Below, in pieces: positions 1 through 64,000 of a DNA stretch of 64,000 nt. The notes under the pieces were generated by a model. That model was given only the letters and a program-made list of their open reading frames with translations, was not told the origin of the DNA and did not search any database. Within the stretch, counting starts at the first letter, position 1; the number at the start of each line of letters is the position of its first letter. The position numbers were made by a program, and so were the translations under genes. Source of the DNA: Streptomyces sp. CBMA29. Lineage in GTDB: Bacteria; Actinomycetota; Actinomycetes; Streptomycetales; Streptomycetaceae. The stretch spans positions 1 to 64,000 of the forward strand of contig NZ_MECL01000179.1 in the NCBI RefSeq assembly GCF_014596445.1. The letters run 5' to 3'.

Positions 1-16
1 CGGCGACGGCGGGGGC

Positions 17-1954
17 ATGACCGTGCGCTGGGACGCGGCAAGCACCAGGGCGCCCAACGGCGGCACCGCGCTGCGGCCCGCCGGCCGCCCGGCGCGGGGC
101 CGGTGGCTCCGCCTGCACGACGGCGTGCTGGACTTCCGCGGTTTCGGCCTGTTCGACGCCTCCCGCCCGGCGGACGACGCCCTGGACGCCATGGTCGGCG
201 ACCCGGCCGTCCACCGCGTGGAGGCCCACACCGACCTGCTCTTCCAGCGCCGCCACACCTACCGCCGCTCCCGGATCACCCTCGACTTCGGCGGCCACAC
301 CGTCCACACCGGCGGGATCGAGCGCAACGCCCACGACAACCCGTTCGGCGCTGTCCTGTTCTTCCAGGGCGCCGTCACCGGCGACCGCGTCAGCCACGCC
401 CTGCCCGCCGAGGTCATCGAACTCACCGACGCCTTCCCGGTCCCCGACTCCGGCGCCTTCGAGGTCGGCCAGTGGTGGGCGGTGCAGTGCGACGAGGTGC
501 CGGGCGGCGGCAGCGACGAGCGCGAACTGCAGAAGATGGTCGAGGTCACCGAGATCATCGACCGCACCCACATCCGGGTCGGCTACCTCAACGGCTGGCG
601 GCTGGCGGCAGGCCGGACCGTCACCTGGCGCCGGGTCGAGCCGGTGGTCGCCGCCCGGGTGGACAACCTCGTCTTCCTCGGAGCGGGCCAGGACACCGGC
701 GCGGTGGACGACGAGTACACCGGCTCGCACCCGGTGGCGTACGAGTACGCGGTGGACTGCGACGTCTCCGGCATCCAGGCCACCGGCACCTTCTGGCCGG
801 TGATCATGCGGCGCTGGTGCACCCGCTACCGCACCGTCCGGTGCGGGCTGAAGAACCCGCCCACCGTGATGTACGGCGGCGCCGGCTATCTCACCCAGCA
901 GATCTACTGCCTCTACGGCCACGTCGCGGACTGCACCAGCAGCAACGTCCGGCACCTCAACGACCTGACGGCGTCGGCCTACTGTCAGGTCGTCAACTGC
1001 CACGGCGACGGCGACGACGAGGGCGGCAACCCGTTCACCACCCACGGCCAGTACGAGCACGACCTGCTCTTCGACGGCAACTCCGGACTGATGGACATCG
1101 CCAACTCCGGTGCCCAGTGGGGGAATTCCGCCAAACGCATCACCGTGCGCAACCACGTCTGCTCCTGGTTCACCGCCAACACCAAGATCACCGACCTGAC
1201 GCTGGAGAACGTCAAGGTCATCGCCCGGCCGACCTTCGACCCGGCCGGCACCCTCGTCGTCAACGCCGACGGCGCTCAACTGCGCGGTTGCAGCGCCTCG
1301 TTCTTCGCTGTCGCCCAGCAGTCGGCCCGGTCCAGCCGGCCGACCACCGTCACCGACTGCACCTTCGATCTTCCCCGGGCGAGCGTGCTCGTGCAGACCC
1401 CGGTCACCGCCGTGCTGCGCTTCGTCCGCACCACGCTCAACGGCTGCGACGGGACGGTGCTGCGCGGCACCGGCGCCGTCCACTTCACCGACTGCCGACT
1501 GGTGGGCGGCGCGGGCGCGGCGCCGATGTCGGTCGGCGCGCCCGAGGTCACGGTGGACGGCGGCAGCATCACCGACACCGGTATCGCGCTCAGCGCCGTA
1601 CGCGACCAGCGCATCGGCGTCGGCGGCGGCGCGGTCCTGTCCGGGACCAACACGGCGGGCGCACTGCTGTCCCGTGTCACCGGTACGACCGCGACCGTCA
1701 CCTGGGACCTGGCCGATCTGCGCAGCACCGCGGCCGACGCGACCACCGCGCACCTGCGCGTGAGCGACGGCCGCAACCGCTACACCGCCGTCGGCGCCCG
1801 GTTCACCGGCGGCCGACTCGCCCTGGCCGCCGCCGCGTTCGGAGGCACGTCCTCGCTGCTGCACACCGCGTGCACGGAGGACGGCGTCACCCGGGACGGG
1901 CTTCCGCCGGACGGCGAGCGGGTCAGTGCCACGACCGGCAATCTCACTCTCTGA
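17..1954 (+). CDS. Right-handed beta-helix repeat protein, possibly 5'-truncated
   Basis: 645 residues from the first ATG. The frame stays open to the window edge (five more codons), so the true start and a signal peptide may lie upstream. The protein has many short beta-strand-like repeats with regularly spaced Gly, Asn, Cys and Val (for example the stretches around residues 390-560), typical of parallel beta-helix (pectate-lyase-like) folds found in polysaccharide-acting or tail-spike-like proteins. I see no catalytic signature that fixes an enzyme class. A GNAT gene follows 24 bases downstream on the same strand. The fold call is reasonable; function unknown. Confidence 0.6.
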   Translation: MTVRWDAASTRAPNGGTALRPAGRPARGRWLRLHDGVLDFRGFGLFDASRPADDALDAMVGDPAVHRVEAHTDLLFQRRHTYRRSRITLDFGGHTVHTGGIERNAHDNPFGAVLFFQGAVTGDRVSHALPAEVIELTDAFPVPDSGAFEVGQWWAVQCDEVPGGGSDERELQKMVEVTEIIDRTHIRVGYLNGWRLAAGRTVTWRRVEPVVAARVDNLVFLGAGQDTGAVDDEYTGSHPVAYEYAVDCDVSGIQATGTFWPVIMRRWCTRYRTVRCGLKNPPTVMYGGAGYLTQQIYCLYGHVADCTSSNVRHLNDLTASAYCQVVNCHGDGDDEGGNPFTTHGQYEHDLLFDGNSGLMDIANSGAQWGNSAKRITVRNHVCSWFTANTKITDLTLENVKVIARPTFDPAGTLVVNADGAQLRGCSASFFAVAQQSARSSRPTTVTDCTFDLPRASVLVQTPVTAVLRFVRTTLNGCDGTVLRGTGAVHFTDCRLVGGAGAAPMSVGAPEVTVDGGSITDTGIALSAVRDQRIGVGGGAVLSGTNTAGALLSRVTGTTATVTWDLADLRSTAADATTAHLRVSDGRNRYTAVGARFTGGRLALAAAAFGGTSSLLHTACTEDGVTRDGLPPDGERVSATTGNLTL

Positions 1955-1978
1955 CGTCCGAACGGGAAGGCCATCGCC

Positions 1979-2923
1979 ATGCGCTACCGCACCGCCACCG
2001 CGGCGGACGAGCCGGGGCTGCACGCCCTGTGGGCGGTGGCCTTCCCCGACCCGGCGCAGGTCATCGCCCTGTGGCAGCGGGACCCCGGTCGGCACGGTCG
2101 TACCTTCGTCGCCGAGGACGACGGCGGCCGGCCGGTCTCCGTGGTCCACTACCTGCCGCGTCCGATCCGCTCGGCCGAGGGCCGCCCGCAGCGCGTCGGG
2201 TGCCTCGGCAGTGTCGCCACCCACCCGGACGCGCGCGGTCGCGGCCACGTCCGTCACCTGCTCGCGGCGGCGGTGCGGGCCATGACGGCGGACGCGTGCG
2301 CGTGGTCGCTGCTGTTCACCGGCACCCCGCAGGTCTACGAAAGCGCGGGCTGGCGTACGTTCGCCGCCCCCGGCTGGTCCGGCCCGCTCGCCGCCCCGCC
2401 CTCCACCGGCCTGCCCCCCTCCGTACGCCCGGCGACCCGCGCCGACCTGCCGGCCCTGCGGGCGCTGCGCGACGGCTTCGACGCCGTCCGCCCGCTGTCC
2501 ACTGTGCGCGGCGCGGACGACTGGCTGCACCGGATACCCGTCTGGTACGCGGCCCCGACCGAGATCCTGGTCGCGCACGAGCCGGGACCCGCCGGCCGCC
2601 CCGTGGGCTTCGCCGTCCTTCGCCGCCCCGCCCCCGACCGGGCTGAGCTCGCGGAGATCGCACTCGCCGCGGACCATGCCGCCGCGGCCGACTCCCTGTT
2701 GGCCACCGCGGCCGTACGCGCACGCGCGGCGGGCGCCACGACCGCGACGGTGCGGCTGCCGCCGGAGGCCGCCGTCCTCGCCGCTCTCCCCCGGTTCCTC
2801 GCCGAGCCCGTCCCTGTCGTCAGCCATTACGGCATGGCCCGGCCGATCCTCTCGCCGGCGGCCGACGTCACGGCGACCGTCACCGCCCCGGGCGCCGTGC
2901 ACTGGTACGGCGACTCCTTCTGA
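1979..2923 (+). CDS. GNAT family N-acetyltransferase
   Basis: 314 residues. The N-terminal half carries the acetyl-CoA-binding GNAT pattern: strand GCLGSVATHP (about residues 75-84), then the pyrophosphate loop ARGRGHVRHLL, then the beta-bulge with Y near VYESAGW. The C-terminal half looks like a second, degenerate GNAT-like domain, as in Eis-type proteins. Substrate is not predictable. It starts 24 bases after the beta-helix gene and may be co-transcribed. The stop codon lies inside a 12-base triplicated repeat. Confidence 0.8.
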   Translation: MRYRTATAADEPGLHALWAVAFPDPAQVIALWQRDPGRHGRTFVAEDDGGRPVSVVHYLPRPIRSAEGRPQRVGCLGSVATHPDARGRGHVRHLLAAAVRAMTADACAWSLLFTGTPQVYESAGWRTFAAPGWSGPLAAPPSTGLPPSVRPATRADLPALRALRDGFDAVRPLSTVRGADDWLHRIPVWYAAPTEILVAHEPGPAGRPVGFAVLRRPAPDRAELAEIALAADHAAAADSLLATAAVRARAAGATTATVRLPPEAAVLAALPRFLAEPVPVVSHYGMARPILSPAADVTATVTAPGAVHWYGDSF

Positions 2924-2953
2924 CCCGGTTTCTGACCCGGTTTCTGACCCGGT
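2918..2953. repeat. Three perfect 12-base tandem repeats over a stop codon
   Basis: The unit TTCTGACCCGGT occurs three times back to back (2918-2929, 2930-2941, 2942-2953). The first copy supplies the last codon and stop of the GNAT gene, so each copy brings another in-frame TGA. This is consistent with slippage-driven duplication at a gene end. Confidence 0.95.
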
Positions 2954-2969
2954 CGGCTCGCGGATTCGG

Positions 2970-3683
2970 TTACCGCTCGTCGCCGGTATCGGTGAGGGCG
3001 AGCGTGACGAATCGTCGGCCGGACCGCGTCCACGCGTCGCTCGGTGTCCATCCGGCCGCGGCGGCGTACCGGATGAGCGGGCGGGGGCCGAGCCTGGCCC
3101 AGGGAAACACCTCGCCGTACCGGCCACGGCAGTCGTCGAGATGGACCTGGACGTATTCGTCGATGTCGTCGTCCACATCGGGCGGGAGGGTTTCCACGAT
3201 GAGGGACCCCGCGGGTCGGGTGATGTCGGCCATACGGCGAAGGAGCGCGGCCGGGTCGCCGCCGATGCCGATGTTGCCGTCGATGAGCAGTGCGGTGTCC
3301 CATCTGCCCTCGCCGGGCAGCGGCTCGAACACCGAGCGCATCAGCGCCGGTCCACCGGTGCGGGCGGTGCGGCGGACGGCCTCAGGGCTGACATCGATGC
3401 CCAGGGCCCGGTGCCCGCGGACGGCCAGCGCGGTGACGAGCCGTCCCGGGCCGCAGCCGACGTCCAGGACCGCGCCGCCGCATCGCGCCAGCACCGTGAG
3501 ATCCGCGTCGTCGGGCTCCGCGCACCAGCGCTCCACGTCCAGGGGCAGGAGCCAGCCGGTCGTACTGCGCAGGAACAGCGGTCCCCGGCCGGCGCGCAGC
3601 GCGCGCGTGTACGGGTCCGCGTCCCACCGGGCCCGGCGGCCGCCCGGAGCGGGCATCCGCAGGGGCGCGATGGACGCACTCAC
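2970..3683 (-). CDS. Class I SAM-dependent methyltransferase
   Basis: 237 residues from a GTG at 3683 that overlaps the stop of the upstream gene by GTGA. The SAM-binding motif VLDVGCGPGRL is followed by the acidic end of strand 2 (LGIDVSPEAV), giving a normal Rossmann methyltransferase core. An ATG nine codons further in (MPAPGG) is an alternative start. The N-terminus WDADPYTRALRAG is typical of small-molecule methyltransferases in this type of cluster. It is the last gene of a minus-strand operon with the DUF2064 protein and the GT2 enzyme, so it probably modifies the same glycan or lipid-linked product. Confidence 0.85.
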   Translation of the reverse strand: MSASIAPLRMPAPGGRRARWDADPYTRALRAGRGPLFLRSTTGWLLPLDVERWCAEPDDADLTVLARCGGAVLDVGCGPGRLVTALAVRGHRALGIDVSPEAVRRTARTGGPALMRSVFEPLPGEGRWDTALLIDGNIGIGGDPAALLRRMADITRPAGSLIVETLPPDVDDDIDEYVQVHLDDCRGRYGEVFPWARLGPRPLIRYAAAAGWTPSDAWTRSGRRFVTLALTDTGDER

Positions 3684-4309
3684 GACGCCGCCTTCGTCAT
3701 CCGCTCCAGGGCCGCCGCGAACCGGCTGTCCGGCGCCTCGGCGGCCACCGACTCGGCGTCCGCCGCGGTATCCACATCGCGCAGGACGGGCAGGTCCCGT
3801 ACGGTCAGCCCCGCGTCGGTGAGCCGCCGCCGCTGCACGCGGCCCGTTTCCGGGGTCGACATCGGTACGCCCCTGATCAGGCCGGGGTCGGGCACGGCGA
3901 GTCCCAGGGCCCAGAATCCGCCGTCGACGGCCGGACCGAACCACGCGGAGCACGTGTCCCAGGCGTCCGGGGCGAGAGCCGGCGCGAGCAAGCGCGCGGA
4001 CACCTGCGGGGTGTCCATGCCGATCAGTACGGTCGGGCCCCGGCTCCGGCCGAACGCCGCGGCAAGCCGCTCGTCGAGGCCGCCGGACACCTGGGGCACC
4101 ACCTCGATTCCCGGCGGCAACCACGCGCCGGGCGTTCCGTCCAGTACGAGCACCCGGCGCCGCACCGGCATCGCCAGCACGGCGTTCAGGGTGTCGACGA
4201 GCGCGGCCTCGGCGAGATCCGCGGCCTCCCGCGGAGACCAGGGCGGGGTGAGGCGGGTCTTGACCCGGCCGGGCACCGGCTCCTTGGCGATCACCAGCAC
4301 CGTGGTCAT
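3680..4309 (-). CDS. DUF2064 / TIGR04282-type glycosyltransferase-like protein
   Basis: 209 residues. It starts TTVLVIAKEPVPGRVKTRL, the classic opening of the DUF2064 nucleotidyltransferase/GT-A-like family, with later GMDTPQ and the GPAVDGGFWALG motif. The fold resembles MobA-type nucleotidyltransferases. Family members sit next to GT2 enzymes, and the exact reaction is not established. The ATG at 4309 overlaps the upstream GT2 stop by ATGA, and its own stop overlaps the methyltransferase start, so the three are translationally coupled. Confidence 0.85.
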   Translation of the reverse strand: MTTVLVIAKEPVPGRVKTRLTPPWSPREAADLAEAALVDTLNAVLAMPVRRRVLVLDGTPGAWLPPGIEVVPQVSGGLDERLAAAFGRSRGPTVLIGMDTPQVSARLLAPALAPDAWDTCSAWFGPAVDGGFWALGLAVPDPGLIRGVPMSTPETGRVQRRRLTDAGLTVRDLPVLRDVDTAADAESVAAEAPDSRFAAALERMTKAAS

Positions 4310-5034
4310 CGCGAGACCGCCGAGGTCGGGCTCGGGGCCGCCGAAGGGCTGCCCGCGGGCGCGGCGAGGACGGCGCGCATGTCGCGTACGGCGTGCCAGG
4401 TGCCGAGCCAGGTGCCGGTCACCTTGGACTTGCCCGTCCGCGGCCGGTACGGCACATCCCGCTCGGTCACCCGCCAGCCGGCGTCGGCGGCACGTACGAC
4501 CGTCTCCAGTGGATAGCCGCTGCGGCGGTCGGTGACCCCCAGACCGAGCAGTGCCTCGCGCCTCGCGGCCCGCAACGGACCGTTGTCGTGCAGGCGCAGG
4601 CCGGTCCTGCGGCGCAGCATCGCGGACAGCGCCAGATTGGCGACCCTCGCGTGCGGCGGCCACGCCCCGGCCGCCTCGGGACGGCGACGGCCGATGACCA
4701 GGTCCGTCTCGCCGTCGGCGACCTGCTGGACGAACGCGGGCAGCAGCCCGGGATCGAGTGAGGCGTCACAGTCGCAGAAACAGACGATGTCGGCCGTGGC
4801 GGCGAGCAGGCCGGCGTGGCAGGCGGCACCGAAACCGCGCCGTGACTCGTGCACGACGGTGGCGCCCGACTCGGCGGCGAGGGCGGCGGATCCGTCGGTC
4901 GAGCCGTTGTCGACGACGATCGCACGCCATCCGGAGGGAATCTGCCCCAGGACCCAGGGCAGCGCGAGGGCCTCGTCGAGGCAGGGCAGAACGACATCGG
5001 CTGTGGTGGGGGGCACGTCACTACCGTCCATCAT
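4306..5034 (-). CDS. Glycosyltransferase family 2 (dolichol-P-mannose-synthase-like)
   Basis: 242 residues. GT-A fold motifs visible: VVLPCLDEALALPWVL at the N-terminus, VVDNGSTDGSA (nucleotide-binding), CFCDCDASLDPGLL (DxD metal site) and VIGRRRPEA. The C-terminal GKSKVTGTWLGTWHAVRDM resembles the RxGxSKV-type segment of polyprenyl-phosphate glycosyltransferases. There are no C-terminal membrane helices. Start is one of two adjacent ATGs (5034 or 5031). It probably transfers a sugar from a nucleotide donor to a lipid carrier for the pathway shared with the neighbouring epimerase and DUF2064 protein. Confidence 0.85.
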   Translation of the reverse strand: MMDGSDVPPTTADVVLPCLDEALALPWVLGQIPSGWRAIVVDNGSTDGSAALAAESGATVVHESRRGFGAACHAGLLAATADIVCFCDCDASLDPGLLPAFVQQVADGETDLVIGRRRPEAAGAWPPHARVANLALSAMLRRRTGLRLHDNGPLRAARREALLGLGVTDRRSGYPLETVVRAADAGWRVTERDVPYRPRTGKSKVTGTWLGTWHAVRDMRAVLAAPAGSPSAAPSPTSAVSR

Positions 5035-5085
5035 CGGGAACAGCGGGCTGTGAACCCGCGGGCGTTGAGCTGGGAGAGGGGCCGG

Positions 5086-6144
5086 TCAGGCAGCGGGAAC
5101 CGCCCGCTGCTCGGCGTTCGCGAATTCGGCCATGCCCGCAGCGAAGCCGACCTCCGGCGCCCATCCCAGTTCCCGGCGCAGCCGTTCGGAGGAGGCGGTG
5201 ATGTGCCGGACGTCGCCGAGCCGGTACTCGCCGGTGACCACCGGTGCCGGGCCTCCGTGCGCGTCGGCGAGGGCGGTGGCCATCTCCATGATGGTGTGCG
5301 GGGTCCCGCTGCCGGTGTTGAAGGCGCGGAAGGTGCCGGGACGGCTGTCGGGCAGCGCGGCCAGGGCCACCGCGTTGGCCGCGGCCACATCCCGCACATG
5401 GACGAAGTCCCGGCGCTGGCCGCCGTCCTCGAAGACACACGGCGCCTGTCCGCGGGCCAGGGCGGAACGGAAGAACGACGCCACTCCGGCATACGGGGTG
5501 TCGCGCGGCATGCCCGGTCCGTACACGTTGTGGTAGCGCAAAGCCACCGCCCGGCCGTCGACCGCGCGCGCCCAGGCCGCGGACAGGTGCTCCTGGGCGA
5601 GCTTGGTCGTCGCGTACACATTGCGCGGATCGGCGGGCGCGTCCTCGCCGACGAGGCCCGGAGTGAGCTCGGCGCCGCACCGCGGGCACCGGGGCTCGAA
5701 GCGGCCCCCGGTGAGATCGGCGACGGTCCGCGGGCCGGGGGCGACGCGGCCGTGCCGCGCGCAGTCGTAGCGCCCCTCGCCGTAGACCACCATCGATCCG
5801 GCCAGGACGAGTTGCCGCACCCCCGCCTCGGCCATCGCCGCGAGCAGCGTCGCCGTACCCAGGTCGTTGCACTCGACGTAGGCGGGCGCGTCGGCGAAGT
5901 CCTTGCCCAGGCCCACCATGGCCGCCTGATGGCACACCGCGTCCACACCGCGCAGCGCGTGGGCGACGGCGGCCCGGTCCCTCACGTCGGCGTGGATCCA
6001 GTGTGCGTCGGGCCGGGGCGGTGGCACGGCGTGGGCCGCGGGGAGCAGGGCATCGAGTACGACCGGTTCGTGGCCTTCGGCGATCAGGGCGGTGACGACG
6101 TGCGAGCCGATGAAGCCCGCGCCGCCGGTGACGAGTACGCGCAT
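5086..6144 (-). CDS. NAD-dependent epimerase/dehydratase (SDR) with CxxH/CxxC insert
   Basis: 352 residues. Extended SDR: Gly-rich TGGAGFIGSH at 6-15, catalytic Tyr177-x3-Lys181 (YATTK), active-site Ser in LVLAGSMVVYGEG. It probably makes a modified nucleotide-sugar for the GT2 downstream. Oddity: between residues 128 and 156 there is an insertion carrying C128-x2-H131 and C153-x2-C156, spaced like a zinc ribbon, which ordinary UDP-glucose epimerases lack. ATG at 6144 was chosen because the Gly-rich strand begins at residue 2. The GT2 gene follows after 51 bases. Confidence 0.85.
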   Translation of the reverse strand: MRVLVTGGAGFIGSHVVTALIAEGHEPVVLDALLPAAHAVPPPRPDAHWIHADVRDRAAVAHALRGVDAVCHQAAMVGLGKDFADAPAYVECNDLGTATLLAAMAEAGVRQLVLAGSMVVYGEGRYDCARHGRVAPGPRTVADLTGGRFEPRCPRCGAELTPGLVGEDAPADPRNVYATTKLAQEHLSAAWARAVDGRAVALRYHNVYGPGMPRDTPYAGVASFFRSALARGQAPCVFEDGGQRRDFVHVRDVAAANAVALAALPDSRPGTFRAFNTGSGTPHTIMEMATALADAHGGPAPVVTGEYRLGDVRHITASSERLRRELGWAPEVGFAAGMAEFANAEQRAVPAA

Positions 6145-6223
6145 GTCGCCGACCCTAGGGGCCGTTGCCCGCGATCCGGTGCGCTGCGGCCGTGGCGCCA
6201 CCGTTTCGTAAGATCCGCGTCTT

Positions 6224-6925
6224 TCAACGGCGGTGCGATGATCCGCCGGTCCGCTTTCGCGCTTGTCGGTTCGGTGTCCTCGGGGCGCGGTACCGCCACA
6301 GGCGGAGACCGAACAGGGCAGCGGACGCGGCGAACACCACCGCGGTGATCAACAGCCAGCGGCCCAGGAACACGTCGGGGCTCAGCGCGGTCGCTCCGGC
6401 GTACGGTGCCGAGTCCTGGAACACCAGCGGCCAGTAGACCAGCAGGAGCAGCAGCGAAAGGAACGCGGGCACCCGGAGGTGGTTGAGCACCGCGGTCCTG
6501 GTGTCCCGGCCCCCGGTGGAAGGCGGCACCGGACGGCCGCCTCGCAGGGCCCGGTTCACCAGCCAGTCGGTTCCGGCGTACAACGGGACGAGCACGAGGT
6601 CGTGCACCAGGCCCGCTCCCACGACCCACTTGGCGACGCCGAACCAGTCGGCGTCGAGCAGCCGGACCGCCGCGTAGCCGCTCACCACGAGACAGAAGAC
6701 CAGCGCGAGCAGGTGCCAGGGCGATTCCCCGTACAGCCGGCGGAAGCGCGCGACCAGCGTGCGCCCCTTCGTCGGTGCCGACCGCCCGGCGGAGGCGGGC
6801 GCACGCCCGGATTCGGACTCGGGCTGGGATTCGGACTCGGGCTGGGGCTGGGATTCGGACTCGGGCTCGGGCTCGGGCTCGGACTCGGGCTGGGGCTCGG
6901 ATTCGGACTCGGGCTCGTCCGTCAT
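6224..6925 (-). CDS. Four-helix membrane protein with acidic Glu/Ser/Pro repeat N-terminus
   Basis: 233 residues. The first roughly 45 residues are almost only Glu, Ser, Pro and Gln (PESE/PEPE/SQPE units). Four hydrophobic segments follow (about residues 75-95, 100-122, 155-175, 192-212). Its start overlaps the stop of the molybdopterin oxidoreductase gene by ATGA, so it is probably a partner subunit, perhaps an electron-transfer or anchoring component. I see no haem-ligand pattern strong enough to claim this. Function unknown. Confidence 0.7.
   Translation of the reverse strand: MTDEPESESEPQPESEPEPEPESESQPQPESESQPESESGRAPASAGRSAPTKGRTLVARFRRLYGESPWHLLALVFCLVVSGYAAVRLLDADWFGVAKWVVGAGLVHDLVLVPLYAGTDWLVNRALRGGRPVPPSTGGRDTRTAVLNHLRVPAFLSLLLLLVYWPLVFQDSAPYAGATALSPDVFLGRWLLITAVVFAASAALFGLRLWRYRAPRTPNRQARKRTGGSSHRR
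6808..6920. repeat. Imperfect GGGCTCGGACTC-type short tandem repeats (coding)
   Basis: Degenerate 6- and 12-base units (GGATTC, GGACTC, GGGCTC, GGGCTG on the plus strand) encode the acidic Glu/Ser/Pro N-terminus of the 233-residue membrane protein. The array is prone to length variation in multiples of six, which would keep the frame. Confidence 0.85.
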
Positions 6926-8220
6926 GACTGTCCTCCGGGCACGGTCGCGCCGAAACTGAGCCGGCCCACCCACTTGGTGTTCATCACGCCCGGCGCGTTG
7001 GGCACGATGATCCGTGCCGGATAGCCGTGGTCGTGGGAGAGGACCGCGCCGTTGACCCGCAGCGCGAGCAGGGACCGCCCGTCGCGGACCTGGTTGTCGC
7101 GCATCGCCGCCGCCCGGAAGGCTCCGCCGCGCTGGACCGACTCCACGAACACGTCGGGCGGATCGGCGGCGTAACCGACGAGCTTCGCGAGATCGGCCAG
7201 CCGCACGCCTTCCCACTGCTGGTTCTCCGTCGACCAGCCCTCCACACACGCGATGGGCAGCGCGGAACGGTGCTGCGGGAGCTGCCGCAACTGCGGCAGC
7301 GACAGCGAGACCTCCTCGCCGCGGCCCCGGACGACGAGGCGCCAACTGTCGTCCACGTCCGTAGCCCTGATGCGGGCATAGGCCGCCGTCTTGTTGACCG
7401 GGAAGCCGTTGGGACCGGAGCCCGGCTGCCGCCCGTGCGGCGCGAGCAGCGCCGTCTCCCGCAGCGGACCGCCGATGCTCTGCCCCGCCGTCACCCCGAA
7501 CAGCGCCACCGAACCGAGCCCCACCATGCCGAGGGCGCCGCGCCGGGACATCGTCGGCTCGGCCGGACGGGAGGACACCAGCCCGCTCCGGTCGTCGGGT
7601 TCCGGACGCGTCCGGGTCCTCGACGTCCGCAGCTCCGCCCACAGATCACGCCCCCGCACGGCCCGCAGCGTACGGGGGAGCCGGATCGCCACATGGGCGG
7701 TGACCGCGCCGAAGAACACCCACGCACCGTAGAAATGGAGCGGATAGAACGAGCCCGGGAAAATGTAGTCCAGTTGGACGTTGAGAATTCCGGTGAGGAA
7801 TTCGAAGATTCCCCCGCCCACCAGAAGCAGCAGGGAAAGCCGCTCCAACGCGTGCCCGGGGGAACGCACCGGCGGCAGTGCGAAGAGCTTCGGCACGACC
7901 GACCACAGCTTGGCCAGCAGCACGGGCACGAGCACGATGCCCAAGGTGACGTGCACACCCTGGTTGACCCGGTAGAGCCAGTACGGGTGGGTGGGCCAGG
8001 AGAAGAGGTAGAAGCCCAGCAGGCCCTTGTCCGGGGTCTGGTCGTTGACCGGCGACAGGTTCGGGTTGTAGGCGGCGTAGGACAGCAGCCCGGTGAGGAA
8101 CAGCACCGGAATACCGCAGAGCAGCACGAGTCCCAACACCGAGGTCAGCCATGGTCCGCGCAGCGGGCTGCGCCATGGACTGCGCAGCGGAACGGAGGGA
8201 AGCCGCGCGGGGATCTTCAT
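6922..8220 (-). CDS. Five-helix membrane-anchored molybdopterin oxidoreductase (Sco3746-like)
   Basis: 432 residues. Four helices in the first 190 residues resemble a cytochrome-b561-type anchor. A twin-arginine segment (SRRGALGMVGLGSVALFG) forms the fifth helix and leads into an exported sulfite-oxidase-fold molybdopterin domain. C325 in IACVEGWS is the expected molybdenum ligand, and VNGAVLSHDHGYPARIIVP and KWVG are family motifs. Known for the family: S. coelicolor Sco3746 is a model for membrane proteins inserted jointly by Sec and Tat. Its stop overlaps the start of the acidic membrane protein, and it shares an operon direction with the glycan genes. Electron donor and substrate unknown. 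Confidence 0.88.
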   Translation of the reverse strand: MKIPARLPSVPLRSPWRSPLRGPWLTSVLGLVLLCGIPVLFLTGLLSYAAYNPNLSPVNDQTPDKGLLGFYLFSWPTHPYWLYRVNQGVHVTLGIVLVPVLLAKLWSVVPKLFALPPVRSPGHALERLSLLLLVGGGIFEFLTGILNVQLDYIFPGSFYPLHFYGAWVFFGAVTAHVAIRLPRTLRAVRGRDLWAELRTSRTRTRPEPDDRSGLVSSRPAEPTMSRRGALGMVGLGSVALFGVTAGQSIGGPLRETALLAPHGRQPGSGPNGFPVNKTAAYARIRATDVDDSWRLVVRGRGEEVSLSLPQLRQLPQHRSALPIACVEGWSTENQQWEGVRLADLAKLVGYAADPPDVFVESVQRGGAFRAAAMRDNQVRDGRSLLALRVNGAVLSHDHGYPARIIVPNAPGVMNTKWVGRLSFGATVPGGQS

Positions 8221-8333
8221 GCCGGGACCCTAATTCGGGTCACCGCCGATATGACCGCAGCGACATGTGACGGAAGTCTGACGTTCCCGCGGGGGCGCGC
8301 GGGCCGGGCCCGGAGCGTGCCTAATGTGAGGTC
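8221..8333. promoter_or_regulatory. Divergent promoter region
   Basis: 113 bases separate the minus-strand molybdopterin oxidoreductase gene from the plus-strand GT-C-like gene; both promoters must lie here or inside the coding ends. No palindromic operator stood out. Confidence 0.5.
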
Positions 8334-9764
8334 GTGTCCTCGCCGCCGCGTTCTCCCGTTCCCCTCGACGTCCCCGTCCCCGGCCCCGGTCCTGACGCCG
8401 CAGCGGGGACGGATGCGGCCGGCGGTCGCCGCACCGACCTGACCGCGGCCGGAATCGGCGTGCTGTTCTTCGCCGCGGTCGCCGTCATCGGCGTCCTCGT
8501 CGACCGCCGCACGCACTCCGTCCTCGTCCCGTGGCCGCCGCTGATGGCCCAGTGGAGTCCGCACGTCGGTCCCGGAACTCCGGCCGCTGTGGCCGTCGCC
8601 GCGCTCGTCGTCGCGTACGGGCCCGTCGTGGCCGGCCGGCTGCCATGGAAAGCGCTGCTCTGGTCGGCCTGGGCGGCAGCCATGGCCTGGACCTGGTCGC
8701 TCGCCCTGGTGGACGGCTGGCGCGTCGGTATCGCGAACCGCCTGTCCACGCCGAGCGAGTACGTCAGGGGTGTCGGCCACTTCGACGACGTCGGCGCCGC
8801 GCTGCGGGACTTCACCCACCACATTCTCGCCGACTCGCCCGCTCCCTGGGAGACCCACGTCATCGGCCACCCGCCCGGAGCCGTCCTGACGTTCGTCGGG
8901 CTCGACCGGATCGGTCTCGGCGGCGGTGCCTGGGCGGGCGTCTTCTGCATCACCGTGGGCAGTTCCTTCGCAGCCGCCGCCCTGCTGACCCTGGGCATCC
9001 TGGGCGGCGAGCGGACGGCACGGGCGGCGGCGCCCTTCCTGGTCCTGGCGCCCGGCGCGGTCTGGGTGGGCGTGTCGGCCGACGGCTATTTCGCCGCGGT
9101 CACCGCGTGGGCGATCGCGCTGCTGGCCGTCGCCGCCACCCGAACGTCCGCCGTACGGGGGGCGGTCGCCGGTCTGGCCAGCGGCCTGTTGTTCGGCGCG
9201 GCGGTCTACCTCTCCTACGGTCTCGTCCTCATGGCGCTCCCGGCCGCCCTCGTCCTCATCTGCACCCGGAAGGTCCGCCCGCTGCCGTACGCGCTGCTCG
9301 GATTCACGATCGTCGTGACCGCCTTCACCGTGGCCGGCTTCAACTGGTGGGAGGGGTACGGCCTGCTCAAGATCCGCTACTTCCAGGGGTACGGCGGCGT
9401 GCGCCCCTACGCCTACTGGCTGTGGGGAGATCTCGCCGCCGCCCTGGCCGCCGCCGGCCTCGCCGCTCTCGCGGGTATGCGCCGCGTCCTCGTGGGCGTC
9501 CCGGGATCGCTGCGTTCGCTGCCGCACGGCACCCCGCCGACGTCAGCGGCGACCGTACTGCTCCCCTGCGCCTTCCTGCTCGCCATGGTCGCCGCCGACC
9601 TGTCGGGCATGAGCAAAGCGGAGACCGAACGCATCTGGCTCCCCTTCGTGCTCTGGCTCCCGGCGGCGGCGGGCCTGCTGCCCCCACGCGACCACCGCGG
9701 CTGGCTCATCGCCCAGGCCGCCGCCGCCCTCCTCGTCAACCACCTGCTGCTGACCCTGTGGTGA
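8334..9764 (+). CDS. Polytopic membrane protein, GT-C mannosyltransferase-like
   Basis: 476 residues, GTG start, about 11 to 12 hydrophobic helices. The first large extracytoplasmic loop carries acidic residues (GHFDDVG) and the later HPPGAVL motif, reminiscent of the DD/DE motif and HPP loop of GT-C polyprenyl-phosphate-sugar-dependent transferases. Combined with the divergent GT2 (a likely polyprenyl-P-sugar synthase) this suggests transfer of the lipid-linked sugar to an acceptor on the outer face. The transferase assignment is inference; the membrane topology is clear. Confidence 0.7.
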   Translation: MSSPPRSPVPLDVPVPGPGPDAAAGTDAAGGRRTDLTAAGIGVLFFAAVAVIGVLVDRRTHSVLVPWPPLMAQWSPHVGPGTPAAVAVAALVVAYGPVVAGRLPWKALLWSAWAAAMAWTWSLALVDGWRVGIANRLSTPSEYVRGVGHFDDVGAALRDFTHHILADSPAPWETHVIGHPPGAVLTFVGLDRIGLGGGAWAGVFCITVGSSFAAAALLTLGILGGERTARAAAPFLVLAPGAVWVGVSADGYFAAVTAWAIALLAVAATRTSAVRGAVAGLASGLLFGAAVYLSYGLVLMALPAALVLICTRKVRPLPYALLGFTIVVTAFTVAGFNWWEGYGLLKIRYFQGYGGVRPYAYWLWGDLAAALAAAGLAALAGMRRVLVGVPGSLRSLPHGTPPTSAATVLLPCAFLLAMVAADLSGMSKAETERIWLPFVLWLPAAAGLLPPRDHRGWLIAQAAAALLVNHLLLTLW

Positions 9765-9892
9765 CCGCGGCGGCGGCGCCGCGGACCGCACCGCATCCGT
9801 GTCACCGCCGCTCCTCGACGGGCCGGGCGGGACCGTACGTCCCATACTCGCTCATGTGGCAGGCTCGAAGCACCAGGAGTATGGTCACTTGT

Positions 9893-10162
9893 ATGGCGAG
9901 TAAGAAGGTGACGGTGACGATTCCCGAGGATCTCCTCGACGAGATCCGTGCGGAGGCGGCCGAGCGCGGCCTGTCGGCGTACGTTGCCGAAGCGCTGCGG
10001 GCCAAGCGCGATCGGGACCGGCTGGTGGAACTCGTCGACTGGCTGGAGGAAGAGCACGGTCCGGTCACCGAGGATGAACACTCGGCGGCACTCGACGAGT
10101 TGAACCGTCTCGACGCCGAGCACGCACACCGTCGGCCGGGCAGCTCCGGAGAGGCCGCGTGA
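9893..10162 (+). CDS. Ribbon-helix-helix antitoxin
   Basis: 89 residues. The N-terminus KKVTVTIPEDLLDEIRAEA followed by GLSAYVAEALR is a ribbon-helix-helix (CopG/MetJ-type) DNA-binding fold, and the acidic C-terminus is suited to binding a toxin. ATG 9893 is preferred. An in-frame ATG at 9881 sits only one base after AGGAG and is too close to it. Its stop overlaps the GTG start of the PIN gene. By analogy it represses its own promoter and neutralises the PIN RNase. Confidence 0.85.
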   Translation: MASKKVTVTIPEDLLDEIRAEAAERGLSAYVAEALRAKRDRDRLVELVDWLEEEHGPVTEDEHSAALDELNRLDAEHAHRRPGSSGEAA

Positions 10163-10581
10163 AGAAGCGCGGCAGCGATCACGAGTCCCCGCTCCGGGTC
10201 TTCGTCCTCGACTGCGAGGCCCTGTCCCTCGCCGTGCGGGGCGACCGGAAGATGCTCGCTTGGCTCGACCTCGCCGCCCGGGGCGAGGCTGACGTGGTGA
10301 CGTCCCCGATGACGCTGGTCGAGGCGTACGACGGCAGGACCACAGAACAGCGGTGGGACTGGGTGCTCTCCCGGCTCAAGGTCGCCGACGTAGGAAAGGA
10401 AGAGGCGCGCCAGGCCCGCCGCCTTCTGGCCGGTGCCAAGCTCCATGGCCACAAGTACGCGATCGACGCGGTGCTCGCCGTCATCGCGCGACAGCAGAAA
10501 GGCCAGGTCACCGTCTTCACCTCGGACGTCGACGACCTGGAGAAACTGGTCCCGGACACGATCGTCATCAAGCAGGTGTGA
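10159..10581 (+). CDS. PIN-domain toxin-like ribonuclease (VapC-type)
   Basis: 140 residues, GTG start overlapping the antitoxin stop (GTGA). The PIN fold is shown by the four expected acidic residues: D18 (VFVLDCEAL), E55 (TLVEAYDG), D103 (YAIDAVLA) and D123 (VFTSDVDDL). PIN toxins cut RNA with Mg2+. VapC-type partners with ribbon-helix-helix antitoxins usually cut tRNA or rRNA; the target here cannot be told. Confidence 0.87.
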   Translation: MKKRGSDHESPLRVFVLDCEALSLAVRGDRKMLAWLDLAARGEADVVTSPMTLVEAYDGRTTEQRWDWVLSRLKVADVGKEEARQARRLLAGAKLHGHKYAIDAVLAVIARQQKGQVTVFTSDVDDLEKLVPDTIVIKQV

Positions 10582-10651
10582 CCCGCCCGGCGGCGTCCGT
10601 GGCTTGCGGGGTTCGCTGGAGATTCGTGTTCTCGGTGGTGCCGTGTCCGGT

Positions 10652-10685
10652 GGGGAGTCGAACCCCCGCGTTGCTCTTCACGCGC
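10652..10685 (-). other. tRNA-like fragment (T-arm plus D-arm-like bases), not an intact tRNA
   Basis: On the minus strand GGGGGTTCGACTCCCC matches a tRNA T-arm (stem, TTCGA loop, stem). Immediately before it lies GAAGAGCAACGC, which resembles D-arm sequence. No anticodon arm fits between the two and no closed acceptor stem with CCA was found. It lies in the 176-base gap between the PIN toxin and RidA genes and could be a decayed tRNA or an old integration scar. Confidence 0.35.
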
Positions 10686-10757
10686 CAGATGTGGGCCGGA
10701 AAACCGCCGGCCCTCGGTGTGTGCACGCCTCCGAAACCGCTACCTGCGCGGGCGGGG

Positions 10758-11138
10758 TCAGGTCGGGAGCAGGGCGACCACGTCGATTTCTACGAGGATG
10801 TTCATGAGGTCGGAGCCGACGGTGGTGCGGACGGGGTAGGGGGCGGTGAAGAAGGGGCGGTAGGCGGCGTCGAATTCGGCGAAGTCGCGGTGGAGGTGCT
10901 GGAGGTGGACCGTGACCTTGACGACGTCGTCGAGGGTGAGGCCGCGCTCGGCGAGGACGGCGGTGAGGTTGCGGAGGACCTGGCGGGTCTGGTCGCCGAC
11001 GAGTTCGGGGACCTCGCCGGTGAGGGGGTCCTTGGGGCCGAAACCGGCGGTGTACAGGAAGCCGCCGGCGACGACGCCCTGGCTGTAGGCGCCGGCGGGC
11101 TCGGGCGCGTGGGTGGTGTGTACCGCTTCCTTGGTCAT
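10758..11138 (-). CDS. RidA family (YjgF/UK114) imine deaminase-like protein
   Basis: 126 residues, full family length. Signatures: AGAYSQGVVAGGFLYTAG near the N-terminus, LRNLTAVLAERGLTLDDVVK, and the C-terminal VRTTVGSDLMNILVEIDVVA, which holds the substrate-binding Arg. RidA proteins hydrolyse reactive enamines/imines. It overlaps the enolase-superfamily gene by four bases (11135-11138) and presumably handles a nitrogen-containing intermediate or by-product of that pathway. Confidence 0.92.
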   Translation of the reverse strand: MTKEAVHTTHAPEPAGAYSQGVVAGGFLYTAGFGPKDPLTGEVPELVGDQTRQVLRNLTAVLAERGLTLDDVVKVTVHLQHLHRDFAEFDAAYRPFFTAPYPVRTTVGSDLMNILVEIDVVALLPT

Positions 11139-12262
11139 CCGGTCAGATCCCCGTCCCGCTCGTTGGCCTCGGCGAAGTGCCGCAGCTTGTCCTCGTCCAC
11201 GCTGACTCCCAGGCCGGGCCCTGTGGGTACACGCAGACGGCCGTCCGCGAGGTGCAGCGGCTCGATGATGTCATCGGCGTGCAGGTAGTACATGCTGTCG
11301 ATCGCGCGGGAGAGCACGGGGGTGCTGGAGACGACCGCGAGGTGCGCGGCCGTGGCGATGCCCAGCTCACCGCCGCTGTGCAGGTTCATGCCGAGCCCGA
11401 ACGTCTCGCAGTGGGCGGCGAGCGCCTTGGTGGCGGCGATACCGCCCCACTTGTAGACGTCGCCGTGGATGACGTCGACCGCGTTGAGCCGCATCGCGGG
11501 GGCGAAGTCCTCGAACCGTACGACGCACATGTTGGTACACAGCGGTATCCGGACCTTCGCCTTCACCTGGCTCATGCCCTCGATGCCGACGCAGGGGTCC
11601 TCCAGGTATTCGAGGTCCAGCTCCTCAAGGGCGATCCCGGCGCGTACCGAGTCCGGTACGGACCAGGCCGCGTTCGGGTCCACCCGCAGATTGACGCCGG
11701 GCAGGGCGGTGCGCAGCGCCCGCAGGATGGCCACGTCGCCCGTGACATCGGTGGTGCCCTTGAGCTTGACGGCGCTGAAGCCGCCCTCCTCGACCACCCG
11801 CGTCGCGTGTTCGGCGAGCTGCCCCGGCAGGGCGGCGGCGCTCGCGCCGGGCGCGTCGGCGCGGGTCACCAGTGCGGTGATCGGCACCTCGTCGCGTACG
11901 GGACCGCCCAGCAGGTCGGTGAGCGACTGGCCGGTGGCCTGGCCCATGGCGTCCCAGCAGGCCACGTCGAGGGCGGCGATCGCCGCGTATCCGAGGTAGC
12001 CGTGGAAGAAGGGCACCATGTGCTGCTTGCGGTGGAAGCTCTCCAGGGCGAACGGGCTGGTGCCGATCAGATCGTCGGCCATCGCCCGGACGATCGCCGC
12101 GACGGGCCGGCCCCACATCGTCTCGCCCCAGCCCTCGACACCGTCGTCGGTGCGGATGCGCACGACCGTCCTGGTCTCCCCGGTCTTGGTCTCGAAAGAG
12201 CTGGTGAACGGGTTGAGCAGGGGCAGATTGACCACCCATACGTCGACGTCAGTGATCTTCAT
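11135..12262 (-). CDS. Enolase-superfamily dehydratase, glucarate-dehydratase-like
   Basis: 375 residues from ATG 12262, preceded by GAGGAGAAGA. Features of the glucarate dehydratase branch: catalytic Lys in AVKLKG, metal ligands Asp (RVDPNAAW), Glu (EYLEDPC) and an Asn in CTNM at the third-ligand position. The Asp-His pair is in HGDVYKWGG and H295 of NLHSGGE. The C-terminus AIDSMYYLHADDIIEPL followed by GPGLGVSVD also resembles GlucD. Such enzymes take the alpha-proton of an acid sugar and lose water. The true substrate may differ, since the neighbours are an amidohydrolase and a peptide-type importer. Its start lies 14 bases inside the creatininase gene. Confidence 0.85.
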   Translation of the reverse strand: MKITDVDVWVVNLPLLNPFTSSFETKTGETRTVVRIRTDDGVEGWGETMWGRPVAAIVRAMADDLIGTSPFALESFHRKQHMVPFFHGYLGYAAIAALDVACWDAMGQATGQSLTDLLGGPVRDEVPITALVTRADAPGASAAALPGQLAEHATRVVEEGGFSAVKLKGTTDVTGDVAILRALRTALPGVNLRVDPNAAWSVPDSVRAGIALEELDLEYLEDPCVGIEGMSQVKAKVRIPLCTNMCVVRFEDFAPAMRLNAVDVIHGDVYKWGGIAATKALAAHCETFGLGMNLHSGGELGIATAAHLAVVSSTPVLSRAIDSMYYLHADDIIEPLHLADGRLRVPTGPGLGVSVDEDKLRHFAEANERDGDLTG

Positions 12263-13088
12263 TCTTCTCCTCAGCTCGGATGGTGGCCGCGTCGGCCGCA
12301 GGGGCAGTGGCCGCATCGGCCGCACGCACGGTCGCCTCGTCAAACGCCCTGATCGCCCGCGCGAGCCCCCGCGCCCGGTCCGCCAGCAGCCGGCGCCCGG
12401 CCCCCGCGTCCGCTCCGGAGGCGTCGTCGGTCGAACCGCCGACCCGCGCCCACTCGCCGTGGCGCTCCACGGTCAGGCCCGGATACGGCGGGTTGTCGAA
12501 GAGCGGCGGCGGCTCGACCGGGGCGCGGGCGGCGACCGGGGTACGGACGAGTTCCGGGTGGGCGGCGAGCATCAGGGAGGTCTCGAACCAGCCCGCGTGC
12601 CCCGGGGTCACCTCGGGCCTGCCCCCGTCGGGCTCGCCGTCACCGGCCGTGACCGTCCAGTACGAGCAGGCGGCCACGGTGACGTCGGCGCGCAGCGCGA
12701 AGCGCTTCACGGCCAGCCGCATGATCTCGTCGTTGCCGCCGTGCCCGTTGACGACCATGATCCGCCGGTAACCGCTGGTCACCAGGGAGTCCAGTACGTC
12801 GTCGAGTACGGCGCCGAGCGTGGCGGCGGACAGCGAGACGGCGGCGGCGAACAGGTGGTGCGGGCTGTGGCCGAACGGGAGGGCGGGCAGCCGTACCAGT
12901 TCCGAGGGCGTCGGGTCCTGGTCGAGCAGCGCGGCGGCGGCGTCGAGGACGGCCTCGGCGAGGAGCGTGTCGGTGCCCATCGGCAGGTGGGCGGCGTGCT
13001 GCTCCTGCGATCCGATGGGCAGCAGGGCGATTCCGCTCGCCCCGGCACCGCGTACTTCGCGCCAGGTCAGCCGGGTCAGATCTCTCAC
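12249..13088 (-). CDS. Creatininase-family amidohydrolase
   Basis: 279 residues. Metal-site motifs of the creatininase/MftE/FAPy-hydrolase family: PIGSQEQHAAHLPMGTDT (Glu, His, Asp ligands), MVVNGHGGND, and HAGWFETSLML. The family hydrolyses cyclic or linear C-N amide bonds. The C-terminal 40 residues are Ala/Asp-rich and repetitive (RAADAAT, PAADAAT). It overlaps the enolase gene by 14 bases and so is translated with it; the pair probably opens or trims an amide-bearing acid sugar or lactam. Confidence 0.87.
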   Translation of the reverse strand: MRDLTRLTWREVRGAGASGIALLPIGSQEQHAAHLPMGTDTLLAEAVLDAAAALLDQDPTPSELVRLPALPFGHSPHHLFAAAVSLSAATLGAVLDDVLDSLVTSGYRRIMVVNGHGGNDEIMRLAVKRFALRADVTVAACSYWTVTAGDGEPDGGRPEVTPGHAGWFETSLMLAAHPELVRTPVAARAPVEPPPLFDNPPYPGLTVERHGEWARVGGSTDDASGADAGAGRRLLADRARGLARAIRAFDEATVRAADAATAPAADAATIRAEEKNEDH

Positions 13089-13129
13089 AGCGCTACCTCC
13101 CGGAAACCGTGTCGTGGCAGAGTCGGCGC

Positions 13130-14101
13130 ATGGTCCATGAAGGTTCTCCGTTGCGGCTGGTGCCCGAGCCCGCGCCGGGGACGGTCGCGCCCCGGCCGCC
13201 GCGGACGCTCGGAGCTGTCGAACTGGTGCCCGGACGGGTCCGGGCGGCGGTGCTGACGATGTCCGGCGCGGTGCTGCGCCGGGCCGAGGCGTCGTACGAC
13301 GCCGCCACCGCCCTGCCCGCCGACATCGACGCGGCGCTCGCGCTGGCCGCCGAGGTCTTCGCCGGGTACCACCCGGTCGGGGTCGGGGTGGCGGCGGCCG
13401 GGATCGTCGATCCCGGAGCCGGTCTGATCACCGAGGTCAACGACGTACCGGCGCTGCACGGCTATCCGGTGACCGCCCGGCTCGCGGCGCTGACCGGCGC
13501 CCCGGTACGGGTCGAGCACCGGGCCAGGCTCCAGGTGCTCGGCGACCGGTGGTTCGGCGCCGGGCGTGGCCGCCGTACGTTCGCGTCGGTGTCCACCGGT
13601 GAGGTGCTGGGCGTCGGCATCCTGTACGACGGCGGGGTGCTGGCCCCGGCCGGCGGGCGCAGCGGCGCCCATATGACCGTGTCGGCCAGCGGCGAGGCGT
13701 GCACCTGCGGCGGGCGCGGCTGCTGGAAGACGGTGGCCACCACCCGCTGGCTGCGCGAGCGCGCGCGGGCGGCCGGGCTCGGCGACGGCGCCACGCTCGC
13801 CGCGCTGGTGGAGCGCGACGACGAGGCGGCCCGCCGGACGGTCGAGGAGTACGCGGAGAACGTCGCCCTGGGGCTGGTCAACGTCCAGCATCTGTTCGCG
13901 CCGGGACTGTTCGTCCTGCACGGCGAGGCGCGCGAGGGCGGTGAGCGGTTCCGTACGCTGATCGAGGAACGGCTGCGCTCCGACGTCGCCGCGGCGGGAG
14001 CCTCCGCGGGAGCCGAGCTGCCGCAGGTGCTGGTGAGCGGCGCGGCCGTGGACGATGTGGCGCTGCTGGGCGGCGCGGGGCTGGTGCTCTCCCACCTCTA
14101 G
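13130..14101 (+). CDS. Degenerate ROK-family protein (pseudokinase or sensor)
   Basis: 323 residues from ATG 13130 (GTG 13109 is an alternative). The fold is ROK by the zinc motif CTCGGRGCW and the FGAGRG loop, but key kinase residues are gone. The usual DxGGTK phosphate loop reads ELVPGRV, and the ENDAN segment holding the catalytic Asp reads EHRAR. There is no N-terminal helix-turn-helix, so it is neither a normal sugar kinase nor a standard ROK repressor. It is divergent from the creatininase gene (20-41 bases apart, depending on start) and convergent with the ABC genes. Confidence 0.75.
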   Translation: MVHEGSPLRLVPEPAPGTVAPRPPRTLGAVELVPGRVRAAVLTMSGAVLRRAEASYDAATALPADIDAALALAAEVFAGYHPVGVGVAAAGIVDPGAGLITEVNDVPALHGYPVTARLAALTGAPVRVEHRARLQVLGDRWFGAGRGRRTFASVSTGEVLGVGILYDGGVLAPAGGRSGAHMTVSASGEACTCGGRGCWKTVATTRWLRERARAAGLGDGATLAALVERDDEAARRTVEEYAENVALGLVNVQHLFAPGLFVLHGEAREGGERFRTLIEERLRSDVAAAGASAGAELPQVLVSGAAVDDVALLGGAGLVLSHL

Positions 14102-14145
14102 CCGCGCACCGGTTTCTGCCGCTGCTCGCGTTTCCGGGCCCACCT

Positions 14146-14970
14146 CTAGACCGCCTCCGTACGGGGGCGGGACCGGGTACGGCGGGCGCGGCGCGGGTCG
14201 GGTACGGGCACGGCGTCCAGCAGCTGCCGGGTGTACGGGTGCTGCGGAGCGCCGAAGACGTCCGCGGCGGCGCCGACCTCCACCAGCTTGCCGTGCCGCA
14301 TGACGGCGACCCGGTCGGCCACCTGCCGGACGACGGCGAGATTGTGCGAGACGAAGACGTAGGTGAGGCCGAGGCGCTGTTGCAGCTCCGCCAGCAGGTC
14401 GAGCACCTGCGCCTGCACGGAGACGTCGAGCGCGCTGGTGGGCTCGTCGAGCACCACGAGCCTTGGTTCGAGGGCGAGCGCGCGGGCGATCGACACCCGC
14501 TGGCGCTGACCGCCGGAGAACTCGTGCGGGTAGCGGTCCTGGATCGTCGCGGGCAGGCCCACCGACTCCAGCAGCTCGCCGACGCGTTCGCGGCTACGGG
14601 CCCGGCCGCGTCGGCCGCGGGCGTCCGGATCGTGGGTGACCAGCGGTTCGGCGACGATGTCGGAGATCCGCATGCGCGGGTTCATGCTGGAGTACGGGTC
14701 CTGGAGGACGACCTGCATCTGGCGCCGTACGGACCGCAGTTGGGCCGGTGAGAGGGCGGCGAGATCCTGGCCGTCGAACCGGACACTCCCGGCGGTCGGC
14801 TCCATCAGCCGCAGCAGCAGCCGGGTCAGGGTGGTCTTGCCGCAGCCCGACTCGCCCACCAGGGCGAGGGTTTCGCCCTCGGTCACGGTCAAGGACACGT
14901 CGTCGACCGCCACATGGACCGGCCTGCTACCGAACTCCTTGCGCAGTCCGTCCAGTTCGAGCAGCGTCAT
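14146..14970 (-). CDS. Oligopeptide-type ABC transporter ATPase (DppF/OppF-like)
   Basis: 274 residues. Walker A GESGCGKT, Q-loop VVLQDPYSSMNPRM, signature FSGGQRQRV, Walker B LVVLDEPTSALD and switch His in FVSHNLAVV. The C-terminal HPYTRQLLDAVP is the extension typical of peptide/nickel/opine importer ATPases. It is the last gene of a five-gene importer operon; ATGA overlap with the previous ATPase at 14967-14970. Confidence 0.93.
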   Translation of the reverse strand: MTLLELDGLRKEFGSRPVHVAVDDVSLTVTEGETLALVGESGCGKTTLTRLLLRLMEPTAGSVRFDGQDLAALSPAQLRSVRRQMQVVLQDPYSSMNPRMRISDIVAEPLVTHDPDARGRRGRARSRERVGELLESVGLPATIQDRYPHEFSGGQRQRVSIARALALEPRLVVLDEPTSALDVSVQAQVLDLLAELQQRLGLTYVFVSHNLAVVRQVADRVAVMRHGKLVEVGAAADVFGAPQHPYTRQLLDAVPVPDPRRARRTRSRPRTEAV

Positions 14971-15788
14971 GCCGACTCCAATCGTGGGGTGGCGTCCAGC
15001 AGCCGCCGTGTGTAGTCCTCGGCGGGGTGGTCGAAGACGTCCATGACGTCCCCGCTCTCCACGACCCGGCCCGCGTTCATGACCACGACCCGGTCGGCCG
15101 TCTCCGCGACGACTCCGAGGTCGTGGGTGATCAGCACGACGGCCATGCCGTGCTGTTCCTGGAGTGCGACGAGCAGGTCGAGGATCTGCCGCTGCACGGT
15201 GACGTCGAGCGCGGTGGTCGGCTCGTCGGCGATGAGCACGCGCGGCCGTCCCACCAGGGCCGTCGCGATCATCACGCGCTGGCGCAGGCCGCCGGACATC
15301 TCGTGCGGATACTGCCGGTAGCGCCGCTCGGGGTCGGGGATGCCGACCTCGTCCAGCGCGGCGACGGCCGCGTCCTTGGCCTCGGCGCGGGAGACGCCCC
15401 TGTGGTGCCTGAGCACCTCGGCGACCTGGGCGCCGACCCGCTGGAGCGGGTCGAGGCTGGTCATCGGGTCCTGGAAGATCATGGCGATGTCATGGCCGCG
15501 GACCGCGCGGAGTTCCTTCTCGCTCACGGCGAGCAGGTCGCGTCCCGCGAAGCGGATCTCACCGCCCGCGTACACGCACGGCGGCTCGGGGTTGAGGCGC
15601 AGCACCGACAGCGCGGTGGCCGTCTTGCCGCTGCCCGACTCCCCCACCACGGCGAGGGTTTCGCCCGCGCCGACCTGGAGGCTGACGCCCTGGACGGCGT
15701 GCACGGTGGAGCTGTCGAGCCTGAAGTCGACGCTCAGGCCGTCGATTTCGAGCACGGGCTCGGGTGGCGTCGTACGGTCGGTTGTCAT
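14967..15788 (-). CDS. Oligopeptide-type ABC transporter ATPase (DppD/OppD-like)
   Basis: 273 residues from ATG 15788. Walker [10 protein letters not shown]-loop [16 protein letters not shown], signature MSGGLRQRV, Walker [13 protein letters not shown], switch His in LITHDLGVV, and C-terminal [13 protein letters not shown]. It pairs with the DppF-like ATPase to drive the two permeases. Overlaps both neighbours by ATGA, so all transporter subunits are translationally coupled. Confidence 0.93.
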
Positions 15789-16693
15789 CGGCGGTACGCC
15801 TTCGGGTCCGCGACGTCGCGCAGGGCGTCGCCGGTGATGTTGACAGAGAGCGAGGTGACCATCAGGGCGATGCCCGGGAACACCGCGACCCACCAGGAGG
15901 TGCCGAGGTAGAGCTGGCCGTCGGCGAGCATCGAGCCCCAGGTGACGGTCTCCTTGGGCACGCCGAGTCCGAGATAGCTCAGCGACGCCTCGGCGACGAT
16001 GGCCGCCGCGATGTGCAGCGTGCCGATGGTGGCCAGCGGCGCCATCACGTTGGGCAGCAGGTGGCGGCGCATGATGGCGCCGTCGGTGACACCGATCGCG
16101 CGGGCCTCGGTGATGAAGTCGCGCGAGCGCAGCGACATCACCTCGGAGCGCACGACGCGGGCGTACGAGACCCAGCCGGTGAAGCCGAGCACGAGGATCA
16201 CGTACCAGAGCCCGGAGCCGAGGAAACCGACGACGGCCAGGGCCAGCAGGATGGAGGGGAAGGCCAGTTGGACGTCGGCGAGCCGCATGAGCACCCGGTC
16301 GAGCCAGCCGCCGAAGTAGCCGGAGGCGAGTCCTACGGCGGTGCCGATCACTCCGGCGAGCAGCGCCGCGCCCGCGCCGACCAGCAGCGAGATCCGGGTG
16401 CCGTAGATGACGCGGGAGAGCATGTCGCGGCCGAGCTGGTCGGTGCCGAGTAGATGGGCGCCGCTGCCTCCGGACTGCCAGGCGGGCGGCTTCAGCCGGA
16501 GCAGCAGGTCCTGGGCGTTGGGGTCGTGCGGGGCGATCAGCGGCGCGAAGACCGCGAAGACCAGCATGACGGTGAGTACGGCGAGCGCGACGACGGCGAG
16601 CTTGTTGCGCAGCAGGGTCCGCAGGGCGGCGGCGCGCGGGCCGGGCCCCGCCGTCGTCGCCGGTGCGGCGACGGCCGGTGATGTGACGGTCAT
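15785..16693 (-). CDS. Oligopeptide-type ABC permease (DppC-like)
   Basis: 302 residues from ATG 16693. N-terminal helix after RNKLAVVALAVL, then HLLGTDQLGRDMLSRVIYG, the DppC/OppC opening, and the EAA-type coupling loop ARAIGVTDGAIMRRHLLPN. Six membrane segments. Forms a heterodimer with the DppB-like permease encoded just upstream (ATGA overlap at 16690-16693). Confidence 0.93.
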   Translation of the reverse strand: MTVTSPAVAAPATTAGPGPRAAALRTLLRNKLAVVALAVLTVMLVFAVFAPLIAPHDPNAQDLLLRLKPPAWQSGGSGAHLLGTDQLGRDMLSRVIYGTRISLLVGAGAALLAGVIGTAVGLASGYFGGWLDRVLMRLADVQLAFPSILLALAVVGFLGSGLWYVILVLGFTGWVSYARVVRSEVMSLRSRDFITEARAIGVTDGAIMRRHLLPNVMAPLATIGTLHIAAAIVAEASLSYLGLGVPKETVTWGSMLADGQLYLGTSWWVAVFPGIALMVTSLSVNITGDALRDVADPKAYRR

Positions 16694-17694
16694 CGGGACG
16701 TCCTCACCCTCGGGTCGAGGAAGCTGTAGGAGAGGTCGACGAGCAGGTTCACCACGACGAAGGTGGCGGCGAAGAACAGCACGGTGGCCTGGACGAGCGG
16801 GAAGTCGCGGTGCGAGATGGCCTCGATCGTCAGCTGTCCGACGCCGGGCCAGGAGAAGACCTGTTCGGTGAGGATCGCGCCGCCCAGCAGGCTGCCGACC
16901 TCCAGGCCGACCACGGTCACCACCGGCAGCGACGCGTTGCGCAGGCCGTGGGTGAGCACCACCTTGACCGGGCCGAAGCCCTTGGCGCGGGCGGTGCGGA
17001 TGTGGTCGGAGGACAGCACGTCGATCAGCGAGGAGCGCAGCAGCCGCGCGACGACGGCGACGGAGTACACGGCGAGGGTGACCGCGGGCAGCACGAGGTT
17101 GGCGAACGTGCCGTAGCCGGACGCGGGCAGCGCGTGCAGTCCGACGGCGAAGACCAGGATCAGCAGGATGCCGACCCAGAACGGCGGGGTCGACTGGCCG
17201 AGCAGCACGCCGGTCATCACGGTGCGGTCGGAGGCCCGGCCGCGGCGCATCGCCGCGAAGATGCCCGCGGGGACCGCGACGACGAGCGTCACCACCAGTG
17301 CGGCGGCGGCCAGTTGGAGCGTGGCGGGCAACCGGTCGGCGAGCACGGTGCGTACCGGCTCGTTGTAGAAGAGGGAGTTGCCGAAGTCCAGGCGCGGCAG
17401 GCCCCACAGGAAGTCGAGGTACTGGGTGAACAGCGGCCGGTCCAGGCCCAACGACCCGCGCAGTACGGCTTCTTGCTGCGCCGTCGCGTCGGGCGGCAGC
17501 AGCAGTTTGACAGGGTCGCCGGAGAGCCGGACGAGGAAGAACGAGACGGTCGCCGTACAGAGCAGGACCAGCAGCGCGGTGCCGAGCCTGAGCAGGACGG
17601 TACGCAGCAGCCGCAGTCCGGCGCGGTCGCGGGTGTGTTCCCGCGGCTCGCCGTCGGCGGCGGACGGCCGCGGCTGGAGGGAGATGTCGGTCAT
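16690..17694 (-). CDS. Oligopeptide-type ABC permease (DppB-like)
   Basis: 334 residues. The first helix carries FFLVRLSGDPVKLLLP, typical of DppB/NikB. The coupling loop is ARAKGFGPVKVVLTHGLRN, and the C-terminal FSWPGVGQLTIEAISHRDFP is diagnostic. Overlaps the solute-binding protein gene by ATGA (17691-17694). Confidence 0.93.
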   Translation of the reverse strand: MTDISLQPRPSAADGEPREHTRDRAGLRLLRTVLLRLGTALLVLLCTATVSFFLVRLSGDPVKLLLPPDATAQQEAVLRGSLGLDRPLFTQYLDFLWGLPRLDFGNSLFYNEPVRTVLADRLPATLQLAAAALVVTLVVAVPAGIFAAMRRGRASDRTVMTGVLLGQSTPPFWVGILLILVFAVGLHALPASGYGTFANLVLPAVTLAVYSVAVVARLLRSSLIDVLSSDHIRTARAKGFGPVKVVLTHGLRNASLPVVTVVGLEVGSLLGGAILTEQVFSWPGVGQLTIEAISHRDFPLVQATVLFFAATFVVVNLLVDLSYSFLDPRVRTSR

Positions 17695-19265
17695 CGGGAG
17701 ACCTCCGCGCTCGACATGTCGAGGACGCCCGCGGGCCCCGGCTTCCAGCGCGGCCGTCGGTTGCGGGCGTAGATGTTGTCGAGCTGGTAGAGGAAGACGA
17801 ACGGCGCTTCCTGCTGCATCAGCCGTTGCAGGTCGGCGAACGCCTTGGTGCGCTCGGCGGGATCGACGGAGAGTTCCTCGATGTCGACGAGGCGGTCCGC
17901 CTCCTTCGAGTGCCAGCGGCTCTGCCTGCGGTCGCTGCGGACGTTCGACTGGATCATGCTCTCGCCGTCCAGCGTCCAGATGGTGCTGGCGGCCAGGTAC
18001 ATCGGGCCGAGCGCCGAGTGGTTGGTGGAGGTGAGCCGGCCGGCGTACGTGCCGGGGTCGAGCAGGCTGACCTTGGCGCGTACACCGGCCTTGGACAGGA
18101 GTCCGGACAGCGCCTCGGCGACGTTGGAGTCGTTGTTGGAGGCGGTGAGCGTGGTGCTGAAGCCGTGCGGGTATCCGGCTTCGGCGAGCAGCGCGCGGGC
18201 GGTCTCCACCGAGCGGGTGAACGGCTTGACCGTCGGGTCGAAGCCGAAGGCGCCGTGCGGGATCATCGCGGGCACCTCGCGCGCCTTGCCGCCGAGCACC
18301 GCTTTGATCAACAGGGGTACGTCGATGGCGTGGTTGAGGGCCTGGCGCACCCGCCGGTCGCTGAGCGGCCCCTTCTCCAGGGTGTTCAGGGACAGGTAGG
18401 AGGTGCGGATGCCGGTGTAGGCGTCCAGGGTGACACCGGGGTAGCCGTCAAGCTGCTGCGCGGCGTCGGGGGTGAGTCCGGCGACGAGGTCGACGCCGCC
18501 GCTCTGGAGGGCGGCGAGCGAGGACGAGGCGTTGGGCGCGGGGCGGAAGACCAGTTCGTCCGCGTGCGGACGGCCGGACCAGTGCTTCGGGTAGGCCCGC
18601 ATGCGCAGTTCGTGGTCGCGCTGCCAACTGACGAACGTGAACGGCCCGGTGCCGACGGGGTGCGCGGCGAAGCCCCGGTCGCCGACCTCCGCCAGATAGC
18701 GCGGCGGCACGACGACCCCGCCGAACAGCGAGAGCTTGTCGGGCAGGATCGGGTCGTGCTGCGTGGTGTGCACGTCGACGGTGAGCGGGTCGACCACGGT
18801 GACGTTCTTCACGTACCGCAGTTCGACGATCGGTGACTTGGTCTTGGGGTCGAGCAGCCGCTCGACGGAGAACTTGACCGCTGCCGCGTCACACGCCTCG
18901 CCGTTGTGGAAGGTCACGCCGGGGCGGAGCGTGAACCGCCAGGTGAGCTCGTCGCGCGCGGTCCACGTCAGCGCGAGCCGCGGGTGCAGGGCGTTGTCCT
19001 GACCGCGGGTGGTGAGGGTGTCGAACATGTTGATCAGGGCGTTCATCGAGACCATGTCGCCCTGCTTCTGCGGGTCCATGGTCACCGGGTCCCCGGGCTG
19101 CGAGACCCGCAGGACGTTGCCCGCGCCGCTCGCCGGGTTGGCGCCGCATCCCGTCAGCAGTCCGGGCGCGGCGATGGCCGGCACGAGCAGGCCGCCGAGG
19201 CGCAGGACGTCGCGGCGGCGCGGACGGCTGCGGTCCACGGCCCGCCCTTGACGTATTCGTTCCAT
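17691..19265 (-). CDS. ABC transporter solute-binding lipoprotein, family 5
   Basis: 524 residues from ATG 19265. The N-terminus has RRRDVLRLGG and then the lipobox LLTGC, so it is exported (probably by Tat) and lipid-anchored. The mature part is a peptide/opine/nickel-binding family 5 protein (DPQKQGD, ELTWRFTLRPGVTFHNGE, FDPTVKPF, and HWSGRPHADELVF regions). First gene of the importer operon, divergent from the IclR gene across 54 bases. The ligand could be a peptide or, given the neighbouring enolase and creatininase genes, an amidated sugar acid or opine-like compound. Confidence 0.92.
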   Translation of the reverse strand: MERIRQGRAVDRSRPRRRDVLRLGGLLVPAIAAPGLLTGCGANPASGAGNVLRVSQPGDPVTMDPQKQGDMVSMNALINMFDTLTTRGQDNALHPRLALTWTARDELTWRFTLRPGVTFHNGEACDAAAVKFSVERLLDPKTKSPIVELRYVKNVTVVDPLTVDVHTTQHDPILPDKLSLFGGVVVPPRYLAEVGDRGFAAHPVGTGPFTFVSWQRDHELRMRAYPKHWSGRPHADELVFRPAPNASSSLAALQSGGVDLVAGLTPDAAQQLDGYPGVTLDAYTGIRTSYLSLNTLEKGPLSDRRVRQALNHAIDVPLLIKAVLGGKAREVPAMIPHGAFGFDPTVKPFTRSVETARALLAEAGYPHGFSTTLTASNNDSNVAEALSGLLSKAGVRAKVSLLDPGTYAGRLTSTNHSALGPMYLAASTIWTLDGESMIQSNVRSDRRQSRWHSKEADRLVDIEELSVDPAERTKAFADLQRLMQQEAPFVFLYQLDNIYARNRRPRWKPGPAGVLDMSSAEVSR

Positions 19266-19280
19266 TGAACAACACATCCG

Positions 19281-19295
19281 TTCCGGCAGATGGAA
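19281..19295. promoter_or_regulatory. Candidate IclR operator (TTCC-N7-GGAA)
   Basis: TTCCGGCAGATGGAA is an interrupted inverted repeat in the 54-base gap between the divergent importer operon and the IclR gene. A second half site TTCCAT overlaps the importer start (19260-19265). The position suits repression of both directions by the adjacent IclR protein. Confidence 0.45.
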
Positions 19296-19319
19296 TGCGG
19301 TTGGGTTAAGCTAAGCGAC

Positions 19320-20156
19320 ATGTCGAAAGCGGTCAACACCCGAGCCAGCGAGCAAGAGCCCGCGAAGGGTCCCGTCGACAAGGCGATGGAGGTGCTCGAA
19401 GCGCTCGTACAGACCGGTGGCCCGCACCGGTTGGGCGATATCGCACGACGCACGGGACTGACCAAACCGACCGTCCACCGCCATCTGAGAACGCTGGCCG
19501 AGTACGGCTTCGCCCAGCCCGCCGAGGGCGGCAGCTACCGCGCCGGACCCCGGCTGCTGGGGCTCGCCGCCGCCGCGCTGCACGACAGCCGGGACCTCGC
19601 GCTCGCCCGCCCGGTCCTGGCCGACCTGCGGCGGCGTACCGGACTGCTCGCGCAGTACGCCGTACGCCACGGCGACGAGGCCGTCCTGCTGGCGGAGTCC
19701 GAGCCCGCCGGCGAGTACCGGCTGAGCGGGCGGCCGGGCGGCCGGGTCCCGCTGCACAGCAGCGGGGTGGGGCTCGCGATGCTCTCCGCGCTGCCGCCGC
19801 ACGAGACGGCGGCGCTGCTGGACGCCGGGCCGCTGACCGCCCGCACCCCGCGCACCCCCACCGAGGCCGCGGAGCTGCGCGCGCTGCTGCGGGACGCGGC
19901 GAGCACCGGTTACGCCGTGGACGACGAGTACGACGAGCCGGACGTACGGTCGGTGGCCGCGCCGGTCCTCGACGGCGAGGGGCGGGTGGTCGGCGCGATC
20001 GGCGTCCGCGGCCTGACCTTCACGCTGGACGAACGGAGTGTGGAGATGTTCGGTCCGATGGTGCGGGCGGCGGCTCGTACGGTGTCGGGGGGGCTGGGCC
20101 GCGTGCCCGCGACGCCGTTCCTCGTGGTGGACACCGAGGCGGGTGAGTTGGCGTGA
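19320..20156 (+). CDS. IclR-family transcriptional regulator
   Basis: 278 residues from ATG 19320. Winged helix-turn-helix at about 20-80 (KAMEVLEALVQTG, LGDIARRTGLTKPTVHRHL), then the IclR effector domain (VPLHSSGVGLAMLSALP, GYAVDDEYDEPDVRSVAAPV). It most likely senses the importer substrate or a breakdown product and controls the divergent ABC operon. Its stop overlaps the GTG of the serine hydrolase gene. Confidence 0.92.
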   Translation: MSKAVNTRASEQEPAKGPVDKAMEVLEALVQTGGPHRLGDIARRTGLTKPTVHRHLRTLAEYGFAQPAEGGSYRAGPRLLGLAAAALHDSRDLALARPVLADLRRRTGLLAQYAVRHGDEAVLLAESEPAGEYRLSGRPGGRVPLHSSGVGLAMLSALPPHETAALLDAGPLTARTPRTPTEAAELRALLRDAASTGYAVDDEYDEPDVRSVAAPVLDGEGRVVGAIGVRGLTFTLDERSVEMFGPMVRAAARTVSGGLGRVPATPFLVVDTEAGELA

Positions 20157-21253
20157 GCGGGGGCGGAGCCGGGGGCGGGGGCGGGGGCGGGGACGAGTTC
20201 AGCGGCGGGGACGAGTTCAGCGGCAGGGTCGCGCTCGGGGAGATCGTCGCCGCCGGGCGCACGCGCCGCGCGTACTCGGGCGCCGCCTGGTCCGTCGGTA
20301 CGGCGGCGGGTCCACTGGACCGGGGCTGGACCGGCACCCGCGCCTGGGACGGACCGGCGCTCACCGGCGACGAATTGTGGGACCTGGCGTCGGTGACGAA
20401 GCCCGTCGTCGGCCTCGCCGTGATGGCCCTGGTGGACCGGGGCGCGCTGGACCTCGCGGGCACCGTCGGACGGTATCTTCCGGCCTACCGGGGCGGCGAC
20501 AAGGCCGACCTCACCGTACGGCAGCTGCTCACGCACACCTCGGGACTGCCGGGCCAGGTCCAGCTCTACCGCGAACACCCCACGCGCGAGGCCCTGTTGG
20601 AGGCGCTGCGCCTCCTGCCGCCGCGCTCGGCGCCCGACACCCGGGTCGAGTACTCCTCCCAGGGCTTCATCCTGCTCGGCCTCATCGCCGAGAGCGCGGC
20701 GGGCGAACCGCTGGACGAACTGGTGGACCAACTGGTGTGCGCACCACTCGGGTTGAAGGACACCGGCTTCACCCCGGACCAGGCGGGCCGCGCGCGGGCC
20801 GTCGCCACCGAGGACTGCCCCTGGCGCGGACGCGTCGTGGCGGGCGAGGTGCACGACGAGAACGCCGTGGTGCTCGGCGGAGTCGGCGGCCACGCCGGGC
20901 TGTTCGCCCCCCTCGCGGACGTGGAACGGCTCGGCCGGTCACTCGCGGGCGGCGCGCGCGAACTGCTGCGCCCCGAGACCTTCGCCCTGATGACGGCCCC
21001 CCACACCGACGGCCTCGCGCTGCGCCGCGGCCTCGCCTGGCAGGGCCAGGACCCGGTCGGCTCCCCCGTGGGCCCCGCCCCCGGCCCCGACTCCTTCGGC
21101 CACACCGGCTTCACCGGCACCAGCCTCTGGATCGACCCCGCCACCGCCCGTTACGCCGTCCTCCTCACCAACCGCGTCCACCCCTCCCGCACCGCCGACG
21201 GCATCACCGCCGTCCGCCACGCCTTCCACACGGCGGCGGCAGCGGCGAGGTGA
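20153..21253 (+). CDS. Beta-lactamase-family serine hydrolase
   Basis: 366 residues, GTG start overlapping the IclR stop (GTGA). Nucleophile motif S-x-x-K in DLASVTKPVVG, Tyr motif VEYSSQGF, and HTG in GHTGFTGTSLW in place of KTG, as in class-C-like esterases and D-aminopeptidases. No signal peptide, so cytoplasmic. The first 25 residues are Gly-rich with a tandem GDEFSG duplication (an 18-base repeat near 20191-20226). Co-expression with IclR suggests it opens an ester, lactam or D-amino-acid amide bond of the imported compound. Confidence 0.88.
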   Translation: MSGGGAGGGGGGGDEFSGGDEFSGRVALGEIVAAGRTRRAYSGAAWSVGTAAGPLDRGWTGTRAWDGPALTGDELWDLASVTKPVVGLAVMALVDRGALDLAGTVGRYLPAYRGGDKADLTVRQLLTHTSGLPGQVQLYREHPTREALLEALRLLPPRSAPDTRVEYSSQGFILLGLIAESAAGEPLDELVDQLVCAPLGLKDTGFTPDQAGRARAVATEDCPWRGRVVAGEVHDENAVVLGGVGGHAGLFAPLADVERLGRSLAGGARELLRPETFALMTAPHTDGLALRRGLAWQGQDPVGSPVGPAPGPDSFGHTGFTGTSLWIDPATARYAVLLTNRVHPSRTADGITAVRHAFHTAAAAAR

Positions 21254-21281
21254 TATCGGTCGGGCCGTACGCCGCATCCGC

Positions 21282-21315
21282 CGAAGGGCCGCGGCCCTCG
21301 CAGCCGGGCCCTTCG
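21282..21315. terminator. Bidirectional hairpin terminator candidate
   Basis: CGAAGGGCC (21282-21290) pairs with GGCCCTTCG (21307-21315), nine perfect pairs, 16-base loop. It lies between the convergent serine hydrolase and GH16 genes. Confidence 0.6.
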
Positions 21316-21347
21316 ACGTAGGCGGCCTCAGGAGGCCCCGGCCACCG

Positions 21348-23102
21348 TCATGCCAGGGCGAACTTCTGGGCGCCGGAGCCGTTGCAGTCCCAGATCTGGA
21401 GCCGCGTGCCGTTCGCGGTGGCAGCCGAGGGCGAGTCGACGCACCGGCCGGTGGTCGGATTGGACATCGAACCGTCGCCGTTGGTCACCCAGTTCTGGTA
21501 TCCGCCGCCGTTGCAGGTGGCCAACTGGAGCTTTGTGCCTGCCGCGTTGGCGCCGCCCGCGATGTCCAGGCACTTGCCGAGCGTCCGCAGGGTCTGCCCG
21601 CTCCAGGTCCACTTCTGGTCGAGTGAGGTCGCCTGCTGGCAGTCCCACAGTTGGACCGCGGTGCCGTCGCCGCCGGTGTCGTTGCCCGCGACGTCCACGC
21701 ACTTGCCGCCGGGACCGTAGATCGGGGTGCCGATGGCGAACTTCTGGGCGCCGGAGCCGTTGCAGTCCCAGATCTGGAGCCGCGTGCCGTTCGCGGTGGC
21801 GCCCGAGGGCGAGTCGACGCACCGGCCGCTGGCCGGATTCCGCAGCGAACCGTCGCTCTGCCGTACCCAGTTCTGGTAGCCGCCGCTGTTGCAGGTGGCG
21901 AGTTGGAGCTTCGTACCTCCCGCGCTGTTGCCGCCCGCGATGTCCAGGCACTTGCCGAGGGTCTGGAGGGTCTGGCCGCTCCAGGTCCAGTGCTGGTCCT
22001 TGGCCGCCGCCTGGCAGTCCCACAGTTGGACCGCCGTGCCGTCGCCGCCCGTGTCGTCGCCCGCCACGTCCACGCACTTGCCGCCGGGACCGGTGATCGT
22101 CTGGCCGTTCACAGAACCGCCGCCGCCACCGCCGCCGGAGCCGGGCGCCTTGTTGTACACGGCCAGCGAGTCGATGACCATCTTCCCGCCGGAGACCGTG
22201 GCCGCGTTCGGGCCGCCGCCGAAGGCGTCGGGGAAGCCGCCGCCGATCGCGAGGTCGTAGATGATGAAGAACGGGTGGTCGATCGCGTTGGACCAGGTGG
22301 TCGCGTCCACCTGGTTGGCGCTGACGGTGTAGAAGTTGTTCCCGTCGAGGTAGAACCGGATCTGCTCGGGCGACACGGAGCGGTCGATCTCCGCCGCGTA
22401 GTCGTGGAAGCCGGTCTGGCAGCCGGAACAGGCGCGCTCGCCCGAGCCGATGCCGGTCGACTCGTTGCACGGCCCGCCCGGGTTCACACCGCAGTGGATG
22501 GTGCTGAACTCGGAGCTGCGGCCGTTGATGTCCTCCATGATGTCGATCTCGCCGGACTTCGGCCAGGTCACACCGTCACGCAGCGGTGCGCCGAGCATCC
22601 AGAACGCCGGCCAGTAGCCCGCGCCGTTGGCGGTGCTGACATTGGGCTGCTGAAGGACCGACTCGATGCGTACGACTCCGCCCGCCGGGGCGCCGAAGGT
22701 GGCCGCCTGGGTCTCCACGCGCCCGGACGTCCATCCGCCGCGCGGGTCGGAACCGGAGTGCAGGGCCTGGAGCACCAGATGGCCCTGGCCGTCGTAGTAG
22801 ACGTTCGACGTGCTGCTGGTCATGGTCTCGATCTCACCGGTGCCGAAATTGCTGCCCGGCCCGGTGTCGTACTTCCACAGGTTCTGGTCGATGCCGGTGC
22901 CGGACGCGCCGTTGAAGTCGTCGCTCCAGGTGAGCGTGAAGCCGGGCGGCGTCGGGGGCACTGCCGCCTCGGCCTTCGTGGTCGTGAGGTTCACTGTCGC
23001 GACGACGGTGGCGGCCACCGTGACCGCGACGACGGGGATGAGTGAGAGCGCTCTCTTCCATGCGCGGCGTCGCGGCCCTGCGATGAGAGGTGTCATGTAC
23101 AC
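21348..23102 (-). CDS. Secreted GH16 endo-beta-glucanase with two CBM13 (ricin-type) domains
   Basis: 584 residues (ATG 23102; ATG 23096 two codons later is equally possible). Signal peptide to about residue 47 (cut near AEA). GH16 domain about 50-325 with the catalytic GEIDIMED: nucleophile E185, D187 and acid/base E190. A Gly/Ser linker (about 326-336) is followed by two beta-trefoil lectin domains, each with repeats of the QxW type (DQHWTW, YQNWV, QKFAI). The two lectin domains are close copies of each other. Predicted action: cleavage of beta-1,3- or mixed-linked glucans outside the cell. Confidence 0.93.
   Translation of the reverse strand: MYMTPLIAGPRRRAWKRALSLIPVVAVTVAATVVATVNLTTTKAEAAVPPTPPGFTLTWSDDFNGASGTGIDQNLWKYDTGPGSNFGTGEIETMTSSTSNVYYDGQGHLVLQALHSGSDPRGGWTSGRVETQAATFGAPAGGVVRIESVLQQPNVSTANGAGYWPAFWMLGAPLRDGVTWPKSGEIDIMEDINGRSSEFSTIHCGVNPGGPCNESTGIGSGERACSGCQTGFHDYAAEIDRSVSPEQIRFYLDGNNFYTVSANQVDATTWSNAIDHPFFIIYDLAIGGGFPDAFGGGPNAATVSGGKMVIDSLAVYNKAPGSGGGGGGGSVNGQTITGPGGKCVDVAGDDTGGDGTAVQLWDCQAAAKDQHWTWSGQTLQTLGKCLDIAGGNSAGGTKLQLATCNSGGYQNWVRQSDGSLRNPASGRCVDSPSGATANGTRLQIWDCNGSGAQKFAIGTPIYGPGGKCVDVAGNDTGGDGTAVQLWDCQQATSLDQKWTWSGQTLRTLGKCLDIAGGANAAGTKLQLATCNGGGYQNWVTNGDGSMSNPTTGRCVDSPSAATANGTRLQIWDCNGSGAQKFALA
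23044..23055. promoter_or_regulatory. CebR/LacI-type operator palindrome inside the GH16 signal-peptide codons
   Basis: GAGAGCGCTCTC is a perfect 12-base palindrome with the AGCGCT core of CebR-type sites (consensus recalled as TGGGAGCGCTCCCA). It lies 48-59 bases inside the coding region, where it would block elongation or initiation. Suggests control of GH16 by a glucan-oligosaccharide-responsive LacI-family repressor. Confidence 0.5.
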
Positions 23103-23140
23103 AGCTTGGCGAGGGGGACGGTGTCCGACAAGACGCTGGC

Positions 23141-23224
23141 GCGTTCACGCGGATACGTTCACGCGGGTGCGTTGGTGTGGGTGCGTTCACGCGGATACGT
23201 TCACGCGGGTCCGTTGGTGTGGCT
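23141..23224. repeat. Two 42-base tandem repeats upstream of GH16 and HNH genes
   Basis: Copies 23141-23182 and 23183-23224 differ at only two or three positions. Each contains two internal GTTCACGCGG units. They lie in the 189-base gap between the divergent GH16 and HNH genes, so they may carry regulator sites or affect promoter spacing. Confidence 0.85.
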
Positions 23225-23291
23225 CGTGTCCAGGCGCGCCCGTGTCCGTGTCCGGGGCGGCATGCCTGCGACGGCCCTATGATCGCCGGTC

Positions 23292-23900
23292 ATGGACTGG
23301 CTGGAGCGTGCCGCGGGGTTGAGGCAGTGGACCGGGAACGGGAACCGCGCGCCCCACAAGCCGCTGCTCGGCCGGCTGGCGCGCGTCCTGCTCGACCTGA
23401 ACTTTCCGCCGTCGTTGCACCCGGACCTGTGTGAGGCGGTCGGACTTGAACTGGAGCCGGCCGAGACGGAATTCCTCGTCGCCGGGCGGCGGCAGCGGGA
23501 CCGGCGGATGCGGGAGGCGGTGCTGTCCGCCTACAAGTACCAGTGCGCCTTCTGCGGCTACGACGGCAGAATCGGCACGGTCCCGGTCGGGTTGGAGGCC
23601 GCGCATGTGCGCTGGTGGGCCTTTGACGGGCCGGACGACGTCGACAACGGGCTGTGCCTGTGCGCGCTGCACCACAAGCTGTTCGACAAGGGAGTCCTCG
23701 GGATCGGCGCGGGCCACCGGGTCCTGGTGTCCCAGGGGTTCGTCGGACGGAGCACAGCCGCCCGCGAGCACGTGATCGCCCTCGCGGGCCGCCCGCTGCT
23801 CGGCCCGCAGCCGGGTGCCGACCCGGTCGCGGCGGCCCACCGTTCATGGCACACCGAGCAGGTCTTCCACGGCACCCCGCGCCCTCCCGCCCTCGTATGA
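23292..23900 (+). CDS. HNH endonuclease of phosphorothioate-DNA-binding (SBD-HNH) type, internally shortened
   Basis: 202 residues. The C-terminal half is a complete HNH domain with zinc and active-site motifs (CAFCGYDG, LEAAHVRWW, DNGLCLCALHHKLFDKG). The N-terminus WLERAAGLRQW followed by RAPHKPLL is the start of the sulfur-binding domain of modification-dependent restriction enzymes, which from memory are about 300 residues long. After KPLL the sequence jumps straight to LLDLNFPPSLHPDLCEAVGLELE, so about 100 residues of the DNA-recognition domain appear to be missing in frame. It may be an inactive relic or a nuclease with altered recognition. Confidence 0.75.
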   Translation: MDWLERAAGLRQWTGNGNRAPHKPLLGRLARVLLDLNFPPSLHPDLCEAVGLELEPAETEFLVAGRRQRDRRMREAVLSAYKYQCAFCGYDGRIGTVPVGLEAAHVRWWAFDGPDDVDNGLCLCALHHKLFDKGVLGIGAGHRVLVSQGFVGRSTAAREHVIALAGRPLLGPQPGADPVAAAHRSWHTEQVFHGTPRPPALV

Positions 23901-24040
23901 GCACCCGCCGGGCACAGCGTGTGCCCGCCGGGCGGGAACCAAAGGCCGGTGGTGGGGCGTCCAGGGAGACGGAGGCGCACCGCTGGGGGCGATGAGAGAA
24001 TCGGCGGGATCACCGAGACTGACGACGGGGGTGTCTGGCG

Positions 24041-27000
24041 GTGGCTCGTCCGACGGATTGGGATGTGCTGGATCTGGACCGTGATCCGGTGCCGGGTGAT
24101 CCGTTCGAGGTGAAGGAACTCGCCCGCAAGCTCGGGGACTTCGCCGATGACGTGGCGAGCGCGCTCAGGTCCGTCAAGGGCCTCAACGGTGACACCGTCG
24201 TGCAGGAGTGGGCGGGCCTGTCGGGTGACGCCTACCGGCAGCAGTTCGGGGACCTGCCCGGCGAGCTGGACAAGCTGGAGCGCTCCTACCGCCTCGCCTC
24301 AGGCGCCCTCGACGGCTACTGGCCGAAGCTGGAGACCGCCCAGGCCGACGCCGACCGCGCCCTGGCCCAAGGCCGCACCGCACGCCAGGAACTGGACTCC
24401 GCCACATCCCAACTCACCAACGCCGACGCCTGGGTGAAACGCGCCCAGGACAAGTCCAAGGCGTATCAGGACGACCCCAAACCCAACGTCCCACCGCCCT
24501 CCGCGGAGGAAGTCCGCGCCGCGTCCCGTAACGCCACCGACGCCAACTCCGCCCACACCACCGCCTCCACCGCCGTCCACACCGCGCAGGCCAAACTCGA
24601 CGCCGCCAAGCAACTGGCCGCCGACGCCGCCCAGTTGAGAGACGACGCCGCCTCCACCGCCCAGCACGCCCTCCACGAAGCCTCCGACGCAGGCATCAAG
24701 AACAAACACTGGTGGGAAAAGGCCGTCGACTTCGTCGCAGACCACTGGGACGACATCATCGCCGTCTGCAAAGTCATCGTCGCCGTCCTCGGCATCGTCG
24801 TCCTCATCATCGGCGGCCCCCTCGCCTGGCTCGTCCTCGCCGCCGCGATCCTCGTCCTCGCCGACACCGTCACCAAATACCTCAAAGGCCAAGCGTCCTT
24901 GTGGGACGTCCTGTTCGCCGCACTCGACTGCATCCCCATGTTCAAAGGACTCACCACCGCCGGCGGCCTCCTCAAAATGGCCCGCGAACTCCCCGCACTC
25001 CTCAAATCCGGCAAAGCCCTGGAGAACATCGCCAACAGCATCCGCAAAGGCGCGACCGGCCTGAAGAACGTCGCGCAGGACATGAAGGACCTCTACAAGG
25101 GCCTTCGTTCCGGGGCCGAGAACGAGGCCAAGGCCGGCAAGGCGATGAAAGGCCGGTGCAAGGGCGGCGACCCCGTCGATATGGTCACCGGCGAGATGCT
25201 GATGTCCCATACGGACGTCAGCTTGCCCGGCCTGCTGCCCCTGATGATCGAACGCCACCATGTGTCGAGCTTCCGCTCCGGGCGATGGTTCGGCGCGGCG
25301 TGGATGTCGACCTTCGACGAGCGGCTGGAACTCGACAGCGACGGCGCTGTGTGCGCGCACGCGGACGGCATGCTCCAGACCTATCCCGTGCCTCACCCGG
25401 GACAGCCGGTGCTGCCGAGCCATGGCCCCCGTCGCCCCTTGGCCTGGGACGGAACTCCCGGTGGTGCGGTCACGATCAGCGACCATCTCACCGGGGAGAC
25501 GCGGCACTACGGTCCCCCGGTCGCACCGGACTCCGCCGACCGCGACCGCGCGGCAGCCGTCGTGCTCCCGCTGCGGGCCGTGACCGACCGCAACGGACAC
25601 CGAATAGACATCGACCGCGGCGATGACGGCGCCCCCACCGCCGTACGGCACTCCGGGGGCTATCACCTCGCGGTCGACACGGACCAGGGTCGCATCACCG
25701 CCCTGCGTCTGCTGCCGTCGGCGGAAAGCCCGGACAGCAGCGCGGTCGACGGCACCCTTGACGGCCCGCTCGACGGCCCACTCGACGGCCCGGTCACCAC
25801 CGAGGCCGAGACGGACATCGGCCGCGGCACCCTGCTGCGCGCCTACACCTATGACGGCCCGCACCGGCACCTCACCGGCGTCGCCGACTCCGTGGGCCGT
25901 CCCTACCGGCTCACGTACGACGAGCGGGGCCGCATCGCGTCGTGGACCGACCGGAACGACCGCTGGTACCGCTACGAGTACGACGGCCCGACCGACCGCG
26001 TGGCACGCGGCATCGGCCAGGACGGCCCGATGTCCGCGGAATTCGCGTACGACGACGACCGGCGGACGACGACGCTGACCGACAGCCTCGGCCATCGCAC
26101 CGAGTACCACTACGACGAGCGGCTCCACCTGACGCGCGTCGTGGACCCGCTGGGCTTCAGCGTGCACACCGAGCACGACACGTACGGGCGGCTGCTCTCG
26201 CGTACCGACGAGCTCGGCGCCACCACCCGCTTCACCCTCGGCGAGCACGGCCAGCCGGTGCGGGTGGACCGGCCGGACGGCACTGGCGTCGAGGTGGACT
26301 ACCACGACGGCCTTCTGCCGATCGCCGTCACCGAGGCCGACGGCTCCCGCTGGGAGTGCGCGTACGACGAGCGGGGAAACCTCCTCACCAGCACCGACCC
26401 ACTCGGCGCGGTGAGTTCGTACACCTACGACGAGCGCGGGCACCGGATCACCCAGGTCGACGCCCTGGGCAACACCTTCCGGTTCGAGACCGACCGCGCG
26501 GGGCTTCCCGTGCGGGTGCTCGATCCCCGCGGCAGCGTCGTCCGGATGGACAGGGACGCGTTCGGGCGGGTCGTGCGGATCGAGAACTCGGTCGGCGGCA
26601 CCGTGCGTCAGAAGTGGAGTCCCGAGGGGTTGCTGCTGTGGCGCACGGACAGCGGCGGGGGCCACGAGTCCTGGACGTACGACCCGGAGGGCAACCTCGT
26701 ATCGCGGCGCGACGCCGGCGGGTCCGTCACCGCCTTCGAGTACGGCCCGTTCCGCCTGCCCAGCGCCAGAACCGACCCGGACGGCACGCGTTACCGCTTC
26801 ACCCACGACACCGAGCTGCGACTCACCGCCGTGACCAATCCGCGAGGCGACGTGTGGAGTTACCACTACGACGCCGCAGGTCATCTCACCGGGGAGCGCG
26901 ACTTCAACGGCCGCGCGCTCACCTACGTCTGCGACCCCGCAGGTCGGCCGGTCGAGCGGACCAACGGGGCCGGTCAGACAACCCGCTTGACCTTCGACGT

Positions 27001-28780
27001 CGCGGGCCGGGTCGTGGAGTCGCGCACCGGTGACGGCGCGGTCACCTCGCTGCGCTACGACCCCGCGGGACGGATGGTGGAGGCGGTCGGCCCTGACAGC
27101 GCCGTGGTCTTCGGCTATGACACGGTGGGCAGGATCGTCGCCGAGACCGTGGACGGCCGCACTGTCACCAGCGCGTACGACGCGCTGGGCCGACGGGTAC
27201 GGCGCACCACGCCCAGCGGCGCGGCCTCGAACTGGTCCTACGACGCGGCGGGGTTGCCCTCGTCGCTGGTCGTCGCGGGCTGTCGGCTGACCTTCGCGCA
27301 TGACGCGGCGGGCCGCGAGACCGCCCGCGGTCTGGGCGCCGCCGCGGTGCTGACGCAGAGCTGGGACGCCGGCCACCGACTCGTCGAGCAGGTCATCCGG
27401 GCGGGTACCGCAGACGCGCCGGAGACCGGCGAGGCAAGCGTGCGGCAGTCCCGGTCGTACCGCTACCGCGACGACGGCCATCTGGCCGGGATCACCGAAC
27501 TGCTCGGCGGCACACGTCGTTTCGACCTCGATCGGGCGGGCCGGGTCACCACGGTGTCGGCCGACAGCTGGACGGAGTCGTACGCCTACGACGCGCTCGG
27601 CAACCTCAGCGCCACCGCTCATCCGGCCCCCGGCGGACAGGACACGCAGGGACCGACGGAGCGCTCCGGGACAAGGATCACCTCGGCGGGCCGCACCGCC
27701 TACGAGCACGACGCCCAGGGGCGCGTGGTCCGCGTGATCCGGCGGACGCTGTCCGGACTGCGCCGGATATGGACGTACGCGTGGGACGCCGAGGACCGGC
27801 TCACCGAGGTGGCGACCCCCAGGAGCGGTGTGTGGCGGTACCGCTACGACGCACTCGGCCGGCGCGTCTCGAAGTTCCGGATCGATGCGGAAGGCGCCGC
27901 CGCCGAAGAGGTCCGGTTCACCTGGGACTGCGCCAATCTCGCCGAGCAGCAGACGCTCCGGGACGGCATGACGGAGACCGACACATGGGACTGGGAGCCG
28001 GGCAGTCACCGGGCCGCGTCCCAACTGCGCAGGCAGTGGCGGGCGGACGCTCCGGACGAGGTCAGTCGGCAGTTCTACGCGATCGTCACGGACATGGTCG
28101 GCACTCCCAGCGAACTCGTCGGTGAGGACGGCACGATCGCCTGGCGGGCCGCCAACACCCTGTGGGGCAAACCGCTCGGGGGAGGCGACACCGGCGACAG
28201 CCTCTGCCCGCTGGCCTTCCCCGGACAGTACCGCGACGCGGAGACCGGGCTCCACTACAGCCTGGCCCGTTACTACGACCCGGACACCGCGGCCTTCCTG
28301 ACGCCTGACCCGTTCGGGCTGGTCCCCGCCCCGAATCCACACGCGTACGTCGACAACCCCTTCCGCTGGAGCGACCCACTCGGTCTGGAGGGCGACAGCA
28401 CCGAGCCGGCTCGCGTCTACGACGACTCGGAGTACGACAAGCACGGCTCGAGCGGCGGTTCATCGGCCAAGGGTGAGGTCAGCCGCGCGCCGTCCAACGG
28501 TCAGGCGGCGCTCGACCGTTCCATCGACATGGATCCGAGCAATCCCAACGTCACCAGGCGCCTCGGCGTCGACCACGTGAACGGCGAGATCGTGGTCCTG
28601 GACCGGCACCGGGCGATCGCCGACGCGGACGGCAATATCATCAAGGAGATCTACCACGGCCATGTGCAGTCCACGTATCCGTCGAAGAGTGTCACGCAGG
28701 GCGACCTGACGAAGCTCAAGAAGGCGGGCATGATCGACAACATCAAGAAGCAGCGTGTGCTCCCGCCGCCCTGCGAATAG
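24041..28780 (+). CDS. RHS/YD-repeat polymorphic toxin with WXG100-like N-terminus
   Basis: 1579 residues, GTG start. The first 110 residues are helical with VVQEWAGLSGDAYRQQF, a WXG100-like element that suggests type VII secretion. A coiled coil lies at about 120-225 and two membrane-inserting helices at about 240-290. Then comes a DUF6531-type start (KGGDPVDMVTGEML), many YD repeats, and the RHS core GLHYSLARYYDPDTAAFLTPD ending at DPLGL near residue 1448. The last 130 residues are the variable toxin (VSRAPSNGQAALDRS, LGVDHVNGEIVVLDRHR, IYHGHVQS). I do not recognise the toxin family with confidence; a nuclease is likely by analogy. The gene downstream is the probable immunity gene. Confidence 0.85.
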   Translation: MARPTDWDVLDLDRDPVPGDPFEVKELARKLGDFADDVASALRSVKGLNGDTVVQEWAGLSGDAYRQQFGDLPGELDKLERSYRLASGALDGYWPKLETAQADADRALAQGRTARQELDSATSQLTNADAWVKRAQDKSKAYQDDPKPNVPPPSAEEVRAASRNATDANSAHTTASTAVHTAQAKLDAAKQLAADAAQLRDDAASTAQHALHEASDAGIKNKHWWEKAVDFVADHWDDIIAVCKVIVAVLGIVVLIIGGPLAWLVLAAAILVLADTVTKYLKGQASLWDVLFAALDCIPMFKGLTTAGGLLKMARELPALLKSGKALENIANSIRKGATGLKNVAQDMKDLYKGLRSGAENEAKAGKAMKGRCKGGDPVDMVTGEMLMSHTDVSLPGLLPLMIERHHVSSFRSGRWFGAAWMSTFDERLELDSDGAVCAHADGMLQTYPVPHPGQPVLPSHGPRRPLAWDGTPGGAVTISDHLTGETRHYGPPVAPDSADRDRAAAVVLPLRAVTDRNGHRIDIDRGDDGAPTAVRHSGGYHLAVDTDQGRITALRLLPSAESPDSSAVDGTLDGPLDGPLDGPVTTEAETDIGRGTLLRAYTYDGPHRHLTGVADSVGRPYRLTYDERGRIASWTDRNDRWYRYEYDGPTDRVARGIGQDGPMSAEFAYDDDRRTTTLTDSLGHRTEYHYDERLHLTRVVDPLGFSVHTEHDTYGRLLSRTDELGATTRFTLGEHGQPVRVDRPDGTGVEVDYHDGLLPIAVTEADGSRWECAYDERGNLLTSTDPLGAVSSYTYDERGHRITQVDALGNTFRFETDRAGLPVRVLDPRGSVVRMDRDAFGRVVRIENSVGGTVRQKWSPEGLLLWRTDSGGGHESWTYDPEGNLVSRRDAGGSVTAFEYGPFRLPSARTDPDGTRYRFTHDTELRLTAVTNPRGDVWSYHYDAAGHLTGERDFNGRALTYVCDPAGRPVERTNGAGQTTRLTFDVAGRVVESRTGDGAVTSLRYDPAGRMVEAVGPDSAVVFGYDTVGRIVAETVDGRTVTSAYDALGRRVRRTTPSGAASNWSYDAAGLPSSLVVAGCRLTFAHDAAGRETARGLGAAAVLTQSWDAGHRLVEQVIRAGTADAPETGEASVRQSRSYRYRDDGHLAGITELLGGTRRFDLDRAGRVTTVSADSWTESYAYDALGNLSATAHPAPGGQDTQGPTERSGTRITSAGRTAYEHDAQGRVVRVIRRTLSGLRRIWTYAWDAEDRLTEVATPRSGVWRYRYDALGRRVSKFRIDAEGAAAEEVRFTWDCANLAEQQTLRDGMTETDTWDWEPGSHRAASQLRRQWRADAPDEVSRQFYAIVTDMVGTPSELVGEDGTIAWRAANTLWGKPLGGGDTGDSLCPLAFPGQYRDAETGLHYSLARYYDPDTAAFLTPDPFGLVPAPNPHAYVDNPFRWSDPLGLEGDSTEPARVYDDSEYDKHGSSGGSSAKGEVSRAPSNGQAALDRSIDMDPSNPNVTRRLGVDHVNGEIVVLDRHRAIADADGNIIKEIYHGHVQSTYPSKSVTQGDLTKLKKAGMIDNIKKQRVLPPPCE
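25747..25791. repeat. In-frame 12-base repeats in the RHS gene (LDGP units)
   Basis: Tandem GACGGCCCGCTC-like units encode repeated LDGP within the RHS protein at about residues 570-585, an inter-repeat linker that can change length without losing the frame. Confidence 0.8.
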
Positions 28781-28805
28781 CCACAGCGAAGGTCCGGTAT
28801 CCCGT

Positions 28806-29273
28806 ATGGCGTCCGAATACGACTGGGACAGCGGCGAGGGCCTGTCGCGGATCGACGACCCCGCGGCAGTGGACGCCGCGTTCGAACGCGGCGAACGCCA
28901 CCTGGGCACCGCGGTGGTGGGCCTGGCCTTCACCTGCCCGCTGGCTGAGTCGTCACCCCGGATCGTCAGGGCGACAGGGCTGCCGGACCCTGCGGAGCGC
29001 CAGTTCGCCTTCACCGCCGCGGGCGTCGCGGCACGGGTCCACGGCTCTCTGACACCGGAGTTGTACGCGGCCCTGCGCGCGGAGGGTTCCAGCGGCTTCG
29101 CGGAGACCGCCATCGACGACGCCCTGACCTTCGTTCCGTTCCGGAAGCTGCCGCCGTGGCTCAAGCGGCGCTGGCTGCTGACCGGAGCGCGGGACATCGC
29201 GCAGGGATGGTGGCTGCGCACCGCGGATGTGGCCGACCGCATGCGGCAAACCGTGCGACGACGACGTCCCTGA
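28806..29273 (+). CDS. Probable immunity protein for the RHS toxin
   Basis: 155 residues from ATG 28806, 25 bases after the toxin stop. No family recognised. An acidic N-terminus (YDWDSGEGLSRIDDPAAVDAA) leads to a mixed alpha/beta body and a basic Trp/Arg-rich end (WLKRRWLLTGARDIAQGWW). Position immediately after the toxin tip, cytoplasmic character and small size fit an immunity protein that would bind and block the toxin domain. The role is inferred from position alone. Confidence 0.6.
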   Translation: MASEYDWDSGEGLSRIDDPAAVDAAFERGERHLGTAVVGLAFTCPLAESSPRIVRATGLPDPAERQFAFTAAGVAARVHGSLTPELYAALRAEGSSGFAETAIDDALTFVPFRKLPPWLKRRWLLTGARDIAQGWWLRTADVADRMRQTVRRRRP

Positions 29274-29510
29274 ACGGCTCGCAAACCTCCTGAATCGGCC
29301 GGACGGGCACATACCGGGGGCTTGTGGCAGTACGCACCGGCTTGTGCGGCGTACGGGACCTTGTGTGCATCAAGCGGGGCGGCGTGCGCCGATGTGCGCA
29401 GGGGCGGGGGGCGGGGAGGGTGACCGCAGACGCGCAACGCGTCGGCACGGCGGGCCTGTTGACGAGCGATCGGACGGCGCACCGGCGTGCCCGTACGAAG
29501 GAGATTGTCG

Positions 29511-31310
29511 ATGAGAGGCTTCGGCCCGGCAGATACCGGTATCGACGGAAGACGGCGCGGCGAAGGGGGCGGCGGGGCCAGTGGCAGGGCGGACCGGCGG
29601 TGGCGCCGGCGGGTGGCCACGGCGCTGTTGGGCGTGACCCTGCTGGCCACGGGATCGCTGGTCGGGGGCGGCCCGGCACAGGCGAACACGCCCGGTCAGC
29701 CCGGCACACCGAGCGCGCCGACGACCGTGTTCACGGAGGACTTCGAGAACGGTCAGGGCCCGGCGGTGACGACGCTGCCGGACTACACGGGCGCGGCGCC
29801 GCTGGCGGAGACGTACACCGCCGATCCGGCGTGGCTGACCTCCTGCAACGGCCTGCTGGTCTCGCAGCAGGGCCCGGCGAATCCCCCGCCGGGCGTCAAC
29901 TGCGGGGGCTTCTGGAACGCGAACAAGCAGATGGCCGCCGCGCTGGGCACGTGGGCGGGCGGCGACGCGTCCACCAACCACTCGCTCACCGCCTACACCT
30001 CGGGCGATCCGGGCGCCGGGCGCACCGAGTTGGAGACCGTACGGCCGATCCCGCTGAGCGCGAACCACCGGTTCCTGACCTTCTCGGTGGACGCGGCGGC
30101 CCAGAACTGCTTCGCCAGCCACCCCCTGCTCGCCTTCTACCTGCTCGACGGCGGCACCGCCCGCGCCGCGTTCACCTCCCCCATCGACCCGTGCCAGAAC
30201 CCCGGTTCGGTGATCGGCGGCACCTCGGTGGGTACGTACGCCAGCGACGGCTCGGTGCTGTTCACCGGCGACTCGGCCGGTATCCGGCTGGTCAACGAGC
30301 AGGCCAGCGGCAACGGCAACGACGGCGCGATCGACAACGTCCGTCTGCTGGACGCCACTCCGCAGCTCGACCAGGGCTTCGCCCCGGCGAACCTGCCCGT
30401 GGGCGCGCCCGCCACACTGACCTTCACCCTCACCAACACCAGTGAACTGGCCGCCAAGAACGGCTGGTCCTTCGGCGCTCAACTCCCTGACGGGCTGCGG
30501 CTGGACGGCAGCAGCGCGACCACCGACTGCGGTTCGGGAACGGCCACCGCGGACGCGGCGGACGGCACGATGACCGTGAGCGGTGACCTCGCCGCCGGTC
30601 AGCAGTCCTGCACCGCGACCGTCAAGCTCACCTCCAACTACGGCGGCACGTACCAGATGTGCGGCTCGTCGATCACCGACCCGGTCGGCGTCGACCTGCC
30701 GGGCTGCGCCTCGGTGACCTTCACCGCGCCCGTCTTCGACGCCCGCGCGCACGGCGTACGGCTCACCTCGCCGCTGCTCAACATCGGCCCGCTGGCGCCG
30801 TCCGCCCACTCCTGCACGCCGCTGCCCGGCAGCGACAGCCACTCCGTGGTGAGCGCCGGGCTCGGCACCGTCGGCAACCTCGGTGTCCTGACCACCGACG
30901 CCTCGGGCACCGTCGACGCCGACGGGACCCGTACGGCCGCGGCCCACGCCCAGACCTCCGGCATCAATCTCCTCGGCGGCCTGATCACCGCCGACCTCGT
31001 CGGCACCTCGGCCCAGGCACGGCAGTCCCTCACCGGCGCCGGGCCAGGACCGGTCTCCTCGACCGGTTCGACCGTCCTGACCAACCTCCGCGTCGCCGGT
31101 GTCACCGTCGCCGCCAACGCAGCGCCGAACACCACCATCGGCCTGCCGCTCGTCGGCTCCCTCGTCATCAACCAGCGGACGACCGTCGCCGCAGGCAAGG
31201 GCATCACCGTCACCGCCCTCTCCCTGACCCTCCTCACCGGCGTCCACGTCACGATCGCCCAGAGCACCGCCGCCCTCCTCACCTCCACCGACCCCTGCCC
31301 CGCCACCTGA
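29511..31310 (+). CDS. Secreted DUF11/DUF7933-type surface protein (choice-of-anchor P family)
   Basis: 599 residues from ATG 29511, preceded by AAGGAG. Signal peptide after a basic stretch (WRRRVATALLGVTLLATG, cut after AQA). The N-terminal domain is a lectin-like jelly roll (FTEDFENGQGP, GAIDNVRLLDATP). It is followed by a DUF11/DUF7933-like beta-sandwich (PATLTFTLTNTSELAAKNG) and a Ser/Thr/Ala-rich choice-of-anchor P-like region. No LPxTG or C-terminal helix is seen. Function unknown; extracellular or envelope-associated. Confidence 0.75.
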   Translation: MRGFGPADTGIDGRRRGEGGGGASGRADRRWRRRVATALLGVTLLATGSLVGGGPAQANTPGQPGTPSAPTTVFTEDFENGQGPAVTTLPDYTGAAPLAETYTADPAWLTSCNGLLVSQQGPANPPPGVNCGGFWNANKQMAAALGTWAGGDASTNHSLTAYTSGDPGAGRTELETVRPIPLSANHRFLTFSVDAAAQNCFASHPLLAFYLLDGGTARAAFTSPIDPCQNPGSVIGGTSVGTYASDGSVLFTGDSAGIRLVNEQASGNGNDGAIDNVRLLDATPQLDQGFAPANLPVGAPATLTFTLTNTSELAAKNGWSFGAQLPDGLRLDGSSATTDCGSGTATADAADGTMTVSGDLAAGQQSCTATVKLTSNYGGTYQMCGSSITDPVGVDLPGCASVTFTAPVFDARAHGVRLTSPLLNIGPLAPSAHSCTPLPGSDSHSVVSAGLGTVGNLGVLTTDASGTVDADGTRTAAAHAQTSGINLLGGLITADLVGTSAQARQSLTGAGPGPVSSTGSTVLTNLRVAGVTVAANAAPNTTIGLPLVGSLVINQRTTVAAGKGITVTALSLTLLTGVHVTIAQSTAALLTSTDPCPAT

Positions 31311-31395
31311 CCTGACCCGACCCATCCGAACTCCCTTGCCCCGCCCGGTCATTGAGCACCGCACCCGGGCGGGCCGAGGCCGCGCCCGGCAACGC

Positions 31396-31431
31396 GTCGA
31401 GGGCTCCACCGCGGATGGTGGAGCCCTCGAC
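31396..31431. terminator. Bidirectional rho-independent-like terminator
   Basis: A perfect 15-base-pair stem (31396-31410 with 31417-31431) with a six-base loop GCGGAT, between two convergent genes. One of the strongest hairpins in the window. Confidence 0.9.
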
Positions 31432-31456
31432 GTGTCTGGTGGCGGAGTCCTACGGG

Positions 31457-32785
31457 TTACGCGGAGGCCACCTGGACGGTGCCGGTGGTCACGGTCTGCC
31501 AGGTGTCGGCGCCGTCGAAGCGGGCACGGAAGTACCCCGCCCGGGTCTTCGTGACGTCCGCTGAGAAGCCGTACTCTCCGGAGCCGTCCCACCGGGCCTC
31601 GACCGTGGACAGCGTCTTCCAGTGCGTGCCGTCCGCGGAGAACTGAAGGGCGACGTCAGCGGTGGCCGGAGTGATGTTCCCGTCGAAAGCGATATGCCCC
31701 TCGGTGCGGACGTGATGACGGTCCAGCCGATAGGCGCTGTAGTCGGTGAAGCGGGCCGGCTGGAGAACGGTCACGACATCGCTTCGGCCGACGGTGTCAC
31801 TGATGAACGGGTCGGCGCTGAGGCTCGTCACCTGGAAGAACCCCGATTCCGGAGGCGTGTAGTCGGCCCGGAACGACCCGTCAGCGGATGTGGTGAACCC
31901 GCCGACCAGGTCGTTGTACTCGGCGGACGGCCCGAACAGAATCCCGCCGGAAACGTCCGGCAGCGGCTGCCATACGCCGTCCGTCAACTGCTCCAGCCGC
32001 CCGGTCAGGGTGACCTGCTGATTCAGGTCGATACGCGACGGACTCGTGTGCAGAACAGCCCGGGTGGGTGTCTTCTCGATACCGACGGCGATCTGCGGAG
32101 ATTCGCCGTACAGGGCGTTCGGAGCGGTGTTGTCCGGGCGGTAGTACGCCTGGATCGTGGCGGAGTTCCCGAGAGGCAGGGTCAGCGAGATTCTGCCCTG
32201 AGCGTCGCTGACGGCACTGGTGTCGAGCCAGTCGTCGGGATAGGAAACGGAGACGTAGACCGTGTGACCCGGCAGCGCGCGCAACTCCCCGCTGTCGGGC
32301 CACCTGCCGCGCAGCGTTCCGCTCAGCGTGACATCACGGTGACCGGAGTCGACGGAAGTCCGGTCCACGGCGACGTCCGAGAGGTCCGCGACGACAAAGT
32401 AGGAGAGCCCGCCGGCCCGGGGCACCGACACGTGGTCCCCCGCGCTGTCCGACGCTTCGATATCCACCTGGTACGAGGCGAAATCCGGCAGGTGCAGCGG
32501 TGTCCGCGTGCGCCACAGGCCGTCTTGCGCTGTGCCCGAGAACAGGACGAAATCCTCAGGTCCGACGAGACCTACCTCCTGGCCGGTCGTCGGCGAGACG
32601 ATGTGCGCTGTCAGCGCGGTGATGTCGCTGCTCGCCTCGGCCTTGACCTGAAGCGTGCCCAGGTCACCACTGACACTGTTCGCGTAGGACACCGTGATCG
32701 AATCCGCCGCGTGTGCGGCCGGTGCGCCCACCACGCACACGGCCACGGCCGCCGCACTTGCCAGCACGGCATGAAATCGCCTCAT
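31457..32785 (-). CDS. Secreted protein with repeated Ig-like/beta-sandwich domains
   Basis: 442 residues from ATG 32785 with an excellent ribosome site (GGGGGAGGAAGA). Signal peptide to AHA at about residue 26. The mature protein contains about four beta-sandwich modules of about 100 residues with calcium-independent Ig-like features (TLSGTLRGRWPDSGEL, VTLTGRLEQLTDGVWQPL, KTLSTVEARWDGSGEYGF). No catalytic motif or anchor. Function unknown. Confidence 0.7.
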   Translation of the reverse strand: MRRFHAVLASAAAVAVCVVGAPAAHAADSITVSYANSVSGDLGTLQVKAEASSDITALTAHIVSPTTGQEVGLVGPEDFVLFSGTAQDGLWRTRTPLHLPDFASYQVDIEASDSAGDHVSVPRAGGLSYFVVADLSDVAVDRTSVDSGHRDVTLSGTLRGRWPDSGELRALPGHTVYVSVSYPDDWLDTSAVSDAQGRISLTLPLGNSATIQAYYRPDNTAPNALYGESPQIAVGIEKTPTRAVLHTSPSRIDLNQQVTLTGRLEQLTDGVWQPLPDVSGGILFGPSAEYNDLVGGFTTSADGSFRADYTPPESGFFQVTSLSADPFISDTVGRSDVVTVLQPARFTDYSAYRLDRHHVRTEGHIAFDGNITPATADVALQFSADGTHWKTLSTVEARWDGSGEYGFSADVTKTRAGYFRARFDGADTWQTVTTGTVQVASA

Positions 32786-32988
32786 TCTTCCTCCCCCTAG
32801 CAGCAGGTCCCATGTCTCCCCGCAGCTCACGGACGGCGCCGGAGCCAACTGCGACCCTAGCGCCGGCCTGTGACAATCACTTCTGATTTCCCGAGGAGGC
32901 CGCCGTCGCCCACGGTCCGGCGATGAGTTCCGGGGGTGGCGGGGGTCTACCTCTCGGACGGGAAAAAGACACTGACCGGGAGTACGCC

Positions 32989-33633
32989 ATGGGTCTCATT
33001 CACATTGAGCTGTTCACGACGCTGGACCTGGTGGGGCAGGCGCCCGGGGGGCCGGAGGAGGACCCGGAGGGGTTCTCGTACGGGGGGTGGCAGGTGCCGA
33101 TGCTGGACGAGGTGGCCGGGGCGCAGGTGGACGCGGCGTACAAGGGGACGGACGCGCTGCTGCTCGGGCGGCGGACGTACGACATCTTCGCCGCGTACTG
33201 GCCGCATCAGGAGGACGGGGACAACGGGGGCTTCGCCACGCTCTTCAACAGCGTGCCGAAGTACGTGGCCTCGCGGGGTACGCCCGATCTGTCGTGGGCG
33301 GGGTCGACGCACCTGGGGCCGGATCTGGTGGCGGCAGTGCGCGAGGTGCGGGAGCGGCACGAGCACATCAAGGTGGTCGGGAGCCTGGACCTGGTGCAGA
33401 CGCTGCTGCGCGAGAAGCTGTTCGACCGGCTGGACCTCTGGGTGCACCCGATCATGCTGGGCGTCGGGAAGAAGGTGTTCGACGGCGGCGCGGTCCCCAC
33501 GAACGTCTCGCTGCTCGCACCGCCCGTGGCCAGCCCGAAGGGCACCGTGCACCTGCGCTACGCACGCGCCGACGGCGTCCCCGGGACCGGGGACATGAGC
33601 GCGGTCGACCGCGACGCCGGACAGGACGCCTGA
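32989..33633 (+). CDS. Dihydrofolate-reductase-fold (RibD C-terminal) family protein
   Basis: 214 residues from ATG 32989, preceded by GGGAG. Opens IHIELFTTLDLVGQAPGGPEED, then LLGRRTYDIFAAYWP and KVVGSLDLVQTLL, the pattern of the RibD_C/YyaP family that binds NADPH. Not a housekeeping DHFR. Substrate unknown; monocistronic. Confidence 0.88.
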   Translation: MGLIHIELFTTLDLVGQAPGGPEEDPEGFSYGGWQVPMLDEVAGAQVDAAYKGTDALLLGRRTYDIFAAYWPHQEDGDNGGFATLFNSVPKYVASRGTPDLSWAGSTHLGPDLVAAVREVRERHEHIKVVGSLDLVQTLLREKLFDRLDLWVHPIMLGVGKKVFDGGAVPTNVSLLAPPVASPKGTVHLRYARADGVPGTGDMSAVDRDAGQDA

Positions 33634-33756
33634 GGCAGCGTTCGACGGCTTTGCCAGCTCTTTACAATCCGTTCCGCCCACGTCTCGTCTTTTCAGTCGA
33701 TCCGCACCTCAGCCCGCGCGTGACCGCGCGGGCGGGCCGACGAAAGAGAGCGATTC

Positions 33757-34125
33757 ATGCGCCGAACTGTTCTGAGCGCCGTGGCACTCGCGTGTACCGC
33801 CGTACTGGCGAGCGGTGTGCCCGCGTTCGCCGACGGGGCGTCCCCGACCCCGGCCCCGACCCGGTCCGCCGTGCAGACGCCGTCGACCGGGCCGTCGGAC
33901 GCCACGTCGTCCACGCGGCCCTCCGCGACGGCCGCGCCGACCAAGGCGACGCGGGCGGGCCAGGTCCCCGCGGTGCCGAAGGGAGCGCCGAACACCGGTG
34001 AGGCGCCGGTGGCCTCGCACGGCGGAAACGACGGCGGGCTGATCGGCGGGGGCGCGGCCGCGGTGCTCGCGCTCGGCGGCGGGGCCGTTCTCCTCGTACG
34101 CCGCCGGCGGGCGACCGGGGCGTGA
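33757..34125 (+). CDS. Small sortase-substrate-like surface protein
   Basis: 122 residues. Signal peptide (cut after AFA, about residue 25), a Thr/Pro/Ala/Ser-rich stalk, then APNTG at 78-82, a Gly/Ala-rich hydrophobic helix (about 95-114) and RRRR. This is the layout of a cell-wall sorting signal with an atypical first residue in place of LPxTG/LAxTG. Its stop overlaps the GTG start of the sortase gene, so substrate and enzyme are co-translated. Confidence 0.78.
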   Translation: MRRTVLSAVALACTAVLASGVPAFADGASPTPAPTRSAVQTPSTGPSDATSSTRPSATAAPTKATRAGQVPAVPKGAPNTGEAPVASHGGNDGGLIGGGAAAVLALGGGAVLLVRRRRATGA

Positions 34126-34868
34126 CCTCCCGCCGCACGGGCGACCGCGGCACGGGCGACCGTGGCGGGGGCTTCCGAGACGTGAGCGACCGGTCCGTGG
34201 GCTCCCGGCTCACCGGCCCCCGGCTCACCGGCTCGCGGCGCGCCTTCGTCACCGCCGTGACGGCCGCCCTGCTGCTCACCGGCTGCGGCGGCCATCAAGC
34301 CGCGGGCCGCGCGGCGGGCGACGCCTCGGGTGACACCTCCAGCCGCGCCGCCGTGACCGAACGCCCCACCGGCGCACCGCGCTCTTCGCGGCCCGCCGCG
34401 AAAACGGCACACGCGCTGGCGCGTTCGGTCCCGGTGCGCCTGGAGGTCCCGGCCATCGGGGTCAACACCCCGCTCATGGAGCTGGGGTTGGCCCCGGACG
34501 GCACCGTGGAGGTCCCGCCGATCACGGCGCACGACCGCGCGGGCTGGTACCGGGGCTCGCCGACACCGGGTCAGGCCGGCCCGTCGGTGATCCTCGCCCA
34601 CGTCACGGTCGGCGCGTACGGGGACGGGGTCTTCCGCCACCTCTCGCGGCTGCGCCCCGGCGACCGGATCGTGGCGCGCCTGAAGAACGGCGAGGCGCCC
34701 CGGTTCGCCGTCACCGACGTCCGTACGGTCGCCAAGTCGGACTTCCCGACGGACGCGGTCTACGGCGACGTGGACCGTCCCGAGCTGCGGCTGATCACGT
34801 GCGGCGGCCCGCGCGAAGGCACCGGCTACCGCGACAACGTCATCGTCTTCGCCACGCTGATCCCGTAG
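34122..34868 (+). CDS. Class F sortase
   Basis: 248 residues, GTG start. Catalytic residues visible: H160 (VILAHVTVG), C227 (LRLITCGGP) and R237 (GYRDNVIVF). The N-terminus has a hydrophobic segment ending in the lipobox LLLTGC (C55), so it may be a lipoprotein rather than a simple membrane-helix protein. Class F sortases are common in actinobacteria, with few known substrates. The overlapping upstream gene is an obvious candidate substrate. Confidence 0.9.
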   Translation: MTSRRTGDRGTGDRGGGFRDVSDRSVGSRLTGPRLTGSRRAFVTAVTAALLLTGCGGHQAAGRAAGDASGDTSSRAAVTERPTGAPRSSRPAAKTAHALARSVPVRLEVPAIGVNTPLMELGLAPDGTVEVPPITAHDRAGWYRGSPTPGQAGPSVILAHVTVGAYGDGVFRHLSRLRPGDRIVARLKNGEAPRFAVTDVRTVAKSDFPTDAVYGDVDRPELRLITCGGPREGTGYRDNVIVFATLIP

Positions 34869-34921
34869 CGGGCGCGTCACGACCAAGCACGGCCAAGGCG
34901 GTCTCCTGACGCCTTCCCCGA

Positions 34922-34964
34922 GTCCCGGGCCGCCGCCGGTCCCCGTACGCCGGCGGCCCGGGAC
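34922..34964. terminator. Hairpin terminator after the sortase gene
   Basis: A 14-base-pair GC stem (34922-34935 with 34951-34964) with a 15-base loop, 53 bases after the sortase stop and before the sigma factor gene. Confidence 0.8.
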
Positions 34965-35025
34965 CCTCCGCGGGAGGGCGGAGGAGACCGCGAGAGCACC
35001 ACCCTGCCCCCCGACATGGAGAGCG

Positions 35026-35517
35026 TTGAAACGGTCCCGCGAGCAGGCAGCGTCCGAGCTGTTCGCCGCCTTCTACCCGCGCCTCGCCGGCTGGTGCCGC
35101 CGCCTGGTCGACGACGACGAGACGGCCCACGAGATCGCCTCGGAGGCGTTCACCCGGCTGTGGGCGCGCTGGACGGCGGTGGCCGAGCCGCGCGGCTTCC
35201 TGTACGTCACCGCGACCAATCTCGTACGGGATCATTGGCGCAAGCTGGAGCGCGAGCGCAGGGCCGTACGCCGGGCCACCGTGGAAGCCGCGGTACGGCC
35301 GCCGGCCGAGCAGACCGACCCGTCGCTGCGCATGCTGGTGCAGTCGCTGCCGGAACGCCTGCGCGTGCCGATCCTGCTGCACTACTACGCCGACCTCCCG
35401 ATTCGGGAGATATCCCTGCTCACCGGCCGCAAGGAGGGGACGGTCATGTCCGACCTCCACACCGCCAGGGAACTGCTGCGCGCCCACTTGAGGAGAAGCC
35501 TTGATCACACAGTCTGA
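35026..35517 (+). CDS. ECF-type RNA polymerase sigma factor
   Basis: 163 residues, TTG start after GGAGAG. Region 2 (ASELFAAFYPRLAGWCRRLV, EIASEAFTRLWARW, GFLYVTATNLVRDHWRKL) and region 4 (LPERLRVPILLHYYADLPI, ISLLTGRKEGTVMSDLHTA) are both present. A putative membrane partner follows, overlapping by 17 bases. The trigger is probably an envelope signal. The TTG start may keep levels low. Confidence 0.9.
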   Translation: MKRSREQAASELFAAFYPRLAGWCRRLVDDDETAHEIASEAFTRLWARWTAVAEPRGFLYVTATNLVRDHWRKLERERRAVRRATVEAAVRPPAEQTDPSLRMLVQSLPERLRVPILLHYYADLPIREISLLTGRKEGTVMSDLHTARELLRAHLRRSLDHTV

Positions 35518-36025
35518 CGACGGTCAGGACTTTGACCCCGAGGACCCGCTGACGGTCATCCTGCGGCCCGCCCCCGACCATCTCGGGCTGCCGCCCGGCC
35601 GGTACGAGAAGATCCGCAGGGGCGCGGCCCGCCGCCGTCTGCTCCGTATCGCCGTCGGGGTCGGCCTGTCCGGCGCGGTCGCCGCCCTTGTCGCGCTGCC
35701 GCTGCGCATGGCGGGACCGCAGTCGCCCGCCGCGCCCGCGATCCCGCTCGGCACGCCGCCCGCGAGCAGCTCCGCGACCAGGCCCGTCACCACCCCGACG
35801 CCGCGGCCCGCGCCGACCGACGGCCCTCGGACGGCGAAGACCCGGCCCACGGCCCAGGCCCCGTCCCCGAGCGCCGCCACGCGGACCGGCCCGCCCGGCA
35901 GATCCGCTTCCGCCACGCCCACCGCCACGCCCACCGCGACCCGCACCACGGACCGTCCCACGGTCCGTTCTACGGACCGCCCCACGGGCCGCTCGACGGA
36001 AGGTCCCACTACCTCGAACCGGTAG
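35501..36025 (+). CDS. Single-pass membrane protein, probable anti-sigma partner
   Basis: 174 residues, TTG start after GAGGAGAAG, overlapping the sigma gene by 17 bases. A short cytoplasmic N-terminus (LTVILRPAPDHLGLPPGRYEKI), one helix at about 48-70, then about 100 extracytoplasmic residues of almost pure Pro/Thr/Ser/Arg. I see no zinc-binding HxxxCxxC motif, so it is not a ZAS-type anti-sigma factor. The role is inferred from the operon. Confidence 0.65.
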   Translation: MITQSDDGQDFDPEDPLTVILRPAPDHLGLPPGRYEKIRRGAARRRLLRIAVGVGLSGAVAALVALPLRMAGPQSPAAPAIPLGTPPASSSATRPVTTPTPRPAPTDGPRTAKTRPTAQAPSPSAATRTGPPGRSASATPTATPTATRTTDRPTVRSTDRPTGRSTEGPTTSNR

Positions 36026-36051
36026 GCGGCACCAGGGTGTTGCGTGCGCAA

Positions 36052-36078
36052 GCCCCGCAAGCCCCGCAAGCCCCGCAA
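36052..36078. repeat. Three 9-base tandem repeats
   Basis: GCCCCGCAA is repeated at 36052, 36061 and 36070, just before a terminator hairpin. Confidence 0.95.
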
Positions 36079-36082
36079 CACG

Positions 36083-36119
36083 CCGCAGGGCCCGGCCAGG
36101 ATGCGGTCGGGCCCTGCGG
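36083..36119. terminator. Bidirectional hairpin terminator
   Basis: CCGCAGGGCCCG (36083-36094) pairs perfectly with CGGGCCCTGCGG (36108-36119), 13-base loop, between the convergent anti-sigma and GH92 genes. Confidence 0.88.
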
Positions 36120-36141
36120 GATGACGCGGATCGGGGCGCGG

Positions 36142-39100
36142 TCAGTGCCCGTTGCCCCGCGCGGGCCGGTGGAAGGCGACGGTGTAGGTACGGGTCACCG
36201 AGCCGTTGGGTGAGGTCAGGGTGACGGTGCGAGTGGTGGAGCGCGGAGCGGTCGAGGAGACGACCGCGCTGCCGTCGGTGACCCTGACCCGGATGCCGGT
36301 CTTGGCCGGTACGGCGGTGACGGCCGGGACCCTGCCGTTGGCGGGGAGGTCGACGACGTACGTGGAGACCTCGGGGTCGAAGCCGTCGACGGCGACTCCC
36401 CCGATTTTGAGGGCACTTGCGTCCGCGACGCTCGCCTTCGTGGCGTCGGCGAAGTTGGTGACGGTGACCGAACCGTCGTGGTTGACGACGAAGTGCGCGG
36501 CCATCGCGGCGGCCAGGTTGATCCGCTCCCAGCTCGCTGCGCCGGCCGCCGTGAGGTCGAGCGGGTAGCCCGAGTCGGTGGCGGTCTGCTGGAGGATCTG
36601 GGTGCGCTGCTCCGCGGTGAGGTCGGGGAACGCGGTGACCAGCAGGGCCGCCGCGTCGGTCGGGGCCGCGAGGGACTGACCGGCCTTGCCCGTACGGGAG
36701 AAGCCGTAGGTCAGGCGCTGGGTGTAGACGTCGATGTCCTGCGCCGTGGTGAGGCCGCCGTAGGAGTCGCCCGCGCAGGCGGCGAGCGTGTCGCCGTATC
36801 CCTGCTTCTCGCACTGTGCGAGCAGCACGTTCTCGATCTCGGTGTGGGCCTGCGTGAGCAGTTGGGCGAAGTCGGGGTCGGCCCACCGGTGGGCCACGGT
36901 GGCCTGTCCGGTGATGCGGCCGCCCATGACGTCGAGCGGGTAGTGGAAGCCGAGGACGACCCGGTTGTCGCCGTACTCCGAGGTGCGGGCGAGGATCGAC
37001 GGCGCCAACTCCGGCAGGAGCGTGGCGAGTACGGTCCCGGCCTCGTATCCGCCGTACGTGTGACCGCTCGGGTACGAGCCGCTGGTGGCGAGACCGCTGT
37101 ACGAGCCGTCCTGCGACTCGTAGACGTCTCCGCCGTCGCCGACGAAGCCGAGCCGGACGTACGGGCGCAGGTAGCCGTAGTGGTCCTTGGCCGCGTCGTG
37201 GGTGTCGAGACCCTGGGTGACCCGGCCGAACAGGGCGTTGGTCTTGGGCAGTTGACCGCCGCTCAGCGCGTCGCTGTAGATCGCGCCGAGCCGGGACCCG
37301 AGGCCGTCCGCCATCGTGACGGTGGCGCTGTGCGTCGCGTCGACCTCGGCCCTGTCCACCTCCTTCTGCGTGGCCGCGTTGTTGATGCGCACCGCGATCT
37401 CGTCGTTCTCCGCGGTGAGCGAAGTGCCGTTGGCGACCTTGGAGTTGGCGCCGAGGACGCTGGAGGGGAGGTGGTCGAAACCGCTGAGGAGGTGGGTGAA
37501 GTAGTCGGAACCGTCGCCGGTAGCAGGCCACTTGTCCGACGCGTAACTCGCCTTCAGCGTCTCGTCGGGGAACGGGGACGGCGTGTACGCCGGGGCGGCC
37601 ACGTCCTGGGCGGTGGCCGGGTCCTGTGCGGTGGCCACGTCCTGAGCGGCGGCCGGGTCGTCCGAGGTCCCGGCCAGCGTCACCGCGGTGACGGTCGCCG
37701 AGTGGGCCTTGGTCGTGCCGCCCGGGGCCGTGAGCAGCGCCGTGCCGGCCGTGGCGGGAAGGTGCGCGGTGGAACCGTCGTCGAGGGTCACGGTGTAGCC
37801 GATGACCGGGAATCCGCCGTCACCGGCCGGCCGCCAGGTCACCCGGACGTGGCCGCCGTGCGTGGTCACCCCCGTCACGTGCGGCTTCTGCGGCCGGCCG
37901 CCGCCGGTCACCACCGGGGCGGTGGCGGCGCTCTGCCGCGAGGCGCCGACGGAGTTCAGCGCCTGGACGCGCGCGGTGTACGAGCGGCCCGCGGGCAGCG
38001 AAGTGAACACCGTGCCGCGGCTGTTCGGGTCGCGGATCTCGACCTGGTGACCGTCGTTGAGGCTGATCCGGTAGCCGGTGACGGGCGAGCCGCCGGTGTC
38101 CTGCGGCGCGGCCCAGGCGACGGTCACACTCGCGCCGGACGAGGTCGCCGACACCGCGCCGGGCACCGCCGGTACGGTCTTGGGCTTCGTCCTGAGCGCG
38201 GACATCGCGCGGTCGAGGGACTGGTGGCGCGCGGTGAGGGTCGCGTCCGTCGCCTTGTCGTCCGCGACGGCCGCCTTGGCCGCGGCGAGCGCGGTGGTGA
38301 ACGCCTTCCACGACGCTTCCGTGTAGCGCGCGTTGTCGAGGGCCGACGCCGTGCCGACCAGGTCCTCAAGTCGCAGCCGGGGCAGCGGAATCAACTGGCC
38401 GGCGGCGAGGGTGAGGCTGCGGGTCTGCGCGTCGACTTCGAGCTGCGCCGCGTCGTCGGCGGCCAGCAGGGCCTGTGCGGAGGCGAGTTCACGCCGGAAC
38501 ACGCCGAAGTCGATCGTGTCGTACCGCGCCGCGTCGCCGGACAGTCCCGCGTACCGGTCGACCGCCTTGCGCAGCGCGGTCTTGTCCGTCGCGGTGGGCG
38601 TGTCAATGTGGCTGAAGGTGATCCGGCCCAGATTCGCGACGTACGGGTGCGAGGAGTCCGGGGTGGTCAGCAGCCGCAGGTGGACGGTGTGCGTGCCGGT
38701 GACCGGCGTGGGCAGCGTCAGGCTCGTCGTGCCTCCCGACGACCACGCGCTTCCGGTGACCGGCAGCGGGACGGTCGCGTACGGCGTCCCCGGGTCGGCC
38801 GCGTCGAAGGAGTCCAGGTAGAGCTGGGCGGCCGAACCGGTGCCGCAGCGGGCGGAGTTGTTGACGTAGGTGAAGGTGACGGTGTTCTTCGGCGTGGACC
38901 CGAAGTCGACGGTGCCGTAACCGGCCCAGGCCCCGTTGTACGTGCCGCCGAGGTCGGTGGTGGAGCCGGAGCCGGTCCAGCCGACCGGCTCGCTCTTGAG
39001 GCCGCCGCCGCTGGTGGAGTCGAACGCGGTGGCGTCGAAGCCCACCGGGGCGTCGGCGGTGCGCGTCAGGGTCAGCGAGTAGACGTTGGCCACGTACGGC

Positions 39101-42100
39101 TGCGAGGACGACTGCGTGCTGGAGACGAAGTCGGCGTACACGTCCTGGACGCCGGTGAAGACGGCCGGGTCGAGCTGAACGGTCGCGGTGGCGAGGGTTC
39201 CCCAGCCGGAGCCGGTGTAGTCGAGCGGGATGTCGACGCTCTTCTCGCCGTCCTTCGAGCCGAGGTGCAGTTCGAGGTGCCCGTCGGACGCGGCGCGCGA
39301 CTGCGGCTTGTCATAGCTGACGGTGACGGTGTCGGCGCCGTCCTTGAGGTCGGTGGCCTTCCACTGGGCCCACGCGCCGTTCGTGGTGTTCTCGAAGATG
39401 CCGTTGCCGAGGCTGAGCGGCAGCGAACCACCGCCGGTCGTGGTGCTGTTGGCCGCCGTCAGCGTGGCGAGCGTGGTCGAGGGCGAGGAGGAGACCGCCT
39501 CGGGCGAGAACTGGTACCAGTCGAAGTTCGACACCCACTGCTGGCCGGACGGCGCGTGGAAGACGAACGTCGCACCGGACGCGGTCAGCAGCGCGTCCGG
39601 GTCGGTGACGGCCGCCCGCACGGTGGTGTAGTTCTGCCAACTGCCCGTGCCGGGAAGGGAGACGGTGGCGACGACGGGGCCGTCGGCGGCGCCCGCGTGG
39701 ACGTCCACACTGCTCGGCTTCGCGCTCGTGGCCTGCGAGTTGGCGTAGCGGACCGCGACGCTGCGCGGCGCGACCCCGCCGAAGTCCAGCTTGTTGTACC
39801 GCTCCCAGGCGCCCTCGGTGACCCCGCCGAGGTCCCCGTCGGAGTAGTACGCCTCCTTCACGAGGCTGGGGCCCTCCATCTGGTCGGGGGCCTCGGCCTG
39901 GAGTACGGCGAAACCGCCCTCGTCGATGGTGAGCGCGTCGGCGGCCGAACGCAGCGCGTCCTGCGCCGCCATGAGCGTGCCCGTCCTGGCGGCGGTGTCC
40001 GCGAGGACGGTCCGCGCGCGCTCCAGCGCCGAACTGAACAGCGTCCAGGAGCCGTCGGAGTAGTTGCCGCTGCGCACCAGCGACGCCTGGCCGACGAGCG
40101 TGCCGAGCCAGGCGCGGTACACCGCGGCGGCGGAGACGGTCAGCGGGTCGGTGGCCGAGATGCCGGTGCCGCTCACCGTGGAGGCGCGCACGCCGTGGGC
40201 GAAGGCCGCGTCGCGGAAGGTGATGCCGTAGCGCGCGTCGACCTTCGTGGTGCCGGTGAGCGACAGCGTCGCCGTACGCGAGCCGGTCACGCGGAGGTCG
40301 GCCGTGACGCCGCCGGGCAGGCCGGTCACGCTCGCCGCGCCGGTCCTGGTGAGGCTGGTGCCGCTGCGGGCGGCGAAGGACGCCGGTCCCGACAGGGTGA
40401 GCTTCACGCTGCCGCGGACGGCGCCGTCCGCTGCGGTGGCGACGGTGTCCGGCCGGGCGGAGAGCACGGTGCCGGTGTGGCCCGTTCCGCTGCCGCCGTG
40501 GCCGGTGTCGGTGTCCAGCGAGTACGCGGGCTTGGTGTCGGCGCCCCACCGGGAGGGCTTGGCGCCCATGGTGAAGTCGAGGGTCCCGCCGGCGACGATC
40601 TGCGAGTAGTCCAGCCAAGTGTTCTGGAAACGCTTGCCGTTGAGCGTCGCGCTCTGCACGTAGTAGTTCGTCGGCGAGACCCCGCCGGCCTTCACCGTGA
40701 AGCGGGAGCCGTTGGCGTAGGTGATCGTCGTGGAGTCGAAGAACGGGCTGCCGATCTGGAACTGGCTGGAGCCCGCGGTCACCGGGAACAGGCCGAGGGC
40801 CGCCGCGACGAACATGGTCGACATGGTGCCCGCGTCGTTGTCCATGGTCGGCAGGAAGCCGTTCGGGGCGAGCTTGTAGACCTGCGTCTTGACCGGCGGG
40901 GTGAACTCACCGCCGCCGCTGGGGGCTTCGTTGGTGGAGCCCGTCGCGATGTACCGGTTCCAGGTCGAACCGGTGTAGATGGCGCGCACCCACTTCTGCG
41001 TCAGGCTGGGCTCGCCGACGTAGTTGAAGAGGTACGGGGCCTGGAGGTCGATCTCGTTCGCGTTGGAGTGCAGCATGGTCGAGCCGTTGTCGAGGGCGGA
41101 GTCCTCGCCGAACATGTGGTCGACGGCGGCCTTTCCGGCCTTCGTACCGCCCATGGCCTTGATGAGGCCGCCCATGTCGTAGGCGTCGTACCAGTGGTAC
41201 TGCCAGAGCGTGCCCTGGTAGAGACCGGCCGCCTCGAACTTCTCGTAGTCGGCGCTCTGCCAGTCGCCGCCGGACGCGCGCGGGGTGAGCAGACCGACCT
41301 TGGTGCCGTCACCGGCCGTCCAGGCGCCGGACTTCACCAGGTTGTCGATCGCCATGGTCGACTGCGTGCGCAGCTTGTCGGCGTCCGCGTCCTTGCCGAG
41401 CGCGCCCGCGACGACGGACAACGCCCACTGGTCGTACCCGCGTTGGACCGTGGTGCCGGGATCACCGGTGACGTACCCCTGCCGCAACTGCGCGCCCGTG
41501 TAGAACCCGGAGTACGACAGCAGCGCCGGATACGCCTCGTCCAGCCGGTCGAAGTTCTTGTACCCCTTCGACAGCGCGTCGGCGATCACCACCGCCGAGC
41601 GCTCCCACCGCACGGTCGGCACCGAGTGCGTGAGACTGCCGAGGCTCTTGCCCGAGGCGTGCACGTCGGCGAAGAGCACGATGAGCGACTGCACCAGGTC
41701 CCGGTACGTGGCCGGGTCGATGTACGCCTCGACCGAGTACTTCCTGAAGTCGTCCCAGGTGGACCAACCGTCGTAGTACGTGAAGCCGTTCGCGGTGTGC
41801 ACCGCGCCGTCCGCGCCCCGGTAGGTCCCGCTGGTGCTGGTGGCGTTCACCGGCAGCCCGTACATCCGGTACAGGTGCGTGTAGAACTCCTTGGTGAGCA
41901 TCGACCCGGGGTCGGACTTCGCGGACGCGCTGACGGCCACGGCGCCGAGCGTGCTGTTCCACTCCGCCTTCGTCCGCGCGCGGGCCTGGTCGAAGGTGAG
42001 GCCGCCGACCTCGTTGCGCTGGTCGGTCACGGCCTGGTCCGCGCTGATCGGCGAGAGCGTGACGCGCAGTTCGACATCGCGCCCGTGCGCCTTGTCGAAG

Positions 42101-42987
42101 CCGAGGACCGCTCCGGCGTCGGAGCCGTCCCGCGTGGTCGCGTCGCCCAGCGTGCCGTCGTTGCCCCAGCTCTTCAGCGAGGTCACCGGGACATTGGTCG
42201 TGGCGGCGTAATAGAGCTGGTACGAGGCGCCGTTGAACGAACCCGCGATGAGGCCGGTGATCGAGGTCGTCCCGTTCGGGAGCGTCGTCGCCTTCATCGT
42301 CGTGCGGGTGCGGCTGGTGAAGTTGTTCGCGAGGTCGAGGACGAGTTGGGGCTCGGCGCCGTCGGGGAAGCTGTAACGCTCAAGGGCCGTACGCGTCGTC
42401 GCCGTCATCTCGGCCTTGACGGTCCCGGCGTCCCGCGTCACCGCCGAGGCGGTCCCGGAGACCGACCCGAGCCCCACCTGGTAGTAACCGGGCGTCGCCG
42501 TCTCGTCGTCGTGGCTGTACGGGTGCGCGTACGTGCTGGGCGCCGGGCGCTTGTCGTAGCGCACGGACGTCGGGACGACCAGCAGGTCACCGCCGCCGCC
42601 CGAGCCGCCGACGCCGTCGAGATTCGTCGCGGTGAAACCGGCGATGCGGCTCTCGTTGTAGTCGTACCCCGTGTGGTTGCGGCCCGGTGTGGTCAGCGGG
42701 TTGACCTTGGCGAGGCTGTGCGGCGCCTCGGCGCCCGGCAGGTCGTTGCCGTCGTCGCCCGCGGTGGAGACGAAGGGGTCGACGAGCTTGGTGTAATCCG
42801 TGCCGCCGGACGTGCTCGCGGTGTTAGCGGTGGGTGCCGCCGTGGCCGTACCGGCGCCCGCCAGCGCGGCGAAGGCGAGCGACCCGGTGAGCAGCGCCGC
42901 GACCGCGGCACGCAGCCGGCCGCGGTGCCCGCGGGCTGCTCCCGGTGGCGTCACGCGGGGCGTCGGGGCATGGGATCTGATGGGCAT
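36142..42987 (-). CDS. Secreted GH92 mannosidase-type enzyme fused to PAP2 acid phosphatase, with CBM6, FIVAR and Fn3 modules
   Basis: 2281 residues from ATG 42987 (GGAGAGG upstream). Order: signal peptide (to about 48); GH92 (about 60-830); Ig-like (835-950); FIVAR (960-1030); three CBM6-like modules (about 1030-1160, 1170-1310, 1312-1456); FIVAR (1462-1600); two Fn3 (1606-1776); PAP2 phosphatase (about 1800-2065); C-terminal beta-sandwich. The GH92 base Asp is kept (D718 in DNDAGTMS). The usual general-acid segment TEGNxWQY reads YQGTLWQY, with Q591 replacing Glu. The phosphatase has all three motifs: K-x6-RP (KDHYGYLRP), PSGH (H1976), and R-x5-H-x3-D (RVVLGFHYPLD). This suggests an enzyme that removes mannose from mannosyl phosphodiesters and then the exposed phosphate. 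Confidence 0.88.
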   Translation of the reverse strand: MPIRSHAPTPRVTPPGAARGHRGRLRAAVAALLTGSLAFAALAGAGTATAAPTANTASTSGGTDYTKLVDPFVSTAGDDGNDLPGAEAPHSLAKVNPLTTPGRNHTGYDYNESRIAGFTATNLDGVGGSGGGGDLLVVPTSVRYDKRPAPSTYAHPYSHDDETATPGYYQVGLGSVSGTASAVTRDAGTVKAEMTATTRTALERYSFPDGAEPQLVLDLANNFTSRTRTTMKATTLPNGTTSITGLIAGSFNGASYQLYYAATTNVPVTSLKSWGNDGTLGDATTRDGSDAGAVLGFDKAHGRDVELRVTLSPISADQAVTDQRNEVGGLTFDQARARTKAEWNSTLGAVAVSASAKSDPGSMLTKEFYTHLYRMYGLPVNATSTSGTYRGADGAVHTANGFTYYDGWSTWDDFRKYSVEAYIDPATYRDLVQSLIVLFADVHASGKSLGSLTHSVPTVRWERSAVVIADALSKGYKNFDRLDEAYPALLSYSGFYTGAQLRQGYVTGDPGTTVQRGYDQWALSVVAGALGKDADADKLRTQSTMAIDNLVKSGAWTAGDGTKVGLLTPRASGGDWQSADYEKFEAAGLYQGTLWQYHWYDAYDMGGLIKAMGGTKAGKAAVDHMFGEDSALDNGSTMLHSNANEIDLQAPYLFNYVGEPSLTQKWVRAIYTGSTWNRYIATGSTNEAPSGGGEFTPPVKTQVYKLAPNGFLPTMDNDAGTMSTMFVAAALGLFPVTAGSSQFQIGSPFFDSTTITYANGSRFTVKAGGVSPTNYYVQSATLNGKRFQNTWLDYSQIVAGGTLDFTMGAKPSRWGADTKPAYSLDTDTGHGGSGTGHTGTVLSARPDTVATAADGAVRGSVKLTLSGPASFAARSGTSLTRTGAASVTGLPGGVTADLRVTGSRTATLSLTGTTKVDARYGITFRDAAFAHGVRASTVSGTGISATDPLTVSAAAVYRAWLGTLVGQASLVRSGNYSDGSWTLFSSALERARTVLADTAARTGTLMAAQDALRSAADALTIDEGGFAVLQAEAPDQMEGPSLVKEAYYSDGDLGGVTEGAWERYNKLDFGGVAPRSVAVRYANSQATSAKPSSVDVHAGAADGPVVATVSLPGTGSWQNYTTVRAAVTDPDALLTASGATFVFHAPSGQQWVSNFDWYQFSPEAVSSSPSTTLATLTAANSTTTGGGSLPLSLGNGIFENTTNGAWAQWKATDLKDGADTVTVSYDKPQSRAASDGHLELHLGSKDGEKSVDIPLDYTGSGWGTLATATVQLDPAVFTGVQDVYADFVSSTQSSSQPYVANVYSLTLTRTADAPVGFDATAFDSTSGGGLKSEPVGWTGSGSTTDLGGTYNGAWAGYGTVDFGSTPKNTVTFTYVNNSARCGTGSAAQLYLDSFDAADPGTPYATVPLPVTGSAWSSGGTTSLTLPTPVTGTHTVHLRLLTTPDSSHPYVANLGRITFSHIDTPTATDKTALRKAVDRYAGLSGDAARYDTIDFGVFRRELASAQALLAADDAAQLEVDAQTRSLTLAAGQLIPLPRLRLEDLVGTASALDNARYTEASWKAFTTALAAAKAAVADDKATDATLTARHQSLDRAMSALRTKPKTVPAVPGAVSATSSGASVTVAWAAPQDTGGSPVTGYRISLNDGHQVEIRDPNSRGTVFTSLPAGRSYTARVQALNSVGASRQSAATAPVVTGGGRPQKPHVTGVTTHGGHVRVTWRPAGDGGFPVIGYTVTLDDGSTAHLPATAGTALLTAPGGTTKAHSATVTAVTLAGTSDDPAAAQDVATAQDPATAQDVAAPAYTPSPFPDETLKASYASDKWPATGDGSDYFTHLLSGFDHLPSSVLGANSKVANGTSLTAENDEIAVRINNAATQKEVDRAEVDATHSATVTMADGLGSRLGAIYSDALSGGQLPKTNALFGRVTQGLDTHDAAKDHYGYLRPYVRLGFVGDGGDVYESQDGSYSGLATSGSYPSGHTYGGYEAGTVLATLLPELAPSILARTSEYGDNRVVLGFHYPLDVMGGRITGQATVAHRWADPDFAQLLTQAHTEIENVLLAQCEKQGYGDTLAACAGDSYGGLTTAQDIDVYTQRLTYGFSRTGKAGQSLAAPTDAAALLVTAFPDLTAEQRTQILQQTATDSGYPLDLTAAGAASWERINLAAAMAAHFVVNHDGSVTVTNFADATKASVADASALKIGGVAVDGFDPEVSTYVVDLPANGRVPAVTAVPAKTGIRVRVTDGSAVVSSTAPRSTTRTVTLTSPNGSVTRTYTVAFHRPARGNGH

Positions 42988-43312
42988 GTGGCCTCTCCGG
43001 AGTCGCGGAACGCACGCACGACCCCGGGAGGACAACGTTGTCAACCCAACACTGGAGCGTGCAGAGTGAGATGGCGGTGGACACGCCGGAGTATTCCCGC
43101 AAGCGCCCACGGACGTCCACCATCAGACACGGGAAAGGCGTACGGGGGACAAACGGAATCCGCACAGAAGGTGCGCTCCGGGCGCACGGGACGGGGCGGG
43201 GGGCGGGGGGTGCGGTTCGCGGCGGGGCGCCGCTCGCCGCTTGTGGCAGGTGACGACTCGGCGATGCCCACGCGTCGAGTTCATGGCACAAGTGGCCCAG
43301 CGGCCACCGGTG
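42988..43312. promoter_or_regulatory. 325-base upstream region of the GH92-PAP2 gene
   Basis: No gene is supported here. It holds the ribosome site and promoter of the minus-strand GH92 gene, the AACGTT-centred palindrome listed separately, and a G-rich stretch (about 43190-43245) leading to the end of the convergent-side GNAT gene. Confidence 0.6.
43031..43042. promoter_or_regulatory. LacI-type operator palindrome upstream of GH92-PAP2
   Basis: GACAACGTTGTC is a perfect 12-base palindrome with the central CG typical of LacI-family operators, 44-55 bases before the GH92 start codon, where it would overlap the promoter or leader. Confidence 0.6.
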
Positions 43313-43855
43313 TCAGCCGTCACTCAACGGCAACTCGGCCACCATGACGGCGTAGAGCGGCGAGTCCGCGAAGGGGCGCTGCGTGCCGACGCGGCGGTAT
43401 CCCCAGGCTTCGTACAGCGCCTCGACACGGCGATGGGTGGTGTCGACCAGCAATACGGCGAGGGCTTCGGTGCGGTCCCGCAACAGGGAGTGGAGCAGGC
43501 GCTCGGATATCCCCCGCTTCCGCCACTGGGGCCGCACCATCAACTCCGAGACGGAAAAGGTGGATGGGTCTTCCGGGGCGGGGACGATGTACTCACGCCA
43601 CCACTCCCGGCCGGGACCGGCGGGTGCGCCGTATGCGAAGCCGACGGGTTCGTCACCGTCGTAGGCCACGACGCAGGTGAAGCCGCCCATCGCACCCCAG
43701 TGGTCGACGAACCAGGGGAAGCGCTGGTGGAATTCGTCATGCATCTGGTCGGCGAAGGCGTCGGCGTGCACGTCGATCAGGAGCTGCCGGACCGCCGGGA
43801 GGTCATCGCTCGTGAAAGGGCGCAACTCGATGACGTCGGGCACAGTCAGCTCCAT
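43313..43855 (-). CDS. GNAT family N-acetyltransferase
   Basis: 180 residues from ATG 43855, which lies 10 bases inside the end of the upstream regulator gene. GNAT core: ELRPFTSDDLPAVRQL, FSVSELMVRPQWRKRGISERLL (acetyl-CoA loop RKRGIS), then ALYEAWGYRRVG. Coupled to the Scr-type regulator; acceptor unknown. Confidence 0.87.
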   Translation of the reverse strand: MELTVPDVIELRPFTSDDLPAVRQLLIDVHADAFADQMHDEFHQRFPWFVDHWGAMGGFTCVVAYDGDEPVGFAYGAPAGPGREWWREYIVPAPEDPSTFSVSELMVRPQWRKRGISERLLHSLLRDRTEALAVLLVDTTHRRVEALYEAWGYRRVGTQRPFADSPLYAVMVAELPLSDG

Positions 43856-45090
43856 TCGGTGCGGTATCGGTCGCCCCACTCGTACGCACTCCTCGCGTCC
43901 GGCGCGGCGGTGAGCAGATCACGGTAGAAGTCGCCGATCACGGATCGTAGACGGCCGGGCAGGGGGCCACCATCCATGAGGGCGAACACCTCCTCGGCGC
44001 TGGCGCAGCCCTGTTCGATGTCTCCCTGGTGCACCTGCGCCAGCGCGAGGCGTGCGGTGACCAGTGCCCGGTTCCTACGGAACCTCTGGGGAAGGGTCGC
44101 CAACGACTTGTAGGAAGCGGCCTCGGATTCCTCGTGTCGGCCGAGCAGATCCTCCGCGATGGCGGTGAGCGAGTGCAGTTCCGCCGCCCCGTAGAAGGCG
44201 ACCCAGCTCGGACGGGCTTCGCTCTCGGCCTTGCCGAGGGACTCCTGCGCGTAGCCCAGGTCGCGCAGCGTCGGTTGTTTCTGCCCGACGACGGCGTGAG
44301 CGATGGCCGTACGCGCATGGGCGAGGGAGGCGAAGAGGGGGTCTCGTCGCGTGATGCCGACCCGTTGGGCTGCCTGTGCGGCGGCCAGCGCCTCGGAGTA
44401 GTGGCGGTTGTTGTAGCCGAGCATCGAGAGCGTGTTCCAGACACGGAATTGCGTGACGGAGTCCTGCGCCATACCGGCGAGGCTGAGGGCCTGGTCCAAG
44501 TGCGCCCGTGCTCGTCCGAGTTGCCGGGAGTCGAGGGCGACCCATGCCGCGGTGGCCGTCAGATCCGCGGCCAGTCCGAACAAGCGGTTGCGCACCCGCT
44601 GCGTCGCCGCGCCGTTCTGCAGGGCGAGGGCCTGCTTGGCCGCGTCTAAGGCGCTGTCCTCCAAGTTGGTGGTACCGCCCGTCTGGTCGTCCAGCGCGTT
44701 CAACACGTCCAGCTTGTCGCGGACCCGCTGGGCGTCGGTCGTACCGACAGTCGAACGCGAGGTCAGTAACGGTGCGGCGGCGCCGGCCGTGGTGGAAGCG
44801 AGGAACGATCGACGATTCACGGGCTGCTCCGCGGTGCGTGACGGGCTGGCGGGTGTCGACTGGGCAAAGCCGAGTTCCTCCATGGAACACCCGAATACTG
44901 CCTGCAACGCGAGCCTCATGCGGCGATAGGGCCAGCGGGTTTTCCCGGTCAGCCAATACCTGACCACCCGGTCGGTGGCCGTGCCCTCGTGTCCTCCGGC
45001 ACACAGCCACTCGTTCAGGGCCTCGGCCAAACCCGCCTGGGTGAAGCCGACTTCGGCCATCCGCAGTCGGAGTTGCACATTGCCCGTCAC
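43846..45090 (-). CDS. XRE-like transcriptional regulator with TPR-type C-terminus
   Basis: 414 residues. The N-terminal 80 residues form a helix-turn-helix (GFTQAGLAEALNEW, VVRYWLTGKTRWPYRRMRL). A twin-arginine-like segment in the middle (NRRSFLASTTAGAAAPLL) occurs in many actinobacterial members, probably without export. The rest is alpha-helical with TPR-like repeats (AWVALDSRQLGRARAHLDQA, LSMLGYNNRHYSEALAAA). Such proteins are common Streptomyces regulators of unknown signal. Divergent from the HATPase gene across 207 bases. Confidence 0.85.
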   Translation of the reverse strand: MTGNVQLRLRMAEVGFTQAGLAEALNEWLCAGGHEGTATDRVVRYWLTGKTRWPYRRMRLALQAVFGCSMEELGFAQSTPASPSRTAEQPVNRRSFLASTTAGAAAPLLTSRSTVGTTDAQRVRDKLDVLNALDDQTGGTTNLEDSALDAAKQALALQNGAATQRVRNRLFGLAADLTATAAWVALDSRQLGRARAHLDQALSLAGMAQDSVTQFRVWNTLSMLGYNNRHYSEALAAAQAAQRVGITRRDPLFASLAHARTAIAHAVVGQKQPTLRDLGYAQESLGKAESEARPSWVAFYGAAELHSLTAIAEDLLGRHEESEAASYKSLATLPQRFRRNRALVTARLALAQVHQGDIEQGCASAEEVFALMDGGPLPGRLRSVIGDFYRDLLTAAPDARSAYEWGDRYRTEWS

Positions 45091-45297
45091 ACACTCACCG
45101 TAGCCGCGCCTCAGCGTTCGGTGAAGGCGAGCGCGCTCCGCGCGCCTCGAACTTTCCGGTTAGCGCCGATCCGGGCACCCCCGGACTTTCCTTTCCTGCT
45201 GCTGGGCCTCTGCGTTGACTGTCCATGGGCGGTTGAGCCGCCGTCAGGGACAAACGGTCCCGTGGCATCCGGCACGGACAGGCGAGAGGCGTGACCA

Positions 45298-45825
45298 ATG
45301 GCATTCGGCAGGGGCTACCGGAGCAGGTTGGAGCTCGACTCCCAGCCGACGTCCGTCCGCTGGGTCCGTGCGCATACGGAGGATGTTCTGCGCGGTTGGT
45401 CAGCGCCCGATGCTCTCGTGGAGGACGCGGTGCTGGTCGTCTCCGAGTTGGCGACCAACGCGGTGCAGCACGCCGCCGGTGTCCCCGCAGAGGCTTGCAC
45501 GGGACAGCGCGGCACCGAGTCCCGGTTCGCGGTCGGCCTGTGGACAGCGAACAGCGGACTCATCGTCGCTGTCTACGACGAGGTGCGTCGGCCACCCGTC
45601 CAGCAGAAGTCGTCACTGGAGTCGGACGGCGGACGGGGCCTGGCCCTCGTCGACGCGCTCAGCGCGAGGTGGGGCTACGCCTACCTGCCGCAGGGCTACG
45701 GGAAGTTGGTGTACGCGGTACTGAGCCCGCCGGGGCAAGGTGATACGACGGTGGCACTGACGGAACCGGCGCTCCAGCGACTGCTCACCGCTGACGCGGG
45801 CTTATCGGCTGCGGTGAGCGCATGA
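45298..45825 (+). CDS. HATPase-fold ATP-binding protein (RsbW/SpoIIAB-like)
   Basis: 175 residues. GHKL ATPase motifs: N box VVSELATNAVQHA, G1-like VYDEVRRPP, and G2-like DGGRGLALVDALSARWG. No dimerisation or receiver domain. Such single-domain proteins are abundant in Streptomyces and may act as anti-sigma kinases. Stop overlaps the DUF6907 gene start (ATGA), forming a two-gene unit divergent from the XRE regulator. Confidence 0.87.
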   Translation: MAFGRGYRSRLELDSQPTSVRWVRAHTEDVLRGWSAPDALVEDAVLVVSELATNAVQHAAGVPAEACTGQRGTESRFAVGLWTANSGLIVAVYDEVRRPPVQQKSSLESDGGRGLALVDALSARWGYAYLPQGYGKLVYAVLSPPGQGDTTVALTEPALQRLLTADAGLSAAVSA

Positions 45826-46370
45826 GTGGTGAGCGCATGAGTGGTGAGCAGCCCAGGCCGTTCAGCGTGCCGGGACGATGGACGATCACCACGCCGAACG
45901 GCCCGGAGGTCTCCGGCTACCTGCCCGACTGGGCGGAGGACGATCCGAGCGAGTCCGGGGTGCCGCTCGACCAGCTGCCTATCCGGCTGACGCACATCGA
46001 GCATCGCACCTTCTTCGAGGGCCAGCCGGTGAGCCTTGTGGAGACATGGCCGGGAAACACCGCGGAGGAGGAGGTGCTTCTCGGGGGCAGTATCGACTGT
46101 GCTCCGTACGCTTCGGATCCACGGTTTCGTCTCCCGGTCGTCAACATCCAGGTGTGCCCCGAGCACTGGATCGCGGGCCTCGATCCGGACGGAGTCGCCG
46201 AGGTCGCCGCGTGTCTCCTCGCCCAGGCCGAACTCCTCATGCACGAGGTGCGTCCGGCCCTGATCGCCGCCCGCAAGGACTGGGAAGCACACCGTCCCCC
46301 ACGGGACCAGGGTTCCCGGACGGACGGCAACCCGCTGTTCCCGGAACCTCCCTCAGCCACGCCCTCGTAG
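45822..46370 (+). CDS. DUF6907-type protein
   Basis: 182 residues from ATG 45822 overlapping the HATPase stop. A 15-base tandem repeat duplicates the first five codons (MSGER/MSGEQ), so ATG 45837 is an equally good start. A conserved central part (WTITTPNGPEVSGYLPDWA, HIEHRTFFEGQPVSLVETW, VNIQVCPEHWIAGLDPDGV) matches small actinobacterial proteins found beside HATPase and Scr regulators. Function unknown. Confidence 0.7.
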   Translation: MSGERMSGEQPRPFSVPGRWTITTPNGPEVSGYLPDWAEDDPSESGVPLDQLPIRLTHIEHRTFFEGQPVSLVETWPGNTAEEEVLLGGSIDCAPYASDPRFRLPVVNIQVCPEHWIAGLDPDGVAEVAACLLAQAELLMHEVRPALIAARKDWEAHRPPRDQGSRTDGNPLFPEPPSATPS

Positions 46371-46576
46371 GAACACAAACGTCGCGCTCAGCGCAGCCGG
46401 ACGGCTGCGTCAACGATCCGGGCCATCGGCCCGGCTGCGGCTCGTTGGATCTCCGGCAGGTAACGACTCGGTGAGAACCGGGCGGGGACCACATCCATCC
46501 GGCGGGGTGGCGCGTCTCACGTTCGAGCCGCACACTCTCATGTGACCGCGCCGCAGGGGCATTTGGAGCATTCAAC

Positions 46577-47467
46577 GTGATAACCGGCAGCAAGGCCATT
46601 CGTCGTACGTCCGTGGTGGCCGTCACCGCGGGCGCCGTACTGACCGTCGGAGCGCTCGGCTCCACGGCCCAGGCGGCGACGCCCGCGCCGCCCCCGATCG
46701 TGGCCAAGGGCGGCTACGTGATGAACAACTCGACGGGCACGACCTACTACACCAAGGCCGCCGACACCAAGCGGTCCACCGGCTCCACCACGAAGATCAT
46801 GACCTTCGAGGTGGTGCTGCGGCAGAAGAAGCTCAATCTGAACACCAAGGTCACCGTCCAGAAGGCGTACAGCGACTACATCGTCAGCAAGAACGCCTCC
46901 TCGGCCCGCCTGATCGTCGGCGACAAGGTCACCGTGCGGCAGCTCCTGTACGGGATGATGCTGCCGTCCGGCTGCGACGCGGCGTACGCGCTGGCCGACA
47001 AGTACGGCGTGGGCTCCACGCGGGCCGCCCGGGTCAAGCAGTTCGTCGGCCAGATGAACTCCACCGCCAAGGCGCTGGGCCTGAAGAACACCCACTTCGA
47101 CTCCTTCGACGGAATCGGCAACGGCAACAACTACTCGACGCCGCGCGACCTGACGAAGCTCGCGAGCACCGCCATGAAGAGCGCCGACTTCCGCTCGGTG
47201 GTGAAGACCCGCTCCATCAAGACCAAGGCCACCACCAAGAGCAACGGCTACCGCTACTACACCTGGACCAACACCAATACGCTGCTGGGCAGTTACAGCG
47301 GCGCGATCGGCCTCAAGACGGGCTCGGGCCCGCAGGCCGGCTACTGCCTCGTCTTCGCCGCCACGCGTGGCAACCGCACCGTGATCGGGACCGTCCTGTC
47401 GTCCAGCTCGGTGAACCAACGCGCGGCGGACGCGAAGAAGCTGATGGATTACGCCTTCAAGCGCTGA
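46577..47467 (+). CDS. D-alanyl-D-alanine carboxypeptidase-type serine DD-peptidase (S11-like)
   Basis: 296 residues, GTG start after GGAG. Signal peptide cut near AQA (residue 33). Active site: S70-T-T-K73 and K247-T-G; the SxN motif reads S131-G-C133 (MLPSGCDAAYALA) instead of SGN. No C-terminal membrane anchor, so secreted. Expected to trim pentapeptide stems of peptidoglycan. Confidence 0.88.
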   Translation: MITGSKAIRRTSVVAVTAGAVLTVGALGSTAQAATPAPPPIVAKGGYVMNNSTGTTYYTKAADTKRSTGSTTKIMTFEVVLRQKKLNLNTKVTVQKAYSDYIVSKNASSARLIVGDKVTVRQLLYGMMLPSGCDAAYALADKYGVGSTRAARVKQFVGQMNSTAKALGLKNTHFDSFDGIGNGNNYSTPRDLTKLASTAMKSADFRSVVKTRSIKTKATTKSNGYRYYTWTNTNTLLGSYSGAIGLKTGSGPQAGYCLVFAATRGNRTVIGTVLSSSSVNQRAADAKKLMDYAFKR

Positions 47468-47503
47468 CGCGGTCGCCCACACGCATCAGGCCCGGCACGC
47501 ATC

Positions 47504-47537
47504 AGGCCCCGCACGCCGGAGACGGTGTGCGGGGCCT
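47504..47537. terminator. Bidirectional hairpin terminator
   Basis: AGGCCCCGCAC (47504-47514) pairs with GTGCGGGGCCT (47527-47537), 11 pairs, 12-base loop, followed by TTCG. It separates the convergent DD-peptidase and beta-propeller genes. Confidence 0.88.
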
Positions 47538-47562
47538 TCGTGCAAAGCGGTTGGCTACGGCG

Positions 47563-49785
47563 TCAGTTGGTGAAACAGATGTACTTCCACGCCCCGTAGG
47601 TCGTGGTGTTCAACGTGTCGCCGGAGGAGCCGCTGACGTAGGCCGAGCGCACTCGGGCGCGGATGCCGGACTGGCCGGGGTGGCCCAGGTTGACGGCCGA
47701 CTTGCCGTTGGTGCCGAGCTTGAAGTACTCGCTGGCGGAGTTGTACCACTTGCCCCGGTAGTACACCTGCACTTCAAGGCGCTGCTTACGGCCCTTGTAG
47801 TACGTCATCGTCGTCGTGTCGATGACGTCGGTCCTCTTGTGGAAGTAGTAGTACGACGTGGACCCGATCTTGCCGGTCCGGTAGTACCGCGACAGCGTCG
47901 ACGACACCTTCACCCGCGCGAGTCCGGTGGACTTCAGCGTCCTCGGCGCGGTCCGGGAGTCACCCTTGTAGACGGCGGTGACCGTGGTGTTGCGGGTCAT
48001 GCTCACCGACACCGACAGGTTGCCGCCGGAGTTGACCCTGGCGGACTTCAGCAGCTTGTTCGGCTTGTCGCCGCCGTAGGGGTCGGCCCAGATCTCGACG
48101 GTCCGGTTCTTGTACGTCGAGCCCAGGTGCGCCGTGAAGACGACCGTCTTCCCGTAGTCGTACAGCTTCCTGTTGTTGTTCAGCGTCAGCGCCGGGGTGG
48201 CACGGGAGACGGCGACAGTGCGGGAGGCGGTCGCCGCGATGTGCGCGGTGTCACCGGCGTACCGCACCGTGTATTTGACGCTGCCGCCGGCCGGCGGGGT
48301 GTCCTTGAAGGAGAAGCCACCGCCGGAGGTCGTTCTGACGGAGGCCAGCGCCTTGCCCGTGGGGCTTTCGAGGTCCGTCCGGGTCACCGTGAGCACCGTG
48401 CCCACCGGGACCGCCGACTTGGACGTCAACTTGCCGCTGACGGTGAGCGCCTTGGCCCTGGTGGCCGTGGCGGGAGCCGACACGGTCAGGGTGGGCATCT
48501 CCTTGGTGGGATCGGTCAGGGCGCGCAGGCTGTAAGTGCCGTAGGAGTTCTCGGACACCGCGAAGATCCGGCTGAGGTCGGGTGCCCAGGCCAGCGCGCC
48601 GTCGACCAGGGTGTCGGCGCCGCTGCTGTTGCCCGTGTTGGGGAAGTCGTACTCCCGTGTCGGCGTCGTGGCGCCCGGCTTGTAGATGTGGACGTCGGGC
48701 TCGTACCAGGAGAAGCTGCCGCCCGCGACGGTGCCGTTGGGAGCGACCGCCACGGCGTTCGGATAGGCGTCGATCGGATACCGGCCGACGTGCGAGAGGT
48801 CCGTGGTGGAGTACGCGCCGAGGCCGTACCCGTAGCCGCCGGTGTCCCAGGAGGTGAGGACCTGTTTGCCGTCGGGCGTCAGGGCGATCTGCTCCACACT
48901 GGTGTCCATGCTGCCGGAAGCCCGCAGCACGGCTCCGTCCGCCGAGACGTCGAACACCGCGAGCTCGCCGCCACTGCCGGCCGCCACCACGTCCGGGGTA
49001 CCGGACTTGCCGGACGCGGAGGCGAGCAGGGGCGCGCCGTTCCAACTGTGCGCGCCCTCTTCCAGGGTGACGGCGGCGCCGTTGGTGGTGGTAGTGCTGG
49101 TGTGGGTGGTGGCGGCGGCGAAGGACGCGGTCCTGGCGGTGTCGGCGGTGGGCGCGGCCGTGGTGGGCGAATCCGTGGGAGGCGGGTCCGTGACAGGCGG
49201 GTCCGTGACAGGCGGGTCCGTCGGCGTATCCGCGTCCGTCGGCGTCGGCTCAGGCGTCGGCTCGGTGTCCGTCGGAGTAGGGGTGGGCGGGTCGGTCGGC
49301 GGCGGGTCGGTCGGCGGGGTGGTCGGCGGATCGAGGTCCAGGGAGCCGAGGTTGCCCGTTCCGTTCGCCGTGTAGCCGAACCAGATCGTGTGCTTGGTCA
49401 TCGCCAGGTGGCGCGGGGCGACACCGAGCGGGTAGCGGGCCGTCTCGCGCAGTGTGGCCGTGTCGATCGCCGAGATCGCGTCGGCTGTCGGGAGCGCGAC
49501 GTACACCGTCGAGGAGTCCGCGGACAGGACGAGCCCGGCGGCGCCCGGCTCCGAGGTGATCTGGGCGATCGTCTTGCCGTTGTAGTCGGCGACGACGACC
49601 TTGTTGCCGGCGCCGCTGATGAAGACGCGCCGGTGCGCGCCGTCGACCACCATGTCGGAGTACGAGGTGATCGGCAGGGTGGCCGCGCTGTCGGCGGCGG
49701 CCGGTTCGGCCGCGACCCCGAGCAGGGACGCGGTCGCGAGCAGGACGGACAGAGCCGTCCCGCCCGCCACATGACGGGTGAGCAA
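47563..49785 (-). CDS. Secreted YncE-like beta-propeller protein with Ig-like repeats
   Basis: 740 residues from TTG 49785 (GGGGGGAACC upstream); the longer upstream reading lacks a ribosome site. Signal peptide to about AAA at residue 35. Propeller blades (VVDGAHRRVFISGAGNKVVV, GAAGLVLSADSSTVYVALP) occupy about 40-430, interrupted at about 145-215 by a Pro/Thr/Asp-rich insert. Two Ig-like bacterial domains (about 440-640) and a C-terminal beta domain (VQVYYRGKWYNSASEYF) follow. Surface or secreted; function unknown. Confidence 0.78.
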   Translation of the reverse strand: MLTRHVAGGTALSVLLATASLLGVAAEPAAADSAATLPITSYSDMVVDGAHRRVFISGAGNKVVVADYNGKTIAQITSEPGAAGLVLSADSSTVYVALPTADAISAIDTATLRETARYPLGVAPRHLAMTKHTIWFGYTANGTGNLGSLDLDPPTTPPTDPPPTDPPTPTPTDTEPTPEPTPTDADTPTDPPVTDPPVTDPPPTDSPTTAAPTADTARTASFAAATTHTSTTTTNGAAVTLEEGAHSWNGAPLLASASGKSGTPDVVAAGSGGELAVFDVSADGAVLRASGSMDTSVEQIALTPDGKQVLTSWDTGGYGYGLGAYSTTDLSHVGRYPIDAYPNAVAVAPNGTVAGGSFSWYEPDVHIYKPGATTPTREYDFPNTGNSSGADTLVDGALAWAPDLSRIFAVSENSYGTYSLRALTDPTKEMPTLTVSAPATATRAKALTVSGKLTSKSAVPVGTVLTVTRTDLESPTGKALASVRTTSGGGFSFKDTPPAGGSVKYTVRYAGDTAHIAATASRTVAVSRATPALTLNNNRKLYDYGKTVVFTAHLGSTYKNRTVEIWADPYGGDKPNKLLKSARVNSGGNLSVSVSMTRNTTVTAVYKGDSRTAPRTLKSTGLARVKVSSTLSRYYRTGKIGSTSYYYFHKRTDVIDTTTMTYYKGRKQRLEVQVYYRGKWYNSASEYFKLGTNGKSAVNLGHPGQSGIRARVRSAYVSGSSGDTLNTTTYGAWKYICFTN

Positions 49786-50120
49786 AGTGGTTCCCCCCAG
49801 GAACACGTGCGAGGCCGGACGTCCTCCGGCAAGATGCGGGCGCGCCGCCGAGCGCGGGTTCCGATGCGGACCCGGCCTGCTCGCGGCGCCGACCATGAGC
49901 ACGATAGGGCATGGCTGTGACAGCGGGCCATCGTATTGGCGGGACCGCCGCTCCGTCACCGCGCCTTGTCCCGGCGGTGGCCGTACCGTGCCCGATTCGG
50001 TCCCTGATCTCCTACAACCTTCCGGCGCGCGGTACGGAGCCCGTGCCCGTACCGCGCGTCCGGTGGCAGGTCAACGCCGAGCGTAGGCAGCGCTGAGCGT
50101 CGGTCAGTGCTGAGCGTCGG

Positions 50121-50714
50121 TCAGTGCTGAGCGGTGGACGCCGACGGGGACCAGATGTCGATCACGATCTGCTGCCGCTCGGGGCGGACGGCCGCCGCGC
50201 GGCCCGCGTAGTTGCGGTCGACCTGGGCCGCCTCCGCCGCGTTCGGCTTGGCGTTGAGGCACGCGGTGCCGGGGCCGTGCCCCGACATCAACTCCGAGCA
50301 CGGGCCGCTGTAGTGGTCGAGCAGCCCGAGGATGTGCCCCGTCTCGTGCGCGGTGATCCGGGTCACGTCGTACCCCTCGTTGACCGCCTCCTGCCCCAAC
50401 TGCACCTGGCCCCTGCTGCCTCCGGGCACGATCGGACCCAACGTCGTCTGCGGCCACCCGCTGGTCGCCTTGTACACGAAGTTCGCCGAGCTCGCCGAAC
50501 TGGCCGGTTGCATACGCACGTTGTGCACCGCGCTGTTCCAGTTCTGCACCCCCTGCGTGATCGCCGCCGCCCACTGCCCCGCCTGGCTGGCGTCATACGT
50601 CAAGGTGACGACCGCCGTCGCCGCCTTCGGCTCGGCCTGCGCCGAAGCGACCCCGGACGCGGTGCCCACCATGGCCGGAATCAGCGCCGCCACAGCGACT
50701 ATTCGCGTGATCAT
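50121..50714 (-). CDS. Snapalysin-type (M7) extracellular zinc metalloprotease
   Basis: 197 residues from ATG 50714, 12 bases after AGGAGG. Signal peptide to about ASA/QA (residue 25). The zinc-binding motif HETGHILGLLD (H123, H127, D133) is the HExxHxxGxxD signature of the small neutral protease snapalysin, followed by PCSELMSG. Family length is matched. The LysR activator often divergent from such genes is absent; a nitroreductase gene is divergent instead. Confidence 0.92.
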   Translation of the reverse strand: MITRIVAVAALIPAMVGTASGVASAQAEPKAATAVVTLTYDASQAGQWAAAITQGVQNWNSAVHNVRMQPASSASSANFVYKATSGWPQTTLGPIVPGGSRGQVQLGQEAVNEGYDVTRITAHETGHILGLLDHYSGPCSELMSGHGPGTACLNAKPNAAEAAQVDRNYAGRAAAVRPERQQIVIDIWSPSASTAQH

Positions 50715-50975
50715 GAGACTCACCCACCTCCTCAGAACCAGTTGCCCCGCAGTCCTCCAGAGCATCACGCCCCCGACCCCCACCACAAGTACCCGTTTCC
50801 CACCCTTTCCCCGCCATCCCGCCATCCCGCCCCAAGCCCCGGCCGTGACTTTCCGGCACCGGGGGGTGGCCGGCCGGGAAGACACCCCTCTCCACACCCG
50901 TCGCGTGACGGTCCGTATCAGTGGTGCGTGCCGGTACGTGTCGGCGGGCGGGGCGGCGTGGCAGCATCTGGGGGC

Positions 50976-51578
50976 ATGGAATTCTCCGAGGTCGTCCGCC
51001 GTCGTCGCATGATCCGGCACTACTCCGACAAGCCGCTGGCCCCCGAGGTGACCGAGCGGATTCTGGCGTCCGCGCTGCGGGCCCCTTCGGCCGGTTTCTC
51101 GCAGGGGTGGGCGTTCCTCGCGCTGACCGACGCGGCCGACCGCGCGCGGTTCTGGCCGTTCGTGCCCACGCGGGTCGAGAACACGCCGACCATGCAGGAC
51201 GCGCCCCTCGTCGTGGTGCCGCTGGCCCACAAGGCGACGTACCTCGAACGCTACGCGGAGCCGGACAAGGGCTGGGAGGACCGCGCCGAGGCGCGCTGGC
51301 CGGCGCCGTACTGGTACATCGACACGGGCATGGCCTCGCTGCTCATGCTGCTGAGCGCCGTGGACGAGGGCCTGGGCGCCTGCTTCTTCGGCATCATGCC
51401 CGAGCATCTCCAGCCGTTCCGGGCCGAGTTCGGCATCCCCGACGCGTACGCGCCGCTCGGCGGCATCACCATCGGCTACCGCGCCGACGACCTCCCCCCG
51501 CAGAGCCCCCGCACCCGCGACCGCCGCCGCGACCCCCAGGAGGTCGTCCACCGCGGCCAGTGGGGCCGCCACGCCTGA
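50976..51578 (+). CDS. Nitroreductase-family FMN oxidoreductase
   Basis: 200 residues from ATG 50976. RRRRMIRHYSDKPLAPEV (FMN-phosphate Arg residues), then APSAGFSQGWAFL and GLGACFFGIMPEHLQPF are family signatures. Catalyses NAD(P)H-dependent two-electron reduction; substrate unknown. Divergent from the snapalysin gene across 261 bases. Confidence 0.9.
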   Translation: MEFSEVVRRRRMIRHYSDKPLAPEVTERILASALRAPSAGFSQGWAFLALTDAADRARFWPFVPTRVENTPTMQDAPLVVVPLAHKATYLERYAEPDKGWEDRAEARWPAPYWYIDTGMASLLMLLSAVDEGLGACFFGIMPEHLQPFRAEFGIPDAYAPLGGITIGYRADDLPPQSPRTRDRRRDPQEVVHRGQWGRHA

Positions 51579-51601
51579 AAGAGCCCTCGCGGGGCGGAAA
51601 T

Positions 51602-51644
51602 AGCCCTCGCGGGCGACCCGGGGTGCGGGCCGCCCGCGAGGGCT
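51602..51644. terminator. Bidirectional hairpin terminator
   Basis: AGCCCTCGCGGGCG (51602-51615) pairs with CGCCCGCGAGGGCT (51631-51644), 14 pairs, 15-base loop, between the convergent nitroreductase and GH2 genes. Confidence 0.92.
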
Positions 51645-51662
51645 TCAGGGGAGAGAGCGGGG

Positions 51663-54365
51663 TCAGCCGGTGGTGCCTGCCGCGGCTCCGGCGGCGATGA
51701 GCCTGCGGTTGATGTCGCGGACCGGGCCCGGTTGGACCTTGAGGACGTCGCGGTCGTAGGTGATGAGGCCGTTCAACTCGCCCTCGACGTCGCTGATCTG
51801 GGTGTACACCGAGCCGGAGAGGTCGGTGGAGGCGTCGGGGATGAGAAGAGCGGTGTTGGCGACGTACGCCTTGGTGAGCTCCTCGATGGTGGGGACGTCA
51901 CCGTAGTTCTGGCCGCCGGAGACGCCGAGGATGTGGCCGGGGATGGTGAGGGAGTAGCCGCCGTGCTCGCCGTCGACGGCGGCGCGGGTGGCGTCGGGGG
52001 CCGGGGAGGCGGGTCCGTGGTAGAGGTGGTAATCGATCAGGTCACCTCGGCCTGAATCGCCCTTGGACGCACAGCAGTTGACGCCGGAGGCGGGGTCGAC
52101 CAGGCGGCTCGGGTCCTGTTGCTTGACCGAGTCGGCGAGGGCGCCGGTGGCTTCCTTGGTCTTCTCGCCCCAACCCTCGTTCGTCATCGTCCAGATGACG
52201 ATGGACGGGCTGCTGATGTGCTGGTCGACGATCTCGTGGACCTGGCTGGTGAAGGCCGCGTCGCTGGCCGGGGTGGAGTCCGGGCCGGTGTTGCGGCTCG
52301 GCATGTCCTGCCAGACCATCAGGCCGAGCTTGTCCGCCCAGTAGTACCAGCGGGCGGGTTCGACCTTGATGTGCTTGCGCACCGCGTTGAAGCCGAGCTG
52401 CTTGTGCAGTTCGAGATCGGACTTCAGGGCGGCGTCGGTCGGCGCGGTGTAGATGCCGTCGGGCCAGAACCCCTGGTCGAGGGTGGCCAGGACGAACGTC
52501 GGCTTCCCGTTGAGCTCGATCTTGTTCACGCCGCCGACCTTGCCGACGGAGATCGACCGCATGCCGAAGTAGGAGCCGACGGTGTCGATCGAGCGGCCGT
52601 TGGTGAGCGTGACCTGGAGGTTGTACAGATACGGGTGGTCGGGGCTCCACAGCTCCGGGTGCGGAATGCGCAGCTTCAGCGTCGTGCCCGCGGTGCCGAC
52701 GGCCGCGCCGACGGGCTTGTGGCCCGCGTACGCGACGGCTGCCACCAGCGAGCGGGTCGACGTACCGGCCGCCGGACGCACCGTGACGGACAGCGTGCCG
52801 TCCTTCACATTCGGCGTCAGGACCAGGGAGTCGACGCTCGCGTCGGCCACCGGCTCCAGCCACACGGTCTGCCAGATGCCCGAAGTCGGCGTGTACCAGA
52901 TGCCGCTGGGGCTGCGCGACTGCTTGCCGACGGGCGTGCCGTCGTCGGTGGTGTCCTTCACCTTCAGCAGGACGGTCTGCGGCCCGCTGCGGGTGAGCGC
53001 GTCGGTGACGTCGGCGGTGAACGCCTCGTATCCGCCCACGTGGTGGGCGACCTGCCGGCCGTTGACGTACACCCACGTCTCGTAGTCGACCGCGCCGAAG
53101 TTCAGGTGCAGGCGCTGGCCCGAGCCGATCCGCCAGTTGGCGGGTACGGAGAAGGTGCGCTGGTACAGCGACCAGTCGTGGTGCTCGGCGACGCCGGACA
53201 GCGGCGCCTCCATCGGGTACGGCACCAGGATCTTGCCGCTCAGCTTCGACGTGGGCAGCGGCGCGCTCTGCGTGGTGCCCTGGAACTGCCAGGTGCCGTT
53301 GAGGTTCTGCCACTTGTCACGCGTCAACTGCGGCCGGGGGTAGTCAGGGAGCACGTGGGACGGGTCGACGTCCTTGGCGTACTTGCTGGCGAAGTACCAG
53401 GTGGAGTTGTTGGTCGCCAGACCCGAGAAGAGCGGTACGGGACCGGCGGACGTCGTCAGGCCGCCGAGGCCGTCGTAGCTGATCCGCACATCGGAGTGCA
53501 GGGACACCGGGGTGTCCGACTCCCCTGCCGTGAGCAGGAGTTGGGAGCTGTTCGCCGGGTTGACGGAGACGCCCGGTGTCCACCGGCCCGCGCCCGCGAT
53601 CACCGCGAGGTGCTTGGTGATGTCGGACGGCAGCGCGGTGACGGGGCCAGCCAACTGCACCGTGGCGGTCTTCCCCGAGGCGGCGACCACGGCGTTCACG
53701 TCGGACGGCGTGTAGCCGACCGGCAGATGCAGCGCCGCGTCCGGGATCGCCTGGCGGGCGATGCCGGGACCCGACCACTCCGTCTTGATGTACGCGCCGC
53801 CGTTGCCCTGGTTGTAGTCGAACGCCAACTGGTGGGCGCCGGCGGTCAGGGTGACCGGCTCGGACGTCGTCTGCACGTCCCAGTCGGTCGTCCAGTGGTC
53901 GATCACGCTCGACCCGTCGAGCGACATCCGGAAGCCGTTGTCACCCTTGATGTAGAAGGTGTACGTGCCGTCGGCCGGGACGTCGAGCTGGCCCGTCCAG
54001 TGCACGGCGACGTTCTCGGTCGAGCCCGCGTAACCGCGCAGCGTGGGGATCAGGTCGGGCACGTTCAGGGACGGCTCGACCGCGGTGCTGCTGTACTGCG
54101 CGAAGTCGAGCGAGGTGGCGTCGGTACTCAAGTAGTAGTCGCCGCGCAGACCTTGGGCGGTGTCGGCCGGAGCGGCGGACGCCCCGGCGGTGGAGGAGGC
54201 CGGTGCGGCGGCCGGTGCCGCGCCCGCCGCGGCCGGGGTCAGCAGCGCCGCGCCCAGTATCAGCGGCACCAGTGCGGTCAGCCGGGCCGTCCGGGACAGC
54301 CGGGACGACCCGGTACTGCCCGCCGGCCGGCGGCTGTTCGATGTGCGGGATATGCCTGATCTCAC
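51663..54365 (-). CDS. Secreted GH2-family glycoside hydrolase with PA14 domain
   Basis: 900 residues from GTG 54365 (GGAGAGG ten bases upstream). Signal peptide about 1-45, PA14 domain about 65-205 (GLRGDYYLSTDATSLDF, GTYTFYIKGDNGFRMSLDG), a bacterial Ig-like stretch, then GH2 jelly roll, sandwich and TIM-barrel domains. Acid/base E730 in TMTNEGWG; E800 in DGEHGG is a candidate nucleophile. Close to beta-galactosidase/beta-mannosidase/beta-glucuronidase types; specificity cannot be settled by eye. Probably under the AACGTT-centred operators upstream. Confidence 0.88.
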   Translation of the reverse strand: MRSGISRTSNSRRPAGSTGSSRLSRTARLTALVPLILGAALLTPAAAGAAPAAAPASSTAGASAAPADTAQGLRGDYYLSTDATSLDFAQYSSTAVEPSLNVPDLIPTLRGYAGSTENVAVHWTGQLDVPADGTYTFYIKGDNGFRMSLDGSSVIDHWTTDWDVQTTSEPVTLTAGAHQLAFDYNQGNGGAYIKTEWSGPGIARQAIPDAALHLPVGYTPSDVNAVVAASGKTATVQLAGPVTALPSDITKHLAVIAGAGRWTPGVSVNPANSSQLLLTAGESDTPVSLHSDVRISYDGLGGLTTSAGPVPLFSGLATNNSTWYFASKYAKDVDPSHVLPDYPRPQLTRDKWQNLNGTWQFQGTTQSAPLPTSKLSGKILVPYPMEAPLSGVAEHHDWSLYQRTFSVPANWRIGSGQRLHLNFGAVDYETWVYVNGRQVAHHVGGYEAFTADVTDALTRSGPQTVLLKVKDTTDDGTPVGKQSRSPSGIWYTPTSGIWQTVWLEPVADASVDSLVLTPNVKDGTLSVTVRPAAGTSTRSLVAAVAYAGHKPVGAAVGTAGTTLKLRIPHPELWSPDHPYLYNLQVTLTNGRSIDTVGSYFGMRSISVGKVGGVNKIELNGKPTFVLATLDQGFWPDGIYTAPTDAALKSDLELHKQLGFNAVRKHIKVEPARWYYWADKLGLMVWQDMPSRNTGPDSTPASDAAFTSQVHEIVDQHISSPSIVIWTMTNEGWGEKTKEATGALADSVKQQDPSRLVDPASGVNCCASKGDSGRGDLIDYHLYHGPASPAPDATRAAVDGEHGGYSLTIPGHILGVSGGQNYGDVPTIEELTKAYVANTALLIPDASTDLSGSVYTQISDVEGELNGLITYDRDVLKVQPGPVRDINRRLIAAGAAAGTTG

Positions 54366-54456
54366 TGCGGATACACCTCTCCGTAAGAGAACTCGGCGTC
54401 CAGGAAGCGGGTGAGGACGTGCGGCTCCACGACAGTGCCTTGGGGGCCCTGCCGAC

Positions 54457-54472
54457 TTTCCAACGTTAGAAA
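54457..54472. promoter_or_regulatory. Operator copy 1 upstream of GH2 (TTTCCAACGTTAGAAA)
   Basis: Nearly perfect inverted repeat centred on AACGTT, 92 bases before the GH2 start. LacI-family-like architecture. Confidence 0.6.
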
Positions 54473-54701
54473 CCTGGACCGGGAGCATGAAACCAGCAGG
54501 CTTCAGCGCCGTCCACCCTCCGCGCAAAGTTTGTGAAAAATCGAGCGGCCCGATCACACAAAGCACTGGCCGCCACATGAGGCACAGGGGAGGCACGGGC
54601 GGTGCGGACGGCGCAGACGCGCGGGCATACGAGGGCCGCACGGCGGCTCTCCGGCCGGGCGCCGTCCCTGCCGGAGCTCGCCGCCGCCTCCTTCCCGGAT
54701 C

Positions 54702-54717
54702 TTTGCATCGTTAGAAA
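54702..54717. promoter_or_regulatory. Operator copy 2 upstream of GH2 (TTTGCATCGTTAGAAA)
   Basis: Matches copy 1 at 14 of 16 positions and lies 245 bases away, beside the end of the aminopeptidase gene. Two copies suggest repression by DNA looping. Confidence 0.5.
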
Positions 54718-54736
54718 AAGTGCGGCAAAACGGCCC

Positions 54737-57328
54737 TCAGACCCGGTGTGCGAGGGCGCGGCGGAGGTCGTCCAGGCCGTCGGCGAGGTGACGGCGCATG
54801 GGCGGGACCAGGTCGGTACGCGCGAGGCATTCCTCGGCCGCGCGTACCGTGTCGGCGTCGGCCGCACCGACCGGGAACAGCGCCCGGCTCAACGCCTGGA
54901 CCACCGCGCCGCCGCGCTCACCGGCCGCGGGAAGTTGCTCGAAGTACCGTCGCACGTAAGCCTGTTGAATTCGCGGCGCGCCCGAGCGCCAGAAGCCCTC
55001 GGCGGTCGCCACGAGCTGATGATTGGTCAGCTCACCCGGCGCGAAGAGCAGGTGCCAGGCGCGCTCCTTGGCGGCGTCGTCCGGGAGCGCGGCGCGGGCT
55101 CGGGCCGCGCCCACCTCGCTGACGTTGCCGGGGTCGGCCGCCAGTTCGGCCGCGATCCGCTCCTCGTCGGCCGCCCCGGCCGCCGCCAGCCGGGCCAGTG
55201 CCGACCAGCGCAGGTCGGCGTCGAAAGCGAGGCCGTCCGGTACGCCGTCGCCCGCCAACCAGCCCTGAAGCCGCGCGAGTTGCGTGGCACCGGACGCCGT
55301 GGCGACGGCCGTGCGCAGGGCGGCCAGCCGCAGGCCCTCGCCCGTGGTCGCGGCCGGGCGGGCCAGGACCGTACGGGCGGTGTCGCCGAGCCGGGCGAGC
55401 GCGGCGGGCCGGTCGGCGGGGGCGAGGTAGCGGCCGATGACGTGGTCGGCGGCGAAGGCCAGCACCGCCTCGACGACGCAGTCCGAGGTCTCGCCCGGCA
55501 GGTGCGCGGCGACCAGGTCCAGGTAGTCGGCGGCCGACGCCTCGGCGCCGCGCGTCAGGTCGCGGAGGTGTTCCCACAGGACGGCGCGGGCCAGTTCGTC
55601 CGTGACGGCCGACAGCGAGGCGGCGACGGTGGCCGCGGAGTGCGCGTCCAGGCGCAGCCGCGCCCAGGTGAAGTCGCCGTCGTTGGGCAGCAACAGGGCG
55701 GGGCGCGGGGCGCCGGACAGTTCGGGCAGCGGCGTACGGCCGCCCGGCGCGACCTCCACGTCCAGCCGTCGGCGCGGGACGACCGCCGCGCCGTCCCGGT
55801 CGTACACGCCGACGCGTACGCGGTGCGGGCGGGTGCCGTCGTTGACGAGCACGGCGGAGGTCAGGACTCCGGGTGCCGCGCCGGGTACCGTATCGGCCCC
55901 GGCCTCGACCTCGACCTCGGCCCCAGCCCCGGTCCCGGTCCCGGCCCCGGCCTCGATCTCGACCTCGACCTCGATGCGCAGCGTGTCCACGCCGGTCGTC
56001 CGCAGCCAGTCGTCGGCCCAGCCGGACAGGTCAGGTCCCTGTGCGCCCGCCGGGCCGGCCGGGAGGGCGAGCGCGGCGAGGAAGTCCTGGAGGTTCGCGT
56101 TGCCCCAACGGTGCGCGGCGAAGTATCTGTTGAGCCCGGCGAAGAACGCCTCGTCGCCCATCCAGTGCACGAGCTGGTGCAGTGCGGAGGCACCCTTGGC
56201 GTACGAGATGCCGTCGAAGGCGGACAGTGCCTCGGCCGCGGACGCGGCTCCGGTGGCGGCGACGGGGTGGGTGGTGGGGCGCTCGTCGGCGTCGTAACCC
56301 CAGCTCTTCCGGCGGGAGAAGAGCGTCCAGGCGCTGTCGTAGCGGGTGGATTCGGCGGCGATGCGGTAGCCGAGCACCTCGGCGAAGGACTCGTTGAGCC
56401 AGACGTCCTCCCACCAGGCCAGGGTGACGAGGTTGCCGAACCACATGTGGGACATCTCGTGGCACACCACGACCGCGCGCAGCGCGCGTTGCGTGTCGGT
56501 CGGCGCGGACCGGAACAGCATCTCGTCCTGGAAGAGGACACAGGCCGGATTCTCCATCGCGGCCCAGTTGAGCTCGGGCATGAACACCTGGTCGTAGCCG
56601 CCGAAGGGGTAGCGCTCCTCGAACAGCCCGTGCAGCCGGTCGAAGCTCGCTCGTGTCACCGCGAACAAGTCCGGTGCCTCACGGTCGAGTTCGGCGGCCA
56701 GCGAGCGCCGCGCGTACAACCCGAGCGGGATGCCGTCGTGTTCGGCGCGCACCGCGTACAGCGGCCCGGCGGCCACGGCGACCAGGTAGCAGGAGATCGG
56801 GCCGACCGGTGCGATCTCCCAGCGCCCGTCGTCGAGTCGGGACGACCGGCCGTTGCCGACCACCGTCCAGCCGTCCGGCGCGGTCACCGTGAAGGTGAAC
56901 GGCGCCTTCAGGTCCGGCTGATCGAAGCAGGCGAAGAGCTTCGAGGCCAGGTCGGGCGCGCACGCGGAGTACACATAGACGGCGCCGTCCGCCGGGTCGG
57001 TGAAGCGGTGCAGCCCTTCCGCCGTACGCGAGTACGCCATGTCGGCCTCGACCAGCAGCTCGTTGTCCGCCGCCAGGTCCGCCAACTCCAGCCGGTTGTC
57101 GGCGTGTTCCGCCAGGTCGAGCGGTCTGCCGTTCAACTCGGCGCGCAGCAGCGTCTCCGGCTGGATCTCCACGAAGGTCGCCGCGCCCGGCTCCGCGCAG
57201 CCGAACCGGATCGTGGTCGTGCTGCGGAAGAGACGGTCGCCGCGCGTCACGTCGAGGGCGACGGCGTACGACCGTACGTCGAGCAGGGCGGCGCGGACGA
57301 CGGCTTCGGTACGCAGGAGGGGTCGCAT
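54737..57328 (-). CDS. pepN: M1-family aminopeptidase N
   Basis: 863 residues, the usual length. Substrate-binding motif reads W-A-AMEN (AAMEN at 256-260, normally GAMEN), zinc motif HEMSH at 290-294 with third ligand E313 (NESFAE), and a catalytic Tyr region downstream. No signal peptide, so cytoplasmic. A low-complexity EVEVEIEAGAGTGTG-like insert near residue 450 is encoded by a short tandem repeat and is probably a surface loop. Removes N-terminal residues from peptides. Confidence 0.93.
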   Translation of the reverse strand: MRPLLRTEAVVRAALLDVRSYAVALDVTRGDRLFRSTTTIRFGCAEPGAATFVEIQPETLLRAELNGRPLDLAEHADNRLELADLAADNELLVEADMAYSRTAEGLHRFTDPADGAVYVYSACAPDLASKLFACFDQPDLKAPFTFTVTAPDGWTVVGNGRSSRLDDGRWEIAPVGPISCYLVAVAAGPLYAVRAEHDGIPLGLYARRSLAAELDREAPDLFAVTRASFDRLHGLFEERYPFGGYDQVFMPELNWAAMENPACVLFQDEMLFRSAPTDTQRALRAVVVCHEMSHMWFGNLVTLAWWEDVWLNESFAEVLGYRIAAESTRYDSAWTLFSRRKSWGYDADERPTTHPVAATGAASAAEALSAFDGISYAKGASALHQLVHWMGDEAFFAGLNRYFAAHRWGNANLQDFLAALALPAGPAGAQGPDLSGWADDWLRTTGVDTLRIEVEVEIEAGAGTGTGAGAEVEVEAGADTVPGAAPGVLTSAVLVNDGTRPHRVRVGVYDRDGAAVVPRRRLDVEVAPGGRTPLPELSGAPRPALLLPNDGDFTWARLRLDAHSAATVAASLSAVTDELARAVLWEHLRDLTRGAEASAADYLDLVAAHLPGETSDCVVEAVLAFAADHVIGRYLAPADRPAALARLGDTARTVLARPAATTGEGLRLAALRTAVATASGATQLARLQGWLAGDGVPDGLAFDADLRWSALARLAAAGAADEERIAAELAADPGNVSEVGAARARAALPDDAAKERAWHLLFAPGELTNHQLVATAEGFWRSGAPRIQQAYVRRYFEQLPAAGERGGAVVQALSRALFPVGAADADTVRAAEECLARTDLVPPMRRHLADGLDDLRRALAHRV
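55903..55976. repeat. CTCGACCTCGGCC/CCGGTC short tandem repeats within pepN
   Basis: Six-base GACCTC and CCGGTC/CCGGCC units encode alternating Val/Glu and Gly/Ala/Thr in a surface loop of the aminopeptidase. Confidence 0.8.
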
Positions 57329-57508
57329 CTACGGCATGCTGTCGCAGCTCCGCACGTCGGACAACGGGTTGGGGGGCGGTGCGGTTGCGCCGAGCGCGAA
57401 GCCGGGGCGGCACCGGGGGAGACCCCCATGGCCCGAACCCCCGTACCGCGCGCGGCCCCCGTACTCCCGCTGACCCGTACTCCCGCTGTCCCGTACCGCG
57501 TACGCCGC

Positions 57509-58090
57509 TCAGCCCATGGTCTTGGCGCCGTCCAACGACTCGCGGATGATGTCCGCGTGACCGGCGTGCTGCGCGGTCTCGGCGATGATGTGCAGCAGCA
57601 CCCGCCGCGCCGACCAGCGCGCGCCCGGCTCGAACCAGGGCGCCTGCGGGAGCGGGTGGGAGACGTCCAAGTCGGGCAGTGCCGCGATCAGTTCGTCGGT
57701 CGCGCGGGCCTGCTGCTCGTACGCCTCCAGTACCCCGGCCAGCGTCTCGCCGGGCAGCAGCCGGAATTCGTCGGCCCGCCGCTCCCAGTCGGCCTCGGTC
57801 ATGGCCGTCGCGTCCCCCAACGCCGACGGACCCGCCACGATGAAGTCCGTCCAGCCCCGCTCCCCCGCCGACACGTGCTTGATCAGGCCGCCCAGACACA
57901 GCTCGCTGACGGTCGTCCGCTGCCGCGCCTGCTCGTCGGTGAGGTCCCGCGTGGTGACGCGCAGGAAGTGCCGGTGCTGGGCGAGCACCGCCAGCAGGTC
58001 CGCCCGCTCACCGGTCACGGCCCCGGCCGCCGCCTCCGCGGCGCCCGACGCCGTGCTCCCCGCCGCCTCCGCCTTCATCGTCTCGCTCAT
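57509..58090 (-). CDS. DinB-family metal-binding protein (DUF664-like)
   Basis: 193 residues from ATG 58090 (GAAGGG upstream). A four-helix DinB bundle with the metal His residues in LIKHVSAGERGW and HIIAETAQHAGHADIIRE. Such proteins are often thiol-dependent transferases (mycothiol in actinobacteria), but the substrate is unknown. Confidence 0.88.
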   Translation of the reverse strand: MSETMKAEAAGSTASGAAEAAAGAVTGERADLLAVLAQHRHFLRVTTRDLTDEQARQRTTVSELCLGGLIKHVSAGERGWTDFIVAGPSALGDATAMTEADWERRADEFRLLPGETLAGVLEAYEQQARATDELIAALPDLDVSHPLPQAPWFEPGARWSARRVLLHIIAETAQHAGHADIIRESLDGAKTMG

Positions 58091-58259
58091 GATCCACACC
58101 CTTCGCAGTGCCGCCTGGTTCCTCGGTCATCACCACAGTAGAAGCCGATGCGGTCAGCTTCTGTCCGCATTGACGGCGGTCCGCGGGTTCGGTTTCTCCG
58201 CTGGTCAGGACCCTTTCAGGGACGGGCGCCGACGGTGTGGCCGGCCGGACCCAGGCCGT

Positions 58260-59183
58260 CTACGAACGCCCGCCCCCGGCAGCCCTGTTGACGACGGCGT
58301 TGAGCGCGCCGAAGTCCACGCCGTGCGCCATCCCGAAGTACGTTCCCCCGCCGAGCAGTTCGGCGGCGGCGCGCTCGGCGGCGCCGTAGGCGGCCTGGGC
58401 CAGGGCGGTGCCGACGCTGATCCGACGGACGCCGACGGCGGAGAATTCGGCCACCGACGGCGAGCCAGGACCGGCCATGACGTTGACGGGCAGCGGGCTG
58501 TCGCGGACGAGGGCGGCCACGGCGGGCAGGTCGACGAGACCGGGGACGAAGATGCTGTCGGCGCCGGCTTCGGCGTACGCGTGCGCGCGGGACAGGACGT
58601 GTGCGGCCCGGTCGTGCGGGTCGCCGATGCCGAAGAGGAAGACGTCGGTGCGCGCGTTGATCCACAGGTTGGGGACGCCCGCGTCCTCGGCGGCGGAGCG
58701 GGCGGCGCGCAGCCGTACGGACTGGGCGGCGGTGTCGTGCAGCGGGCCGCCCGGCGCGAGGGAGTCCTCCAGGTTGACGCCGACGGCTCCGGCCGCGACC
58801 ACCGCGCGGACGGTGGCCGCCACGTCGTCGGCCCCGGGGCCGTAACCGCCCTCGATGTCGGCGGTCACCGGTACGTCGACCGCGCGCACGATACGGCCGA
58901 CCGACGCGGCCATCTCCTCGCGCGTGAGCCCGTGGCCGTCGGGGCGACCGGCCGACCACGCGACACCGCCGCTGGTGGTGGCGACGGCGGGGGCACCGGC
59001 CCGCGCGATGAGCGCGGCGCTCGCGGCGTCCCACGCGTTCGGCAGGACGAGGGCGCGGCCCCCGGAGACGGCGGGCGTCCCCAACGCCCCAGCGGGCTGG
59101 GCCGGTTCATGCGCTTCGTGCGCTTCGTGCGCTTCGTGCAGTGAGCGAAGGACCTCTGCGAGGGTCCACTGGGCGGTCGTCAT
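58260..59183 (-). CDS. Isocitrate lyase / PEP mutase family protein
   Basis: 307 residues from ATG 59183. (beta/alpha)8 barrel motifs: LPNAWDAASAALIARAG, PVTADIEGGYG (Mg-binding Asp/Glu), GVNLEDS, and NARTDVFLFG. It lacks the Cys-containing KKCGH loop of isocitrate lyases, so it is closer to the oxaloacetate/2-methylisocitrate-type or carboxyvinyl-phosphonate-like branch. The N-terminus carries a tandem EAHEAHEAHE repeat (a nine-base repeat near 59109-59135). Monocistronic. Confidence 0.88.
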   Translation of the reverse strand: MTTAQWTLAEVLRSLHEAHEAHEAHEPAQPAGALGTPAVSGGRALVLPNAWDAASAALIARAGAPAVATTSGGVAWSAGRPDGHGLTREEMAASVGRIVRAVDVPVTADIEGGYGPGADDVAATVRAVVAAGAVGVNLEDSLAPGGPLHDTAAQSVRLRAARSAAEDAGVPNLWINARTDVFLFGIGDPHDRAAHVLSRAHAYAEAGADSIFVPGLVDLPAVAALVRDSPLPVNVMAGPGSPSVAEFSAVGVRRISVGTALAQAAYGAAERAAAELLGGGTYFGMAHGVDFGALNAVVNRAAGGGRS

Positions 59184-59500
59184 GCGTCTGTCCTTCACAC
59201 GGAGGTGAGCACTGGTCCGGACGACCGGATACGTCGTCCCGATCCAGTTCTACGCACTCCCCCGCCGGGACTCCGGCCACATCCGGACACGCTGCCACTC
59301 ACCCCGGGGAGCCCGGGGCGGGCGGAACGGGCGGGGCGGGCGGAACGGGCGGCGGAAGCGGATCGGAAGCGGTCCGGTTCTGGCCGGGGAAGCGGCGGCA
59401 CTGGTCGCATCTGAGGTGTCAACAGCCCTTCCGCGCAGGCGCGTACGCCAGCGTGCCGAGCGGAATCGGGCGCACACCGCACCGACCGTTGGAGTGGTCC
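59184..59500. promoter_or_regulatory. 317-base gap with G-rich tandem repeat, upstream of the defence-like operon
   Basis: No gene is supported. It should contain divergent promoters for the PEP-mutase-family gene and the plus-strand operon. An 18-base G-rich unit (GGGGCGGGCGGAACGGGC) is repeated exactly at 59315-59332 and 59333-59350, giving several closely spaced G-tracts. Confidence 0.7.
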
Positions 59501-59878
59501 ATGAGCGACCCCGGACTGCCGTCCCCCGACCCGAATCCGTACCCGTATCCCAGACCCGCCGACCTGCCGACGCCGCCATCGGCGCCTCCGTCCGCACCCG
59601 CGCCCGCGCCCGTCCCGGGTTCCGCGCAGGTGCACGCGCCCGGTCCGACGCCGTACCGCCACGTGGGCCTGATACCGAGCGCCGGGCCCGCGCGCGGGTG
59701 GGGGCTCGTCGTCGCCGCGGCGCCCCTGTTGCTGATCGCGCTGATCGCCCTCGTCGCCGGCTCGGCGCTGAACCCGACGAGCGGCCTCACCTCCGGTGCG
59801 CGGACCGGCGTCGGCTCCGTCCACGGCGCGCCCGCACACAGGGCCGCCGCCAACGCCCCCTTGAGAGCGGAGCGCTGA
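59501..59878 (+). CDS. Small Pro-rich single-pass membrane protein
   Basis: 125 residues from ATG 59501, preceded by GGAG. The first 60 residues are Pro/Tyr/Ala-rich and cytoplasmic in type. One helix at about 67-88 follows (WGLVVAAAPLLLIALIALVAG), then a short outside tail. No family recognised. It starts the operon and ends six bases before the 539-residue membrane protein, with which it may assemble. Confidence 0.7.
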   Translation: MSDPGLPSPDPNPYPYPRPADLPTPPSAPPSAPAPAPVPGSAQVHAPGPTPYRHVGLIPSAGPARGWGLVVAAAPLLLIALIALVAGSALNPTSGLTSGARTGVGSVHGAPAHRAAANAPLRAER

Positions 59879-59884
59879 GCCGCC

Positions 59885-61504
59885 ATGACCGTCACCCAGA
59901 CCCTGCTCCCGCACCCCGCCGAGCCCCCGCAGGCACCGCCGGTGTCCCGCGCGTACGCCCGTACGAAGGCGACCCGTCTGCTGTCGGCGGGCACGTACCT
60001 CGACCCCGTCTACCGCACCACCGTCATCAGGGAGTTGCTGCGCAACCGCTTCCGCGTGGTCGCGCCGTCCTACGGCTACGACAACGTGTCCGTCCTCGCG
60101 CACGCCCTCGCCGCCCGCCGACTGCGTCGCCTGCAACGGTGGTTGGGCGCCGGGTCGGTCGTCGCCGCGCTAATCCTGACCGCGAGCGGCGCGCTCGGTC
60201 CCGTCCTCGCCGTCCTGCTGGTGTTCTGGGCGCTGTGGGCGCTGGCGTACCTGCGCCGGATCGTGACCCTGAACATCCTGATGACGCGGCTGAAGGAGAC
60301 CGGCACCGACGGCGGTTTCGACGGGGCGTACCCGGCGAACGCGCGCCTGACCGAGACCATGATCCGCAAGATCGACCGGGAGCAGTCCGCCAGTGACAGC
60401 CTGGTCTTCTACGGCGGCTTCCGGCCGTTCGTCGGCGCGGGCGAACCGCTGCGCGACTGGGCGAACGCCCAACTCCTCATCGGCGCGAAGAAGTTACGGC
60501 TCAAGCCCAAGGACCACGAAGGGAAGCGGGACGTCGAGGGGACGGCGCCGGGTCTCGACACCGACGAGCGGGAGCCGCTCCTGCCGTTCACCGTCGACAA
60601 GATCACCGCATACGTCGGCGAGCGGATGGCCGCCGAACTGCGCGACGGCGCGAAGCCGGGCGAGCGCATCGAGGGCCTGGCCGTCGAGCGGCGCCGCTTC
60701 ACCACGGCGATCCGGACCAACGACCGCACCAGCGGCGAGGGTTGGTCCCGGCTGCCGGGTGTCGGCGACCTGCCGGACCTGCACTGGCGCGAGGACTACG
60801 ACTCGGCGCGCGAGTACCTCTGCGTGCGGATCGGCTCGTGGAACGAGGAGTTGGTGACCTCGATCTTCGTCGGCTTCGACCTCAAGGGGAACACGCTCCA
60901 CACCGAGTTCTACCCGTACGTCCTCGGGCCGCTCGTGGAGGACTTCCACCTGGTCGACCGGCTGCCGGAAGCCTTCGACGGGCGGCTGGCGGTGCGGGTG
61001 GCCTGGGACATGGTCAAGGCGACCCCGCGCTGGGGGTTCAGCCTGCTGCTGTCACCGCTGCGGCTGCTGCCCGAGCGCTTCCTGCCGTCGCCGCTGCGCT
61101 CGCTGGTCCGCCCCGGCCGCCGCGGCCCCAGCTCCATCCGGATCAGCGGGGGCGTCACCTCGGTCGACAGCAGCGAATTCCGCCTGGGGCGCTACGTGAC
61201 CAAGTCGGTCAACTGCGGTGCGCTGACCAGCGTGCGCGAGTTGGCGACGAACGACTACTACCACGCCTTCTTCCAGAAGTCCGACGCCGTGAAGTACACA
61301 CAGATCGTCGAGCGCCGTCTGCTGGAAATCATCCGCACGTTCCTGAACGACCACCATGTGGATCTCACCGACCACGACAGGGCGCAGAACAACATCCTCA
61401 ACTACGAGGACAAGAGCATGCACGTCTCCGGGGACAACAACAGGAATTTCGGCTACGAGTACGCGCCGGACAACGGCGGAACCGCGAACGGCCAGGGGGA
61501 TTGA
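59885..61504 (+). CDS. 539-residue membrane protein with C-terminal motif shared with the TIR-like protein
   Basis: A helical hairpin or long helix lies at about 88-122; the remaining about 400 residues are soluble and predicted cytoplasmic, with mixed alpha/beta content (YLCVRIGSWNEELVTSIFVG, LHTEFYPYVLGPLVEDFHL). No known family was recognised. Near the end (509-526) it carries DKSMHVSGDNNRNFGYEY, closely matching residues 9-26 of the TIR-like protein that begins only five bases downstream. It could be the sensor, or the platform that recruits or holds the TIR protein. Function unknown. Confidence 0.8.
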   Translation: MTVTQTLLPHPAEPPQAPPVSRAYARTKATRLLSAGTYLDPVYRTTVIRELLRNRFRVVAPSYGYDNVSVLAHALAARRLRRLQRWLGAGSVVAALILTASGALGPVLAVLLVFWALWALAYLRRIVTLNILMTRLKETGTDGGFDGAYPANARLTETMIRKIDREQSASDSLVFYGGFRPFVGAGEPLRDWANAQLLIGAKKLRLKPKDHEGKRDVEGTAPGLDTDEREPLLPFTVDKITAYVGERMAAELRDGAKPGERIEGLAVERRRFTTAIRTNDRTSGEGWSRLPGVGDLPDLHWREDYDSAREYLCVRIGSWNEELVTSIFVGFDLKGNTLHTEFYPYVLGPLVEDFHLVDRLPEAFDGRLAVRVAWDMVKATPRWGFSLLLSPLRLLPERFLPSPLRSLVRPGRRGPSSIRISGGVTSVDSSEFRLGRYVTKSVNCGALTSVRELATNDYYHAFFQKSDAVKYTQIVERRLLEIIRTFLNDHHVDLTDHDRAQNNILNYEDKSMHVSGDNNRNFGYEYAPDNGGTANGQGD

Positions 61505-61509
61505 GCGGT

Positions 61510-62211
61510 ATGGGCGACGAAATGGATCACCAGGACAAGCGCATGACCGTTTCCGGTTCCGGAAATGAGCACTTCGGGTACGAATACCGTCCTGTTCTGG
61601 CCGCCGCGCAGGAGACGACCACGGCCGGGACCGCGCGGCGGGACTCGTCGGAGCGGACGCCGGACGACGGCCTCCGCAGCCGTAACGTCTTCGTCGTGCA
61701 CGGCCGGGACGAGCAGGCGCGGCTCGCGATGTTCGGGCTGCTGCGGCGGCTCGACCTGCGCCCGCTGGAGTGGGAGGAGTTGGTGCGGGCGACCGGCAAG
61801 ACCTCGCCCTACATCGGTGAGGTGATCGCGAACGCGCCGTCGCTGGCGCGGGCCGCGCTCGTCCTGCTCACCCCGGACGACACCGCCAAGCTGCACCCCG
61901 AACTCCTCGGTGACTACGAGCGGGTGGACGAGGTGCAGTACACCGGGCAGCCCCGGCAGAACGTGCTGATCGAGCTGGGCATGGTGCTGATGGCGTACCG
62001 CGCGCGCACGGTCATCGTCGAGGTCGGCCGGCTGCGGCACGCCACCGACATCGAGGGCCTCAACGTCATCCGCTTCGACGGCTCCCAGTCGTCGCTGGAG
62101 AAGATCGTCGCCCGGCTGAAGGTGGCCGAGTGCCCGGTGGACGACAGCCGCTCCGACTGGCGCGACACGTCGTACTTCGAGAATCTGTCGGCCTATCGGC
62201 GGCTCGCCTGA
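61510..62211 (+). CDS. TIR-like nucleotide-binding protein (PF10137/Cap12-type), putative NADase
   Basis: 233 residues from ATG 61510. Residues 9-26 (DKRMTVSGSGNEHFGYEY) repeat the motif at the end of the upstream protein. The TIR-like domain covers about 57-195: VFVVHGRDEQARLAMF, IGEVIANAPSLARAALVLLT, and GQPRQNVLIELGMVL, with E155 in the position of the catalytic Glu of TIR NADases. PF10137 domains act in CBASS- and Pycsar-type defence by destroying NAD. Here the neighbour is a TM-macro protein, suggesting that it might instead make a nucleotide signal. Confidence 0.85.
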   Translation: MGDEMDHQDKRMTVSGSGNEHFGYEYRPVLAAAQETTTAGTARRDSSERTPDDGLRSRNVFVVHGRDEQARLAMFGLLRRLDLRPLEWEELVRATGKTSPYIGEVIANAPSLARAALVLLTPDDTAKLHPELLGDYERVDEVQYTGQPRQNVLIELGMVLMAYRARTVIVEVGRLRHATDIEGLNVIRFDGSQSSLEKIVARLKVAECPVDDSRSDWRDTSYFENLSAYRRLA

Positions 62212-62258
62212 CCCGCGGCCCGCCGGACACGCAGCGCACCGCCTCGCAGGACGAAGCA

Positions 62259-62285
62259 GGGGGCGGCCGGAGACCGGCCGCCCCC
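62259..62285. terminator. Bidirectional hairpin terminator
   Basis: Perfect 12-pair stem (62259-62270 with 62274-62285) with a three-base loop AGA, followed by TCTCG, between the convergent TIR-like and TM-macro genes. Confidence 0.93.
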
Positions 62286-62328
62286 TCTCGTACGGCACGC
62301 ACGCGACACCCGGCACCCGGCACCCGGC

Positions 62329-63327
62329 TTATGCGCGCTCGACGCCCGACGCCAACGTCTGCAGGAACGCGGCCACTTCCGGCATGTTGACCCGCTCCAG
62401 GTCCGCGGCCCTGACCACCACCCGCAGCTCACGGCAGACCGCGCCCTCGCGGGACCTGGCGATGAACGACATCAGGATCAGCCGCAACAGGCTGTCCTGG
62501 TCGAGGTAGTCGAGACGGGAAAGACCCGAACCGACCAGCGGCATCGCCACCGCCTCCGGGCGCGCGTACCGACTCACCGTGTCCCAGAGCCGGTTGAGGC
62601 TGAACCAGAGGTCCTCCACGCTGGACGCGGCCACGTAGTCGTTGCCGATACGGCTGTACGCCGCCGCGAACGTCAGCCGCGGACGGGCGCCGAGGACCGC
62701 CACCGTACCGATCGGGTAGCGGTCCAGCTTGCCCAGCGGCTTGCGCGCCGGGTCCTCGCGGGCGACGGGCGTCACCGCGCCGAGCGCCGCGGCCAACTCG
62801 GCGTCCAGGCGCGGGAGGTCGCCGTCGTAGCGGCGGGCGAGCAACTGCCCCTGGACGCTGGCCTCGTTGATGACCAGGCCGCCCTCGGAAGCGGTGTCGA
62901 AGGTGTCGGTGAAGCCGATCACGAGATGCGCGGCCTGCTCGAACAGGTCGCCCTCCTCGACCACCACCGTCATGTCGGGGCGCCGGAACTCCTGCCGCAC
63001 GCGCGTGACCGGCCGGGCCCTGCCGATGCCCCACAGCACGCAGGCCGCCACCGACGCCGCGGTCACCGGGGCCGGATCGGGAAAGCTCTGGGGAAAGAGC
63101 TGCCCCACGAACTGGAGGACGGCGGATATTCCACCGAATGCCGCAATGGCATTGCGCACGAAGATCTGCCGGGCGCGCCGCGCCACGCGCAACCGTAAGC
63201 GAGCGCGGAGCCGGGTCCGTAACCGCGCGCGTAACCGCATGCGTAACCGCGCGCGCACGCGCATCCTGCGCCGCACCCCGGTGCGCGGGCGGGCCGGAAC
63301 CGGGCCTGTGGGATCAGCGGAACTCAT
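62329..63327 (-). CDS. Two-helix membrane protein with ThsA-type macro domain (DUF6430-like)
   Basis: 332 residues from ATG 63327. Residues 15-53 are 20 Arg in 39, in an R-x alternating pattern. Two helices follow (about 59-78 and 86-103), then a macro-like domain from about 118 (VVEEGDLFEQAAHLVIGFTD, GLVINEASVQGQLLARRY, AMPLVGSGLSRLDYLDQDSL). This is the architecture of the effector ThsA in type II Thoeris, where binding of an ADP-ribose-type signal made by a TIR protein is thought to trigger membrane damage. The gene faces the TIR-like gene tail to tail. Assignment to the DUF6430/ThsA-macro family is by eye. Confidence 0.78.
   Translation of the reverse strand: MSSADPTGPVPARPRTGVRRRMRVRARLRMRLRARLRTRLRARLRLRVARRARQIFVRNAIAAFGGISAVLQFVGQLFPQSFPDPAPVTAASVAACVLWGIGRARPVTRVRQEFRRPDMTVVVEEGDLFEQAAHLVIGFTDTFDTASEGGLVINEASVQGQLLARRYDGDLPRLDAELAAALGAVTPVAREDPARKPLGKLDRYPIGTVAVLGARPRLTFAAAYSRIGNDYVAASSVEDLWFSLNRLWDTVSRYARPEAVAMPLVGSGLSRLDYLDQDSLLRLILMSFIARSREGAVCRELRVVVRAADLERVNMPEVAAFLQTLASGVERA
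63184..63286. repeat. Short tandem repeats encoding the Arg-x-Arg tract
   Basis: Units related to CGTAACCGCGCG recur across the 5' part of the TM-macro gene and encode alternating Arg residues before the first membrane helix. Confidence 0.8.
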
Positions 63328-63409
63328 GGTTTTTCCAAGGCGTCTTGATAATCTGGCATTCGCCTCCGGGGGTTTGCGTCGAGGGAGGCGGAAACGGGTG
63401 GGGAAAGCA
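63328..63409. promoter_or_regulatory. Divergent promoter region between TM-macro and SARP genes
   Basis: 82 bases with an AT-rich stretch (TTTTTCCAAGGCGTCTTGATA) unusual for this sequence. Both genes have ribosome sites here. The SARP-type protein is a candidate regulator of the macro gene. Confidence 0.55.
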
Positions 63410-64000
63410 ATGACGCATGTTCGGATAAATGTGCTGGGGCCCGTACTGCTCGAAGTCGACGGTCTTCCGGTACGGCTGACACCGCTCACGACCCGGCTGC
63501 TGGTCCGGCTGGTGGCCGCCGAGGGCGAGGCCGTTCCCGTACGGCAACTGCGCCGCGATGTCTGGGGGCTGGCCGACGAGCCGCGGCATCAGGCGCAGCG
63601 CAACCGCAACGAGGTGCAAAAGCGGGTCCTGGAGCTGCGGCGCGCCCTCGATCCGGGTCAGGACGGGACGGCCGCCCGGCTGCTGCGGACCGAGCAGCAG
63701 GTCACCGTGGGCGGCGCGGAGACCGCGTACCGACTGGTGCCGCGCGCCGAGGAGTTGGACAGCGCGCGGTTCACGGCGGTCGTCGGCGAGGCGCTGCTGG
63801 CACCGCCCGCGACCGCGGCCCACCGGCTGGCCGAGGCGCTGGCCATGGTGCGCGGACGGCCGCTGGCCGAGGTCAACGGGGAGGCGTTCGCGGTCGACTT
63901 CGTCCGGCGGCTCACCGCGCTCCAGGACTCCGCCCGGCGCGGCCTGGTCCGCTCCCGCACCGAACTCGGCCGCCCCGATCTCGCCCTGCCGGTGGCCGAG
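63410..64000 (+). CDS. SARP/AfsR-type transcriptional regulator (3' end outside window)
   Basis: At least 197 residues from ATG 63410 (GGGGAAAG upstream); open to the window end. The N-terminal winged helix begins RINVLGPVLLEVDGLPVRL, then VRLVAAEGEAVPVRQLRRDVWG and NRNEVQKRVLELRRALD. A bacterial transcriptional activator (BTAD-like) helical domain follows. Activators of this class control antibiotic clusters, but some are local regulators. It is divergent from the TM-macro gene. Confidence 0.85.
   Translation, partial: MTHVRINVLGPVLLEVDGLPVRLTPLTTRLLVRLVAAEGEAVPVRQLRRDVWGLADEPRHQAQRNRNEVQKRVLELRRALDPGQDGTAARLLRTEQQVTVGGAETAYRLVPRAEELDSARFTAVVGEALLAPPATAAHRLAEALAMVRGRPLAEVNGEAFAVDFVRRLTALQDSARRGLVRSRTELGRPDLALPVAE

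Follow-up and report, generated by a model that had tools for sequence, protein, structure and literature searches.

A predicted secreted GH92-acid phosphatase fusion protein in Streptomyces, with a proposed two-step action on phosphomannan

One long gene of Streptomyces sp. CBMA29 raises the question of why a family GH92 mannosidase domain with an altered catalytic acid should share a polypeptide with an acid phosphatase. The gene lies in the window analyzed here, which comprises 64,000 nucleotides of contig NZ_MECL01000179.1. A first-pass annotation read its product as a phosphomannan-degrading enzyme, and this interpretation is supported at the level of sequence and structure, both activities being predicted. 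The coordinates, reading frame and residue numbering given in that annotation proved exact upon translation, with a 2281-aa open reading frame (ORF) on the minus strand that starts with the ATG at 42987 and whose stop codon ends at 36142. The features of the locus are the following:

36142..42987, minus strand: whole gene, encoding a GH92-CBM-FIVAR-Fn3-PAP2 protein of 2281 aa, predicted to be secreted (ORF, translation, Pfam)
42835..42987, minus strand: putative signal-peptide-like N-terminus, aa 1-51 (by sequence reading: Arg-rich start, hydrophobic stretch, AxA-like end)
40504..42804, minus strand: GH92 domain of the CcMan5 type, aa 62-828 (1105 bits to 2xsg/4aq0; model TM 0.98, rmsd 1.1 to 2xsg)
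41215..41217, minus strand: codon of Q591, the catalytic-acid position (aligns with the canonical GH92 Glu and with Gln536 of the 2xsg chain)
40834..40842, minus strand: catalytic base motif D716-N717-D718, D718 being the conserved base position (alignment)
39505..39900, minus strand: CBM6, aa 1030-1161 (Pfam PF03422)
39157..39393, minus strand: CBM35-like module, aa 1199-1277 (Pfam PF18099, CBM35_2)
38194..38370, minus strand: FIVAR domain, aa 1540-1598 (Pfam PF07554)
37921..38163, minus strand: fibronectin type III domain, aa 1609-1689 (Pfam PF00041)
36658..37647, minus strand: PAP2 class A acid phosphatase domain, aa 1781-2110 (Pfam PF01569; PDB sequence matches; model Z ~16)
37162..37188, minus strand: PAP2 motif 1, KDHYGYLRP, aa 1934-1942 (translation; kept in relatives)
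37057..37080, minus strand: PAP2 motif 2, GSYPSGHT, aa 1970-1977 (translation; kept in relatives)
36931..36966, minus strand: PAP2 motif 3, NRVVLGFHYPLD, aa 2008-2019 (translation; kept in relatives)
36160..36450, minus strand: C-terminal beta-sandwich, aa ~2180-2276, likely accessory (model residues 416-512)
43031..43044, minus strand: palindrome TTGACAACGTTGTC, candidate LacI-type operator (genome-wide cores before GH92 and LacI genes; kept upstream of orthologues)

Every Pfam match in the protein (GH92N, GH92, CBM6, CBM35_2, fn3, FIVAR and PAP2) exceeds its cut-off. The curated cut-offs are passed by GH92N (PF17678, 174 bits, residues 68-312) and GH92 (PF07971, 282 bits, from residue 318), and PAP2 (PF01569, residues 1930-2034) scores 39 bits with a cut-off of 27; CBM6 matches residues 1030-1161 and further stretches. 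The C-terminal beta-sandwich emerges in an AlphaFold2 model of aa 1765-2281, where it (model residues 416-512) resembles Ig/cadherin-like accessory domains, several of them from glycosidases, and in a Leifsonia homologue Pfam detects a cadherin-like domain close to the C-terminal end. A PHROGs search with the protein gave no match. The neighboring genes encode a GNAT acetyltransferase, a sigma factor, a sortase and an S11 peptidase, and this neighborhood contributes nothing to the functional assignment. Two more large secreted-looking proteins are encoded in the window, at 29487-31310 and 47563-49959, one with a DUF7933 domain and the other combining a weak Ig-like match with a long stretch rich in Pro and Thr.

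The best PDB match of the GH92 domain was CcMan5 of Cellulosimicrobium cellulans (2xsg/4aq0), with 1105 bits over aa 62-828 and 65% identity, against 218 bits for the runner-up. Likewise, the structure prediction proposed in the first-pass annotation placed the GH92 model (pLDDT 90.5) nearest to CcMan5, with a TM score of 0.98 and 1.1 Å on 2xsg, all ordinary GH92s reaching ~0.8 or less. The acid segment, which in canonical GH92s reads (T/H)EG...QY, is YQGTLWQY in this protein (Q591, within AAGLYQGTLWQ), and the base Asp is retained as D718 in PTMDNDAG. Residue-by-residue alignment maps Q591 to the canonical Glu and to residue 536 of 2xsg, the CcMan5 chain, which is also Gln, as the first-pass annotation stated for the C. 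cellulans uncapping enzyme. In ordinary GH92s the acid has been assigned to a Glu and the base to an Asp, such as Glu535 and Asp637 of BT3130, and the same paper describes CcMan5 as hydrolyzing Man-PO4-Man (PMC5930347). Additionally, a C. cellulans alpha-mannosidase has been employed to uncap yeast-type glycans (PMC9246025). The same Glu-to-Gln exchange appears, by its title, in 7fe2, an ordinary GH92 mutant (E494Q) with substrate, which we read as a means of disabling plain mannoside cleavage. Phosphate as a leaving group is said to require no protonation, a point that the first-pass annotation took from the literature and that is attributed to Tiels et al. 2012, who reportedly characterized CcMan5.

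The Gln at the acid position extends to all the CcMan5-type relatives compared. A genome scan whose search patterns did not include the Gln motif yielded 77 loci, and Gln was found in 77/77 of the CcMan5-type GH92 domains aligned, the window's copy included (relatives 47-89% identical), against Glu in all 11 ordinary GH92s taken from the same loci or genome. The alignment thus bears out the claim of a Gln at the GH92 acid position with the base D718 kept, and places no conserved Glu elsewhere as the acid. A tree built with a quick method split the CcMan5-type clade from the ordinary GH92s with an SH-aLRT of 100, the longest branches sitting among the latter; CcMan5 is located inside the clade because the C. 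cellulans orthologue is near-identical to the CcMan5 chain (1660 bits). Alignment, tree and model therefore all group the domain with CcMan5 and apart from ordinary mannosidases. Throughout the clade the base Asp is conserved, as are many positions of the pocket, and 15 further positions are strictly swapped between it and the ordinary GH92s. Furthermore, R226, K416, R460 and R463 are invariant Arg/Lys positions of the clade that are absent from the ordinary GH92s compared; such residues would suit an anionic leaving group and may bind phosphate. Chance, decay or local mutation as the origin of Q591 was ruled out by the invariance of Gln across the clade, and a grouping with ordinary mannosidases by the tree and the structure comparison. 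The nearest relative by tree path belongs to Streptomyces sp. AcH 505, reported to be a mycorrhiza-helper strain, and an association with fungi would be in keeping with the substrate proposed here. In the proteobacterium Solimonas flava, a short ORF of 874 aa (L073:7839-10460) encodes a GH92 of the CcMan5 type with the Gln, and this copy sits on a long branch.

The C-terminal domain has the class A fold and the catalytic residues expected of an acid phosphatase. Its model scores Z 14.6-16.4 with enzymes of that class and ~10 with the next best structures; vanadium haloperoxidases and membrane lipid phosphatases, considered as nearest kin, rank lower (Z ~10 and below versus ~16). Through the motifs, the domain can be aligned position by position with the class A enzymes of E. 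blattae and with PhoC. The motifs are K1934-X6-R1941-P1942, GSYPSGHT (1970-1977) and NR-X5-H-X3-D (2008-2019), with the catalytic K1934, R1941, P1942, PSGH 1973-1976, R2009, H2015 and D2019 intact. All three motifs listed by the first-pass annotation are present, including the catalytic R, H and D, except that the third begins with N-R and not with S-R, as in its textbook form. Across the 50 domains that span them, the catalytic residues are whole in 49. The exception is the fused protein of S. lushanensis (L008:7692-14798), where K has changed to R and PSGH to PSDH, and its phosphatase half is possibly decaying. With the NCBIfam equivalog for PhoC (NF045654), the score was 63 bits, below the whole-protein threshold of 430, and judged by sequence the domain is a relative of PhoC and not PhoC itself. 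The fold (Z ~16) and the K-X6-RP, GSYPSGHT and R-X5-H-X3-D signatures are shared with the enzymes of E. blattae (1d2t/1iw8), PhoC (9qcj) and PhoN (2akc). However, identity to them is ~25%, the third motif has the N-R start, and those proteins are free enzymes, whereas here the phosphatase forms one part of a glycosidase with several domains.

That the GH92 and PAP2 activities belong together is argued chiefly from their linkage in three arrangements. In 45 of the 77 loci, PAP2 is fused C-terminally to GH92 in one ORF (one GH92 among them being split by a frameshift and one truncated by a contig end), and the fusion occurs in Streptomyces, Actinacidiphila, Kitasatospora, Leifsonia, Schumannella, Mangrovihabitans, Micromonospora, Actinoplanes, Mycetocola and an Actinomycetales metagenome bin. 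The same order in 45 loci rules out an assembly or ORF artefact. The reverse order is found in two Bifidobacterium: one intact protein of 2497 aa (L136), with the layout PAP2(418-717)-GH92(878-1643)-CBM6-Fn3 and the Gln, and a frameshifted draft from B. jacchi (L071:3-7440), where a single frame covers PAP2 and the start of GH92 and is then broken within the GH92 N-terminal domain. Finally, a separate PAP2 gene adjoins the GH92 gene in four genomes (L046, L049, L077, L083). It follows GH92 immediately and in the same direction in C. arenosum and C. terreum, precedes it, again in the same direction, in B. psychraerophilum, and is convergent with it in Luteimicrobium. Thus, the domain-architecture search found that the fusion described by the first-pass annotation recurs in ~45 actinobacteria, and also reversed and as neighboring genes.

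The association also holds when genomes are counted. Among 249 Streptomycetaceae genomes, the GH92 type is present in 22, the PAP2 type in 24, and both in one gene in 21, so that 21 of the 22 genomes with the CcMan5-type GH92 carry the fusion and 21 of the 25 PAP2-type matches share an ORF with it. A survey of 296 genomes across the phylum detected the PAP2 type in just two of them, each time fused to GH92. Three Streptomycetaceae genomes (L126, L127, L128) encode stand-alone proteins of ~1000 aa with a PAP2 domain ~50% identical and no GH92. It is important to consider that 27 of the 77 loci have no such PAP2 near the GH92 (C. cellulans, Salinispora, Phycicoccus, Agromyces and others) and that in several of these genomes the PAP2 type is absent altogether; the GH92 step would therefore work without it. 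The literature searched held no description of a GH92-PAP2 fusion, its one co-mention of the two being a mere mutation list (PMC10376253), and a search of it on fungal mannophosphorylated N-glycans returned no paper.

The upstream region connects the fusion gene with other sugar genes. The palindrome TTGACAACGTTGTC sits 44-57 bases ahead of the start codon, and its perfect 12-base core occurs at six sites in the genome versus ~0.14 predicted from base composition, by our own estimate with 72% GC taken from the window. With one mismatch allowed, a read-backwards control gave 1 match versus 13. Two other perfect cores precede ordinary GH92 genes on another contig (C199), and the other sites, perfect or with one mismatch, are found ahead of genes for an F5/8-domain protein, GH31, GH65, a LacI-family regulator on contig C246 and others. 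Sites of the palindrome GACAACGTTGTC, perfect or with one mismatch, lie on contigs C179, C199, C7, C166, C220 and C246 (loci L087-L098). Among the 36 Streptomycetaceae orthologues whose upstream region was available, the core is perfect in 34 and has one mismatch in two, and the variant GACAGCGCTGTC is frequent among Micrococcales relatives. Since the palindrome is common to these genes and kept in orthologues, the fusion gene is probably controlled together with other sugar-cleaving genes. We infer from the palindrome a putative LacI-family operator, and in this Streptomyces genome GACAACGTTGTC probably marks a LacI regulon devoted to the use of alpha-glycans.

Taken together, the CcMan5-type GH92, the intact PAP2, their recurrent linkage and the shared palindrome point to a secreted enzyme that would act on yeast or fungal mannan in two steps, uncapping and then dephosphorylating it, a reading to which we give a probability of about three in four. 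In the step suggested by the 65%-identical characterized CcMan5, the GH92 domain, with Gln for Glu as the acid, would hydrolyze the terminal alpha-mannose of Man-1-P-6-Man phosphodiesters and leave mannose-6-phosphate on the glycan. In the second, for which linkage and fold suggest the substrate, the class A acid phosphatase domain of the same chain would take off that phosphate to give neutral mannan. Ordinary GH92s (two with the shared palindrome), GH76 and other glycosidases could then trim the product; the genome holds four further GH92 genes and three GH76 matches. The CBM6/35 modules, going by their family membership, would hold the protein on the polysaccharide. A stronger version, in which mannose-6-phosphate is handed directly to the phosphatase within one chain and such coupling came about in either order of the domains, as GH92-PAP2 in many actinobacteria and as PAP2-GH92 in Bifidobacterium, seems to us evenly balanced between true and false.

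Each element of this scheme has a known counterpart. With CcMan5, the protein shares the GH92 fold (TM 0.98), 65% identity, the Gln, the base and the clade-specific positions, but the C. cellulans orthologues are without a PAP2 domain, and any C. cellulans genome that has the PAP2 type carries it as a separate gene not adjoining the GH92. Canonical GH92s (BT3990, BT3130, BT3965, SpGH92) share the family fold and the conserved base Asp; in contrast, they have a Glu acid, cleave plain alpha-mannosides, and are only 16-25% identical to the GH92 domain. In the yeast-mannan pathway of Bacteroides thetaiotaomicron, phosphate-linked mannose is removed and phosphatases then remove the phosphate (PMC10154615). 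The same two chemical steps follow the same logic, but with separate enzymes, a GH38 for uncapping, and action after import, whereas here one predicted secreted chain would use a GH92.

Points against the two-step reading are the broad specificity of the PAP2 class, the 27/77 loci without PAP2, and the changed residues in S. lushanensis. The GH92 might uncap while the PAP2 domain serves as a general secreted phosphorus-scavenging phosphatase, the two not working one after the other on a shared glycan. Non-specificity is indeed a known trait of class A acid phosphatases, so the domain could serve general phosphate release, and related PAP2 genes stand alone without GH92 in some Streptomycetaceae, in addition to being missing near GH92 in those 27 loci. 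However, fusion in two opposite orders plus adjacency, the 21/25 PAP2-type matches inside a GH92 ORF among the 249 Streptomycetaceae genomes, and an upstream palindrome that belongs to a regulon of sugar genes, one for LacI among them, all make general scavenging unlikely. Both domains might instead target another mannose-1-phosphate polymer, such as a protozoan phosphoglycan or a bacterial glycan, given that the characterized activity concerns the bond and not a source organism; this we regard as improbable, as the four further GH92 genes and three GH76 matches fit fungal alpha-mannan and the tested substrate of CcMan5 was yeast-made glycans. The idea that Gln591 marks a dead GH92, a mere mannose-binding module beside an active phosphatase, draws on the Glu-to-Gln mutant of an ordinary GH92 made for a substrate complex (7fe2, by title). 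It is highly improbable, since CcMan5 is active with the same Gln and was used for uncapping yeast-made glycans, and the clade as a whole retains the base Asp and many positions of the pocket.

Regarding sequential action on phosphomannan, both catalytic families and the GH92 specificity were already known, and what is new, as far as the literature was searched, is the fused two-step architecture, which is conserved, exists with the domains in either order and is likely under common control with other sugar genes. Phosphomannan confers negative charge on yeast walls, and to our knowledge its removal by soil bacteria has been little described. The uncapping known from biotechnology, where it is used for mannose-6-phosphate therapeutic enzymes, is now linked to a phosphatase that is its partner in nature. 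Used at full length, a fused homologue would be expected to destroy the M6P product, a warning for such applications, and could also be a tool for stripping mannosyl-phosphate from yeast-made proteins. With a large homologue set available, the two-step idea is directly testable, and on this view the phosphatase and the exchange of the acid for Gln would form one functional unit.

What the first reader, a model, noticed from the sequence alone, without database searches (positions are those of the whole stretch)
61409..61587. The same 18-residue motif ends one protein and begins the next
DKSMHVSGDNNRNFGYEY (residues 509-526 of the 539-residue membrane protein) and DKRMTVSGSGNEHFGYEY (residues 9-26 of the TIR-like protein) match at 12 of 18 positions in two otherwise unrelated proteins encoded five bases apart. 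This could be a homotypic assembly tag (like RHIM or amyloid-type motifs that let a sensor nucleate an effector), a common ligand site, or a recent local duplication.
Basis: seen in the sequence. Interest (0 to 1): 0.75.

Follow-up and report, generated by a model that had tools for sequence, protein, structure and literature searches.

The report
Matched assembly tags pairing neighbouring proteins
In this Streptomyces-type bacterium, and in dozens of relatives, a membrane protein and the TIR enzyme encoded next to it end and begin with the same short asparagine- and glycine-rich tag; the tag differs from species to species but nearly always matches within a species, which suggests that the two proteins recognise each other by self-assembly, much as prion-like tags switch on immune cell death in fungi.

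Summary
M (membrane protein, 59885-61504) ends with, and T (CAP12-type TIR, 61510-62211) begins with, an N/G-rich segment. In about 45 streptomycete-type loci that carry both genes the two segments match each other, although the motif itself falls into about seven different classes. Within a class they still co-vary. Synonymous codons show that the window pair is not a recent duplication.

Distant M relatives, as far as another actinobacterial class, carry other tags that match the N-terminus of the next protein: a four-helix DUF5955-like protein, a PNP-type nucleosidase or an EAD1 adaptor. M paralogues without a tag have no matched partner, and TIR relatives without M have no tag.

T sits in a conserved block with a Thoeris-type TM-macro effector (X) and a SARP-macro regulator fusion (R). 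Best explanation: M is a membrane sensor whose disordered C-terminal tag templates homotypic, probably amyloid-like, assembly of the partner's tag, clustering the TIR NADase. Pairing is shown by sequence; amyloid formation, sensing and defence are inferred. Unlike known bacterial amyloid signalling (BASS), there is no NLR and tag polarity is reversed.

The parts
59885..61504 (+). M: 539-aa membrane protein, proposed sensor/nucleator; two adjacent TM helices (about residues 87-121), soluble domain of unknown function, disordered C-terminal tag
   Evidence: ORF; hydropathy; AF2 model pLDDT 79.5 with residues 510-539 below 50; no Pfam family above cut-off
61409..61462 (+). C-terminal tag of M, DKSMHVSGDNNRNFGYEY
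   Evidence: sequence; matched to T within loci
61510..62211 (+). T: 233-aa TIR protein, proposed NADase effector/signal maker
   Evidence: Pfam PF10137 CAP12-PCTIR_TIR E 4.2e-27; PADLOC PDC-S35 E 5.8e-20; E155 in NVLIELG invariant in 18 orthologues
61534..61587 (+). N-terminal tag of T, DKRMTVSGSGNEHFGYEY
   Evidence: sequence; matched to M within loci
61684..62079 (+). TIR domain of T (residues 59-190)
62329..63327 (-). X: TM plus macro protein, Thoeris ThsA type (TM-macro effector), convergent with T
   Evidence: Pfam ThsA_Macro E 5.2e-58; PADLOC ThsA E 3.3e-81; present in 39 of 45 named M-T loci on the opposite strand
63410..64000 (+). R: SARP-type regulator (winged helix + BTAD) fused to a C-terminal ThsA_Macro domain; runs past the window end to 64804 of the contig
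   Evidence: ThsA_Macro E 7.9e-49, BTAD E 6.1e-7; downstream + strand gene in 42 of 45 loci
59501..59878 (+). small proline-rich single-TM protein just upstream of M, weakly conserved at the same place in relatives; may belong to the operon

Best explanation
The repeated segment is a pair of homotypic assembly tags that couples a membrane sensor to its effector. M senses an unknown event at the membrane. Its disordered C-terminal tag then changes state, probably to a beta-arch/amyloid-like oligomer, and templates the matching N-terminal tag of T. The TIR domains are brought together, become active NADases and make an ADP-ribose-type signal (or deplete NAD). The signal acts through the neighbouring macro-domain proteins: X (TM-macro, Thoeris ThsA type) would cluster in the membrane and arrest or kill the cell, and R (SARP-macro) would switch transcription. 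Each lineage keeps its own tag sequence, which insulates the pair from other tagged pairs in the same cell. Shown by sequence: matched pairing, co-variation, gene order, domain identities. Predicted by model: tag disorder. Inferred: sensing, amyloid state, TIR activation, signal identity and a defence role.
For: (1) In 25 loci the matched M-tail/T-head score sum is 2573; the best of 20,000 random pairings is 1644. In 38 non-redundant loci the matched mean is 97 against 46 mismatched, 0 of 20,000 permutations. (2) Within motif classes matching still beats permutation: FGY 0, NQSV 0 and NSGTQ 101 of 20,000. (3) Seven classes need only 6 changes on both the M-core and T-core trees. Locus L045 (T core 88% identical to the window's) has switched both tags together, to an identical SQNVSGSGHSNISYNNN in both. 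(4) Distant M relatives pair with unrelated partners that carry the tag at the N-terminus: DUF5955-like four-helix proteins, PNP_UDP_1 nucleosidases (L104, L114) and an EAD1 protein (L096); the 14 DUF5955-like pairs sum to 928 against a permutation maximum of 796. (5) Controls: TIR relatives without M have no tag; M paralogues without a tag have no matched partner. (6) The tags are disordered in models of M and of a DUF5955 partner and N/G/S/Q-rich (N 22.6% in M tags against 1.6% in the M core). (7) Start-stop overlap (-4) between M and T in 36 of 45 loci; block M, T, X(-), R in 39 of 45. (8) TIR activity is known to need self-association and TM-macro ThsA to oligomerise on ADPR-type ligands (PMC11204291).
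Against: No experiment shows amyloid, interaction or phage defence. No amyloid predictor was run, and the tag matches no library motif. Identical residues share codons more often than expected overall (381 of 470 against 339, sd 8), so DNA copying between partners contributes in some lineages (L057/L062/L068). What M senses is unknown; its fold match is weak (PR10/START-like, Z under 6). T matches Cap12/PycTIR-type rather than ThsB profiles, so the link to X is by neighbourhood only.
Confidence: 0.62

Rival explanations
1. The tags bind each other specifically but not as amyloid: a one-to-one beta-type or coiled contact that merely tethers T to the membrane protein.
For: Co-variation shows recognition, not polymerisation; no amyloid test was possible.
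Against: Both partners carry the same sequence rather than complementary ones, as expected for self-assembly; low-complexity N/G/S/Q composition and predicted disorder; TIR and TM-macro effectors act by clustering (PMC11204291).
Confidence: 0.2
2. Repeated local DNA copying (gene conversion or segment duplication) keeps the two ends alike without function.
For: Overall excess of shared synonymous codons, 381 against 339 expected, strongest in L057, L062 and L068.
Against: Window pair 6 of 12 shared codons and L045 16 of 24, at or below expectation; persistence in about 45 loci of one orthologue family plus distant relatives with unrelated partners; the match is confined to the termini.
Confidence: 0.08
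3. Both tags are binding sites for the same third molecule or protein, which differs between species.
Against: It would need the third partner to change in step with both tags; the adjacent macro proteins lack a third copy and the motif occurs only twice in the genome.
Confidence: 0.07

Closest known systems
BASS: bacterial amyloid signalling sequences in NLR/Bell gene pairs (Dyrka et al. 2020, read through PMC7889193 and PMC8086366)
   Same: Short, diverse motif shared by proteins of adjacent genes, one a candidate receptor and one an effector; multicellular actinobacteria; TIR effectors also reported with BASS
   Different: No NLR or NTPase here; the motif is C-terminal on the proposed receptor and N-terminal on the effector, the reverse of BASS; the partner set includes DUF5955-like, PNP and EAD1 proteins
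Fungal amyloid signalosomes (NWD2/HET-S, PNT1/HELLP, PUASM with PNP_UDP; PMC9815663)
   Same: Matched short motifs in clustered receptor and effector genes; parallel pairs that do not cross-seed; PNP_UDP effectors in both
   Different: Fungal receptors are NLRs with N-terminal motifs; here a two-TM bacterial membrane protein with a C-terminal tag
Thoeris with TM-macro ThsA (PMC11204291)
   Same: A TIR enzyme gene beside a TM plus macro-domain protein of the ThsA family
   Different: The TIR is of the CAP12/Pycsar type, not a ThsB profile match; extra tagged membrane protein; an additional SARP-macro fusion regulator
CBASS Cap12 / Pycsar PycTIR effectors
   Same: Same TIR family (PF10137)
   Different: No nucleotide cyclase among the flanking genes scanned and no STING, SAVED or Pycsar sensor domain; the N-terminus is only a tag plus linker

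Membership tests
BASS (NLR-associated bacterial amyloid signalling) | Same short motif in proteins of adjacent genes, matched within the locus | tested here: met
BASS (NLR-associated bacterial amyloid signalling) | One partner is an NLR (NACHT/NB-ARC NTPase) | tested here: not met
   No NTPase in M by Pfam or NCBIfam; no Walker A in 41 M sequences; the other block genes are macro/SARP and the upstream genes are metabolic
BASS (NLR-associated bacterial amyloid signalling) | Motif N-terminal on receptor, C-terminal on effector | tested here: not met
   C-terminal on M, N-terminal on T and on the other partners
BASS (NLR-associated bacterial amyloid signalling) | Motif belongs to BASS1-10 profiles | not testable with these tools
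   Profiles not held
Amyloid signalling motif (general) | Forms self-seeding cross-beta fibrils | not testable with these tools
   Needs experiment; only disorder and composition seen
Thoeris, TM-macro type | ThsA with TM and ThsA macro domain | tested here: met
   X: PF20016 E 5.2e-58; PADLOC ThsA E 3.3e-81; one TM-like segment by hydropathy
Thoeris, TM-macro type | ThsB-family TIR protein | tested here: not met
   T matches PDC-S35, CBASS TIR effector and PycTIR models, no ThsB model up to E 1
CBASS Cap12 / Pycsar TIR effector | TIR domain of PF10137 | tested here: met
   E 4.2e-27
CBASS Cap12 / Pycsar TIR effector | Adjacent CD-NTase or Pycsar cyclase | tested here: not met
   The flanking genes scanned are M, X, R, peptidase M1, mycothiol-S-transferase and PEP mutase

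The most novel reading that the evidence does not exclude
A widespread NLR-independent class of bacterial prion-like signalling: a family of two-TM membrane sensors, each insulated by its own tag, that nucleates interchangeable effectors (TIR, nucleosidase, helical bundle, EAD1 adaptor). In the TIR version it feeds a Thoeris-type second-messenger circuit that includes a macro-domain transcription factor.
Probability: 0.45. Interest if true: 0.88.

Novelty: new variant of a known kind. Interest (0 to 1): 0.78.

Why it matters
The review of the field (PMC7889193) asks outright whether signalling amyloids exist in bacteria in pathways that do not depend on NLRs. This locus gives dozens of natural, sequence-diverged tag pairs on one non-NLR scaffold, with unpaired homologues as controls, so the question becomes directly testable by tag swaps. 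It also offers a possible answer to how some bacterial TIR enzymes are switched on, and a possible route from a TIR signal to transcription through a macro-domain regulator.

Tried and rejected
Recent duplication: rejected for the window pair by synonymous codons. Third copy of the tag in the adjacent macro proteins or elsewhere in the genome: none. Known fold for M: Foldseek gave no hit below E 0.01; VIA-align gave PR10/START-like rows at Z 5-6 over about 120 residues (186-492), suggestive only. Fold of the DUF5955 partner: a confident four-helix bundle but no meaningful PDB hit, so a Bell/HeLo relationship could not be tested. M on plasmids or phages: no match. T in solved structures by sequence: no match. 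Class-level search with 400 genomes failed once and was repeated with 200. The original BASS paper is not in the library; reviews were used.

Full report
CHECK. The match scores 78 against a shuffle maximum of 34, and the pattern occurs only twice in the genome. The nucleotide sequences are only 62% identical over the aligned segment, with synonymous codons differing at 6 of 12 identical residues.

THE TWO PROTEINS. T (61510-62211) is a TIR protein of the CAP12/Pycsar type (PF10137, E 4e-27), with its likely catalytic glutamate (E155, NVLIELG) invariant in 18 orthologues. Before the TIR domain it has only the tag and a variable linker. M (59885-61504) matches no known family above cut-off. It has two adjacent TM helices and a confidently modelled soluble domain, and its last 30 residues, which hold nearly all of the tag, have pLDDT below 50. 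Structural comparison gives only weak PR10/START-like similarity.

THE TAGS ARE MATCHED WITHIN LOCI AND DIVERGE BETWEEN THEM. I searched 394 genomes of the family with M, fetched the surroundings, and also retrieved 50 named loci with T (Actinacidiphila, Streptomyces, Kitasatospora, a Catenulispora MAG and others; the closest are Actinacidiphila). M and T sit side by side in the same order. In 36 of 45 named loci the start of T overlaps the stop of M by 4 bases. The tags fall into about seven classes, for example FGDNNNNSGTGNTMNTRTGG / YGDDNNNSGSGNTMNTRTGG, GDKASFGSGNVSYDNQGQ / GDKSNFGTGNVSYDNQGQ, and NNSFVHGDNNTTNSGTQ / NNSFVTGNNNTTNSGTQ. Random re-pairing never reaches the observed sum in 20,000 trials. 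The same holds inside the FGY and NQSV classes; in the NSGTQ class 101 of 20,000 trials reach it. On trees made without the tags, classes change 6 times, in the same places for M and T. In L045, whose T core is the sister of the window's, both tags have become SQNVSGSGHSNISYNNN, still with synonymous differences.

DUPLICATION OR SELECTION. Over 25 loci, 381 of 470 identical residues share the codon against 339 expected (sd 8). A modest contribution of DNA copying is therefore likely in some lineages. The window, L045, L054 and L053 are at or near expectation or below it, so identity there is held at protein level.

THE SENSOR FAMILY IS BROADER THAN THE TIR VERSION. Distant M relatives (E down to 1e-8), including one from another actinobacterial class (L166), end with other tags such as NQGIIQTGGVSNIGNQAVGQGA. 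The next gene begins with the match, NQGVQQFGGVSNVGNQAVGSGA. These partners are small four-helix proteins (DUF5955-like), PNP_UDP_1 nucleosidases (L104, L114) or an EAD1 adaptor (L096). Paralogues without the tag (L107-L109) have no matched partner. TIR relatives not next to M (L159, L160, L162, L164) have no tag. One exception is unresolved: L113 has a tag-like tail but no partner was found. L097's tail looks frameshifted.

THE BLOCK. Opposite T lies X, a TM-macro protein of the Thoeris ThsA family. Divergent from X lies R, a SARP-type regulator with a ThsA macro domain at its C-terminus. The M-T-X-R block is conserved in 39 of 45 loci, and R in 42. TM-macro ThsA is known to bind ADPR and adenine dinucleotides made by TIR enzymes and to oligomerise (PMC11204291).

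MECHANISM. Sequence shows specific, co-varying recognition between identical tags. Identity rather than complementarity of the tags, their N/G/S/Q composition, disorder and terminal position favour homotypic assembly of the amyloid-signalling kind. Clustered TIR domains would then make the signal for X and R. Sensing by M, the amyloid state, the signal and a defence role are inferred.

RELATION TO THE KNOWN. The working principle is that of BASS and fungal signalosomes, but no NLR is present and tag polarity is reversed. I therefore do not file it as BASS. X meets the Thoeris ThsA definition but T does not match ThsB models, so I call the block Thoeris-like. In the library searched I found no description of M, of these tag pairs, or of the SARP-macro fusion; subscription literature was not covered.

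Noticed in passing
63410-64000 (gene continues to 64804 of the contig; L083:1411-2805): SARP-type regulator (Trans_reg_C + BTAD) fused to a ThsA macro domain; it may be a transcription factor that reads a TIR-made ADP-ribose signal. Conserved beside the TM-macro gene in most of 45 loci.
   Followed up: partly
L104, L114: Nucleoside phosphorylase-type proteins (PF01048) whose N-terminal tag matches the C-terminal tag of the M relative encoded before them, parallel to the fungal PNP_UDP/PUASM pairs.
   Followed up: partly
L096: Tagged partner carrying an EAD1 (effector-associated) domain, which links this tag system to the known adaptor network of bacterial conflict systems.
   Followed up: no
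59501-59878: Small proline-rich single-TM protein directly upstream of M, weakly conserved at the same place in about ten relatives.
   Followed up: partly
L107, L108, L109: Tagless M paralogues found in several Streptomyces genomes; a possible ancestral or housekeeping form.
   Followed up: no
L055 / L165 (Streptomyces capoamus): The TIR gene is split over two frames while the tags are still matched; either a frameshift or a sequencing error.
   Followed up: no
L057, L062, L068: Nearly all identical tag residues share codons between M and T, suggesting recent DNA copying between the two genes in this lineage.
   Followed up: partly
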